NCBI GenBank assembly: GCA_947624585.1
Contig: CANQKZ010000005.1
Coordinates: 1 to 52,867 of the forward strand
Reading direction: 5' to 3'
Length of the DNA: 52,867 bases
Source of the DNA: an uncultured Oscillospiraceae bacterium
GTDB taxonomy: Bacteria; Bacillota; Clostridia; Oscillospirales; Oscillospiraceae
In this document: positions 1 to 52,867 of the stretch, one piece after another
How the letters are laid out: every line of letters starts with the position of its first letter
Numbering within the stretch: the first letter of the stretch is position 1
Program-made: the position numbers and the translations under genes
Notes under the pieces: generated by a model
The model's input: only the letters and a program-made list of their open reading frames with translations
Database searches by the model: none
Told to the model about the DNA's origin: nothing

Positions 1-477
1 CGTATCAACAAGCCGAAGTATTGCTGGTGTGAAAAAGGCGTAAGGCCGTCGGTTCCCTGCCATCACGTCCGGGAATACCGTTATGCTTACGGCGCGGTGG
101 AACCGTTGACGGGCGAATCGAATTTTCTCGTTTTGCCGTATTGCAATAGTGCGTGTATGAATATTTTCCTCAAGCATCTTTCTGAGCAGTATCCGGAAGA
201 CCGAATTGTTCTGTGCTGCGATGGAGCTGCCTGGCATAAGTCCCAAACACTGCAAATCCCAGAAAACATACGCCTGTTTTTTATCCCTCCGTACACGCCG
301 GAGATGAATCCCATCGAGCAGATTTGGAAGGAGCTTCGTAAGAAAGGGTTCAGGAATGAGGTGTTTGCCACGCCGGAAAAGGTCATTGACCGGCTCTGTG
401 ATGTGATCAACGGGTTGTCTGCTGAGGTGGTACGCAGCATCACTGGACGCGAATGGGTATTGTCTTGTTTTTATTAG
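1..477 (+). CDS. IS630-family transposase, C-terminal part (5' truncated by window edge)
   Basis: Frame 1 is open from base 1. Contains VLCCDGAAWHKS and FIPPYTPEMNPIEQIWKELRKK, typical of the IS630 DDE domain. Followed by TTAGTATTAGTAT terminal-like sequence. Confidence 0.88.
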   Translation, partial: RINKPKYCWCEKGVRPSVPCHHVREYRYAYGAVEPLTGESNFLVLPYCNSACMNIFLKHLSEQYPEDRIVLCCDGAAWHKSQTLQIPENIRLFFIPPYTPEMNPIEQIWKELRKKGFRNEVFATPEKVIDRLCDVINGLSAEVVRSITGREWVLSCFY

Positions 478-532
478 GGGTTAGTATTAGTATGAGAGGC
501 TAACCAGGCAATAAATTGAACGTCACCCAAGA

Positions 533-592
533 AACGGGGCTGTGAAGAAACGCGCCAACTCAGGCGAGAACACTCACAGCCCCGTATTTTTC
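533..592 (+). terminator. Rho-independent terminator-like hairpin
   Basis: CGGGGCTGTGA ... TCACAGCCCCG followed by TATTTTT. Confidence 0.7.
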
Positions 593-607
593 TCCGCGCG
601 ACCAAGG

Positions 608-655
608 GAACCTCTAAAAAACCAACGCCCCGATCTTGACGGCAGAGTTCCCTTC
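608..655 (-). repeat. Degenerate end of family A MITE/IS5-like element
   Basis: GGAACCTCTAAAAAACCAACGCCCCGATCTTGACGGCAGAG resembles the reverse complement of the family A right end. Confidence 0.5.
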
Positions 656-741
656 GCACCAGCGTCCGAGACAGATTTTCAATCCATTTTCAAAATGAAT
701 TTGCCCCCGGCAAAGATATTTTGAAAAACCTTTTTGATCAG

Positions 742-1075
742 AGCGACGTGAAACCCCACACAACAGACACGCCCCAGAACGGGCCCCACAACCACCGCCC
801 ACAAAGCGCGGCCCCAAACAGAGCCACCCAGCCTACGACATCCACCGGCGTAAGCGGCCAAGCGAAGTTGATGCCGGAACCAATTAAGTCTTCGGACCGC
901 GCGGCTATGGTTCCACCCAGACGTACCGACAACAACCGCGTGAGCCGACCCGAGATACACGGTAGGAGACTAAAGTCTTCCACCGCGCCCCAAACCGCCT
1001 TTTCTCTCTTTTGCTTCTTTTCTCCCTTTTGTGCAGTGGGACCCCTCCCACGAAACAAAAGAGAGAAAAGAAGAA
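742..1075 (-). repeat. Family C repeat, copy 1, downstream of pgsA
   Basis: The reverse complement aligns over ~330 bp with 19301-19629, including CGGGTCGGCTCACGCGGT, GGAACCATAGCCGCGCGGTCC and GGGCCGCGCTTTGTGGGCGGTGGTTGTGG. Starts with a long hairpin. Confidence 0.85.
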
Positions 1076-1155
1076 GCCCCCGGCAGATTCCCGCCGGGGA
1101 TCCCCGTCCGTTGGGACGGCACCCCATCAAGGCCCACGCGGCCCGAGCGATGCCG

Positions 1156-1704
1156 TCAGATTTTCCCCTCCACCAAAACCTTGCCGTTTTTCGCAAAATA
1201 CTCGACCCCCGACACCACGGTGGTGACAAGGATCACGATCCAGACGAACACATTCACGGTAAAGCTCCCGGCGATGGCGATATCCGCCACCGGCGTCATC
1301 ATGACGCACAGGCCGATCATGGTGCAGGCGGTCTTGATCTTTCCGCTCCATCCGGCGGCCATGACGGTGCCGTGGGAGGCGGCCACCATGCGAAGGCCCG
1401 AGACGGCCAGCTCCCGGGCGATGACCACCATGCAGACCCAGGAGGGCATTTTGCCCTGCTCCACGAAGATCACCATGGCGGAGATCACCAGAAGCTTGTC
1501 CGCCAGCGGGTCCATGAATTTGCCGAAATCCGTCACCAGCCCCTGGGAACGGGCGATCTTGCCGTCTACAAAATCCGTGAGGCTCGCCACGATGAACACC
1601 CCCAGCGCCACCCAGCGGTTCCACAGAAGCAGAGTCGCCATGAACACCGGCACCAGGATCATTCTCAGAACTGTCAGCTTGTTGGGTAGATTCATATTTT
1701 TCAT
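1156..1704 (-). CDS. pgsA: CDP-diacylglycerol--glycerol-3-phosphate 3-phosphatidyltransferase
   Basis: MNLPNKLTVLRMILVPVF and D(x)2DG-type motif (LTDFVDGKIARSQGLVTDFGKFMDPLADK). Start set at MKNMNLPNKL; the ORF upstream of it runs into the adjacent MITE. Confidence 0.92.
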   Translation of the reverse strand: MKNMNLPNKLTVLRMILVPVFMATLLLWNRWVALGVFIVASLTDFVDGKIARSQGLVTDFGKFMDPLADKLLVISAMVIFVEQGKMPSWVCMVVIARELAVSGLRMVAASHGTVMAAGWSGKIKTACTMIGLCVMMTPVADIAIAGSFTVNVFVWIVILVTTVVSGVEYFAKNGKVLVEGKI

Positions 1705-1720
1705 TTTTCCGTTTCCTTTC

Positions 1721-1974
1721 ATGCTAATATTCGATAAAAAGCTTTAACCGAGCGACGAGGATTTTTTCGCAAGACAAGCAAGGCGGCGCGGAGAACGCTA
1801 TATACGTAGTCAAGCCGCCTGACGCGGTATCCGGGGTCCCCGCGCGGCCTGCCGCGTGGGGTGAGGAGGAGCCGAGCCTGCGCCTGAGGGCGACCAACGG
1901 AAGCCCGAGGTTAAGCGGCTCGAGCGACGACGAAAAACCGCCGCGAATTAAAGATTTTTATGAAATATCAGTAT
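1721..1974. repeat. Family B MITE, long form (~254 bp)
   Basis: Ends ATGCTAATATTCGATAAAA ... GAAATATCAGTAT. Shares the GC-rich cassette GGGGTCCCCGCGCGGCCTGCCGCGTGGGGTGAGGAGGAGCCGAGCCTGCGCC with the copies near 11.7 kb and 47.5 kb. Confidence 0.88.
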
Positions 1975-1995
1975 CACAACGCCGCCCGCGCCGGG

Positions 1996-3330
1996 TCAGC
2001 TCTCCTCCCTGAATACGGCCTCTCCGGCGGGGTCCCCGTCCAGGTCGCCCCGGATGGCCACGTCGTAGAACTCCCCGGGGAGGCACTCCCGGTCGGAGCC
2101 GAAGAAGATGTACCCGTCCACGTCCGGGCTCTCGGCGAAGCTGCGGCCCACGTAGAGGCCCACGTCCTCATCAAAACCCTCGCACAGCACCCGCGTGACG
2201 GTACCCACGCGGGATTCGTTGTACGCCTCCATGATGCCCGCCTGGAGCTCCCGGATGATCTCCGCACGGGCAACCGCCTCCTCCGTGTTCACATGGTCCA
2301 TGTCAAAGGCCGGGGTCCCCTCCTCCGGCGAGAAGGGGAACACCCCCGCCCGCTCGATCTTCGCCTCCCGCAGAAAGTCGCACAGCTCCTCGAACTCCGC
2401 CTGCCCCTCGCCGGGAAGGCCGGTGATGAGGCTGGTCCGCAGGACCACGCCGGGGATGCGCCGCCGGAGCATCGGCAGCAGGGCGCGGATCTCGTCCCCG
2501 GTGCCCCGGCGCCTCATGTCCTTCAATATTTTGTTGTTGATGTGCTGTATGGGGATGTCCAGATATTTCAGCACCTTGGGTTCCGTGGCGATGGTGTCTA
2601 TGAGCTCCTCCGTCATCCCGTCGGGGTAGAGGTAGTGGAGCCGGATCCACTCGATGCCGTCGATTTTGCAAAGCTCCCGCGTCAGCTCCGCCAGCGCCCT
2701 TTTGCGGTAGAGGTCCATGCCGTACATGGTGGGGTCCTGTGCTACCACGATGAGTTCCCGGACCCCGCTCGCCGCCAGTCCCCGGGCCTCCGCCAGGATG
2801 TTCTCCATGGGCCGGGACCTGTACCGGCCCCGGACGGAGGGGATCACGCAGTAGGCGCAGTTGTTGGAGCACCCCTCCGCGATCTTGATGTACGCCCAGC
2901 CCGGCCCGGTGGACACCACCCGGTCCGCCTCGTCCAGCGCCGCGTTGATGTCGCCGTAGACCTGGGGCTTTTTGCCCCTCTCCGTCTTTCGGAGGACGCC
3001 GACGATGTCCGAGACGCTGCCGGTGCCCAGCAGAGCGTCGATCTCCGGCATCTCGGTCATAAGCTCGTCCCTGTATCTCTGGGCCAGGCACCCGGTGACC
3101 ACCAGCTTTTTGAGCTTCCCCGTCTTCTTGAGCTCCCCCATGGCCAGGATGTTCTCGATGGCCTCCGATTTGGCGCTCTCGATGAAAGCGCAGGTGTTGA
3201 CCACGGCCGCGTCGGCCTCCTCCGGGTCGGCGGTCAGCTCAAAGCCCGCCTCGTCCAGCAGGGACAGCATCTGCTCCGAATCTATGAGGTTCTTGGCACA
3301 GCCAAGGGATATGAGACAAACCTTACTCAT
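1996..3330 (-). CDS. rimO: Ribosomal protein uS12 methylthiotransferase RimO
   Basis: MSKVCLISLGCAKNLIDSEQML; radical SAM motif EGCSNNCAYCVIP; C-terminal TRAM-like region. Confidence 0.95.
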   Translation of the reverse strand: MSKVCLISLGCAKNLIDSEQMLSLLDEAGFELTADPEEADAAVVNTCAFIESAKSEAIENILAMGELKKTGKLKKLVVTGCLAQRYRDELMTEMPEIDALLGTGSVSDIVGVLRKTERGKKPQVYGDINAALDEADRVVSTGPGWAYIKIAEGCSNNCAYCVIPSVRGRYRSRPMENILAEARGLAASGVRELIVVAQDPTMYGMDLYRKRALAELTRELCKIDGIEWIRLHYLYPDGMTEELIDTIATEPKVLKYLDIPIQHINNKILKDMRRRGTGDEIRALLPMLRRRIPGVVLRTSLITGLPGEGQAEFEELCDFLREAKIERAGVFPFSPEEGTPAFDMDHVNTEEAVARAEIIRELQAGIMEAYNESRVGTVTRVLCEGFDEDVGLYVGRSFAESPDVDGYIFFGSDRECLPGEFYDVAIRGDLDGDPAGEAVFREES

Positions 3331-3965
3331 GGCTCCTCCGTCTCCGAAATATCGTAATATTCATACCTTGAAAGGGCGCTCTTGATCTCGCCCCAGCCGT
3401 AGCCCCGCCGCAGAAGCATATCGGTGAGGCGCTTCAATTCCTTCCTGTCCGGCTCCGCCCCCCGAAGCCTGCGGTCGATGAGAGCGTCGATAGCCTCCGT
3501 GTCCTCGGGAAGCTCCGCCAGGGCGTCCTCCCACAGCTCTTTGGGCACGCCCCGCCTGTAGAGCTCCTGCCGGACTCGCCCGGGGCCGTACCCCTTCCCG
3601 GCGTAATGCCGGACAAGGGACGCGGCGTACTGGGCGTCGTCCAGATACCCCAGGCCCTCTAAGTAGTCGACGGCGCTCTGAACGTCCTCCGGCGTCTCGC
3701 CCTTCTCCGTGAGCTTATCCGTCAGCTCGTGCCGGGACATGGGCCGCGTCCCCAGAAGCCGCAGCGCCCTGGCCCGGGCCCCCAGCCGGGACACGTCCGC
3801 GCGCAGCGCCGCGAACTCCTCCTCGGAGTAGGCCCGCCCCGTGAACAGGGAGTGGTCCGCGATGACGGAGAGGCCCACCTCCAACGTCTCGCCGGTGTCA
3901 AAGTCCGCGTACCAGCGGTCTTTGACCTTTTTCGACTCCGTGAGCTTTGTGACCGTGTGCGTCAT
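3327..3965 (-). CDS. recX: Regulatory protein RecX
   Basis: RecX-like helical repeats (ALRLLGTRPMSRHELTDKL, VVDYLEGLGYLDDAQYA-type, GPGRVRQELYRRGV); directly follows recA. Confidence 0.92.
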   Translation of the reverse strand: MTHTVTKLTESKKVKDRWYADFDTGETLEVGLSVIADHSLFTGRAYSEEEFAALRADVSRLGARARALRLLGTRPMSRHELTDKLTEKGETPEDVQSAVDYLEGLGYLDDAQYAASLVRHYAGKGYGPGRVRQELYRRGVPKELWEDALAELPEDTEAIDALIDRRLRGAEPDRKELKRLTDMLLRRGYGWGEIKSALSRYEYYDISETEEP

Positions 3966-5071
3966 CAGCCCTCAAAGTCCTCCGCGGACACATCCACGGC
4001 CCTTCCCGCCGCCTTGGCGGCCGCCTGGGCCTGGGGGGACAGGAGCTTGTAGGCGTTGGCCCGGATCTGTTCCTCCAGCCGGTCCGCCTCCTCCGGGTTG
4101 TCCGCCAGATACTGCCGCATCCCGTCCTTGCCTTGGATGCGCACGTCGCCGAAGGTGAACCAGGCGCCGCCCTTCTCGATGAGTTCCAGCTTCACGCCCA
4201 GATCCACCAGCTCCCCGAAGCGGCTGATGCCCTCGCCGTACATGATGTCGAACTCCGCCTCCCGGAAGGGGGGCGCCACCTTGTTCTTGACGATCTTGGC
4301 CCTGGTCCGGTTGCCCACCACCTCGGAACCGTTTTTCAGCGTCTCCACCCGGCGCATATCGATGCGGACGGAGGCGAAATACTTCAACGCCCGCCCGCCG
4401 GGGGTTGTCTCCGGGTTTCCGTACATGACGCCGATCTTCTCCCGGAGCTGATTGATGAAGATGACCACGCAGTTTGTCTTGGAGATGACCCCCGCCAGCT
4501 TCCGCAGGGCCTGGCTCATGAGCCTCGCCACCACGCCCACAGAGGAGTCGCCCATCTCGCCCTCGATCTCGCTCCGGGGCACCAGGGCCGCCACGGAATC
4601 CACCACCACCACGTCCACGGCGCCGGAGCGGACCAGCGTCTCGGTGATGGCAAGGGCGTCCTCGCCGGTGTCCGGCTGGGAGATCAGCAGATTCTCGATG
4701 TTGACCCCCAGCGCCCGGGCGTAGGCCGGTTCCAGGGCGTGCTCCACGTCGATGTACGCCGCCTCGCCGCCCCGCTTCTGGGCCTGGGCCACGATGTGCA
4801 GGGCAAGCGTCGTCTTGCCGCAGGACTCGGGCCCGTAAATCTCGATAATGCGCCCCTTGGGCACGCCGCCGATCCCCAGGGCAAAATCCAGCGCCAGGGA
4901 CCCGGTGGGCAGCGCCTCCACGTTCACCTGGAGCCCCTGGCCCAGGCGCATGATGGAGCCCTTGCCGTAGCTCTTCTCTATCTGCGAAATGGCCGTCTCA
5001 AGGGCCTTCTTCTTCGCCTCGTTGTCCGCCGGAATGGCAAGCGGCGCGGGAGCGGCTTTCTTTGTCGCCAT
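3965..5071 (-). CDS. recA: Recombinase RecA
   Basis: [35 protein letters not shown] Walker [31 protein letters not shown]. Confidence 0.99.
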
Positions 5072-5118
5072 ATCTCTTTCCTCCTGTAATCGTTATATTA
5101 TGTAAAACCGTTTTTCTC

Positions 5119-5982
5119 TCACTGCCCCATGACCCCGGCGACCACCCGGAGCGTCCCGGCCATATCCGGGAAGCTGCCCACGCTGCCGAAGCCGTTTTTC
5201 AAAAACAGCTCCTCGATGGCCTTGTTCTGCCCCTCGCCGCACTCGAACATCATGAGCCCGGCGGGCTTCAAAATCGTCTTCCAGGCGGGGATAATGGCCC
5301 GATAGAAGTCCATGCCGTCCGCACCGCCGTCCAGGGCCTCCCTCGGCTCGAAGTCCCGGACGCCGCGGTCCAGGGTGTCGATCTCGCCGGTGGCCACATA
5401 GGGCGGGTTGCAGACGATCACGTCGTACTTCCCCAGGAGCACCGGGGGATTTTTCAGCGCGTCGGCCTCGATGCAGGTGGTGTTCCGGGAGACGCCGCAC
5501 CGGAGCACGTTGCTCCGGGCGATGCGCAGGGCGGGCATGGAGTTGTCCACCAGCACCACCCGGCAGCTCTGCACAGTCTTGGCTACGGTGATACCGATGC
5601 ACCCGGTTCCGCAGCACAGGTCCAGCACCCGCATCCCGTCGGCCCCCCGCCTCTGCATGAGCCGGATCGCCAGCTCGCACAGCGTCTCCGTGTCCGCCCG
5701 GGGGATCAGCACCCGTGGGTCCACGTTGAAGGTCAGGCCCATGAAGTCCCACTCCCCCAGCACGTAGGCAATGGGCTCCCCGCCAATGCGGCGCTTCGCC
5801 ATCTCATTGACCTTGTCCTCCAAAGGCTCAAAGGCGAAGAGCTTCATGTCCCGCATCAGCTCCTCCTTGGACTTGCTGGAGGCGGCGCAGATGAGGAGCT
5901 TGGCCTCTAAGTTGTAGTCCTCGATCCCGGCGGCCTTCAGGGAGCGGCGCAGATCCAGGTACATATCGCTGTATGTCTTCAT
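5119..5982 (-). CDS. prmC: Peptide chain release factor N(5)-glutamine methyltransferase
   Basis: NPPYV motif, VLIPRADTETL, LDLCCGTGCIGI. Confidence 0.95.
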   Translation of the reverse strand: MKTYSDMYLDLRRSLKAAGIEDYNLEAKLLICAASSKSKEELMRDMKLFAFEPLEDKVNEMAKRRIGGEPIAYVLGEWDFMGLTFNVDPRVLIPRADTETLCELAIRLMQRRGADGMRVLDLCCGTGCIGITVAKTVQSCRVVLVDNSMPALRIARSNVLRCGVSRNTTCIEADALKNPPVLLGKYDVIVCNPPYVATGEIDTLDRGVRDFEPREALDGGADGMDFYRAIIPAWKTILKPAGLMMFECGEGQNKAIEELFLKNGFGSVGSFPDMAGTLRVVAGVMGQ

Positions 5983-6118
5983 CGTCGTCGTGGGACCCGC
6001 TCTGCCTCGGGGCTCCTTCGCCGCCCCTCGGTCGCAGGGTCCGCTCCTCCTCTCTGGCCCGAACCCGCATCATCGGGCTTCGGGCCAGTATTTTTAAAGG
6101 GTTTTTTATTGGAATATC

Positions 6119-7063
6119 TCACCACTTGTCGGACCCCTCCTCCTCGGGGATCACCAGCTTCATGGCCTCGATGGCCACCTCCATCATGGAGTCGTCGGGC
6201 TCGGCGGTGGTCACCAGCTGGAGGGCCTTTCCGGGGGCGGAGAGGATGGCGGTCAGAATGTTGTCGTGGCGTCCGGCGTACTTGATGAGCTCGTAGCTGA
6301 TGCCCACGATCACCGGAAGGAGCGCCAGGCGGAGCACCAGCCGGATCCACACCGTGGACCAGCTGACCACGCTGGTCACCAGGATGCTGACGATCATCAC
6401 GATGAAGAGGAAGCTTGTCCCGCACCGGGGGTGGAGGCGCGGCTGGGGCCGCACGTTGTCCACCGTCAGCTCCAGGCCCTTCTCATAGCAGAAAATGGTC
6501 TTGTGCTCGGCTCCGTGATACATCCAGACCCGTTTTATCTCCTTCATTTTGGAGGCCAGAATGATGTACGCCAGAAAGATGAGGATGCGGATGACGCCCT
6601 CGATGAGGTTGCGCAGGATGCCGTTTTTAACGATGCCCGTGAAGAGCCCCGCCAGCACCGTGGGGAGCATGAAGAAGAGCCCCACGGCCAACACAAGCCC
6701 CAAAAACACCGACACACCCACGACGGCCTTCTCCGCCTTCTCGCCGGACAGGTGCTTTTCCAGCCACAGGTCCACCTTCGACGGCTCCTCCTGCTCCTCC
6801 TCGGGCAGGAACTCCGCCGAATAGGAGATGGCCTTGACGCCGTTGACCATGGTCTCGATGAAGTTGACGGTGCCCCGGATGAAGGGCCAGCCCAGGATGG
6901 GGAAGCGCTTGGACAGGGGGTTTAAGGGCTCCACCTTGGATTCCAGCTCCCCGTCGGGCTTGCGCACCACGATGGCCTGCCGGTCCACGCCGCGCATCAG
7001 TATCCCCTCCATCAGCGCCTGCCCGCCGATGGAGGTGCGGAATTTTACATTGTCCTTGCTCAA
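6119..7063 (-). CDS. DUF1385 domain-containing (YqhQ-like) membrane protein
   Basis: IGGQALMEGILMRG, MYHGAEHKTIFCYE, HPRCGTSFLFIVM. Confidence 0.93.
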   Translation of the reverse strand: MSKDNVKFRTSIGGQALMEGILMRGVDRQAIVVRKPDGELESKVEPLNPLSKRFPILGWPFIRGTVNFIETMVNGVKAISYSAEFLPEEEQEEPSKVDLWLEKHLSGEKAEKAVVGVSVFLGLVLAVGLFFMLPTVLAGLFTGIVKNGILRNLIEGVIRILIFLAYIILASKMKEIKRVWMYHGAEHKTIFCYEKGLELTVDNVRPQPRLHPRCGTSFLFIVMIVSILVTSVVSWSTVWIRLVLRLALLPVIVGISYELIKYAGRHDNILTAILSAPGKALQLVTTAEPDDSMMEVAIEAMKLVIPEEEGSDKW

Positions 7064-7105
7064 ATCTATGCCCTCCCGTAATATGTAAACTTTTCGGACC
7101 CGCTC

Positions 7106-8554
7106 TCATTCGAATTTCGGTTCTATGGGGATCCGTATGGTCACCAGCAGTCCCCCGCCCTCGGCGTTACTGAGGGTCAGGTCGCCGCCGTGGTATTTGA
7201 TGATCTCGTCGCAGACGGCAAGTCCGATGCCGCTGCCCCGCTCTCTGGAGCTGCCTTTGTAGAATTTCAGCTTCACCCGCTCCAGCTCGTCCTCCGGCAC
7301 GCCAGGGCCGTAGTCCCGGAACAGGAGGAACACGTTCTCCCCGTCGGTGCGGGTGGAGACGCTGATGCGCTTGCCCTCCCTGGCGTACTTGGCGGCGTTG
7401 TCGAAAAGGTTGTAGAAGACCTGCCGGAGCCGCGCCGGGTCGCCGCTGATGAGGGGCAGCTCCTCGTCGCATGGCTCGTACTCGATGCGCATACCGTCCT
7501 GGCGCAAAAGCTCCCGATAGGCGAAGATGGAGTCCTCCAGCTCCGCCGCCACGTCGCAGGGCTGGGCGTTCAGGGTGAAGCGGCCGTCCTGCATCCTGGT
7601 GAACTCCAGAAGCTCCTCCACCATCTTGGTGAGCCTACGGGCCTCCTGCAATATGATCCCGATGCCCCGCCTTGTGTCCTCGTCCAGGTTCTCGCCGTAG
7701 ATCAGCGTCTCGCCCCAGCCGGTGATGGCGGTGAGGGGCGTTCTCAGCTCATGGGACACGGAGGATATGAACTCCGTCTGGGCCTTCTCCGCCTGGCTTA
7801 TCTTCAGGGACATCTCATTGATGGCCTTGACCATATCCCCCATCTCGTCCTTGTAGCGGCTGCCGATCTGGATACCGTAGCTGCCGCCGGAGATCTGCTG
7901 GGCCGCCGCCGTGATCTCCCGCATGGGCTCCACCACGGAGCTCAAGAACACCATGCTGATCACCGCCACGAAGAGCATCACCGCCGCCCCCGCCGACGCG
8001 GCCACCAGGATATTGGTCCGCACCAGCTTATCGGCGGGCCGCAGGCTCGTCACGTACCGCATGACGCCGATGATCTGCCCGTTGGAGTAGGTCATGGGCG
8101 CCGACACGCTCATGAGGTGTTCGCCGGTGGTCTCCGAGTACCCGTCCCAGGGGGAGATGCGCCCGGTGGTCAGCGCGTCCGTGATGTCCCGCGTCCCCGG
8201 CATGGTCCCGGCGGTCATGGAGTGGGAGCTGAGCTCGATGCGCCCGGAGGTGTTGATGAACTGGAGCTCCAGCTTGTTCACGTCGTCGAAGTTGGCCATG
8301 TACATATAGGCGCTGTCGTAATACTCCGCGTAGGTGCGGGTGATGTAGTTGGCGAAAAAGTCCGTGGCCGTCTTGGCTTTGGCGTGGAGCCCCTCCCGGA
8401 GACTCATGTACACCGTGGCCCGCATGGACAGAGAGTAGGCCGCCACGGCCACCACCACGATGATGAGGATCACCAGCATGGTGGTCATCATGTACCGCTT
8501 GCGCAGTCCGCGTATCTTCAGAAAATGCGCCTTCCTCGCGCCCTTTTGCGCCAT
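7106..8554 (-). CDS. Sensor histidine kinase with HAMP domain
   Basis: SSVSHELRTPLTAITGWGE H-box, FRDYGPGVPEDEL, GSGIGLAVCDEI; N-terminal TM and sensor region. Confidence 0.93.
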   Translation of the reverse strand: MAQKGARKAHFLKIRGLRKRYMMTTMLVILIIVVVAVAAYSLSMRATVYMSLREGLHAKAKTATDFFANYITRTYAEYYDSAYMYMANFDDVNKLELQFINTSGRIELSSHSMTAGTMPGTRDITDALTTGRISPWDGYSETTGEHLMSVSAPMTYSNGQIIGVMRYVTSLRPADKLVRTNILVAASAGAAVMLFVAVISMVFLSSVVEPMREITAAAQQISGGSYGIQIGSRYKDEMGDMVKAINEMSLKISQAEKAQTEFISSVSHELRTPLTAITGWGETLIYGENLDEDTRRGIGIILQEARRLTKMVEELLEFTRMQDGRFTLNAQPCDVAAELEDSIFAYRELLRQDGMRIEYEPCDEELPLISGDPARLRQVFYNLFDNAAKYAREGKRISVSTRTDGENVFLLFRDYGPGVPEDELERVKLKFYKGSSRERGSGIGLAVCDEIIKYHGGDLTLSNAEGGGLLVTIRIPIEPKFE

Positions 8555-8597
8555 GCCCCGTCCTCCCTTCGCCGTTCGTCAGGTAAATTGCGTAAAA

Positions 8598-9284
8598 TCA
8601 GATCCCCCACTTGTACCCGTAGCCCCAGACGGTGGTGATGTAGGTGGGGCTGGTGGGATCGTCCTCGATCTTGATGCGAAGGCGCCGGATGTTCACGTCC
8701 ACCACCTTCAGTTCCCCAAAGTAGTCCCGGCCCCAGACGGAGTAAAGGATGTCCTCTCTTGACAGGGCCCGCCCGGGGTTTTCCATAAAGAGTTTCATGA
8801 TGGAGTACTCCACCTGCGTCAGTCTCACCCGCTCGCCGTTTTTCTCCAATGTCCTGTTGCGGGAGTTGAGCTTGAAGGGCCCCTGCACCACCTCGTCGGA
8901 GGGGGTGTCGTCGCTCTCCCCCACCCGGCGGTAGAGGGCGTCGATGCGGGCGGTCAGCTCCGCCGGGGAGAAGGGCTTGGTCACATAGTCGTCGGCTCCG
9001 GTCATGAGCCCCGTCACCTTGTCCATCTCCTGGGTCCTGGCGGTGAGCATAATGATGCCGATCCTGGAGTTGGAGGCCCTGATCTGCCTGCACACCTCAA
9101 ACCCGTCCATGTCCGGGAGCATGATGTCCAGCAGCGCCACCTTGATGTCCGGGTTCAGGTTCATCTGCCGCAGGGCCTCCGCCCCGGTGCCTGCCTCGAT
9201 GGGGTCGTAGCCGGAGCGCTTTAAGTTGATCACCACAAAGCTGCGTATGCTCGTCTCGTCTTCCAGTACAAGTACCTTTTTCAT
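8598..9284 (-). CDS. OmpR-family response regulator
   Basis: MKKVLVLEDETSIRSF, LLDIMLPDMDGFEVC, DYVTKPFSPAEL, C-terminal winged helix ending WGYGYKWGI. Confidence 0.95.
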   Translation of the reverse strand: MKKVLVLEDETSIRSFVVINLKRSGYDPIEAGTGAEALRQMNLNPDIKVALLDIMLPDMDGFEVCRQIRASNSRIGIIMLTARTQEMDKVTGLMTGADDYVTKPFSPAELTARIDALYRRVGESDDTPSDEVVQGPFKLNSRNRTLEKNGERVRLTQVEYSIMKLFMENPGRALSREDILYSVWGRDYFGELKVVDVNIRRLRIKIEDDPTSPTYITTVWGYGYKWGI

Positions 9285-9317
9285 CTCCGTCTTACCTCTC
9301 TTATCCTCGTCTCGGTC

Positions 9318-10685
9318 TTATGTCTCGCCCGTCACCCACTCGGAGTAGATGACCCCGAAGCTGCTCCGAAGCATCTCCCGCGTCACGGGGAGGGCGTCTT
9401 CCGTCAATATCCGCGCGGCGTAAATGGTCTCCTCCGCCTCCATCAGCGTGAACCGGTCCGCCGCCGAGGCCCGCTCGTGCCTGTTCTCGCCGGTGAGGGT
9501 GTAGACCGCCAGGAAATCCACGTTCCGTTCGCCGTTCTCCCCCACGGTGGAGAAGAGTACGGTCCGCTCTCCGGCGGCGCCGTCCTGGCGGCTGACGGCG
9601 ATCTTCCCCTTCCACTCCTCCGGGAGCACCAGATACCAGGCGTCGGCGTAGTTGGAGTAGGTGGTACACACCAGGCGTCGGGCGCCGCTGGAGTAGTAGG
9701 AAAACCAGTCGGTGGTGTAATAGGTGGTGTTCTCGCTGGTGGAGGGAAGCGCCTGGGGCTGGGGGATGTCTATGACGCCGTCGGAGTTGATGTCCCGGCA
9801 GTAGACGGCGTAGGCGAGCCGCAGCGTGCCCTCGCTCCGCCCGGAGTTCTCGTCCATAGTGATGTTGGCGAGCTTCCCCAGACGCCAGGTGAGGATGTCG
9901 GTGACGTAGCCGGTGCCGTTGATGGCGCTCTCCACCAAAATGGCCCCGGCCCCGCCCACAAGGGACGTACCTCGGACACGCAATATGGCCTCGCTTCCCG
10001 CTGTCAGCCGCGCCTTGTTGGACACCACTTCCCCGTCGCCTGTGAGGGCGTAGTGCTCCGCCTCCCCGGTGAGCTCCGAGGAGGACAGGCGCAGGACCAG
10101 GATCTCACCGCCCGCCGCCCTGTCCAGGGAGCAGGCGGTAAACTCCGTGTAGTTGGTGTTGATGAGCCGGTTCACCTGTCCGGCCTTCACGGAGGCGTCA
10201 TCTCCGTCCTCCGTCCGCCAGCTTTTGACGGAGTAGACCGACAGCATATTGATCCCGGCCCCCATCTGCCAGCCTACGGCCACCTCCCGTGTGCCGTCGT
10301 TGTCCATGTCGAGGTAGGACACGCTGTCGATGCCGGTGCCCTCCCCCTCGATGCGGGCCGCCTCGGTGTAGCCGTCGGTGCCGGACTTGAAGATGACGAT
10401 CTTCAGGGGCTTGTCGGATCCGGCGAAGTTGAAGAAGGCGATGACCTCCCGGATCCCGTCCCCGTCCAGATCCTCCTGCTGGATGGGCTGCCGGTTGGCC
10501 CCGGAGGAGGGCGCGGCGTACTCCGCCCCGGCGGAGAACACCGAGTCGATGGCGCTCTGGAGCTTCAGATACCCCTCCGAGAGCTGGGGCAGGGCGTACA
10601 GGTCGTCCGCCGACGTGCGCATACACCCGGCGGTCCCCAGACACAGGACCAGCGCGGCAAACAGCGCCGCAAACACCCTTTTCAC
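9318..10685 (-). CDS. Putative lipoprotein with VCBS/FG-GAP-like repeats
   Basis: Signal/lipobox MKRVFAALFAALVLCLGTAGC; DLDGDGIREV, LDMDNDGTREVAV and DINSDGVIDI repeats; follows the two-component genes. Confidence 0.7.
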   Translation of the reverse strand: MKRVFAALFAALVLCLGTAGCMRTSADDLYALPQLSEGYLKLQSAIDSVFSAGAEYAAPSSGANRQPIQQEDLDGDGIREVIAFFNFAGSDKPLKIVIFKSGTDGYTEAARIEGEGTGIDSVSYLDMDNDGTREVAVGWQMGAGINMLSVYSVKSWRTEDGDDASVKAGQVNRLINTNYTEFTACSLDRAAGGEILVLRLSSSELTGEAEHYALTGDGEVVSNKARLTAGSEAILRVRGTSLVGGAGAILVESAINGTGYVTDILTWRLGKLANITMDENSGRSEGTLRLAYAVYCRDINSDGVIDIPQPQALPSTSENTTYYTTDWFSYYSSGARRLVCTTYSNYADAWYLVLPEEWKGKIAVSRQDGAAGERTVLFSTVGENGERNVDFLAVYTLTGENRHERASAADRFTLMEAEETIYAARILTEDALPVTREMLRSSFGVIYSEWVTGET

Positions 10686-10811
10686 CGCCCGGTCCCTCCT
10701 TCACATAAATATTCATCATAATTATAGCACAAAGCTTTCCGTTTGGGTAGTGTTTTTCTCACCCGATTTGTGGTACAATGTAAAAAATCTTCAAAAAAAG
10801 GGGGCCTCGCC

Positions 10812-11378
10812 GTGGTCACAGCCTTCATAACCGACTCCGGCAATCGCCGGGACGCCTGGCGGCTTCTGGAATACGCCTTCCGCGCCCGATTCGCCGCCCC
10901 CCTCCCGGAGGTCCGCAAGACGGCCCGGGGAAAGCCGTATTTCCCCGATTTTCCCAATGTCCGCTTCTCCCTGAGCCACACCCCGGGCCGTTCCATGGTG
11001 TGCATAGCCAACGCCCCCTGCGGCTGCGACATCCAGGCCCTCCGCCCGGTGGGGGAGAGTTTGATACGGCGGGTCTGCGCGGAGGCTGAGCTTGCGGAAT
11101 TTGACTTCTTCGAGCTCTGGTGCCTGAAGGAGAGCTTCATCAAGCTCACCGGCCGCTTCGTCCCCTATCTGGACATGGAGTTCCGCCGCCGGGACGGGGT
11201 CATCCTGCCCCCCCGCCCCGGCCTCGCCGCCCGGCTTTACCCCGAACCCGGGTATCAGGCGGCTGTCGTGGTCGAAGGAGCCCCCCCGGACCTCCCTGCC
11301 CACCCGGTGTTCGTTGCGGCGGAGGAGCTTAATCGTCTCATACCCTCTTGCATACTTGACAATGGGGTGGTAAAATAA
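10812..11378 (+). CDS. 4'-phosphopantetheinyl transferase superfamily protein
   Basis: FSLSHTPGRSMVCIANAPCGCDIQ and FFELWCLKESFIKLTG. GTG start preferred over the ORF-track ATG. Confidence 0.85.
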   Translation: MVTAFITDSGNRRDAWRLLEYAFRARFAAPLPEVRKTARGKPYFPDFPNVRFSLSHTPGRSMVCIANAPCGCDIQALRPVGESLIRRVCAEAELAEFDFFELWCLKESFIKLTGRFVPYLDMEFRRRDGVILPPRPGLAARLYPEPGYQAAVVVEGAPPDLPAHPVFVAAEELNRLIPSCILDNGVVK

Positions 11379-11439
11379 TAAAGGAACCTCTGAATAAATC
11401 GACGTGCCGAGGTTGGCGGGCAGATTTTTCGCCAGATCG

Positions 11440-11836
11440 ATACTAAGGAACATCTGAATAAATCGACGTGCCAAGATTGACGAGCAGATTTTTCGCCAGA
11501 TGAAGGCAAAAAATTGCGGGAATACTTTGTGTATTTCAAGATTTTTTGACGAAATATGGCGGAAAATCTGCCGTCAAGATTGGTGCGGCGATTTGTTCAG
11601 AGGTTCCCCAATACTCAACTAAAACCAGCCATTCGCGGCGGTCTTTTTTCGTCGTCGCGCGAGCCGCTTAACCTCGGGCTCGGCTCCTCCTCTCCCCACG
11701 CGACAAGCCGCGCGGGGACCCCGGATACTTCGTCAGGGGCCTTGGAAATACACGAAGTATTTCCCGCGCCGTTTTCCTCGTCTGATGCGAAAAATCCTCG
11801 CCGCTCGGTGTCTGCTTTTAGTTGAGTATTAAGTAT
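11440..11836. repeat. Family B MITE, long form, inserted in the outer A copy and itself interrupted by an inner A copy
   Basis: ATACTAA at 11440-11446 continues as TACTCAACTAAAACC at 11612 after the inner A and its duplicated CCAA; right end TTTTAGTTGAGTATTAAGTAT; carries the GC-rich cassette. Confidence 0.8.
11447..11607. repeat. Inner family A MITE (~161 bp)
   Basis: GGAACATCTGAATAAATC ... GATTTGTTCAGAGGTTCC. Flanked by CTAA (11443-11446) and CCAA (11608-11611), a near-perfect 4-bp duplication. Confidence 0.85.
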
Positions 11837-11973
11837 AAGGCAAAAAATCGCGGGAATACTTTGTGTATTTCAAAATTTTTTGACGAAATATGGCGGAAAA
11901 ACTGCCGTCAAGATCGGTGCGGCGATTTGTTCAGAGGTTCCTGAGGTTACATCGAAATTCCGAGGTGAAAACT

Positions 11974-14637
11974 ATGAAGCTTGTGGTCCTGGACGGCAAC
12001 AGCATCGTCAACCGCGCCTTTTTCGGGGTGCGTCCCCTGAACGCCTCCGACGGGACGCCCACCAACGCGGTGTTCGGGTTCATCAACATTCTCCGGCGCA
12101 TCCTCTCCGAGGAGGAGCCGGACGGCCTGTGCGTCACCTTCGACCTGCCGGAGCCCACCTTCCGCCATCTCAAGTACGACGGCTACAAGGCCACCCGCCA
12201 TAAGATGCCCGAGGAGCTGGCGGTACAGATGCCCATTCTGAAGGACACCCTGGACGCCATGAACATCCGCCGCTACGAGCTGGCGGGCTGGGAGGCGGAC
12301 GACCTTCTGGGCACCATCGCCGCCAAATGCGCCGGGGCGGGCTGGGAGTGTGTGGTCTGCACCGGGGACCGGGACAGCCTCCAGCTCGTCTCCGACACCA
12401 CCACGGTGGACCTCATCACCACCGCCAGGGGTCAGACGAACACGAAGCGCGTCACCCCGGAGGTCTTCCGGGAGGAGTACGGCTTCGACCCCATCCACAT
12501 GATCGACTTAAAGGCCCTGATGGGCGACACCTCCGACAACATCCCCGGCGTCCGGGGGGTGGGGGAGAAGACAGCCATGGCCCTTATCCAGCTCTACGGC
12601 TCTGTCGCCCGCCTTTACGAGAATATGCCGGAGATCTACCAGTCGCCTGACAAAAAGGCGACCCCCGCCCTTGTGAAGAAGCTCACCGAGGGCCGGGAGC
12701 TGGCGGAGCTGTCCTACGACCTGGCCGCCATCCGCCGCGAGGCGCCGCTGGAGTTCAAGCCGGAGGACAACCTTCTCCGGCCCGTGGACAACGACCGGCT
12801 CTATGAGATCTTTGCCCGCCTTGAGTTCCGCAAGCTCATCGACACCTACAAGCTGACCCCGCCGGCCCGCGCCGGGGCGACGGCGGAGCCCATGGATTTT
12901 CAGAGTGAGTGCGTCACCGTCAACCTGGCGGACGGCGATTCCCTGGACCGGTTCCGCGCCGCCCTGAAAAGCGGCCCCGCCGCCGTCCGCTTCTCCGAGG
13001 ACGGCTCCCTCTGCGCCGTCCGGGTGGACCCGGAGGAGGGGGACGCCCTGGGGTTCCTCTTAGACGAGTCCTCCCCCGTATACCGGGATGCCCTGGAGGC
13101 CCTCTGCGCACCGGAGGTCCGAAAATCCGGCCACGATGTCAAGGACACCCTGCGGCGTCTGGGCGGGATGGGCCTTCCCATGGAGGGCTGGGTCTTCGAC
13201 TCCGCCGTCGCCGCCTATCTGCTGGACCCCACCGCCAGCCGGTACGAGCTGTCCGGCCTGGCCTCCCGCTATTGCGGCTTCGAGATCGTCGACGGGGCCG
13301 GGGAGGACGGGCAGTTCTCCCTTTTAGGCGGCGTGAACCTGTCCTCCACCCTCCTGTCCGAGGCCGCCGCCGTGGCCTGCCTCCGGGAGAGGCTGACGGG
13401 GAAGCTTGCGGAGAACGGCCTCACCTGGCTCTTCGAGAACGCGGAGATGCCCCTGTGCCCGGTGCTGGCCCGGATGGAGCTGGCGGGCTTCCTGGTGGAC
13501 AGGCAGGCGCTGGCCCGGTTTGGCAAGGCCCTCTCCGGCCAGATCGACACCCTGACGGAGGAGATCTACGCCCTGGCGGGGACAAAATTCAACATAAACT
13601 CCCCCAAGCAGCTTGGAGAGGTGCTCTTTGAACGGCTGAGCCTGCCCACGGGCAAGAAGAACAGCCGCGGGTACTCCACCAACGTGGACGTGCTGGAGAA
13701 GCTCAGGCCCCTCCACCCCATCGTGGACAAGATCTTGGAGTTCCGGGAGCTTTCCAAGCTCAAATCCACCTACGCCGACGGCCTGGGAAAGGTCATCGCC
13801 CCCGACGGGCGCATCCACACCAATTTCCAGATGACCGTCACCGCCACAGGGCGTCTGAGCTCCACGGAGCCGAATCTTCAGAACATCCCCATCCGAAAGG
13901 AGCTGGGCGGGGAGATTCGGAAGATGTTCGTGGCCCCGGAGGGCCGGACCCTGGTGGACGCGGACTACAGCCAGATCGAGCTGCGCATTCTCGCCCACAT
14001 CTCCGGGGACGGGCACATGAAAAACGCCTTCCTCACCGGGGAGGACATCCACCGCTCCACCGCCGCCCAGGTCCTGGGCATCCCGCCGGAGCAGGTGACG
14101 CCCCAGCAGAGGAGCCACGCCAAGGCGGTGAACTTCGGCATCGTCTACGGCATCTCCGCCTTCTCCCTGTCCGAAGACATCGGCGTCTCGGTGGCGGAGG
14201 CGCGGGACTATATCAACACCTACATGGCCGCCTACAGGGGCGTGGCGGACTATATGGAGCGGGTCATCGCCGAGGCCAGGGAGTCCGGTGTTGTCCGCAC
14301 CCTCTACGGCCGCGTGCGGCCCATGCCGGAGCTGCGCGCCTCCAACTTCACCGTCCGTTCCTTCGGCGAGCGGGTGGCCCGGAATATGCCCATCCAGGGC
14401 ACGGCGGCGGACATCATGAAGATCGCCATGGTCGGCGCCGACCGGGCCCTCCGGGAGTCCGGTCTGGACGCCCGGCTCCTCCTCCAGGTCCATGACGAGC
14501 TCATCGCCGAGTGCGCGGAGGAGGACGCGGAGGCCGTGCGGCGGATCCTGATCCGCGAGATGGAGGGCGCGGCCAGCCTCACCGTCCCCCTCACCGTGGA
14601 GGCCCACACGGGCCGGAACTGGTACGAGGCGAAATGA
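11974..14637 (+). CDS. polA: DNA polymerase I
   Basis: MKLVVLDGNSIVNRAFFGVR (5' nuclease domain); VDADYSQIELRILAHISGD, HAKAVNFGIVYGIS, LLLQVHDELIAE. Codons 11890-11973 derive largely from the MITE and are excluded. Confidence 0.97.
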   Translation: MKLVVLDGNSIVNRAFFGVRPLNASDGTPTNAVFGFINILRRILSEEEPDGLCVTFDLPEPTFRHLKYDGYKATRHKMPEELAVQMPILKDTLDAMNIRRYELAGWEADDLLGTIAAKCAGAGWECVVCTGDRDSLQLVSDTTTVDLITTARGQTNTKRVTPEVFREEYGFDPIHMIDLKALMGDTSDNIPGVRGVGEKTAMALIQLYGSVARLYENMPEIYQSPDKKATPALVKKLTEGRELAELSYDLAAIRREAPLEFKPEDNLLRPVDNDRLYEIFARLEFRKLIDTYKLTPPARAGATAEPMDFQSECVTVNLADGDSLDRFRAALKSGPAAVRFSEDGSLCAVRVDPEEGDALGFLLDESSPVYRDALEALCAPEVRKSGHDVKDTLRRLGGMGLPMEGWVFDSAVAAYLLDPTASRYELSGLASRYCGFEIVDGAGEDGQFSLLGGVNLSSTLLSEAAAVACLRERLTGKLAENGLTWLFENAEMPLCPVLARMELAGFLVDRQALARFGKALSGQIDTLTEEIYALAGTKFNINSPKQLGEVLFERLSLPTGKKNSRGYSTNVDVLEKLRPLHPIVDKILEFRELSKLKSTYADGLGKVIAPDGRIHTNFQMTVTATGRLSSTEPNLQNIPIRKELGGEIRKMFVAPEGRTLVDADYSQIELRILAHISGDGHMKNAFLTGEDIHRSTAAQVLGIPPEQVTPQQRSHAKAVNFGIVYGISAFSLSEDIGVSVAEARDYINTYMAAYRGVADYMERVIAEARESGVVRTLYGRVRPMPELRASNFTVRSFGERVARNMPIQGTAADIMKIAMVGADRALRESGLDARLLLQVHDELIAECAEEDAEAVRRILIREMEGAASLTVPLTVEAHTGRNWYEAK

Positions 14638-15092
14638 TGAAGATCGTGCGGGCGGAGAGCCGCCACATGGACGGCATCATGGAGATCGAGCGTACAAGCT
14701 TCCCGGACCCCTGGTCCGAGGAGAGCGTCCGGGGCTATCTGGACGACCCCTTCACCCGGGTCCTCGTCCTGGAGGACGGGGGCGCGGCGGCGGGCTTCGC
14801 CATCTTCCACGTCTCCTTCGAGGACGCGGAGCTCTACAACATCGCCGTTCGGGAAACCCACCGCCGCCGGGGCGCGGGGAGACAGCTTCTGGACGCCGCT
14901 TTGAAAGGCGCCGAAAAAATGGGGGCGGAGCGGATGTTCCTGGAGGTCCGCAAATCCAACGCCCCCGCCGCCGCCCTCTACCGGGCCGCCGGCTTTACCG
15001 TCTGCGGCGTCCGGCGGAACTACTACGACGCGCCCCGGGAGGACGCGCTTCTGATGGACATATCTCTTACAGAATCTGGAGATCGAACATGA
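14634..15092 (+). CDS. rimI: Ribosomal protein bS18-alanine N-acetyltransferase
   Basis: GNAT fold (IAVRETHRRRGAGRQLLDAAL, LEVRKSNAPAAALYRAAGF); ATGA overlap with polA; precedes tsaD. Confidence 0.9.
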   Translation: MMKIVRAESRHMDGIMEIERTSFPDPWSEESVRGYLDDPFTRVLVLEDGGAAAGFAIFHVSFEDAELYNIAVRETHRRRGAGRQLLDAALKGAEKMGAERMFLEVRKSNAPAAALYRAAGFTVCGVRRNYYDAPREDALLMDISLTESGDRT

Positions 15093-16105
15093 ACATACTT
15101 GGCATAGAATCCTCCTGCGACGAGACCGCCGCCAGCGTGGTCCGGGACGGGCGGGAGGTCCTTTCAAATGAGATTTTTTCCCAGGCGGATATGCACGCCC
15201 TCTACGGCGGCGTGGTGCCGGAGATCGCCTCCCGGAACCACATCACGGTGATTTCGCGTCTGGCGGACGAGGCGGTGCGGAAGGCGGGCCTCATAAAGAG
15301 GGACATCGACGCCATCGCCGTCACCGCCGCGCCGGGGCTCATCGGGGCATTGCTGGTGGGGGTCAACTTTGCCAAGGGCGCGGCCCTGGCCCTGGATGTG
15401 CCCCTCATACCGGTCCACCACGTCCGTGGGCACATCGCCGCCAACTACCTGGCCTTCCCGGAGCTGGAGCCGCCCTTCCTGTGTCTGGCCATTTCCGGGG
15501 GCAACACCGCCATCGTGGACGTGCGGGGGTACACGGATATGTCCATCGTCGGCTGCACCCACGACGACGCGGCGGGGGAGTGCTTCGACAAATCCGCCCG
15601 TGTGCTGGGCCTTCCCTATCCCGGCGGCCTGCCCCTCCAGAACCTGGCGGAGACCGGGGACGACACCGCCTTCCGGCTCCCCCACGCCAGGATTGAGGGG
15701 CGCCCCTACGATATGTCCTTCTCCGGCCTGAAGACCGCCGTGGTCAACACCGTCCACAACGCCCGGCAGAAGGGGGAGACCCTGGACCGGGCGGGCCTCG
15801 CCGCCTCCTTCCAGAGGGCCGTCAGCGAGACGCTGGTACCCCGGACCATGGACGCCGCCCGGGACCTGGGGCGGGAAATCATCGTTGTGGCCGGGGGCGT
15901 CGCCGCCAACAAACGCATCCGCGCCGACTTCGAGGCGGCCTGTAAGAGGGAAAATAAAAAGCTTTATATTCCACCATTAAAGCTTTGCGGTGATAACGGC
16001 GCTATGATAGCCTGCCAGGGGTATTACGAGTACCTTTCCGGCGTCCGGGCCGGTCAGGAGCTGAACGCCTACGCCACCATGGACATCGATAAGGCCGCGT
16101 TCTGA
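15089..16105 (+). CDS. tsaD: tRNA N6-adenosine threonylcarbamoyltransferase
   Basis: MNILGIESSCDETAASVVRDG, HHVRGHIAANYL, VAGGVAANKRIR. Confidence 0.97.
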   Translation: MNILGIESSCDETAASVVRDGREVLSNEIFSQADMHALYGGVVPEIASRNHITVISRLADEAVRKAGLIKRDIDAIAVTAAPGLIGALLVGVNFAKGAALALDVPLIPVHHVRGHIAANYLAFPELEPPFLCLAISGGNTAIVDVRGYTDMSIVGCTHDDAAGECFDKSARVLGLPYPGGLPLQNLAETGDDTAFRLPHARIEGRPYDMSFSGLKTAVVNTVHNARQKGETLDRAGLAASFQRAVSETLVPRTMDAARDLGREIIVVAGGVAANKRIRADFEAACKRENKKLYIPPLKLCGDNGAMIACQGYYEYLSGVRAGQELNAYATMDIDKAAF

Positions 16106-16200
16106 CGGGGAATTATGTCCCCGGAGCCGTCAAAAATGACGCCTTCCGGCGGTCCGCAACGGGAAAACAGGTTTTATGTCAAATCGGGACCCGCCGTAAG

Positions 16201-16309
16201 TTTTCCACAGTCTGTGGCAAACTTTCAGTAAGAATTTGGTAAAAACCGCCCTTTTCTTAGGGCCAAGCCCCCTTTTGCCTGTGGAAAACCTTGTGGAAAA
16301 TGTGAATAA
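16201..16309. promoter_or_regulatory. Cluster of DnaA-box-like 9-mers
   Basis: TTTTCCACA (16201-16209), TGTGGAAAA (16280-16288 and 16292-16300), TGTGAATAA (16301-16309). Confidence 0.5.
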
Positions 16310-16520
16310 CTTTATGTATTGCCCCATACGGGCGTCACTTACGTAAACCTTCCGGGCGTTTCCCCGGCGGTCCGTCCGTCCCGGAAAGTTCGGAAATCCG
16401 CCCCGGCCCGACGGGTTCCCGCACAAACCGACAGGGGCCGTCAAAATGGGCCGCGTCAAAGATCGGACAAATGTGAAGGAATGAACCCGGCAATTACAAA
16501 CTGTAATCAAAGGAGGTCCC

Positions 16521-17258
16521 ATGGCGGAACACGGAGGACACAGGCGCCGCAGGCGCGCCCTTTTCGAGGTCACTCTGGGCGAGGGCTGGGAGGAGGCGCG
16601 GCTTTTGGAGCTGGCGCTTTTTGAAGCGATCCCAAGGGGGGACGTGTACCCCCTTGCCCAAAGGCTCCTGGAGCGCTTCGGCTCCCTGAGCGCCGTCTCA
16701 GCGGCCCCGGAGGAGGAGCTTCTGCGGGAGCGGGGTGTAGGGGAGAAGACAGCGCGGGTCCTGCGGGATGCCCCCGCCCTCCTGGAGGAGATGCGCGCCC
16801 GGGCACGGGAAGCCCGGGAGGCCGTCGCCCGTCGGGAGGCGGCCCCGTCCGGGGACGGGCGGCCCTCCCTGCCGCCCCGGCCCGTCCTGCGGACGCCGGA
16901 GGACGCCGGGCTCTTCCTGCTGCCTTATTTTACGGAGCACCGGGAGGAGGCGCTGTACATCCTGGCGCTGGACGGGGACTACACCTTCCTGGGTATTCGT
17001 CTGGCGGGCCTGGGCGGGGAGGAGTCGGTACGGGTGGACATGGAAAACCTCGTGCGCATGAGCGAGGCCATGGGCGCCCGGTACATCATCGCGGCCCACA
17101 ACCACCCCAGCGGCATCGCCCTCCCCTCCGCCGCCGACGAGCAGGCCACCCTCGCTTTCCGGGACGCGCTGAGGGAGGCGGGGATCACGCTTCTGGACCA
17201 CATCGTGACTTCAACGGACGACTTCGTGTCCCTCCGGGAGAACGGGTTTCTCCCCTGA
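16521..17258 (+). CDS. radC: RadC family (JAB/MPN domain) protein
   Basis: N-terminal HhH-like region (LSAVSAAPEEELLRERGVGEKTARVL) and AAHNHPSGIALPSAADEQAT. Confidence 0.92.
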   Translation: MAEHGGHRRRRRALFEVTLGEGWEEARLLELALFEAIPRGDVYPLAQRLLERFGSLSAVSAAPEEELLRERGVGEKTARVLRDAPALLEEMRARAREAREAVARREAAPSGDGRPSLPPRPVLRTPEDAGLFLLPYFTEHREEALYILALDGDYTFLGIRLAGLGGEESVRVDMENLVRMSEAMGARYIIAAHNHPSGIALPSAADEQATLAFRDALREAGITLLDHIVTSTDDFVSLRENGFLP

Positions 17259-17301
17259 GCCGGAACACATCTGATATTTCCTTTTTTTGCGAGGACAAAA
17301 T

Positions 17302-19269
17302 ATGGAATTCAAGCTTCGCTCCCCCTACAAGCCCACCGGCGACCAGCCGGAGGCCATCGACACCCTGTGCCGGGGCCTGGAGATGGGCATCGACGAGCAG
17401 GTGCTTCTGGGCGTCACCGGCTCGGGCAAGACCTTCACCATGGCCAACGTCATCGCCCGCATGGGCCGCCCCGCCCTGGTGCTGGCCCACAACAAGACGC
17501 TGGCGGCCCAGCTGTGCGCCGAGTTCAAGGAGTTTTTCCCGGAAAACGCCGTGGAGTATTTCGTCTCCTACTACGACTACTACCAGCCGGAGGCGTACAT
17601 CCCCCACACGGACACCTACATCGAGAAGGACAGCTCCGTCAACGACGAGATCGACCGGCTCCGCCTCTCCGCCACCGCATCGCTTCTGGAGCGGCGGGAC
17701 GTGGTGGTGGTCAGCTCCGTGAGCTGCATCTACGGCCTCGGCGAACCGGACGACTTCGAGGCCATGATGGTGCCCATCCGGGTGGGGATGGAGATCCGCA
17801 TCCCGGAGCTTCTGAAGAAGTTCGCGGACATTCGCTACGAGCGCAACGATCTCAGTTGGGAGCGCAATATGTTCCGGGTCCGGGGGGACACGGTGGAGGT
17901 GTGGCCGGCCTACTGGAAGGACACGGCGCTGCGCATCGAGTTTTTCGGCGACGAGGTGGACCGGATCAGCGAGATCAACACGGTCACCGGCGCCGTGGTC
18001 CGGCGGCTCACCAACATCCCCATCTGGCCCGCCACCCACTACGTGACCCCCCGGGACAAGATGGACCGGGCGGTGCAGGAGATCTTGAAGGAGTGCGATG
18101 AGCGCGTCCAATGGTTCAAGGAGCATGACAAGCTCATCGAGGCCCAGCGCATCTACCAGCGGACCATGTACGACGTGGAGATGCTCCAGGAGCTGGGGTA
18201 CTGCTCGGGGATAGAGAACTATTCCCGCATCATCTCCGGCCGCGCCCCGGGGTCCGCGCCCATGACGCTTCTGGACTACTTTCCCAAAGATTTCATCCTC
18301 TTTGTGGACGAATCCCATGTGACCCTGCCCCAGGTCCGGGCCATGTACCGGGGGGATCGGGCGCGGAAGGAATCCCTGGTGGAGTATGGCTTCCGCCTGC
18401 CCTCCGCCTTCGACAACAGGCCGCTGAAGTTCGACGAGTTCAACGAGCGCATCCACCAGGCCATCTACGTCTCCGCCACCCCGGCGGAGTATGAGCGCTC
18501 TCGCGCGGGGCAGATCGCGGAGCAGATCATCCGCCCCACGGGCCTTCTGGACCCGAAGGTGGAGGTCCGGCCCGTCAATGGACAGATCGACGACCTCATC
18601 GGCGAGATCAACGCCCGCACCGCCAAACGCGAGCGCGTCCTGGTCACAACCCTCACAAAGCGCATGGCGGAGGACCTGACGGCCTACCTCCAGAAGGCGG
18701 GCATCAAGGTCCGGTATATGCACCACGACATCGACGCCATCGAGCGCATGGAGATCATCCGCGACCTTCGCCTGGGGACCTTCGACGTGCTGGTGGGCAT
18801 AAACCTCCTGCGGGAGGGCCTGGACCTGCCGGAGGTAAGTCTCGTGGCCATCCTGGACGCGGACAAGGAGGGCTTCCTGCGCAGTGAGACGAGCCTCATC
18901 CAGACCATCGGCCGCGCCGCCCGAAACGCGGAGGGCCTGGTCATCCTCTACGCCGACACGGTGACCCCCTCCATGCGGGCCGCCATGGACGAGACGGACC
19001 GCCGCCGCAAAAAGCAGGACGATTACAACAAAGCCCACGGCATCGTACCCAAAACCATCGTCAAGGACATCCGCTCCGTCCTGGAGCACGAGGAGGAAAA
19101 GCCAGCCCGGGGCGTCACCGATGACGACGGCAAGTACCTTACCAAACGGGAGAGGGAGGAGGCCATCGCAAAGCTCGAAAAGGAGATGCGCAAGGCGTCG
19201 CAGATGCTGGAATTCGAGTACGCGGCGATCCTGCGGGATCGGATCATCAAATTGCGGGGACAGAAGTGA
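17302..19269 (+). CDS. uvrB: Excinuclease ABC subunit UvrB
   Basis: [47 protein letters not shown]-terminal UVR domain. Confidence 0.98.
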
Positions 19270-19300
19270 GTGTCCGCGTTGTCCGCAGACGGGGGATCTC

Positions 19301-19629
19301 TTCTTTTCTCTCTTTTGTTCCGCGGGCATTGGCCCACCGCACAAACGAGAGAAAAGAAGCAAAAGAGAGAAAAGGCCGTTTGGGGCGCGGCGGGAGACTT
19401 TAGGCTCCCGCCGTGTATCTCGGGTCGGCTCACGCGGTGGCGTGTCGGAGGGGCCGGGAGGAACCATAGCCGCGCGGTCCTTTGTCAAATAGGCTCAGCA
19501 TCACTTTCGCTTGGCCTCTTACGCTGGCGGGGGTCGATAGCTGGGTGGCTCTGTTTTGGGCCGCGCTTTGTGGGCGGTGGTTGTGGGGGCCGTTTTGAGG
19601 GGTGTGTTGTCCGGGGGGCCCGTCGCACC
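19301..19629 (+). repeat. Family C repeat, copy 2, downstream of uvrB
   Basis: Matches the reverse complement of 742-1075. Begins with TTCTTTTCTCTCTTTTGT ... ACAAACGAGAGAAAAGAA hairpin. Confidence 0.85.
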
Positions 19630-19834
19630 GATTAAACCGGGGCAGCCGGAAATCGGAGCGGGTGGAGATAGGGCTGAAATGCAATCACGTCAAAAGGCCG
19701 ATCTCCTTTATGTATGCGCTTCGCCGGGAGGAAGGTCTGCCTGATATTGGACAATTTACGGATGCGTCACAGCAAAAAAATCGCTGCCGGGACCGGGGAC
19801 CCAAACCGCGTGAGGGCGTATTTCGCCCCTCGGC

Positions 19835-20665
19835 TTATACCGTATAAGCTGGGGTAAGTCCGGCATTGTGTTGCCGGAGTAATAGGTTAATGTATTCTGT
19901 CATAGCGGAATTCAACAGCGCCATATCAAGGCATTGGTCGAGCTGTAAGGATTTGTTTTCCTTTACAGCGTTCATAAATTGACCTTGCACAATTTTAAGT
20001 TTTTGGCTGATTTGAGTTTCCCCGATCAAATCCAGCATTGTAATTCCGTCAAGCAGAATTGCTCGGAACAGAGTATTCATAGACGACCGAATATCCATTG
20101 AGGATTTTTCCTGTGAACAGAAGTCGGCAATTTCTTTTGCCAACGACTGAAGGACCGCTATAGAGCGCTTTATCATACTTGCAGTTTTAACAGTTTCGTA
20201 AGCGGTCTTATTCAAAACAGCCACCGTTACCGTTTCATCGACTCGCCGCAAAAGTTCCTGTTCCGAAAACGACAGCGTATCAGGCTCATCAGACTGCTCC
20301 CATTTGTTATGGAGCATACAGAATTTTCCGTCTTTCATCCCTGTGTAAATAACGGCGTGCTTATTCCTCTCGCTTACATAAATGCCCAGCATGGCGTACT
20401 GTAAATCACGAAGATAGTCGCAAAGTTGTTCTTTTTTCACTTCTGTTTCCGTCATGGTATAGCCGATAGTCTTCAAGTAGAGGTTGAACCATTTTGCGCC
20501 TTGAAGCATTGGACCTGAATAATAACATCCATCCTCGTAGTCAAACAAAAACGGCAGTCCCATTTCAAGCGCAATCGTTCTGTCCTCGGTATCTATCCCA
20601 TAAAACGACAAAAGATTTGCGACCCCCGCATAAGAGCACGATGAATTGAAGGTCATATACTTCAT
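19835..20665 (-). CDS. Hypothetical protein, possible peptidase C39/BtrH-N-like fold
   Basis: SD GGGGAGG before ATG. N-terminal FNSSCSYAGVANLLSFYGIDTEDRTIALEMGLPFLF resembles C39/BtrH-type Cys motifs. Noticeably more AT-rich than neighbours. Confidence 0.6.
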   Translation of the reverse strand: MKYMTFNSSCSYAGVANLLSFYGIDTEDRTIALEMGLPFLFDYEDGCYYSGPMLQGAKWFNLYLKTIGYTMTETEVKKEQLCDYLRDLQYAMLGIYVSERNKHAVIYTGMKDGKFCMLHNKWEQSDEPDTLSFSEQELLRRVDETVTVAVLNKTAYETVKTASMIKRSIAVLQSLAKEIADFCSQEKSSMDIRSSMNTLFRAILLDGITMLDLIGETQISQKLKIVQGQFMNAVKENKSLQLDQCLDMALLNSAMTEYINLLLRQHNAGLTPAYTV

Positions 20666-20698
20666 GGATACATTTCCTCCCCAAAAAACAGTCTTTTT

Positions 20699-20858
20699 AT
20701 ACTAATATTTGATAAAAAGGTTTAACCGCGCGGCGAGGATTTTTTGTGCCAGACGAGGAAAACGGCGCAGGGAATACTGTCGTATTTCCAAGCAGGCTGA
20801 CGAAGTATGGCGCAAAAAAGACCGTCGCGAATGTCTTGTTTTGATTGGATATCAGTAT
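20699..20858. repeat. Family B MITE, short form (~160 bp)
   Basis: ATACTAATATTTGATAAAAAGG ... GTCTTGTTTTGATTGGATATCAGTAT. Confidence 0.87.
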
Positions 20859-21022
20859 AAGGCCGTCGGTCCCCCGCCATCACATCTGGGAATACCGATA
20901 CGCTTACGGCAAAGGTCATTGACCGGCTCTGCGATGTGTTCAATGGGCTGTCTTCTGAAGTGGTCCGCAGCATCACCGGACGCGAATGGATATTGTCTTG
21001 TTCTGATTAGGGGTTAGTATAA
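20859..21022 (+). pseudogene. Internally deleted IS630 transposase remnant
   Basis: AAGGCCGTCGGTCCCCCGCCATCACATCTGGGAATACCGATACGCTTACGGC matches bases ~39-91, then jumps to AAAGGTCATTGACCGGCTCTGCGATGTG matching ~379 onward, through TTAGTATAAGTAT. Confidence 0.88.
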
Positions 21023-21055
21023 GTATTGTTCGCTCAACGGCTCGCAATACTAAAA

Positions 21056-21104
21056 GGACTGTGAAAAAAGCCAACCGGCTTTTTTCACAGTCCATATTTT
21101 TTGC
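21056..21104. terminator. Intrinsic terminator, 17-bp perfect stem
   Basis: GGACTGTGAAAAAAGCC-AACC-GGCTTTTTTCACAGTCC then ATATTTTTT; could serve the minus-strand decarboxylase operon. Confidence 0.8.
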
Positions 21105-21114
21105 GTATGAACCC

Positions 21115-22317
21115 TTACGCGCCGAAAACCTTGATGAGGAAACCGGCCGCGATGGCGGAGCCGATGACGCCGGCAACGTTGGGGCCCATGGCGTGCATGA
21201 GCAGGAAGTTCGAGGGGTTGGCCTTCTGGCCCTCCACCTGGGCGACGCGGGCCGCCATGGGGACGGCGGACACGCCCGCCGCGCCGATGAGCGGGTTGAT
21301 CTTTCCGCCGGAGAGCTTATACATGAGCTTCCCGATCAGAAGTCCGCCCACCGTGGAGAAGCCGAACGCGATGAGGCCCAGGGCCACGATCTTCAGAGTG
21401 TTCAGGGTCAGGAACCGGCTGGCGACCGTCGTGGCTCCAACGCTGATTCCCAGGAACAGGGTCACGATGTTCATGAGGGCGTTCTGGGCCACATCCGAAA
21501 GGCGCTCGGTGACGCCGGTCTCCTTCAGGAGATTTCCGAACATCAGGCAGCCGATGAGAGGCGCCGTGGACGGGAGCAGCAGGATGACGAAGCCGGCCAC
21601 CACGATGGGGAAGACGATCTTCTCGGTCTTGCTGACCTCGCGCAGCTGCTCCATCTTGACGGACCGCTCCTTTTCCGTCGTGAGAAGCCGCATGATGGGC
21701 GGCTGGATCATGGGGATCAGGGCCATATACGAATACGCGGCGATGGCGATGGGGCCCAGGAGCGCCGGGGCCAGCAGGGTGCAGGTCAGGATGGCGGTGG
21801 GGCCGTCCGCGCCGCCGATGATGCCGATGGAGGCGGCCTCATTGCCGGTAAAGCCCAGGAGAATGGCGCCGAAGAAGGCGAAGAACACGCCGAACTGGGC
21901 CGCCGCGCCCAGGAAGAAGCTCTTGGGGTTGGCGATCAGGGGTCCGAAGTCCGTCATAGCGCCCACGCCGATGAAGATGAGGGAGGGGTAGATGCCCGCC
22001 TTGACGCCGATGTACAGGATATCAATGAGGCCGCCCTCCTTGAGGATGTGGCCGTAGCTGTGGTAAAACTCACTCCCCTCGTCCAGGAACGTGTCCCACA
22101 GCTCCATGTGGTAGAGGCCCGCGCCGGGAAGGTTCGTCAGGAGGCACCCAAAAGCGATGCCCACGAGGAGCAGGGGCTCGAATTTCTTCTTAATGCCCAG
22201 ATACAGCAGCACGCAGGCCACGGCGATCATGATGAGCGACTTCCACCCGTCGCCCCGGAAGAAGCCCATGAAGCCGGACTCCATCCAAAGACCCTTTAAG
22301 GTCTCCAAAATGTTCAT
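21115..22317 (-). CDS. oadB: Sodium ion-translocating decarboxylase subunit beta
   Basis: GVGAMTDFGPLIANPKSFFLGAAAQFGVF, GIIGGADGPTAI, multi-TM. Confidence 0.95.
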   Translation of the reverse strand: MNILETLKGLWMESGFMGFFRGDGWKSLIMIAVACVLLYLGIKKKFEPLLLVGIAFGCLLTNLPGAGLYHMELWDTFLDEGSEFYHSYGHILKEGGLIDILYIGVKAGIYPSLIFIGVGAMTDFGPLIANPKSFFLGAAAQFGVFFAFFGAILLGFTGNEAASIGIIGGADGPTAILTCTLLAPALLGPIAIAAYSYMALIPMIQPPIMRLLTTEKERSVKMEQLREVSKTEKIVFPIVVAGFVILLLPSTAPLIGCLMFGNLLKETGVTERLSDVAQNALMNIVTLFLGISVGATTVASRFLTLNTLKIVALGLIAFGFSTVGGLLIGKLMYKLSGGKINPLIGAAGVSAVPMAARVAQVEGQKANPSNFLLMHAMGPNVAGVIGSAIAAGFLIKVFGA

Positions 22318-22329
22318 GGTTCCGCCCCC

Positions 22330-22731
22330 TTACGCCAGAATCACAAGCGGGGACCCGGTCTCCACCTTGGCGCCCTTCTGGACGACCACCTGGGCCACAG
22401 AGCCGTCGCGGGGGGCCATGATCTCGTTCTCCATCTTCATGGCCTCCAGCACCACCAGCACGTCGCCGGACTTCACCGCCTGGCCCACCTCCACGTTGAC
22501 CTTCACGATGGTGCCGGGCATGGGGGCGTTCACCGGGTCGCCCGCAGCCACGGAGGCGGCGGGGGCGGCGGCGGGGGCGGGCGCCACGGCGGGAGCGGGC
22601 GCGGGAGCCGCCGGGGCGGCGGGAGTTGCGGGCGTGGGGGCCACCGCGTCGTATTCGTCCAAAAGCATGGCCTCGCCGTGTTCAACCTCCACCTCATAGG
22701 TGCGGCCGTTGAGTGTTACCAGATATTTCAT
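22330..22731 (-). CDS. Biotin/lipoyl-binding carrier protein of the decarboxylase
   Basis: [17 protein letters not shown] biotinylation motif; Ala/Pro-rich linker. Confidence 0.93.
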
Positions 22732-23075
22732 TTCTTGTGGACCTCCTTTATTGAAATGAAGCGAAGTTCATTGATGGGGATCTTCAGCTCGTCGGCCACG
22801 ATAGCCATGATCATGGCGGCGTCCCTGTCCGGGGTGTCATAGAGCTTCAGATCTCCCGCCGCGCCGGGGGCTTTGGGGCCCTGGGGCGCGGGCGTCACGG
22901 GGGCGGGCTTCTCCCGCTGGGGCACGGGGGCGGCGGGGGCGGGCTTTTTGGCCGTCATCGCCTTGCCCACCAGGACCACCAGCAGCACCAGAAGCGCGAT
23001 GCCAAGGAATACGACGCCCCAGCCCATGACGGCTGTCACAAGGGCGTCGCCGATGTTCATATCCGAAGAAGCCAT
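22728..23075 (-). CDS. OadG-family decarboxylase gamma/delta subunit
   Basis: Single N-terminal TM ([28 protein letters not shown]), Pro/Ala linker; operon position. Confidence 0.8.
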
Positions 23076-23079
23076 GCTC

Positions 23080-24480
23080 TCACTCCTCTACGATGGAATA
23101 TTTTACGTGGTGCTCCCGCTCCTCGCGGCGCGCCTTCAGGAACTTCGCCGTCTGGTCCGGGAAGCAGATGTAACTCATGATGTCCTCCTCGCTCTCGGCA
23201 AGGTCGCCCAGGGCGGCTTTGGCGTCGGCAAACTCGCGGCCTGTGCGCTTGGAGTCCTCGAGGCGGCAGTCCACCGGCTTGTTGCCCGCGCCGATGATCT
23301 TGTCCTGGAGCTCCTGACTCACGGGGGCGGGGGCGATGCCGTATTCGCCCTTGAAGTAGTTCTTGATCTCATTGGAGATCTGCTTGTACCGCTCGCCCAT
23401 CAGGACGTTGACCACCGCCTGATTTCCCACCATCTGGGAAAGCGGCGTCACCAGGGGCGGATAGCCCAGGTCCCGGCGCACGTTGGGGATCTCCACCAGG
23501 GCTTCGTCGAATTTGTCCATGGCGTTCATGTCCTTGAGGTTGGCGATCATGTTGGAGAGCATACCGCCGGGGACCTTGTAGACCAGTGCCTGGGCGTCGG
23601 TGCCCATGGACTTGGGGTTAATGAGCCCGGAGTCGATATACTTCTGTTTGACGGGCTTGAAGAAGTCGTTGACCTGGTTGATGACCTTCTCGTCAAGGCC
23701 GGTCTGGATGCCAAGCTGTGTCAGGGCGTAATAAAGGGTTTCCGTGGCGGCCTGGCTGGTGCCGTTGGAGAAGCAGGATGTGGCGGTGTCAATGACATCC
23801 ACGCCGGACTCGATGGCGGCGAAGAGGGTCATGTAGGCCATGCCGGTGGTGCAGTGGGTGTGGAGGATCAGGGGGATGTCGCCCACGGCGTCCTTGATGC
23901 CGGCGATCAGGCCCTTGGCCTCGGCGGGGGACATGGTGCCGGCCATATCCTTGAGGCAGATGGTGTCGAAGCCCATGTTCTTCAGCTCCTTGCACATCTC
24001 CACGTACTTCTTCACCGTGTGGACGGGGCTCTGGGTGTAGGAGATGCACCCGGAGGCCACGGTCCGCTTTGTGCCGTACTTCTTTGTGGCCTCAAAGGCG
24101 GTCTTGATGTTGCGGAAGTCGTTGAGGGCGTCGAAGATGCGGATGACGTCGATGCCGTTCTTGATGGAAAGCTCAACGAACTTTTCCACCACGTCGTCGT
24201 GGTAGTGCTTGTAGCCCAGAAGGTTCTGCCCCCGCAGGAGCATCTGGAGACGGGTATCGGGCATGGCGGCGCGGATCTTGCGCAGCCTCTCCCAGGGGTC
24301 CTCGTTCAGATATCTGAGGCACGAATCGAAGGTGGCTCCGCCCCAGCACTCCACCGAGTAGTACCCGGCCTTGTCCATGGTGGGCAGGATCTTCTCATAA
24401 TCGGAAAACGGCAGACGCGTCGCCATCAGGGATTGGTTGGCGTCCCTCAGCACCGTTTCGGTAAATTGAACCCTTTTCAT
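23080..24480 (-). CDS. oadA: Oxaloacetate decarboxylase subunit alpha (carboxyltransferase)
   Basis: VQFTETVLRDANQSLMATRLPFSDYEKILP, ECWGGATFDSCLRYLNEDPWERL, LRGQNLLGYKHYHDDVV. No C-terminal biotin domain. Confidence 0.93.
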   Translation of the reverse strand: MKRVQFTETVLRDANQSLMATRLPFSDYEKILPTMDKAGYYSVECWGGATFDSCLRYLNEDPWERLRKIRAAMPDTRLQMLLRGQNLLGYKHYHDDVVEKFVELSIKNGIDVIRIFDALNDFRNIKTAFEATKKYGTKRTVASGCISYTQSPVHTVKKYVEMCKELKNMGFDTICLKDMAGTMSPAEAKGLIAGIKDAVGDIPLILHTHCTTGMAYMTLFAAIESGVDVIDTATSCFSNGTSQAATETLYYALTQLGIQTGLDEKVINQVNDFFKPVKQKYIDSGLINPKSMGTDAQALVYKVPGGMLSNMIANLKDMNAMDKFDEALVEIPNVRRDLGYPPLVTPLSQMVGNQAVVNVLMGERYKQISNEIKNYFKGEYGIAPAPVSQELQDKIIGAGNKPVDCRLEDSKRTGREFADAKAALGDLAESEEDIMSYICFPDQTAKFLKARREEREHHVKYSIVEE

Positions 24481-24679
24481 GCAATTTTTACCTCCATTTA
24501 TAACAGATAAGGGGCAAAACGTGTTGATTTGGACCGGAATTTTCCATTCATCCGAACTTTCTCCAATCCCAGCCCAGTATATCTTACCACCGAAGCAAAT
24601 AGATTTCAACAACGAGTTTAGACAAATCGATCAAAAAGTTGACCCGATTTCCTGCAAAATTGACGGCGCTCAAACAAAG

Positions 24680-24708
24680 CGGCGCCGGGATACGTCCGGC
24701 GCCGTTGT
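24680..24708 (-). terminator. GC-rich hairpin, candidate terminator
   Basis: CGGCGCCGG-GATACGT-CCGGCGCCG; only a weak T tract on the minus strand. Confidence 0.45.
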
Positions 24709-24789
24709 CAGATGGTTAGAAATAGTTTACATTTTACTTGGCTTATAGCTTCGATTCTGGTATGATCCCCGTTGTAGTGAAGCATTCTC

Positions 24790-26028
24790 TCAGATCACCT
24801 GGAAGATGTAGAACTTCAGGTACTCCGTCTCCGGCACATTCCAAAGGATGGGGTGGTCGGGGGCCTGCTTGCGGACCTCGATCTCGCGCAGCTCCCGGCC
24901 CGCGTCGCGGGCGGCCTGACGGAGCATATCCTCGAAGCGGGCGCAGGGCATGAAGTGGCTGCAGGAGGCGGTGGCCAGGTACCCGCCCCGTGGCAGGAGG
25001 GCCATGGCCCGGTAGTTGATCTCCTTATACCCCCGGTAGGCGCTGTCGGAGGTGGCACGGGACTTGGTGAAGGCCGGGGGATCCAGGATGATGAGGTCGT
25101 AGTCCCGGCTCTTCTCAGCCGCGAGGCGCGGGAGAAGGTCAAAGACGTCGGCGCAGAGGAAATCCATTTTTTCAGCCAGCCCGTTGCGTTCCGCGTTGCG
25201 GCGCGCCATTTCCACGGCGGATTCGGACACGTCCACCGCCGTCACGCGCTCCGCCCCGCCGAGAGCGGCGTTCAGGGCGAAGGAGCCGGTGTGGGTGAAG
25301 CAGTCCAGCACCCGCTTGCCCCGGGCGAGCCTTGCCACGGCGGCCCGGTTGTACTTCTGGTCAAGGAAAAACCCGGTCTTCTGTCCGTTCCCCACGTCCA
25401 CGGTGTAAACGACGCCGTTTTCCGTGATCTCGGTGACGGCGCTGTCCGGGTGTGTCTCGCCGGGCAGGTCAAACCACCCCCTATACTGCCCCAGCCCCTC
25501 CAGGCTCCTGGCGGCCAGGTCGTTTCGCTCGTAGACGCCCCGGATCTCCTGCCCGTCCTCCCGGAGGACACGGACGATCAGGGGGAAGATCAGGGGCTTG
25601 AGCAATTCCATGCCGTAGGATGCGGTCTGAATGGAGAGAAGGTCCGAAAACCGGTCCACGGTGAGGCCAGGGAAGCCGTCGGACTCGCCGAAGATCACCC
25701 GGCAGGCGGACAGATCTCCGCCCATGACGGTCTTCCGGTACTCCCAGGCGTAGCGGACCCGCCGCTCCCAGAAGGCCGCGTCAAACCGGTCGTTGGCGTT
25801 GCGGGAGAGGATCCGCACCCGGATCTTGCTCTCTTTGGAGACAAGGCCGGTGCCCAGATATTTCCCCTTGGGCCCCACCACGTCGGCCAGCGCGCCGTTC
25901 TCCAGCCCCTCCGGCTCCGAGGCCACGTCGGAGGCGTAGATCCACGGGTGGCCCGTCCCGGCCCAGCGCTCGCCCTTGGCCGTCACCGCGATTTTGGGCC
26001 AGGTCCTCTCTGATTTCATACAAATCAC
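24790..26028 (-). CDS. Class I SAM-dependent rRNA methyltransferase (RlmI-like, PUA domain)
   Basis: GHPWIYASDV PUA start, GFFLDQKYNRAAVARLARGKRVLDCFTHTGSFALNAALGGA, LDPPAFTKS. Confidence 0.93.
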   Translation of the reverse strand: MICMKSERTWPKIAVTAKGERWAGTGHPWIYASDVASEPEGLENGALADVVGPKGKYLGTGLVSKESKIRVRILSRNANDRFDAAFWERRVRYAWEYRKTVMGGDLSACRVIFGESDGFPGLTVDRFSDLLSIQTASYGMELLKPLIFPLIVRVLREDGQEIRGVYERNDLAARSLEGLGQYRGWFDLPGETHPDSAVTEITENGVVYTVDVGNGQKTGFFLDQKYNRAAVARLARGKRVLDCFTHTGSFALNAALGGAERVTAVDVSESAVEMARRNAERNGLAEKMDFLCADVFDLLPRLAAEKSRDYDLIILDPPAFTKSRATSDSAYRGYKEINYRAMALLPRGGYLATASCSHFMPCARFEDMLRQAARDAGRELREIEVRKQAPDHPILWNVPETEYLKFYIFQVI

Positions 26029-26129
26029 TCCATCCGATCAATATATGCTCATATTTTTCCTGAAAAGATGAAAATACGGCCCGGGCGGGAGCTGTCGCTC
26101 ACCGGCGCGGACCGCGTCTTGGCTGTATT

Positions 26130-27374
26130 TTATTTGACCTCCCGGACCTCAAGGCCAGCGTACACGTCTGTCAGGTCCAGCTCCGGGTCCGTGACCCAGA
26201 GGGCGCCGTCCCGGGGGGATATGGCGTCCACGCCGGTACCGGTGAGCTCAGCGAGTCTCTGAACATCCCCTCCGTCGCTCCACAGGGGGGCGCACCGGAG
26301 CATGATCTCGGCGCAGGGCAGGGTGTCGGAGACGGCGGTGAGGCTCTCCAAAGTCTCCTCGGGCAGGCCGTCCCGGAGGCTCAGGTACCGGTGCTTCGTG
26401 CCGCCCTGTTCTGTGACGTAGTAGTACCAGCTCTCCCCGTTGGACACCGGGAAGGTGCGGAAAGAGGCCACGGACAGGGGACCCGTGTAGTTGAGGCGGC
26501 CCGCTTCAACTACCTTCCCGTTCTGGAGGGAGAAGACGTTGAGGCTGAAGCTCTCGCCATTGCACCCCAGGTTCCGGGCATACCCATCGGCGCTGGTGAC
26601 AACGCCGCAGGTGAAGCCCGCCCCGGTCAGGGCGTCCGACACGGCGTCCACGATGAAAGCGTTGCGCATCCAGTAGAGATCCACTATTGGGCCGATCTCC
26701 TCCTCCGCGAGGAAGCTCAAATATTCGTCAGAGACCGCCAGCTCCGCCCGGTCGTCCCCCAGGAGGCGTATGTCCACGCTCTCCGAGTCGGAGGCAAAGG
26801 CGGCGATTTTGGCGAACAGGTCCCGGAGCTGTTCGTTCTGCTCCGGGTCGTAGCCCTCCAGCTCGTGGTCCCCGGCACACTGAAATATGTTGTCATAGAT
26901 GTGAAAGGCCGGACCCAGGAATGCGGTCCGGTCACCGAAGGTTTGGAGCTTTTCCAGCGCCGCGTACAGAGCCGGATCCAAGGTCATCACCGTGTTGGGG
27001 GACTCGTTCAGGGAGGCCAGGTTGCCCTCATAGACGTTGTTGGGGTCCAGAGCCCTTCCCGCTTTGGCGAGGGCGTCCGTATACGCGGCCTTCACGCTCC
27101 GGCTTTCGCTTTTGGAGGGGACGCCGGACGCGCCAACGTTGTAGGTCAGCAGGAATTCGGAGGCGTAGTCCGAGGCGCCGCTGGCGGGGGAGATCGTCTG
27201 CCAGCCCTTGTCAGCCGCTGTTAAGGCGCTGATCCCGTAGGTCAGCGCCGAAACAGCAATGATGAGCATTATGACTGTGGCCGCAACGCGAAGCCCGATG
27301 TGCTTGTCGGAGACCTCGACGCTCTCCACCTTCGGCGTCAGGGGGTTTGGCCCTTGATTGCCGCCGCGTCTCAA
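26130..27374 (-). CDS. Membrane-anchored protein, possible degenerate ApbE-like domain
   Basis: N-terminal TM. TLDPALYAALEKLQ...FLGPAFHIYD... and IVDLYWMRNAFIVDAVSDALTGAGFTCGVVTSADGYARNLG follow the ApbE block order. Confidence 0.5.
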   Translation of the reverse strand: MRRGGNQGPNPLTPKVESVEVSDKHIGLRVAATVIMLIIAVSALTYGISALTAADKGWQTISPASGASDYASEFLLTYNVGASGVPSKSESRSVKAAYTDALAKAGRALDPNNVYEGNLASLNESPNTVMTLDPALYAALEKLQTFGDRTAFLGPAFHIYDNIFQCAGDHELEGYDPEQNEQLRDLFAKIAAFASDSESVDIRLLGDDRAELAVSDEYLSFLAEEEIGPIVDLYWMRNAFIVDAVSDALTGAGFTCGVVTSADGYARNLGCNGESFSLNVFSLQNGKVVEAGRLNYTGPLSVASFRTFPVSNGESWYYYVTEQGGTKHRYLSLRDGLPEETLESLTAVSDTLPCAEIMLRCAPLWSDGGDVQRLAELTGTGVDAISPRDGALWVTDPELDLTDVYAGLEVREVK

Positions 27375-27375
27375 C

Positions 27376-28668
27376 TCAGATCACCGACAGCAGCAGCAAC
27401 AACAGGAAGATGACCAGGATCACGCCGATGACGATAAATCCGATGATGGCGCCCTTCTTGCAGCTCTTGTAGTTGCGTATGTAGTTGAAGTGTCTGAAGA
27501 TGAAGCCCGCGATGAGGCCCAGGATGGGCAGGAAGAAGGAGAGGATGGCATAGAACTTGCTGCCGGTGTCGTGGACGGGGGCGTTGAGGAACTGGGCCTC
27601 GGCGGCGTCCTCCACGGCCTCCTTCTCCTTGACGGAAAGCTTGACCTTCTCGGGGTCGTGGGTGATGGTGATGGCCTTGACAGGCTCGCCCTTCTCGCGG
27701 AGGGCCTTGTATTTCTCGATCTCGGCCTTGTTCCCGTAGACCCAGTGGTCATGGCCGATGTTGACGAATTCCGGCTTGTCGACGCTGTAGTCGTGGATGG
27801 AGGGATCGTAGGTGTAGAGCACCTTGTTCTTCTCCAGGATGGGGTCGGGGATGGGGATGGCGGAGATCAGGGAGTGGGTGTAGGGGTGAAGCGGGAAGTT
27901 GAAGAGCTCCTCGGCGCTGGCCACCTCCACGATGCGGCCCTTGTAGATGACGCCGATGCGGTCCGAGATGAAGCGGACCACGGACAGGTCGTGGGCGATG
28001 AAGAGGTAGGTCAGGTCCTTCTCTCTCTGGAACTTCTTCATCAGGTTCAGCACCTGGGCGCGGATGGACACGTCGAGAGCGGAGATGGGCTCGTCGGCCA
28101 CCACCAGCTCGGGCTCCATGACCATGGCGCGGGCGATGCCGATACGCTGGCGCTGGCCGCCGGAAAACTCATGGGGGTAGCGGGTCAGGTGCTCGGGCAG
28201 GAGGCCGACCTCTTCGATCATGGTCTCCACCTTGTGGACCCTGTCCGCCTCGTTCTCATAGAGGTGGAAGTTGTACAGACCCTCGGAGATGATGTAGTCC
28301 ACGGTGGCGCGCTCGTTCAGGGACGCTGCCGGATCCTGGAACACCATCTGGATGTTGCGGATGACCTCCCGGTCCACCGCGTGGGGGATCTTGCCGGAGA
28401 TGACCGTATCGCGGTAGCGGATCTCGCCGCCTGCCAGGGGGTTGACGCGGATGACGGCGCGGCCGATGGTGGTCTTGCCGGATCCGGACTCGCCCACCAG
28501 GGAGAAGGTCTCACCCTTGTAGATGTCGAAGGATGCGTCGGTGACGGCGCGGACGGCGTTGTCGCCCTTGCCGAAGGTGATGTCCACATTCTTGAGGCTC
28601 AGCAGGATCTCTCTGCCGTTCTCGTCCTTGTGGCACTCGCCCAGGAGGTTCTTTTTATCTTTAGCCAT
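27376..28668 (-). CDS. oppF: Oligopeptide ABC transporter ATP-binding protein (OppF-like) with C-terminal hydrophobic extension
   Basis: [48 protein letters not shown]. Last ~75 aa contain two hydrophobic segments. Confidence 0.9.
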
Positions 28669-28683
28669 TCAAACCGCCTCCTA

Positions 28684-30441
28684 TCATATCTCTTCGATGT
28701 TGTAGGCCGCCAGGATCTTCTCGTGGATGTCCTGGATGCCCTCGGGCTTGTCGATCTTCGGCGCTCTGGGGTCAAGCAGCCATGTCTTGGCCGAGTGAGT
28801 CTCGGTGATCTTGAACATGGGCGGCTCCTCCAGGGTGTCGATCTTCAGGCAGAACGGGTTGCGGGGGGCAAAGGCGTCGCCCTTGATGGCGTTGTACAGG
28901 GACGGCGGGGTGCCGGTGATGGAGTAGAGCTTGCTGCCGCTCTGGGCCAGCTGCGGAAGGGAGCTGAGCAAGGCCCAGGTGTAGGGGTGGTGCGGGTCGT
29001 AGAAGACCTCGTCCACGTTGCCCAACTCGATGATCTGACCGGCGTACAGCACGGCCACGCGGTCGGCAATGTTGGCGACAACGCCCAGGTCGTGGGTGAT
29101 GAAGACGATGGTGTAGCCGAATTCCTTCTGCAGGTCCTTGATGAGCCGCAGGATCTGGGCCTGGATGGTCACGTCCAGAGCCGTGGTGGGCTCGTCGCAG
29201 ATGAGGATCTTGGGCTGGCAGCTCAGGGCGATGGCAATGACGATCCTCTGGCGCATACCGCCGGAGTACTGGAAGGGGTAGTCGTCAAAACGCTGCTCGG
29301 CCTTGGGGATGCCCACCTTGTGCATAAGATCGATGGCGCGGCGGCGCGCCTCGGCCTCGGAGCAGCCCTGATGGCGGACGATGACGGAGGTGATCTGCTT
29401 GCCGATGGTGACGATGGGGTTTAAAGAGGTCATGGGGTCCTGGAACACGGTGGCGATGCGGCGGCCCCGGATCTGGTTCCAGTCCTTGGCGTACTTGACG
29501 TTGGCAAGGTTCAGGATGCAGGTGCCGTGGAGCTGGTCGGCCGTCTCGTCCAGGTACTTGACGCGGAAGGCCACGGTGTCGAACACCTTGTTGCGCTGGA
29601 TCTCGTCGTCCAGGTCCACGCCCATGATCATGGCCTTCTTCATGGCCTTGATGAGGCCGTTGAGGAGCTGGAGGCGCTTGTTGAAGCCGTAGCGGCCGAT
29701 GGAAAGGTAGATCTCCTTGGCAAGGATCTCGTTGCGCTCCAACGTCTTCTTGTCGGGCGTGCCGGTGATCTCCTTCTCGTACCGGGCCTTCAGCTCAGCC
29801 ATCTTCTTCTCATAGGCGCTCTGGTAGGCGGCGTCGGCCTGGGCGGCCTGCTTGTGGGCCTTGGCTTTGGCCTCGTTGGCGGCCTTCAGGTCCTTGATCT
29901 TTTTGTCGTACTCCTTGAGCTTCTGGGCCGCGTCCTTTATCTCCTGCTTCTGATGCTTGGGGTCAAAGGTCTGCTTTAAGTTGAAGAGGTTGGTCCGCTC
30001 GTCGGTCAGATCCTTCAAAGCCCTGTCGGCCTCGGCCTGCTCGGCGTGGGACAGGCCCATGCGCTCTTCTCTCTCGTCCTTGAGCTTCTCCATGGCCTGC
30101 CAGGTCTTGGCGCCGAATTCATATTTGGAATATTCATCCAGCTTTGCCTTGGCGTGCTTCATGAAGGACTCGGCCACGGCGTTTTTGGCCACGTGGGTGT
30201 CGGCCAGCTCGTCGTCGGAGAAGACCAGGGAGCCCTCGGAGATGAATCCGTTGGAATCCAGCATCCCGGCGAAGGTCTTGGTGAAGACGGATTTGCCGGA
30301 GCCGGACTCGCCCACGATGGCGATGGACTCGTTTTCATAAATATCCAGGTTGATGCCGCGGATGGCGGTCAAAATGCGTCCGCGGACGCGGAACTTCACG
30401 TGCAGGTCGCGCACGGAGAGCAATACTTTCTTGTCTTCCAT
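28684..30441 (-). CDS. oppD: Oligopeptide ABC transporter ATP-binding protein (OppD-like) with ~235 aa insertion
   Basis: GESGSGKSVFTKTFAGML; IRGRRIATVFQDPMTSLNP; YSGGMRQRIVIAIALSCQPKILICDEPTTALDVT. Charged, coiled-coil-like insert between Walker A and Q-loop. Confidence 0.92.
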   Translation of the reverse strand: MEDKKVLLSVRDLHVKFRVRGRILTAIRGINLDIYENESIAIVGESGSGKSVFTKTFAGMLDSNGFISEGSLVFSDDELADTHVAKNAVAESFMKHAKAKLDEYSKYEFGAKTWQAMEKLKDEREERMGLSHAEQAEADRALKDLTDERTNLFNLKQTFDPKHQKQEIKDAAQKLKEYDKKIKDLKAANEAKAKAHKQAAQADAAYQSAYEKKMAELKARYEKEITGTPDKKTLERNEILAKEIYLSIGRYGFNKRLQLLNGLIKAMKKAMIMGVDLDDEIQRNKVFDTVAFRVKYLDETADQLHGTCILNLANVKYAKDWNQIRGRRIATVFQDPMTSLNPIVTIGKQITSVIVRHQGCSEAEARRRAIDLMHKVGIPKAEQRFDDYPFQYSGGMRQRIVIAIALSCQPKILICDEPTTALDVTIQAQILRLIKDLQKEFGYTIVFITHDLGVVANIADRVAVLYAGQIIELGNVDEVFYDPHHPYTWALLSSLPQLAQSGSKLYSITGTPPSLYNAIKGDAFAPRNPFCLKIDTLEEPPMFKITETHSAKTWLLDPRAPKIDKPEGIQDIHEKILAAYNIEEI

Positions 30442-30453
30442 CGTTTGCCCTCC

Positions 30454-31443
30454 TCACATATGGGTCCTGGGGTCGGACGCGTCGCCCAGGTTCTGGCCGG
30501 TGACGTAAAGCACCACGGTGATGACGGAGGCAACGGCCACGGGGGTCCAGAACTCCCAGCCCCAGCCGGGAGTGACCATGGCCTGCTGGGCCTCATAGAT
30601 CAGGCGGCCCAGAGAGACCTCGGACATGCCCAGGCCGATGTAGGACAGGAACACCTCGGAGGAGATGTAGCCCGGGATGGCGGCGGCGATCTCCAGCACG
30701 ATGACGGAGGTCATGAAGGGCAGGATGTTCTTGGTGGCGATCTTGAAGATGCTGGTGCCCAGGCAGCGGGAGGCCAGGTTGTACTCGTGGTCGCGGATGA
30801 TGATGACGCGGGTCCTGATGTAGTAGGCGATGCCCAGCCAGCCCATGACGGTCATGGCGAAGACCAGGGTCCAGAAGCTGGGGGAGAAGACCATGACCAT
30901 GACGGAGATGAACAGCGTGGAGGGGATGTTGCCCAGGATGTTGTAGACCTCGTTCATGATCATATCCATTCGCCTTGAGAAGCCCCAGACGGCGCCCAGC
31001 ATGATGCCGATGGTCATGTTGATGGCCGCGCAGATGAGGGCCAGGGAGATGGAGATGCGGGAGCCGTTCCAGATGGCGTTGAAGGTGGAGGCGCCGGTGC
31101 GGCCGGAGCCGAAGATCCACTTCAGCGAGGCGCCGTGGCGGGCGAAGGCCGCTGTGGGCGTCAGGTGCTGGACGCCGGTCTCGTTGACGTACAGGTACGG
31201 GTCCACCTGATCGTCGTAGCCGATGACGGAGGGGTAGATGTACGCGAAGAGCACAACGACCGCCAGGATGGTCAGGACGATGATGTTGATCTTCTTGCGG
31301 AAGAACACGCGGAACACGGACTTCCAGTAGGAGTAGCGCGGAGCGGTGATCTTTTCCGACTCGAGCTCGTCCTTGTCGATCTGAGTGAACAGCTCCGCAT
31401 CAGTCATATTATATTTCTTAGCAAAATCTTCCATGCCGCTCAC
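30454..31443 (-). CDS. oppC: Oligopeptide ABC transporter permease (OppC-like)
   Basis: GSGRTGASTFNAIWNGSRISISLAL, YISSEVFLSYIGLGMSE, multi-TM. Confidence 0.92.
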   Translation of the reverse strand: MSGMEDFAKKYNMTDAELFTQIDKDELESEKITAPRYSYWKSVFRVFFRKKINIIVLTILAVVVLFAYIYPSVIGYDDQVDPYLYVNETGVQHLTPTAAFARHGASLKWIFGSGRTGASTFNAIWNGSRISISLALICAAINMTIGIMLGAVWGFSRRMDMIMNEVYNILGNIPSTLFISVMVMVFSPSFWTLVFAMTVMGWLGIAYYIRTRVIIIRDHEYNLASRCLGTSIFKIATKNILPFMTSVIVLEIAAAIPGYISSEVFLSYIGLGMSEVSLGRLIYEAQQAMVTPGWGWEFWTPVAVASVITVVLYVTGQNLGDASDPRTHM

Positions 31444-33035
31444 CTCGATTTATCCGTAAAGGAGATTCTCGGGTCCACCATGGCCATCAGCACGTCGCCC
31501 AGGATCAGGGACAGGACGGACAGGACGGCGTAGAACAGGGTGACGCCCACGATGACCGCGTTGTCGTACTGGTTGATGGCGTCGATGAGAAGTCCGCCGG
31601 CGCCGGGTACCAGGTAGACGCGCTCGGTGATGAGAGCGCCGGTCATGGCAAAGAGCAGGGAGCCGGGGATGCCCTGGATGATGGGGATGGCGGATACCTT
31701 CATGACGTGCTTGAAGAAGATCTCGGTCTCGGACATACCGCCGGACCGGGCGAACTTGACGTAGTCGGAGTTCATCTGGTCGATCATGTACCGGCGCATC
31801 CACTTCATCATGCTGGCGATGGAGGGCAGCGCCAGGGAGACGATGGGCAGGATGTACATGGCCTTCGTAACATTGTCCATGTCGAAGGTCCACGGCAAGC
31901 CTATGGCGCGGCCGATGCCCTTGAAGATGAAGATGTAGGCCAGGGACGGGACGGCGGAGATGAACATGATGTACACCGTGCCGATCTTGTCCAGGATGCC
32001 CTCCTTGTACCGGGCCATCAGGACGCCCAAAGGCAGGGCCAGGATGTAGACCATGACGGTGGAGATGATGCCGATGACGAAGGAGTAGCCCATACGGGAC
32101 ATGTTGTTCTTATAGGTGTTGACGTTGGTGTAGTCGTCCTCGTACCGCTGCTGATACATCACGTTGGCGTCGCGGGAACCGGCGATATAGGTGGCGGTGT
32201 GCAGGTTGTCCGCGCTCTGCTCCGAAAGGCCCGTGGGATAGGTCAGGGGCTGCTGGACGTAGGCGCCCTGGCCCTGGGTCATGCTGGAGAATACCTCCAC
32301 GCCGCGGGTGACGGTGAAGGAGGTGCCCAGGTGGATGTTCACGAAGTTCTGATGAATGAAGGGGAAGCTGCTATCGAAATACAGAAGATACTTGTGGGTG
32401 GTGCCGTTGCCGATGATGGCGGGGGAGAATACCTTCTTGCCGCCGTTCTCCGCCTGCTTCACCGGGTCGTACAGGGTAAAGGTAAGCCCCCGCTTGCCGA
32501 TGTCCTGTGTCTCGGGCACCTTGTGGATGTTGTCGAATTCAAGGATCCCTGTAAAGTAGTTCCAAAGTCTTACCAGCACGTTCTTCTCCTTGTAGGCGAA
32601 GAGCGCCTGCTGGCCGCCGGTGACGATCCTGTTCTTGGAGACAACAGCTCCCAGGCGGCGCACCGTGTAGCCGTTGGATGCGGCATAGTCATAGAAACGC
32701 TTGACGAACTCGGCGGTGGTCTCGCTGTCATCGCTGCCGTCGTCCGCCTTGCCGATGGAGGAAGCCGCAGCGCGGGTCTCCTCTGTGATCTCGCCGCTGC
32801 GCGCCAAATCGTTCAGATAGTCGTTGAAGGGGAGGTAATCCAGATATCCGTATTCCTCCCACCGCTGATACATATACGTTGTTCTGGCGTTATTGGTGAC
32901 CTTTGTGTACTGCGGATCGGTCTTGAATATCTTCTGCCGGTCCATCAGCCCATACACCAGGATCATGACGATAAGGATGACCATCACGATGGAAAACAAC
33001 CCATGCAGCAGTCTTTTTACTACGTATTTTCCCAT
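31440..33035 (-). CDS. oppB: Oligopeptide ABC transporter permease (OppB-like) with large extracytoplasmic insert
   Basis: MGKYVVKRLLHGLFSIVMVILIVMIL; C-terminal permease LFAMTGALITERVYLVPGAGGLLIDAI. 531 aa versus ~300 aa for a typical OppB. Confidence 0.9.
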   Translation of the reverse strand: MGKYVVKRLLHGLFSIVMVILIVMILVYGLMDRQKIFKTDPQYTKVTNNARTTYMYQRWEEYGYLDYLPFNDYLNDLARSGEITEETRAAASSIGKADDGSDDSETTAEFVKRFYDYAASNGYTVRRLGAVVSKNRIVTGGQQALFAYKEKNVLVRLWNYFTGILEFDNIHKVPETQDIGKRGLTFTLYDPVKQAENGGKKVFSPAIIGNGTTHKYLLYFDSSFPFIHQNFVNIHLGTSFTVTRGVEVFSSMTQGQGAYVQQPLTYPTGLSEQSADNLHTATYIAGSRDANVMYQQRYEDDYTNVNTYKNNMSRMGYSFVIGIISTVMVYILALPLGVLMARYKEGILDKIGTVYIMFISAVPSLAYIFIFKGIGRAIGLPWTFDMDNVTKAMYILPIVSLALPSIASMMKWMRRYMIDQMNSDYVKFARSGGMSETEIFFKHVMKVSAIPIIQGIPGSLLFAMTGALITERVYLVPGAGGLLIDAINQYDNAVIVGVTLFYAVLSVLSLILGDVLMAMVDPRISFTDKSR

Positions 33036-33133
33036 ATATCACCCAGCTCTCTTGCAAGATTATTTATGTTGCAAGCCGCCCCCTTGGGGACCGCTCTTTG
33101 GGTCTTTTGGCAATTAAAGAATTGAATTTGGAA

Positions 33134-33161
33134 ATGGGGGCGGGTTTTGCCCCGCCCCCAT
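33134..33161. promoter_or_regulatory. Intercistronic GC-rich hairpin between oppA and oppB
   Basis: ATGGGGGCGGG-TTTTGC-CCCGCCCCCAT, 11-bp perfect stem; no strong T tract on the minus strand. Confidence 0.7.
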
Positions 33162-33194
33162 TGCGAGAATTCAGTTGACGTCCGCGCTGTGGGA

Positions 33195-35507
33195 TCAATA
33201 CAGGCCCCAGGCGATGCACTCGTAGCCATAAGGAATGACGGTGTCCAGATAGGTCTGGGGATCGCCGTAGTCAGGACCCCAGCCGGTGAGACCGCCCAGG
33301 TCGTAGTTCATCATGTAGCCGTCGGTCGGGTTGTAGTTGGAGTCGTTCTCGGTGTCGCCGTCGCCGGCAGCAACCAGGTTGACGATGACGCGTCCGCCGA
33401 AGGCGGCGTCATAGGACTGCTTCACGGCCTGCTGAGCGGCGGAAGCGGTGGTGTCATAGTCGGAGTAGGGCATGTCGAGGTAGATGGGATTCTCGGTGGA
33501 GATCTCAATATCCTCGGCGGCCAGCTCCTCGATGGCCTTGTCCAGATACTCAGCGGCAGCGGTGGGATTGTACCAGCCGTCGAAGCCGAAGCTGGAGCCG
33601 GCTCCGTCAGCGCCGGCGGGATCCCAAACCTTCATGGGATAGCCGTCAGCGGTGATGGCGGCCTGGAGGATCTCGCCGTAGTTGGTGCCGGCGGGGAAGG
33701 TGGTGGGAGTGCCGGCGATGTCCACGGTCACTTCCTTGGACAGAGTGGTGAAGTTGCCGGGGACGTAGGAGTTGGTCATCTGGCCGTCGGGATCGGCCTC
33801 GCCGTAGACGTTGACCATGTAGGTGTGACGGTCATAGGAGAGGGCCAGGGCCAGACGGAAGTTCTGGTTGAGCATGGCGGCCGCGGTGCGCTCGGCGTCG
33901 GTCACGGTCTTGGTGGAGACCATGGCGGAGGGATCGTTGTACAGGTTGCTGTGGGCATAGCGGTTGACGTTGTTCCAGTTCATGATGGACGTGGTGCCCT
34001 CGTGGCTGGAGTAACCGTAAGCCTCAACATAGTTCTTGGAGGGATCGACCTCGGAGGCCTTCTGCTCGGCGATAGGACGGACCTGAGAGGAAACGGTGAC
34101 GGAGTAGAAGGTGCCCTCCTCGAAGTTGTTCCACGCGAACAGAGGATCGGTGCCGTCGAAATAGCGGCGGGTGATGGACTTGATGCGCACGTTATCAGGA
34201 TTCCAGTAGCTGGGGTTGGCAGTGTAGGCAATGGTGTTCTGATAGGTGTAGTTGGTGATCAGGTAGGGGCCGCAGTAAGCGATGTGCTCAGGATCGGTGC
34301 CGTACAGATAATCGGAGGCAGCGGCGTCGAACTCAGCGCCGAACTTGCCGCCCTGGGAGACGTAGTAGTCGCGGCTCATGGGGGCCAGCGCGCTGTAACC
34401 GGTCAGGGTCAGGAACCAGGGGGCGTTGACCTCGAGGGTGTACTGGAGGGTGTAGTCGTCAAGGGCCTTCACGCCGACCTGAGAGAAGTCGGTGATCTCG
34501 CCGGTGCCGTACTCGCGCAGGTTCTTGACGGTGCCGTAGATCAGGTCCGCAAGGCCGGCCTTGGTGTCGCAGGAGTGCTGGAGAGCGGCGACCCAGTCGT
34601 CAGCCTTCACTTCGCCGACCTCGGTGCCCTGGCTGGTGACCCACTTCACACCCTGACGGATGTGGAAGGTGTAGGTGAGACCGTCATCGGAGACCTCATA
34701 GCTCTCGGCAAGGCCGGGCTGCTGCATGTTCTCGTTGTTATAGATGAGCAGACCGTCCCAGGTGGGGGAGGTGACCTCACCGGAGGTGGCCTGAGCCGTG
34801 CCCAAAGTGTCCCAGGTGGTGGGGGTCGCGGTGTAGGTGAAGGTCAGGGTGTCGGCAAGAGTGAAGCCCTTCTCGGCGGCCCAGTCCACGAGGGCCTGAT
34901 AGGCCTCGCCGGTGCCGACCTTGCTGCTCCAGAGAGTGGTGGCCTCGGCGCGCTCGGCGGGAGTCAGAGGACGTTCGTTGACGACCAGCAGGTTCCTGTA
35001 TCCGCGGTAGGTCTGGTCATAGCCCCAAGTGACGGTGGGCACGGAACGCGGAATGACTCTGGAGATGCCGGTGCCGCCGGTGTTGTTCTGCATGGGCACG
35101 CCCATGGCGGCCTCGAGGAACTTGGCCTCGGCGACGGCCATCTTGGCGGCGCGGACGCTGGTGTCGACCTCGGCAAGAGCCTCCTGATAGGCGGCGTAGA
35201 AGTCGCCCAGAACCAGGTCGTAGATCTCGTCGGACTTCTCCTCGTAGCCGGCGGCGTCGAACGCCTCGGCGGTGTAGACGTCGGCAGCCAGACGGGTGTC
35301 GACCTCTGCGGGAGGCTCGGGAGTGGTGTCCTCGCCGGTGTCGGCGGGAGGCGTGGTGGTCTCTCCGGTGTCAGCCGGAGGCGTGGTGGTGGTGCTGCCG
35401 GTGTCGCCGCTGGGGGTAGTAGTGGTGGTGTCGCCGCCGCCGCAGGCAGCAAGGCTCAGGCACATCGCCAGGGCAAGCACCAAGCAAAGGATCTTGGTCT
35501 TTTTCAC
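33195..35507 (-). CDS. oppA: Peptide ABC transporter substrate-binding lipoprotein
   Basis: Lipobox CLSLAACGGG; Thr/Pro-rich linker; SBP family 5 features (SYEVSDDGLTYTFHIRQGVKW). Confidence 0.93.
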   Translation of the reverse strand: MKKTKILCLVLALAMCLSLAACGGGDTTTTTPSGDTGSTTTTPPADTGETTTPPADTGEDTTPEPPAEVDTRLAADVYTAEAFDAAGYEEKSDEIYDLVLGDFYAAYQEALAEVDTSVRAAKMAVAEAKFLEAAMGVPMQNNTGGTGISRVIPRSVPTVTWGYDQTYRGYRNLLVVNERPLTPAERAEATTLWSSKVGTGEAYQALVDWAAEKGFTLADTLTFTYTATPTTWDTLGTAQATSGEVTSPTWDGLLIYNNENMQQPGLAESYEVSDDGLTYTFHIRQGVKWVTSQGTEVGEVKADDWVAALQHSCDTKAGLADLIYGTVKNLREYGTGEITDFSQVGVKALDDYTLQYTLEVNAPWFLTLTGYSALAPMSRDYYVSQGGKFGAEFDAAASDYLYGTDPEHIAYCGPYLITNYTYQNTIAYTANPSYWNPDNVRIKSITRRYFDGTDPLFAWNNFEEGTFYSVTVSSQVRPIAEQKASEVDPSKNYVEAYGYSSHEGTTSIMNWNNVNRYAHSNLYNDPSAMVSTKTVTDAERTAAAMLNQNFRLALALSYDRHTYMVNVYGEADPDGQMTNSYVPGNFTTLSKEVTVDIAGTPTTFPAGTNYGEILQAAITADGYPMKVWDPAGADGAGSSFGFDGWYNPTAAAEYLDKAIEELAAEDIEISTENPIYLDMPYSDYDTTASAAQQAVKQSYDAAFGGRVIVNLVAAGDGDTENDSNYNPTDGYMMNYDLGGLTGWGPDYGDPQTYLDTVIPYGYECIAWGLY

Positions 35508-35663
35508 TGTGTTTTCCTCCTAAAAAATTTTTATTTTAAAATGTACCGCCGAAATTATGTAACGAGAGGTGCACTTTAAAAATCTGCATATTAAAAAAGC
35601 GCAAATTGCAAAAATCGGGTCGTTTTTCGATTTATTGCGTCAAATGCCTTTTTTAATATCTGC

Positions 35664-35692
35664 ATTATAACACACACTTTGCCAACATACAA
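35664..35692 (-). promoter_or_regulatory. Candidate promoter for the opp operon
   Basis: Minus strand: TTGTAT-17 bp-TATAAT. Confidence 0.5.
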
Positions 35693-35846
35693 GAAAAAAT
35701 TTTGAACCGGTTGTGAAAATTTTTTGCAGGGGACCCGTTTTTTCCCGGTCAAATGGCCGAAAAACGGCATTTTACTGTGACCTTTGACCAATGAGGCAAT
35801 ATTCGGGCGCAAAATTTTGTAAAAACGCACAAGAGACGCACAATTG

Positions 35847-35875
35847 TTGACAATCGGCGCGGAAGGCCGTATAAT
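35847..35875 (+). promoter_or_regulatory. Consensus sigma-70/SigA-type promoter
   Basis: TTGACA (35847-35852)-17 bp-TATAAT (35870-35875), upstream of the zinc-ribbon gene. Confidence 0.75.
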
Positions 35876-36003
35876 TTCAGGTGGAACGCGGCCTTTGGGC
35901 GCAATATGTTGTTGGGATCTCATATAATCTATACAACATCTGCATATTTTAAGCGGTTTTCGCGCGGTTTGCGAAGAATACTTTTCTGTGAGGTGAAAAT
36001 GCC

Positions 36004-37218
36004 ATGCGGGTCTGTCCCAACTGTCGGAAAAACGTGGCGGAGAGGGAATACTGCGAAAACTGCGGGTACAAATTCCCGGAGGGCGGCGGAAAGCGGAAAC
36101 GGCGGGGGATCCTGGCCGGACTTGCGTGGGGCGGCGCGACGCTGGCGGCGCTGGTCCTTATGTGTTTTGTGCTCCTGCGGCCCCGGGCGGGGTTCGAGGA
36201 GATCCAGCGGCGGGCGCTCATCGATCCGGCGCTGGAGCTGGCGAAGGCGGCGCTGGAATTTGCCGAGTCGCCGGAGCTGAGCGCGGATCTGACGCTGACG
36301 GCGGACTGCGACGACTTCCTTCTCTCCCGTGTGCTGGCCGGGTCCGGCGCGGCGCTGAAGCTGGAGATCGGGGACGGGGACGCCCTTGTGAACGGCGCGG
36401 TGACGGTGATGGGCAGCACGGCCCTTACGGGGTATGTGACCTTACGGGACGGGAGGCTGGGCTTCGCCCTGCCCCAGGCGGACGGGAAGTACTACAGCGG
36501 CGCGGCGCTGACATTGCCGGAGGTGGACGCGGAGGACCTCTCCGGGCGGCTGGAGCGGTGCGCGGACATCCTCTTTGAGGCGGTCAACGAACGGAATCTG
36601 GCGGTGTACGAGAAGGAGGAGCTGCGCCTGGAGGCGCTGGGGCGGTCCTTCACCGGGACAAGGTATGTGTTCGAGCCGTCCCCGGCGGAGACGGAGGCCG
36701 CCGTCGCGGCTATAGAGGAGGAGCTGGGCGTCAGTCTGCCCGTGCCGGACGGATTTGTGTGGTCCCTGTGCGCGGAGGGGACGAAGCTGCGGAGCCTGGC
36801 CTTTTCGGCGGAGGGCGCGGAGGTCGTTCTGGAGGCGTACGGGACGCTGAAAAAGGGGATGGAGGCCGCGTGGACGCTGGGATATAACGGATTTACAACG
36901 ACTGTAAAGGGCACGCTCCGATTGGAGGGACGGCGGCTCTCCGGCGCCTATGCCGGGGACGGGTTCGGGGGGACCTTCGCCCTCGGCGGGGGCGAGCCTC
37001 TGGACGTGACCCTGGCTCTGGAGGGGGACCCCCTGGGGGTGGGCATCGACGGGCTGAGCTTTGCGCTTGTGTCCTCCGCCCCCTCCACCGCCCGGGAGCC
37101 CGAGGGGGAGCCGGAGGACATATCCGGGTACACCCTCTGGGAGGTGCTGGAACTGGCCGGGGGCCTTTTGGAGGACCTCGCGGAAGATATTTCCTATGAA
37201 ATGGGAGGTATGTTCTGA
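36004..37218 (+). CDS. Zinc-ribbon, membrane-anchored hypothetical protein
   Basis: CPNCRKNVAEREYCENCGYKFP followed by one TM; operonic with the ABC genes. Confidence 0.8.
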   Translation: MRVCPNCRKNVAEREYCENCGYKFPEGGGKRKRRGILAGLAWGGATLAALVLMCFVLLRPRAGFEEIQRRALIDPALELAKAALEFAESPELSADLTLTADCDDFLLSRVLAGSGAALKLEIGDGDALVNGAVTVMGSTALTGYVTLRDGRLGFALPQADGKYYSGAALTLPEVDAEDLSGRLERCADILFEAVNERNLAVYEKEELRLEALGRSFTGTRYVFEPSPAETEAAVAAIEEELGVSLPVPDGFVWSLCAEGTKLRSLAFSAEGAEVVLEAYGTLKKGMEAAWTLGYNGFTTTVKGTLRLEGRRLSGAYAGDGFGGTFALGGGEPLDVTLALEGDPLGVGIDGLSFALVSSAPSTAREPEGEPEDISGYTLWEVLELAGGLLEDLAEDISYEMGGMF

Positions 37219-37841
37219 TGGAATACGCGGCGCGGTGCGGGGATATCGTGAAGAGCTACGGCAGGCGGCGGGTACTGGGGCCGGTTTCGCTGGAGGTGCG
37301 GGCCGGGGAGCTGGCGGCTCTGCGGGGACCCAACGGGGCGGGGAAATCCACGCTCCTGGCGGTGCTGGCGGGCGTCCTGCGGCCGGACGGGGGGACCGTG
37401 GAGCGGTGCGGCCCGGTGGGGTATGTGCCCCAGGAGCTGAGTCTCTACGAGTCCCTGACGGCGGGGGAGAATCTGCGGTTCTGGGGGCTGGCCGCCGGGA
37501 TGCCGGACTGGGCCATCCGGGCGCGGGTCCGGTGGCTCCTGGAGCGGCTGGGGCTGGAGGACAGGGCCGGGGCACAGGTGTCGGCGCTGTCCGGCGGCAT
37601 GAAGCGGAGGCTCCATCTGGCGTCGGCCCTGATGGTGACGCCGGACCTGCTGCTCCTGGACGAACCCACGGTGGGCGCGGACGGGGACTCGGCGGAGCTC
37701 ATTCTGGCGCTGCTGCGGCACGTGTGTTCCCTGGGGACGGCGGTGCTGATGGCGACCCATGAGGAGCGGGACCTGGCGGCCTGCCACCGGGTCATCGGGC
37801 TGGAGGCCGGGAGGCTCACGGGGGAGGTGTCCGCGCCGTGA
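37218..37841 (+). CDS. ABC transporter ATP-binding protein
   Basis: GPNGAGKSTLLAVLAG, SALSGGMKRRLHLASALMVTPDLLLLDEPTVGAD. Confidence 0.93.
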   Translation: MEYAARCGDIVKSYGRRRVLGPVSLEVRAGELAALRGPNGAGKSTLLAVLAGVLRPDGGTVERCGPVGYVPQELSLYESLTAGENLRFWGLAAGMPDWAIRARVRWLLERLGLEDRAGAQVSALSGGMKRRLHLASALMVTPDLLLLDEPTVGADGDSAELILALLRHVCSLGTAVLMATHEERDLAACHRVIGLEAGRLTGEVSAP

Positions 37842-40144
37842 GGACGCTTCTGGCGCTTATATATAAAGATGTGAAGCTGTTCCTCCGCTCGGCGGGGGTC
37901 CTGGCGCTGGTCCTGCCCCTGCTGCTCCTGCCGGTGAGCCGGGCCTTCGTGTCCGACACCGGATCGGCGGGGCTGATACAGGGGTTCCCCATCGCCGTGC
38001 GGGACCTGGACGGGACGGTGATGAGCCGGTCGCTCATCACCCAACTGCGGCAGGTGGAGCTGTTCACCCAGGTCCGGGTGCTGGACCGGGAGTCGGACGA
38101 GGCGGCCCTGGGCGGCGGCGCGGCGGCGGTGGTGACCGTCCCGGAGGGGTTTTTCTACGACCTCTACACCATGTCGGACTGCCCCGTGGAGGTGGTGCTG
38201 AACGGGGATATGCCCACCCAGAGCGCGGTGTTCGAGGCCATCTTCACCTCGGTCATGGGCATCATCCGGGCCAGCGACTGCGCGGCCGTCGCCCTCTACC
38301 GCTTCGCCGCCCACGAGCCGGACGAGGCCCTGTGGCGGCAGATCCGAAATTCCTCCGGCGAGCGGCTGGCGCTGGACGCCCTGGGGCGGCAGGGGGTGTT
38401 TGAATTTGCGGACGCGGTGTCCGACGGGGCGGGGGCGCTCACCCGGCGGCTGGCGGCCTGCGTGCTGTCGGTGCTGGCGATGTTTTTCGCCCTGGGCGCG
38501 GTGAAGACCGTGCCGGAGGAACGCGCGCTGGGCGTCCTGCCCCGGCTCCGGGCCGCCAGGGGCGCCGGATGGGCCTTCTGGGCGTCCAAATATCTGGCGG
38601 CGCTGGCGCTGTCGGCGCCCTCCATGCTGGCCTCGGCCTGGGTCGCGGGGCTGGGGCTCGGGTACACATCGCTGCTCTACGCCGGACTTTTAGCGGGGGC
38701 CTTCGCGGTCATGGGCGTGCCCGCGGCGCGTCTCCGGGACCCGGGGCGGGTGCAGAGGGCCGGGAATCTTGTGATCCTGGCGTCCCTGGCCCTGGGCGGG
38801 ACGCTGGTCCCCGCGCGGCTCCTGCCGGGGGCGGCGCGGGCGCTGTCCCGGTTCACGCTGCCGCATCTGGCCGCGCTGGCCCTGGACGCCCGGGCGGCGG
38901 GATTCGGCGTGTGGGAGACACTGGGGCTTGTGTGGCCGCTCTATGTCCTCTGGGGACTGGCGGCGGTCCTTTCACTGCCGCCGGAGAGGAGATCCGGCAA
39001 TAATAAGGCGAAAACCGAAATGATCCGGCCTTCCGGCGCGGGGGAGGGGGGCTTTTTCGCAAGGCTTGGCAAAATATCCCTCTTCCGTCTCAGCCATCTG
39101 GCGGGCGGGGTCCGGGGCGGGGCGCTGATTTTGGCCTCCGCGCTGGTCTGCGCCCTGGCGGCGGGGGCCCGGGGGGACGCCTCGGCGCTGAAGATAGGGG
39201 TGTGCCTCCGGGATGACAGCGCGGAGGCGCGGGAGCTGGCGGAGTCCCTGGACGCGGCCTCCGGCGTGGAGGTAACGGTGATCGATGAGCGGGAGGGCCG
39301 ACGGGCGCTGCTCACCGGGGAACTGGAGGGCCTGCTGGTCATCGGGCGCGGGTACGGCGAGGCGCTCTCGTCCGGCGGTCAACTGCCGCTCTCCTACCGG
39401 TCGTCGTCCTCCGCCGGGTCGGCCCGTGGCGCCCGGGAGATCGCGGCGGGTCTGGCCGTGGCCCAGGTCCGGCGGGCCGGGTGCGCCCAGGACGCCCGGG
39501 AGCTTCTGGGGCGGGAGATCTCGGAGGCGGAGGCGCTCAGGCTGCGGGAGCTTTTCGACGGGGCGGCGGCGGACATCCCGGAGCTCTATCACATCGCAAC
39601 ATCCGGCGGTCGGGCGGCGGCGGAGCCCTTCGCGCCAAGTCCCCTGGGATTCGGGCTTCTGGCGGCGCTCTTCACCCTGCTCACCTGCTCCGCGCCCCTG
39701 TCGGGCCGGGATGCCCGGGCCGTCCGGCGGAGGCTCCGGTCCGTGCGGCACGGGGCGGCGCTGGAGCTGCTGTCCTCCCTGCTGGCGCTGTGGGGGATCG
39801 GGTTCGCGGTGATGCTGGCGGTGCTCCTGCCGTGCGGGGCGGAGGCGCGGAGCCTTTGCGCGGCGGCGCTGGGAACGCTGGATCTGGCGGCGCTGGCGCT
39901 GGCGTTGTCGCGGCTCTCCCGGGCGGGAGCCGTGGACAGCCTTGCCGCTCCGACGGCCCTTCTCATCTGCCTGCCGGGCGGGTGCTTCGCGGATCTGGCG
40001 GCCCTGTCCCCGGCGCTGGCACGGGTGTCCCTCTTCTCCCCGGCGGGGCTCATCGCGGCGGCGGCGGCGAGTCCGGCGGCGGCGGTCGGGGTGATGGCGG
40101 AGGCCGCGTGTTTCGCCTGCGCGGCGTGGATGGCGGAGCGGTGA
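37838..40144 (+). CDS. ABC-2 type permease, apparently two fused halves
   Basis: GTG start. Two halves, each with an N-terminal TM, an extracytoplasmic domain and clustered C-terminal TMs. Confidence 0.75.
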   Translation: MRTLLALIYKDVKLFLRSAGVLALVLPLLLLPVSRAFVSDTGSAGLIQGFPIAVRDLDGTVMSRSLITQLRQVELFTQVRVLDRESDEAALGGGAAAVVTVPEGFFYDLYTMSDCPVEVVLNGDMPTQSAVFEAIFTSVMGIIRASDCAAVALYRFAAHEPDEALWRQIRNSSGERLALDALGRQGVFEFADAVSDGAGALTRRLAACVLSVLAMFFALGAVKTVPEERALGVLPRLRAARGAGWAFWASKYLAALALSAPSMLASAWVAGLGLGYTSLLYAGLLAGAFAVMGVPAARLRDPGRVQRAGNLVILASLALGGTLVPARLLPGAARALSRFTLPHLAALALDARAAGFGVWETLGLVWPLYVLWGLAAVLSLPPERRSGNNKAKTEMIRPSGAGEGGFFARLGKISLFRLSHLAGGVRGGALILASALVCALAAGARGDASALKIGVCLRDDSAEARELAESLDAASGVEVTVIDEREGRRALLTGELEGLLVIGRGYGEALSSGGQLPLSYRSSSSAGSARGAREIAAGLAVAQVRRAGCAQDARELLGREISEAEALRLRELFDGAAADIPELYHIATSGGRAAAEPFAPSPLGFGLLAALFTLLTCSAPLSGRDARAVRRRLRSVRHGAALELLSSLLALWGIGFAVMLAVLLPCGAEARSLCAAALGTLDLAALALALSRLSRAGAVDSLAAPTALLICLPGGCFADLAALSPALARVSLFSPAGLIAAAAASPAAAVGVMAEAACFACAAWMAER

Positions 40145-40305
40145 GGCGGCACCCACGGTACGCGGTCTTGCGGCAGTCAGATCGGCTCTCTGTTGGAATA
40201 CACGCTTCGCTTTCCTTCGCGCATCCGGTCCGCGACACCCGATTTACCGCTCCCGGTCAACCGCGCTGCCGGGACTCTTCGCGCGGCGGTCGGGGCGCGA
40301 TCCAA

Positions 40306-40463
40306 GATACCCCCGAATAAATCGCCGCGTCGATCCCGGCGGCGGATCTCCCGCCATGTTTCGTCGAAAAAATTTTGAAAATCACAAAGTATCTCCACAA
40401 TTTTTGTCTTCATCTGGCGAAAAATCCGCGAAGGCTGCTCGGCGCTTCGATTTATACAGAGTA
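40306..40463. repeat. Degenerate family A MITE
   Basis: CCGAATAAATCGCCGCGTCG ... TTTCGTCGAAAAAATTTTGAAAATCACAAAGTAT ... TTCGATTTATACAGAG. Confidence 0.7.
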
Positions 40464-40789
40464 ATACTAATATCCAATCAAAGCGAGACATTCACGGCGG
40501 TCTTTTTCACGTCCGGCTTCGTCACGCGGCTTGGAAATACACAAAGTATTCCCTGCGCCGCCTTCCTCGCCCGACGCGAAAAATCCTCGCCGCTCGGTGT
40601 CTCCTTTCAATCGGATATTAGGGAGCCTCTGAATAAATCGAAGTGCCGAGATTGGCGAGCAGATTATTCGTCAGATGAAGTCAAAAAATTGTAGGAATAC
40701 TTTGTGTATTTCAAAATTTTTTGACGAAATATGGCGGAAAATCTGCCGTCAAGATCGGTGCTGCGATTTGTTCAGAGGTTCCTTAGTAT
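40464..40789. repeat. Family B MITE interrupted near its right end by family A
   Basis: ATACTAATATCCAATCAAAG ... CGGATATTAG | A copy | TTAGTAT. Confidence 0.88.
40622..40782. repeat. Family A MITE (161 bp) with exact TTAG duplication
   Basis: GGAGCCTCTGAATAAATC ... GATTTGTTCAGAGGTTCC flanked by TTAG (40618-40621) and TTAG (40783-40786). Confidence 0.9.
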
Positions 40790-40802
40790 AAAAATGTCAA
40801 AA

Positions 40803-40829
40803 CGGCGGGGCCACGCCCCGCCGCTTTTT
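40803..40829. terminator. Terminator-like hairpin
   Basis: CGGCGGGGC-CAC-GCCCCGCCG; T tract on + (CTTTTT) and GTTTTG on -. Downstream of the anti-sigma-like gene. Confidence 0.65.
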
Positions 40830-40840
40830 CTTGTCGCCGG

Positions 40841-41626
40841 TCAGTTGAACACAAACCCGTCCAGGATCGTCCGGACCGCCTCGTCGGTGATGTGCGTCGG
40901 CGTCTCGTCCTCCTCCGGCCAATCGTAGATCTCGACAACGTAGCAGATGCCGTCCACCACCATGGGGAAGCCCAGGGCGGGGGTGCCGGGCTCAGCGTGG
41001 GGGACCTGGATCTCCGTGCCGTCGGAGAGGGTGTAGGGGTAGTATTCGCCGTCGCCCTTGGCCGCCTCCTGCACCTCCGAACCCTGATCCCCCAGGTCGA
41101 TGTCGGCCATGACCTCCACCTCCAGCTTCCCCACCTGGTGGCGGCGCGAGAAGACCACCAGGTCTGAGTCGAAGCAGGCGTCGTAGCCCCCTGCCACGCC
41201 ATGATCCACGGCGGGATAGCCGTCCAGATAGGTGTTGTCCAGCAGGTCCACGCCGACGTAGTCCTGGAGCGCCTGCCAGCTGTCAAAGTGCTGGTGGTCC
41301 ACCTTGCCGCGGGGTTCCGCGTTCTCCACCCGGTCCCGGGCATCCGGGGACAGCTCGTCCTCATTCAGGACCTTCTGGGTGATGTCGATCCGTTTTTCGC
41401 CGTCCTCCCGAGTCCACTCCACGATGCCGTACCGCACCGCCGCCACGGCGGACACGGCCAGCGCCGCCGCCAGGACCGCCGCCAGCGCCGCCGTCAGAAG
41501 GGGTCTTCTGATCGGGCGGGATCTCCGCTCCTCCCGGGCGCGGATGTCCCGGACGATGTCCGCGCGGCGCTCATCGCCGATCGTCTCCCGTTTCATCGCT
41601 TCTATGTACATCTCCTTAAAATTCAT
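40841..41626 (-). CDS. Putative anti-sigma factor (single TM)
   Basis: One TM (LLTAALAAVLAAALAVSAVAAV); start overlaps the end of an ECF sigma gene. Confidence 0.6.
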   Translation of the reverse strand: MNFKEMYIEAMKRETIGDERRADIVRDIRAREERRSRPIRRPLLTAALAAVLAAALAVSAVAAVRYGIVEWTREDGEKRIDITQKVLNEDELSPDARDRVENAEPRGKVDHQHFDSWQALQDYVGVDLLDNTYLDGYPAVDHGVAGGYDACFDSDLVVFSRRHQVGKLEVEVMADIDLGDQGSEVQEAAKGDGEYYPYTLSDGTEIQVPHAEPGTPALGFPMVVDGICYVVEIYDWPEEDETPTHITDEAVRTILDGFVFN

Positions 41627-42077
41627 AGTCAAGCTCCTTCCTCAGCATCTCCCTGGCCCGTTGGAGCCTGGTCTGTACGGCGGTCCTGGTGATTTTCAGG
41701 ATCTTCGCCGTCTCCGTCTGGTTAAGGCCCTCGAAGCAGTATAGGTGCACCACCGCCCGGTACTTCTCCGGCAGACGCCATACCGCCTCCAGGACCTCGC
41801 TTCCGTCCCCGCCGGGTTTGGCGGGGATCTCCTCGCTGAGCTCCTGCCCCTGCCGCGCCGGGGAGCGCAGCAGATTCCGGCACTGGTTGGCGGCGCAGGT
41901 CAGCAGCCAGGCTTTTTCGCGGCCCTCCCGGCGCCTCATACGGCCCTCGCAGAGCTTCAAAAACACGCTCTGGCACACGTCCTCCGCGTCCTGCCGGGAA
42001 CCCAGCATACTGAGGGCCAGCCGGTACACGTCGTCCCCGTAGAGCCCGAAGAGCCGCAAGATCTCGTCTCGGTCCAT
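41616..42077 (-). CDS. ECF RNA polymerase sigma factor
   Basis: DAEDVCQSVFLKLCEG (region 2) and FEGLNQTETAKILKITRTAVQTRLQRAREMLRKEL (region 4). Confidence 0.92.
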   Translation of the reverse strand: MDRDEILRLFGLYGDDVYRLALSMLGSRQDAEDVCQSVFLKLCEGRMRRREGREKAWLLTCAANQCRNLLRSPARQGQELSEEIPAKPGGDGSEVLEAVWRLPEKYRAVVHLYCFEGLNQTETAKILKITRTAVQTRLQRAREMLRKELDYEF

Positions 42078-42265
42078 ATCCTCATCTCTCCTTCTGTCGC
42101 GACAACCATATAACAAGTATACCCCCCGAAGTATCACAGGGAAAAGAGAAATTTCGCAAAATTTTCCCCGCGCCGCGGACCGGCCGCCGAAGCGGGGATC
42201 GCCGGCGGCTTCTTTTCGTACATGAACCCGCTTCGCGGGGAATATACTCCTCCCGGGGTGATTTT

Positions 42266-42595
42266 ATGGATTGCAGGATCGGGGACCTCCGCTACAAGGA
42301 GGTCATCAACGTCAACACGGGCCTGCGCCTGGGGTATGTGTCCGACGGAGTGTTCGACATAAAGTCGGGCCGTATGCGGGCGCTGGTGGTGCCAGGGGCC
42401 TACAAGGTCATGGGGCTTTTCGGAAGGAACGAGGACTATGTGATCCCCTGGGAGGCCATCCGGCGCATCGGGGACGACATCATCCTGGTGGAGGACAGCC
42501 GGGTGGAGGCCCGGGAGCGGAAGCCGAAAAAGTGCGCGGAGTTCGTCCCGTGCCGCCCGGAGCGGGAAAAGTGCGTTGATAAGGACGAAAAATGA
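42266..42595 (+). CDS. YlmC/YmxH family PRC-barrel protein
   Basis: CRIGDLRYKEVINVNTGLRLGYVSDGVFDIKSGRMRALVVPG, YVIPWEAIRRIGDDIILVE. Confidence 0.9.
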   Translation: MDCRIGDLRYKEVINVNTGLRLGYVSDGVFDIKSGRMRALVVPGAYKVMGLFGRNEDYVIPWEAIRRIGDDIILVEDSRVEARERKPKKCAEFVPCRPEREKCVDKDEK

Positions 42596-42638
42596 ACCGC
42601 GGGGCGAGAAATTTTTTGAAAAACGGGCAAAATAAGGC

Positions 42639-42667
42639 TTGCAATTCAAAAGCGCCTCTGGTATAAT
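42639..42667 (+). promoter_or_regulatory. rpsB promoter
   Basis: TTGCAA (42639-42644)-17 bp-TATAAT (42662-42667). Confidence 0.75.
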
Positions 42668-42787
42668 ATCAGGGCCTCTTGATGGGGTATTACGCACACG
42701 GCGGGACTAAGCGCATGGTGCCGGAAGGCTTGCGCGGCGGAGGATCGCCGTGGAGGTAAGAACTTAATTTGAAAAGGAGAAAAAACA

Positions 42788-43525
42788 ATGGCAGTCGTAT
42801 CAATGAAACAGCTTCTGGAGGCCGGCGTACATTTCGGCCACCAGACCCGCAGATGGAACCCCAAGATGGCGCCCTACATCTACATGGAGCGCAACGGCAT
42901 CTACATCATCGACCTTGCGAAGACCGTGAAGAAGCTGGAGGAGGCGTACAACTTCGTCCGTGAGCTTTCCGAGAACGGCGGCACCCTTCTTTTCGTGGGC
43001 ACCAAGAAGCAGGCCCAGGACGCCATGCGCGAGGAGGCTGAGCGCGTCGGTATGTACTACGTCAACGCCCGGTGGCTGGGCGGTATGCTCACCAACTTCA
43101 AGACCATGCGCACCCGCGTGGACCGTCTGGCCCAGCTCAAGCGGATGCAGGAGGACGGCACCTTTGATATGCTCCCCAAGAAGGAGGTCATGAAGCACCT
43201 GGGCGAGATGGCAAAGCTGGAGAAGTATCTGGGCGGCGTCAAGGAGATGAACAAGCTCCCCTCCGCTCTCTTCATCGTCGACCCCCGCAAGGAGCGCAAC
43301 GCCATCGCCGAGGCCCGGAGACTGGGCATCCCCATCGTCGCCATCGTGGACACCAACTGCGACCCCGACGAGGTGGACTATGTGATCCCCGGCAACGACG
43401 ACGCTATCCGCGCCATCCGCCTCATCGCCTCCACCATGGCCAACGCCATCCAGGAGGGCCGTCAGGGCGAGGACGCCGCCGAGGCCAAGACCGAGGCCGA
43501 GGCCGAGGAAGCCGCCGCTGAGTGA
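42788..43525 (+). CDS. rpsB: 30S ribosomal protein uS2
   Basis: [46 protein letters not shown]. Confidence 0.99.
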
Positions 43526-43579
43526 GTCTGTTGATTTGATTTCGGATATACGTAAGACTAATTGGGAGGAACTGAAATT

Positions 43580-44494
43580 ATGGCAATTACCGCCGCTGAC
43601 GTGAAGAATCTGCGTGAGATGACCGGTGTCGGCATGATGGACTGCAAGAAGGCCCTGGCCGCCACCGACGGTGATATAGACAAGGCAGTGGAGTGGCTCC
43701 GCGAGAAGGGCCTGGCCGCCGCCCAGAAGAAGGCCGGCCGCATCGCCGCCGAGGGCGTGGCCTATGCCGCCGTCATTGACGGCGTGGGCGTCTGCGTCGA
43801 GGTCAACGCCGAGTCCGACTTCGTGGCAAAAAACGACGTGTTCGTGGACTACGTCCATCAGGTGGCCGCCGTCATCGCCCATGACGGCCCCGCCGATCTG
43901 GACGCCCTCATGGCCTGTAAGTACCCCGATTCCGAGCTCACCGTCAAGGAGGCCCAGAACGAAAAGGTCCTGGTGATCGGCGAAAACATCAACGTCCGCC
44001 GCTTCACCCGCTTCGCCTCCGGCGTCTCCGTCCCCTACGTCCACATGGGCGGCAAGATCGGCGTCGTCGTCAACCTGGAGACCGACCTGCCCGCCGAGGC
44101 CGTCACCGCCGTGGGCAAGGACGTTGCCATGCAGATCGCCGCGCTGAATCCCCGCTTCTGGGATAAGTCCCAGGTGAGCCAGGACGTGCTGGACGAGGAG
44201 AAGAAGATCATGCTGGCCCAGATGGCCAACGACCCCTCCATGGCGAACAAGCCCGAGCAGGTCCGCGAGCGCATCGTCATGGGCAAGATGGGCAAGTTCT
44301 ACGCCGAGAACTGCCTCCTCCAGCAGGAGTTCGTCAAGGACAACGCCGTGACCGTGGAGAAGTACATCGCCTCCTCCGCCAAGGCTCTGGGCGGCAGCGT
44401 CAAGTTTGTGGACGCCGTCCGCTTCGAGAAGGGCGAGGGCATCGAGAAGCGTCAGGACGACCTGGCCGCCGAGGTCGCAAAGCTTGTGAAATAA
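43580..44494 (+). CDS. tsf: Elongation factor Ts
   Basis: MAITAADVKNLREMTGVGMMDCKKALAATDGDIDKAVEWLREKG. Confidence 0.98.
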   Translation: MAITAADVKNLREMTGVGMMDCKKALAATDGDIDKAVEWLREKGLAAAQKKAGRIAAEGVAYAAVIDGVGVCVEVNAESDFVAKNDVFVDYVHQVAAVIAHDGPADLDALMACKYPDSELTVKEAQNEKVLVIGENINVRRFTRFASGVSVPYVHMGGKIGVVVNLETDLPAEAVTAVGKDVAMQIAALNPRFWDKSQVSQDVLDEEKKIMLAQMANDPSMANKPEQVRERIVMGKMGKFYAENCLLQQEFVKDNAVTVEKYIASSAKALGGSVKFVDAVRFEKGEGIEKRQDDLAAEVAKLVK

Positions 44495-44511
44495 TTCAAA
44501 AACCGCATATG

Positions 44512-44546
44512 ATTCCCGGGGACGCAAGTCTCCGGGAATTTTTATA
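44512..44546 (+). terminator. Terminator after tsf
   Basis: ATTCCCGGGGAC-GCAA-GTCTCCGGGAAT-TTTTTAT. Confidence 0.85.
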
Positions 44547-44632
44547 CATTTGGGTTCCATTTTGTACTCGACAAGAGGTTGCAGAATTGGTATAATTGAG
44601 CTGAAATTGAATTCAGGAAAGAGGGGTTTTCG

Positions 44633-45505
44633 ATGAACGACTACATCATACTGACCGATTCCTCCTGCGACCTGCCCGCGGCGCTGGCGGAGGAGCTGGA
44701 TATAAAGGTCCTGCCGCTGAAGGTGAATCTGGACGGAAAAGAGTTCCGCAACTACCTGGACGAGCGGGAGATCCCCGCCTCCCAATTTTACGCCGCCCTC
44801 CGAAACGGCGGCAACGCCTCCACCAGCGCCGTCAATCCCGGCGAGTTCGCGGAAATCATGACCCCCTATCTGGAGCGGGGCCTGGACATCCTGTACATCG
44901 GCTTCGCCACGGCCCTATCCAGCACCTGCCAGAACGGCGCCATCGCGGCGGAGGAGCTGAAGGAGAAATATCCGGAGCGGAAGGTCCTGGTGGTGGACTC
45001 CAAGTGCGCCTCCATGGGGCAGGGGCTTTTGGTGTACCTGGCGGCGAAGAAAAAGCGGGAGGGCGCCTCGCTGGAGGAGCTCTATGACTTCACGAAGGCC
45101 ACGGCGCCGCGGGTGGTCCACTGGTTCACGGTGGACGATCTCTACTTCCTGAAGCGCGGGGGCCGTGTCAACGCCGCCACCGCCGCCGTGGGGACGCTTC
45201 TGAACATCAAGCCCGTGCTCCACGTGGACGACGAGGGACGCCTCATCAATATGTCCAAGGCCCGGGGCCGCCGGGCGTCCATCAAGGCCATCTTCGACAA
45301 GTGCGCCCAGACCGGCGACGGCATCTCCAACCAGCACGTCTTCATCAGCCACGGCGACTGCCCGGAGGACGCAGAGTACCTGGCCTCCATGGTCCGGGAG
45401 AATCTGCACCCCCTGGACGTGACCGTAAGCTACGTGGGTCCCGTCATCGGCGCCCACTCGGGTCCCGGGACGCTGGCGATCTTCTTTTTGGGGGATGTGC
45501 GGTGA
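44633..45505 (+). CDS. DegV family protein
   Basis: YIILTDSSCDLPAALAEELDIKVLPLKVNLDG, TSAVNPGEF, VIGAHSGPGTLAIFF. Confidence 0.95.
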   Translation: MNDYIILTDSSCDLPAALAEELDIKVLPLKVNLDGKEFRNYLDEREIPASQFYAALRNGGNASTSAVNPGEFAEIMTPYLERGLDILYIGFATALSSTCQNGAIAAEELKEKYPERKVLVVDSKCASMGQGLLVYLAAKKKREGASLEELYDFTKATAPRVVHWFTVDDLYFLKRGGRVNAATAAVGTLLNIKPVLHVDDEGRLINMSKARGRRASIKAIFDKCAQTGDGISNQHVFISHGDCPEDAEYLASMVRENLHPLDVTVSYVGPVIGAHSGPGTLAIFFLGDVR

Positions 45506-45523
45506 TACGGATATAATTGCAAA

Positions 45524-45556
45524 CGGCGGCAGGGATACCTCCTGCCGCCGTTTTTT
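45524..45556 (+). terminator. Terminator after degV-family gene
   Basis: CGGCGGCAGG-GATACCT-CCTGCCGCCG-TTTTTT. Confidence 0.88.
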
Positions 45557-45646
45557 GAATGAAAAAATCCTTTGAAAAGACCTATCCGATTTGAGTTCAA
45601 GGCACTGAATAAGCGTAAAAACTTTTTGAAGGGAGGAACGGATCTC

Positions 45647-46201
45647 TTGGATCAGGACAAAATACTCCCCTACGTGGAGCCGATCTTTCGCTTCTGCCGC
45701 AAAAGACTGCGCAGCCGCTGCGACGCGGAGGATCTGGCAAGCGAAATACTCTGCCATATCCTTGACGGTATGCGAAAATACGAGATCAAGTCGCTGGACG
45801 CATGGGTCTGGCGGGTCGCGCGGAACCGCTGCGCGCGATTTATCGGGAAGCAAAAGAAAGAGCGCACGGTTTTGTCGGAGGAGTACACCCACTCGGTTCC
45901 GGCGTATGACGACTACGCGGGGATCGACACGGAAAATACGGAGCGCGATTTTGAGACGGTTTTCCGGTATCTGCATACGCTTTCCCAAATGTACCGGGAT
46001 ATTTTGGTCGATCACTACATCGGCGAGCTGTCCGTCAGGGCGATCGCCGAAAAATACGCGCTCACGGAAGCCACCGTCAAATGGCGTCTGATACTAATAT
46101 TCAATCAAAATAAGACATTCGCGACGGTCTTTTTCGCGTCAAGCTTCGTCATACGGCTTGGAAATACATACAGTATTCCCGGCGCCGCCTTCCTCGCTTG
46201 A
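45647..46201 (+). pseudogene. ECF-type sigma factor, N-terminal part, interrupted by family B MITE
   Basis: DAEDLASEILCHIL, SLDAWVWRVARNRCARFIG, YIGELSVRAIAEKYALTEATVKWRL; then reads into the MITE and stops at 46199-46201. TTG start with GGGAGG SD. Confidence 0.82.
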
Positions 46202-46251
46202 CACGAAAAATCCTCGCCGCTCGGTGTCTTCTTTTAATTGAATATTAGTAT
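46091..46251. repeat. Family B MITE, short form (161 bp), inside the sigma-factor gene
   Basis: ATACTAATATTCAATCAAAA ... TTTTAATTGAATATTAGTAT; one visible difference from 51787-51947. Confidence 0.93.
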
Positions 46252-46252
46252 G

Positions 46253-47395
46253 AACGTGGGGCGTCAAAGGGTCAGAGAGAGGATAGGAGCGAAACAAATG
46301 GAAAAAATTTATAAGAGGATCAACTGGAACACCGCCGCCTGCAACGGCTCCGCGGACACAGACCGCTATCTGCACACACAGCTTGCCCGCGCCGTATGCA
46401 AAGCGGCATACGAAACGCCGCTGACCGTGGAGGAGATCGGCGTTCGCACCGGGATCCCCGTCCTGTACATCGAGGATGAGATCCCGCGCCTGGAATACGG
46501 AGAGGCCGTGTGCAAAATCGGGAATAAATATGCGGCGAATTTTATCGTCTTTCGGCTGGAGGACAGGAAAACGGTGGAAAAGGCATCGGAACAGATGATA
46601 AAAGGGCTTGCGGACCGGTTTGAGAGGATGTTCAGCAGCGCGGCGGGCGATGTGGACCGTTTGAACTTCTATGGGCACGGTTTCGGCATGGAGCGATTGG
46701 GACATTTTGTTGTGCCGTATGTTTTGAGGAAAAAGATCGGGACGCTGAAAACCGACCGTCTCCAAATGAAAAACGGTCCGTTCCCGCCCCGCAGGGACGG
46801 CGGATACGGCTGGTTTATCGTAGAAGAGACCGTTGACAGCGGTGAGAAGCCTTCGGAATACACCACAGGCTGCAACGCGGCGGGCGGCGGCGGGGGCAAT
46901 ATCTATTACTATTGGACCGCAAAATACTTTGACAACGATATTTATCACAACGGAGGAACGCGCTGGCTGTGCGAAAAGAACATTTTCCCGGAGAAGCCCG
47001 ACGGTATTGTAAAACCCGCCCTGCTGTCGGATGAAGAAGCCGCCGGTCTGATCCAAAAAGGTCTTCTTGTGAAGGACGGGCCGGAGTACCGGTTGAATTT
47101 CGCCTGTTTTACCGAAAAACAATTTGCCGAGTTCGTTTCTCTGTTTGCCATAGAGGATGAAGAGCTTGAAAACGCGCTGTCGGAGTGGATCCTCTCGGTG
47201 CGAAACAGCTTTTCAAGCTTTGTGCCAAAACGGTTGGAGCCTCAAATCAACCAATGGGTCTCCCAGTATCTGTTTCAAGCCGTCGGTCATGTCACGGACG
47301 AGCTGATGAACAGAGGCGTTTTGAAAAAAACGTCGCCGGATCGGCCTTTGACGGACGGCGTATTTTATGTTTCGGGCAAGTATATAAACCCTTGA
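46253..47395 (+). CDS. C-terminal part of the interrupted sigma-factor protein, or an independently restarted gene from ATG 46298
   Basis: NVGRQRVRERIGAKQ continues region 4 in the same frame as the upstream part. wHTH-like LTVEEIGVRTGIPVLYIEDEIPRLEYG. Internal SD (GGATAGGAG) before ATG 46298. Confidence 0.75.
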   Translation, partial: NVGRQRVRERIGAKQMEKIYKRINWNTAACNGSADTDRYLHTQLARAVCKAAYETPLTVEEIGVRTGIPVLYIEDEIPRLEYGEAVCKIGNKYAANFIVFRLEDRKTVEKASEQMIKGLADRFERMFSSAAGDVDRLNFYGHGFGMERLGHFVVPYVLRKKIGTLKTDRLQMKNGPFPPRRDGGYGWFIVEETVDSGEKPSEYTTGCNAAGGGGGNIYYYWTAKYFDNDIYHNGGTRWLCEKNIFPEKPDGIVKPALLSDEEAAGLIQKGLLVKDGPEYRLNFACFTEKQFAEFVSLFAIEDEELENALSEWILSVRNSFSSFVPKRLEPQINQWVSQYLFQAVGHVTDELMNRGVLKKTSPDRPLTDGVFYVSGKYINP

Positions 47396-47404
47396 CGGAA
47401 AACA

Positions 47405-47435
47405 GGGAACCGCCCGCGCGGTTCCCCGTTCTTTT
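47405..47435 (+). terminator. Terminator-like hairpin
   Basis: GGGAACCGC-CCGC-GCGGTTCCC-CGTTCTTTT. Confidence 0.75.
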
Positions 47436-47442
47436 CAGTTTC

Positions 47443-47703
47443 ATACTAATATCTAATTGAAAGAAGACACCGAGCAGCGAGGATTTTTTGCGTCAGACGA
47501 GGAAGGCGGCGCAGGGAATACTTTGTGTATTTCCAAGCCGACTGACGAAGTATCCAAGGGCCCCCACACGGCCCTGCCGCGTGGGGAGAGGAGGAGCCGA
47601 GCCTGCGCCTGAGGACGACCAACGGGAGTCCGAGGTAAAGCGGCTCGTGCGACGACTAAAAAAAGACCGGCGTGAATGTCTTGTTTTGATTAGATATTAG
47701 TAT
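47443..47703. repeat. Family B MITE, long form (~261 bp)
   Basis: ATACTAATATCTAATTGAAAG ... TTGTTTTGATTAGATATTAGTAT with the GC-rich cassette. Confidence 0.9.
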
Positions 47704-47709
47704 CACGGC

Positions 47710-49401
47710 TCACTCCGCCGAGATCATGTAGTAATACACCGGCTGGCCGCCTGAGATGAGCTGGATGTCGGCGTCCGGGAAGAGGGAGGAAAGCTTCTCC
47801 TCCACGGCCTTGGCCGCCTCCTCGGTGACGTCCTCGCCGTAGAAGACGGTGAGGACCTCCGGGTCGAAATCCCGCACCGCGTCGGCGATGCCGCCGATGA
47901 GCTCCGCAAGGTCCGAGGTGCTGGCCAGGAGCTGGTTCTCCAGGAGGGCCAGGTACTCGCCGGATTTGATGTGGTTCCCGTCAAACTCCGAATCACGGGC
48001 CGCGTATGTAACAAGGGCGGTGTGGACGGTGCCGCAGGCGTCGGTCATGGCGTCGGTCAGCTCGTCGGGCTCCAGGGAGTCGTCGAAGCACACCAGCGCG
48101 GAGATGCCCTGGGGCACGGTCTTGGAGGGGATCACCACCACGCTCTTTTCGGTGAGGCGGTCACACTGCTGGGCCGCCATGATGATGTTCTTGTTGTTGG
48201 GCAGGACAAAGACGATCTCCGCCGGGACCGACTGGACTGCCCGCAGGATGTCCTCGGTGGAGGGGTTCATGGTCTGCCCGCCGGTGACCAGGGCGTCCAC
48301 GCCCAGATTCTTGAAGACAGCCTCCATGCCGGAACCGGCGCAGACGGCCACCAGGCCGTACCGCTTCTCCGGCGGCGCGTCCACGGGCTCGGCATTTTGC
48401 CGCTCCTCCATGGCCTCCAGCTCCCGCTCCACGGCCTCCAGGTCGTCGGTGGACTGGGCCTTGCGCCCGGCGGCCAGGTCGTCCCGCTGGGTGACCATGT
48501 TCTCGATCTTGGCAAGCTCCAGGGTGCCGTACTGCTGGGCGGCGTTGAGGGCGTCCCCGGGGGTATTGGTGTGGACGTGGACCTTGAAAGCCTCGTCGTC
48601 CTCGCCGATGACCAGGGAGTCGCCGATGGAGCCCAGGTACTCCCGGAAGGGGTCCAGGTCCACGTCCGGGTCCTTCTTGCGGACGATGAAGACGGTGTCG
48701 AAGGCGAAGGTGATCTCCTCGTCGGAGAGGCCCGCGAAGTCCGCGCCCTCCCGGGGCGCATCTTCGGTGACCGTGTGCTCCACGGGCTTGCCCAGGAGCG
48801 CGGAGAGCATACCCCGCAGGATGCACAGGTACCCCTTGCCTCCCGCGTCCACCACACCGGCCTTCTTGAGGACCGGGTTCTGCTCGGTGGTCCCGGCCAG
48901 GGCCACGTCCCCGGCGGAGATCATCCGGTCGAACATCTCCTCCAGGTCCTCCCCCTCCTCCGCGTAGGCCCGGGCGGCCTCGGCGGCGACGCGGGAGACG
49001 GTGAGGATGGTGCCCTCGGTGGGGCGCATGACGGCCTTGTAGGCGGCGTTGACGCCCCGCTGGAAGGCGGCGGCCATCTCGGCGGCGTCGCAGGTCTTTT
49101 TCTCCTTCAGGCTCTTGCCGATGCCCCGGAAGAGCAGGGAGAGGATGACGCCGGAGTTGCCGCGAGCTCCCCGGAGAAGGGCGCTGGCAACCGCGTCGGC
49201 GCAGGCGGTGACGGTGGCGTAGTCGCCGGACTTGAGGGCGGCGACGCCGGAGCCCATGGTCAGGCTCATATTGGTGCCGGTGTCCCCGTCCGGGACGGGG
49301 AAAACGTTGAGCTCGTTGATCTGCTGCTTGTTCTGCTCCAAAAGGGCCGCGCCGGAGACGATCATCGATTTGAAAAGCGCGGCATCTATCGACTGTATCA
49401 A
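47710..49401 (-). CDS. fakA: DAK2 domain fatty acid kinase subunit FakA-like
   Basis: LNVFPVPDGDTGTNMSLTM, GARGNSGVILSLLFRGIGKSL, VDAGGKGYLCILRGM. Confidence 0.93.
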   Translation of the reverse strand: MIQSIDAALFKSMIVSGAALLEQNKQQINELNVFPVPDGDTGTNMSLTMGSGVAALKSGDYATVTACADAVASALLRGARGNSGVILSLLFRGIGKSLKEKKTCDAAEMAAAFQRGVNAAYKAVMRPTEGTILTVSRVAAEAARAYAEEGEDLEEMFDRMISAGDVALAGTTEQNPVLKKAGVVDAGGKGYLCILRGMLSALLGKPVEHTVTEDAPREGADFAGLSDEEITFAFDTVFIVRKKDPDVDLDPFREYLGSIGDSLVIGEDDEAFKVHVHTNTPGDALNAAQQYGTLELAKIENMVTQRDDLAAGRKAQSTDDLEAVERELEAMEERQNAEPVDAPPEKRYGLVAVCAGSGMEAVFKNLGVDALVTGGQTMNPSTEDILRAVQSVPAEIVFVLPNNKNIIMAAQQCDRLTEKSVVVIPSKTVPQGISALVCFDDSLEPDELTDAMTDACGTVHTALVTYAARDSEFDGNHIKSGEYLALLENQLLASTSDLAELIGGIADAVRDFDPEVLTVFYGEDVTEEAAKAVEEKLSSLFPDADIQLISGGQPVYYYMISAE

Positions 49402-49416
49402 GGCTTTACTCCTCCA

Positions 49417-49767
49417 TCAATCCATACTGATCGAGTCCACGTACACGTCCACGGAGCGGACCGCGACGCCTGTGGCCTCGGTGACCTTATACTTGACCTC
49501 GCTGATGATGCTGCCGCACAGCACCGGGATGTTGACCCCCTGGTCAACGATGATGTGAAGATCGATGAGGATGTAATCCTCCCCGTAGGCGATGTGAACG
49601 CCCTTCCCCATGGCCTCTGGCTTCAGAAGGTGGACCAGCCCGTCGGTGACGGAGCGCATAGCCATGCCCTTGACGCCGAAGCAGCTGGTGGCCGCGTCGC
49701 CCACCAGCGTGGTGATCACGTCGGGCGAGATGGAGATGATGCCGAGACCGGTTTTGAATCTTACCAT
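49417..49767 (-). CDS. Asp23/Gls24 family protein
   Basis: GIISISPDVITTLVGDAATSCFGVKGMAMRS, YILIDLHIIVDQGVNIPVLCGSI; next to fakA. Confidence 0.88.
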   Translation of the reverse strand: MVRFKTGLGIISISPDVITTLVGDAATSCFGVKGMAMRSVTDGLVHLLKPEAMGKGVHIAYGEDYILIDLHIIVDQGVNIPVLCGSIISEVKYKVTEATGVAVRSVDVYVDSISMD

Positions 49768-49953
49768 ATGAGCACCCCTTTGCAGTGTAAAGTAGACGCA
49801 AAATAACACGTGTATCATTATAATACAACGCCGTCCCGGTTACAAGAGGGCAAAACCACGATTTTTTCATAAATCTGCCGGGAGGTATTGAAATATTTGC
49901 GGGGATGGTGTAAAATGGTCCTGATTGAAACCACCTTTTGTGGAGGTATAAAA

Positions 49954-50151
49954 ATGAAGAAGAAAAAAATATTTGCCGTCCTTTCCGCCATAGCCATCGT
50001 CGCCGCCGCCTTTGTCGCGGTTTATTTATTCCGCAAGCAGCTCGCGTCTCTCATCCAGTCTCTCTCCGCCCGCCGCAACAAGCTCCCCCCGGATGAAGCT
50101 CCCCAGCCCGACTTCACCGACGAGGAGCGAGAGGCGTTCGCGGATATCTGA
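49954..50151 (+). CDS. Small single-TM hypothetical protein
   Basis: SD TGGAGGT before MKKKKIFAVLSAIAIVAAAFVAVYLF... Confidence 0.6.
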   Translation: MKKKKIFAVLSAIAIVAAAFVAVYLFRKQLASLIQSLSARRNKLPPDEAPQPDFTDEEREAFADI

Positions 50152-50164
50152 GGAGGAAAAGACC

Positions 50165-51628
50165 ATGAAAAAACGTTTTGTATGCTTTTTGCTGGCGCTG
50201 ACGCTGGCCGCGGCAATGCTGCCTGTGTCCGCTCTTGCGGATGGAGGTGTGACGGACAGGATCCTCACCTCCTACGACCCCGACAACTATGTTGAACTCA
50301 TCATCTCCGGCAACACTCTGACGGTCAGCGGGAAGCTGAAGATAGAGGGGCTGGAAGACCTGTGGCTCCGGTGCGGAGCCGCCGAATCCACAATCGCGGC
50401 GGAGAGTGGGGACTATTTTTCCCAAAGTATCCCTCTTGATCTCACGGAGGCCGCCGTTGTGAAGGAGTATTACGCGACAGGCGACAGCCTCCCCATGTAC
50501 TCCTCATATATCTGGAACACAGTATACATTGAGCCCACAGGCGGCGGGTACAGGTTCATGAAGTCGCTTGTTCTCGACAACAACATGGCCCTCGGCAAGG
50601 CATACGCCGACCCCGACAAATACCGCGACGCCTCCCTGGTCGCGGAAAAGGTCAAGGCTATGTCCAATGAGATCGTGGGCGGGGAAACAGACGAATATCG
50701 GAAGATCTTCCTGCTCCACAAATGGGTGGCGGAGAACATATATTACGACTACGACTCCTACTATAGTGGCGATCGTACATTTTACGACGCGGAGGGTGTG
50801 CTTGCATCCAAGCGCTCGGTGTGCGAGGGGTATGCCGAGCTGCTTAAAAATCTCATCCAGGCACAGGGCATCCCGGCTATGAAGACCACCACCTACGCTC
50901 TTGGACTCGGCTCAAACGGCGCTTCCTTTGCCACGAGCGCGGATCATGCGGCTGTGACCACGTCCAATCACGCCCATGTGGAGGCATACGTAAACGGGCG
51001 CTGGGTCATCATGGATCCCACATGGGATTCCAACAACAAATACCAGAACGGGGTTTATGACACGCAGCCCGTTAAGGATTTTTACTATTTCGACATCACG
51101 CCGGAGGCATTGGCGCTGAATCACAAATACATCACAAGAGGCGACCGCAGCATCCGTATCCTCGACGGGAACATCGTCGGCGCCGATCCGCTGCCGGTTC
51201 TGAACGCCGCGCCCACAGGCTCCACCGTCCTGGTGAACGGCGCGGAGGTCAAATTTGACGCTTACACCATCAATGGCAACAATTACTTCAAGCTCCGCGA
51301 TTTGGCGTATGTGTTGAGCGGTTCGGCAAAGCAATTCAACGTCACCTGGAACGACGCCAAGGGGGAGATTGAGCTTGTGTCCCAAAGCGCCTACACGCCG
51401 GTGGGCGGGGAGCTTCAGCAAGGCGGCGGAAAGGAATGCCAGGCCGCGCTGAACGTAAGCACGATCTACCTGGACGGGTGCGTTGAGCCGCTGACGGCGT
51501 ACACGATAAACGGAAACAACTATTTCAAGCTCCGCGACCTGGGGATCGCTTTCGATTTTGACGTGACCTGGGACGGGGAGCGGAACACCGTCATCATAGA
51601 TACCGCAAGCTCCTATACGCCGGATTGA
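50165..51628 (+). CDS. Secreted transglutaminase-like protein with copper-amine-oxidase-N-like repeats
   Basis: Signal peptide; Cys (RSVCEGYAELL), His (NHAHVEAYVNGRW), Asp (MDPTWD) triad; two AYTINGNNYFKLRDL repeats. Confidence 0.88.
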   Translation: MKKRFVCFLLALTLAAAMLPVSALADGGVTDRILTSYDPDNYVELIISGNTLTVSGKLKIEGLEDLWLRCGAAESTIAAESGDYFSQSIPLDLTEAAVVKEYYATGDSLPMYSSYIWNTVYIEPTGGGYRFMKSLVLDNNMALGKAYADPDKYRDASLVAEKVKAMSNEIVGGETDEYRKIFLLHKWVAENIYYDYDSYYSGDRTFYDAEGVLASKRSVCEGYAELLKNLIQAQGIPAMKTTTYALGLGSNGASFATSADHAAVTTSNHAHVEAYVNGRWVIMDPTWDSNNKYQNGVYDTQPVKDFYYFDITPEALALNHKYITRGDRSIRILDGNIVGADPLPVLNAAPTGSTVLVNGAEVKFDAYTINGNNYFKLRDLAYVLSGSAKQFNVTWNDAKGEIELVSQSAYTPVGGELQQGGGKECQAALNVSTIYLDGCVEPLTAYTINGNNYFKLRDLGIAFDFDVTWDGERNTVIIDTASSYTPD

Positions 51629-51698
51629 GGCGAGAAAAAGGTATTAAAGGAAAGTATAAAACCCGGTCGAGGGCGCAAATCCCGCCCCGTCGGCAAAA

Positions 51699-51736
51699 CG
51701 AAACCCCCGTTTTCCGGGGGTTTCGTTGTTTTTTCG
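51699..51736 (+). terminator. Terminator after transglutaminase-like gene
   Basis: CGAAACCCCCG-TTTTC-CGGGGGTTTCG-TTGTTTTTT. Confidence 0.87.
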
Positions 51737-51786
51737 CAGCCGAATTTAGGAGAATCACGGTATTTGTCGCCGCCAATATAAGCTTT

Positions 51787-51947
51787 ATACTAATATTCAA
51801 TCAAAATAAGACATTCGCGACGGTCTTTTTCGCGTCAAGCTTCGTCATACGGCTTGGAAATACATAAAGTATTCCCGGCGCCGCCTTCCTCGCTTGACAC
51901 GAAAAATCCTCGCCGCTCGGTGTCTTCTTTTAATTGAATATTAGTAT
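51787..51947. repeat. Family B MITE, short form (161 bp)
   Basis: Nearly identical to 46091-46251; last T coincides with the stop codon complement of the HTH gene. Confidence 0.93.
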
Positions 51948-52156
51948 TACTCCTCTTTCCTGTACTCCAAAATATCCCCCGGCTGGCAGTTCAGGGCCTC
52001 GCAGATGGCCTCCAGGGTGGAGAAGCGGATGGCGCTGACCTTGCCGGTCTTGATCTTGGAGAGGTTCACGTTGGCGATGCCCACCTTCTCCGCGAGGGCG
52101 TTGAGGGACATCTTCCGGTCCGCCATCACCCGGTCCAGGCGCAATATGATCGGCAT
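51947..52156 (-). CDS. Cro/C1-type helix-turn-helix regulator
   Basis: MPIILRLDRVMADRKMSLNALAEKVGIANVNLSKIKTGKVSAIRFSTLEAICEALNCQPGDILEY. Confidence 0.93.
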   Translation of the reverse strand: MPIILRLDRVMADRKMSLNALAEKVGIANVNLSKIKTGKVSAIRFSTLEAICEALNCQPGDILEYRKEE

Positions 52157-52165
52157 GGCTCCACC

Positions 52166-52783
52166 TCAAAGCGTCTCGTCGGACTGGCGCTGGAGCTCCT
52201 CGCCGTAGCGGAAGATCCAGGACAGGAAGAACATCGCCGCCGGGATGATAAAGCGGGACAGCTCCAGTCGGAAATCCACCGTGTAGCTCTTTACGTACTC
52301 CTGGTTCAGGAAATATCCGAACTCAAAGAGTCGCAGCTCCATAGCTGTGATCAGCGGTTCGGCGACGCTCCAGACCGCCACCTGCGCCAGGGACATCCAG
52401 CCCAGCTTCCTGAGATTCTCCGACACCGCGGAGTCGAAGGGCCGCCCCTCCGCCATGGGGGCCAGGATTTGATGGAGGATGCCCGCCTCCACCGCCGCGA
52501 TGGCCAGCACCAGAGCGCCCGCCAGGAACATCACTACCACCGGCACCAGGGGCCTGGTGCTGCCGGGAACAAGCTGGGCCAGGTTCAGCCGCACATTTCC
52601 CAAAGTCAGATGCAGATCCCCGCCCACCAGCACCGCCACCGTGTCGTCGTTTCGGATGGACAGATAGTACACGGAGGTGATGATGAGGCCCGCGAACAGG
52701 ACGATGGCGGCGGCGATGAAGAGCACCCGGAAGATCCTGGCGAAACTGTCCAGCACACGCGCCGTCTTTTTGAGCTTTTCCAT
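52166..52783 (-). CDS. DUF2975-like membrane protein
   Basis: Four hydrophobic segments; directly upstream of a YozG-like small HTH gene, the usual DUF2975 arrangement. Confidence 0.75.
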   Translation of the reverse strand: MEKLKKTARVLDSFARIFRVLFIAAAIVLFAGLIITSVYYLSIRNDDTVAVLVGGDLHLTLGNVRLNLAQLVPGSTRPLVPVVVMFLAGALVLAIAAVEAGILHQILAPMAEGRPFDSAVSENLRKLGWMSLAQVAVWSVAEPLITAMELRLFEFGYFLNQEYVKSYTVDFRLELSRFIIPAAMFFLSWIFRYGEELQRQSDETL

Positions 52784-52867
52784 ATCTGTGTGTCGAGTAG
52801 ACAGTCTCGACACTCCTTCCACAATAAAGTTTCTTATCTGTGAAGGGATTGCCTACTGCCCCTCACA

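Follow-up and report, generated by a model that had tools for sequence, protein, structure and literature searches.

The window analysed here is a stretch of 52,867 nucleotides from the genome of an uncultured gut Oscillospiraceae bacterium (G000), which is G+C-rich and represented by a 90.6%-complete assembly of 3.28 Mb in 290 contigs; positions given without a locus label are window coordinates. At 40306-40789, a full-length, 161-bp MITE of a family that we call A (40622..40782, plus strand; GGAGCCTCTGAATAAATCG...CGATTTGTTCAGAGGTTCC) lies in the right terminus of a MITE of another family, B. The terminal inverted repeats of A read GGA(A/G)CCTCTGAATAAATC. The main part of B spans 40465..40621 on the plus strand (TACTAATATCC...GGATATTAG) and resumes beyond A as TA at 40787-40788. 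Two plus-strand copies of the target duplication TTAG enclose A, the left one (40618..40621) corresponding to B bases 154-157 and the right one lying at 40783..40786. The initial annotation had described an A element inserted in the terminal repeat of B with an exact TTAG duplication, and this description is right to the base. Deleting A together with one TTAG regains the B end, as had also been proposed, and yields a 159-bp B (TACTAATATCC...GGATATTAGTA) flanked by its own 3-bp TNA duplication (TAA at 40462-40464 and 40789-40791). To the left, an older, diverged and end-truncated A (40309..40461, minus strand; 78% identity to the inner A, E=8e-28) is truncated at CAGAG and adjoins the TAA duplication of B; it lies beside B and occupies none of its CTAA sites. 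Elsewhere in the window, two intact plus-strand B copies have empty termini: one at 46092..46250 (TSD TGA/TGA), which serves as an empty-site paralogue, and one at 51788..51946 (TSD TTA/TTA).

A second cluster lies upstream of polA (11974-14634), confirmed as the gene for DNA polymerase I, and consists of a three-level nest on the plus strand. An inner A (11447..11607) is held by a B variant with TACTAATACTCAACTAAAA ends (11441..11835), which in turn is held by an outer A (11383..11941). The inner A had been placed at the CTAA of the opposite B terminus and does lie there, with one mismatch between its left (CTAA, 11443-11446) and right (CCAA, 11608-11611) duplications. The two clusters had also been read as repeats of one A-B-A arrangement. 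This parallel is only superficial, since the structures are unlike: an old, truncated A beside B at 40306, and an A in a B variant in an outer A at polA. The B variant sits at one fixed base of A, both at window position 11441 and at six other loci (L075 at 20, L088 at 7349, L090 at 12777, L097 at 3249, L112 at 3141 and L119 at 2777). Its junctions read CAA or CGA on the left and mostly TAA on the right. The basic A-with-B composite measures 323 bp (161 + 159 + 3). Given that the junction change is common to the seven loci, the composite of A with the B variant has itself been copied, for the most part with no clear duplication remaining, and at polA the inner A entered the B variant after the composite had formed.

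Target rules of A and B and the choice of B ends

The census covered 1.33 of the 3.28 Mb, in contigs of which a part was picked for A ends or strong B matches; this choice should not strongly bias the count of A in B relative to A elsewhere. The sample contains 46 full-length A copies. Across G000, the A-end 12-mer with at most one mismatch gave 84 + 87 matches, compared to 9 for a reversed control pattern, and a full-length A as query gave 83 matches. A pattern scan of named genomes returned 14 matching stretches, all from uncultured Oscillospiraceae with isolate names of the form Lapin-*. ORF masking was unusable as a non-coding filter, with 94% masked in this G+C-rich genome, and local A+T matching was used instead. 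In searches against Rfam, all matches scored far short of the gathering threshold; the best were plant-type microRNA precursors on a palindrome, and these were discarded.

The IS5 group of the IS5 family has a YTAR target preference (PMC10359306), to which the initial annotation had assigned the CTAA and TTAG sites, and it had staked this reading on the length of the duplications. Among all paired A copies, the 35 exact duplications are 4 bp long; the YTAR-type sites CTAA (18) and TTAG (10) make up 28 of them, followed by TTAA (3) and others (4). B is more abundant than A: 88 copies are of intact length once A is removed and carry TNA duplications, exact in 59 (TTA 24, TAA 19, TCA 9, TGA 7), and the match between their flanks drops to background one base beyond the 3 bp. 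On account of these duplications, A and B obey different target rules, 4-bp YTAR and 3-bp TNA, respectively.

B termini had been suggested to be landing pads for A, with enrichment over CTAA/TTAG frequency set beforehand as the test. Such enrichment is present. Of the 28 insertions of full-length A at CTAA/TTAG, 22 fall within B, and nearly all of these at precisely the terminal CTAA. The emptied sequence offers 1,039 CTAA/TTAG sites that could be scored. Of these, 256 are in B or at most 10 bp from it, and A occupied 22 of the 256 versus 6 of the 783 elsewhere (Fisher P=2e-9). Uniform choice would place 6.9 insertions in B and choice matched for local A+T 12.0, and 22 was reached in 0 of 20,000 draws under either null; the excess over expectation is about 3.2-fold and falls to 1.8-fold once A+T is matched. 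In contigs C1-C9, a subset whose selection took no account of A, hits numbered 5 among 39 CTAA sites in B ends and 1 among 290 others.

Part of this enrichment is explained by the share of B, whose ends are A+T rich, in the CTAA/TTAG sites of a G+C-rich genome, which amounts to about a quarter. One might go further and suppose that A has no preference for B as such and takes any A+T-rich intergenic CTAA/TTAG, most of which happen to be B ends; we consider this possible, though rather unlikely. Where local A+T is at least 65%, the rates do converge (9/150 at B ends vs 3/115 outside, P=0.15). Logistic regression that includes A+T and the neighbouring A and T gives B an odds ratio of 3.7 with a borderline LR test (P=0.05). 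Base composition thus explains part of the excess, and much of the effect comes from the context offered by B, ATACTAATAT; outside B, TACTAATAT occurs at only two sites in the sample, too few to separate context from an effect of B. Composition nonetheless falls short of the observed count under the A+T-matched null. Moreover, TTAA sites within the same A+T-rich termini, though close neighbours of the CTAA that A enters, were hit in 0 of 129 cases, versus 22 of 256 for CTAA (P=1e-4). The two ends of B also fare unequally even though their outer bases are alike. End II (the GACACCGAGCGGCGAGG side) is hit at about five times the rate of end I (the GACATTCGCGACGG side), 14/96 vs 3/92 (P=0.009), and the bias persists when only ends sharing the outer TACTAATA are compared (11/63 vs 3/87, P=0.008), in a test made after the fact on 17 classified events.

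The end bias and the relatedness of the two families could also be taken to mean that A is guided by homologous interiors or by a B transposase complex, and not by target bases alone. The interiors are indeed homologous, with local scores of 32-40 (12 A copies vs all B) against a mean of 13.1 and a maximum of 20 in 300 dinucleotide shuffles. Guidance of this kind is nevertheless improbable, considering that the entry point of A is fixed to the base and distant from the homologous stretch, that CTAA sites outside B are also hit, and that the favouring of end II is post hoc. Another explanation is a single joining of A to B, followed by dispersal of the two as one composite mobile element. Composites are mobile in G000, since the 323-bp nested A::B-variant composites spread as a unit, and a moving composite would likewise carry TNA duplications. 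Against this, the outer B end is cut to six bases of terminal repeat in the A-in-B cases, which makes a ready-made A+B unit an unlikely source, and A occurs at either end, in either orientation, in different B subfamilies and between unrelated flanks. A single joining is thus highly improbable. A copies in B are slightly closer kin (identity 0.895 vs 0.861), which leaves room for some of them having spread as A-B pairs.

The order of events can be read from the 15 A-in-B cases that have both B ends. Removing A restores B to 154-165 bp, with an exact TNA duplication in 11, and it follows that B was there first and A came second. The outer 300-bp flanks of the 15 cases have no mutual similarity, and each kind of B end was found to carry A in either orientation, which gives all four combinations. 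Both B ends, both orientations, four B duplications and unrelated flanks constitute within-genome evidence and argue for independent insertions. We therefore regard it as very probable that A is an IS5-group MITE that landed many times independently in B termini, a near-ideal and scarce target. A is a non-autonomous MITE, probably mobilised by an IS5-group transposase with a 4-bp YTAR target, nearly always CTAA/TTAG. B is a separate MITE that starts with TACTAATATTC and makes a 3-bp TNA duplication, the preceding A of which, together with the outer bases of B, gives ATA-CTAA-TAT, which would be a near-ideal target for A. Landing there splits the B terminal repeat between base 6 and base 7, and it would recur because B ends are near-ideal where A+T-rich CTAA sites are scarce. 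The pull of B would then lie in its target sequence and not in a protein bound to B, and B copies hit by A are presumably immobilised thereby.

Some A elements differ from these cases. At L131 (2963-3448), a B terminus was hit twice, by an A at CTAA and, a few bases deeper, by another A-like element. Mini A elements of 58-61 bp, which consist of the ends only, were observed at L075 (2318-2378), L094 (1139-1199), L117 (4637-4697) and L123 (9060-9118); at none of these four loci does the mini A lie in a B terminus.

Shared interior and parentage of the two families

Positions 13-129 of A align with positions 15-128 of B, giving a homologous interior of approximately 115 bp. The two families, compared here at A 40622-40782 and B 46092-46250, have unrelated terminal repeats. 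Both form full-length palindromic folds with a similar apex, GGAATAC..GTATTTC, and apex and arms also occur behind other IS5-like ends (GGAAGCGCTGATTAAATC) at L156-L163, in the sister species G025, G028 and G034. The L156-L163 loci are high-copy repeats, several of them at contig ends. With interior, apex and arms in common, A and B differ mainly in their outer 15-20 bp, the part of a MITE that decides which transposase acts on it. A tentative reading, which we think doubtful, is that A and B form one MITE lineage that has had two sets of transposase-recognition ends, of IS5 type (YTAR) and of TNA type, and in which the relative with IS5-type ends has come to parasitise the termini of its sibling, preferring one B end by recognising more than the CTAA core. 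If true, this would be a case of terminal-repeat swapping in bacteria followed by sibling parasitism. A common interior behind different ends suggests that MITEs may change the transposase that moves them.

Full-length, autonomous IS5-family elements with GGAACCTCTG ends, for which the initial annotation had advised a search, are found in related genera. L210, L211 and L212, from other genera of the family, are IS5-family elements of about 1.2 kb each that carry the A terminal repeat (GGAACCTCTGA.. ends), with TSDs CTAT in L210 and TTAG in L211; against the NCBIfam IS5 model, which has a cut-off of 140, the L210 transposase scored 314 bits. A transposase of this kind probably moves A in G000. 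The interior of A does not appear to be an internal deletion of L210-L212, given that only the terminal 16-20 bp align. Another element, L178, has ends related to those of A with three mismatches, and its IS5-type transposase had no match in G000, an absence that is weak because the assembly is about 91% complete.

For B, no autonomous element with TACTAATATTC ends was found that could be its parent. Searches of the genus with PF01609, PF13340 and PF13359 found that B ends flank no transposase except at L184, and that close A ends flank none. L184 (1289-2981) first resembled an autonomous B of 1.69 kb, since B halves with an 88% match to the MITE enclose its IS1182-family transposase (378 bits). 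An IS1182 parent is ruled out, as comparison with other IS1182 elements places the IS1182 ends (CAGTCTGTCAAA..) just within two copies of the B apex palindrome (GGGAATACATACAGTATTCCC, 21 bp), which is duplicated there. L184 thus represents an IS1182 that entered a B copy at its apex, a third nested insertion. Some members of the IS1182 family are reported to target palindromes (PMC4923244). Other IS1182 copies, at L181, L182, L196 and L255, apparently also lie between duplicated palindromes, which are probably terminators or hairpins. L204, an IS5-type element with a frameshifted DUF4096/DDE pair (TGA/TACTAGGGCTTG...GGCCTAGTA/TGA), is like B in duplication type and first five bases only, and is at most a lead to the parent of B. 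The 3-bp TNA duplication of B hints at another IS5-type group. Unpaired B ends occur in L071 near 3340 and L105 near 3150, with short reading frames (MDSIINELYYGNIRPVEQMGRLTPE...) in which no transposase was recognised; they adjoin a common conserved inner stretch and represent a further repeat family.

Relation to known insertions in terminal repeats

IS231A, a DDE element of the IS4 family, favours the terminal repeats of Tn4430 and makes longer duplications than A. IS4321 and IS5075 (IS1111 group of IS110) are described as inserting in the terminal inverted repeats of the Tn21 family (Partridge and Hall, 2003, cited in PMC8269217). They return repeatedly to a single position within the terminal repeat of a different transposon, and the recurrent insertion of A at one base position of the B terminal repeat is behaviour of the same kind. 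The IS110/IS1111 families pick their targets with a guide RNA (PMC11208160, PMC11187229). Whereas IS4321 and IS5075 are autonomous DEDD elements, A and B are short MITEs, and A has IS5-type ends and a 4-bp duplication. A shares with the IS5 group the 4-bp YTAR duplication (PMC10359306) and with L210-L212 the terminal repeat, but it has no transposase, its interior does not come from L210-L212, and it accumulates in a single repeat family. Like other bacterial MITEs and mosaic elements (PMC10969869; TIMEs, PMC4133298), A and B are short, palindromic and non-coding, with terminal repeats, target duplications and a high copy number. They are set apart from the elements of the MITE review by reciprocal nesting and by two end types on one interior; a word search of that review (PMC10969869) for nesting returned no mention.

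The many insertions of one bacterial MITE family at one base of another constitute a natural data set for deriving the target rule of an IS5-type transposase from a genome, with built-in controls, namely hit and unhit ends and the neighbouring TTAA sites. They also suggest that mobile elements may limit each other, the ends of one family being a scarce target for another, with each hit expected to disable the host copy. Insertion in the terminal repeats of another element is known behaviour. What is new is that both partners here are MITE families with a common core, a homologous interior behind ends in which they mainly differ.
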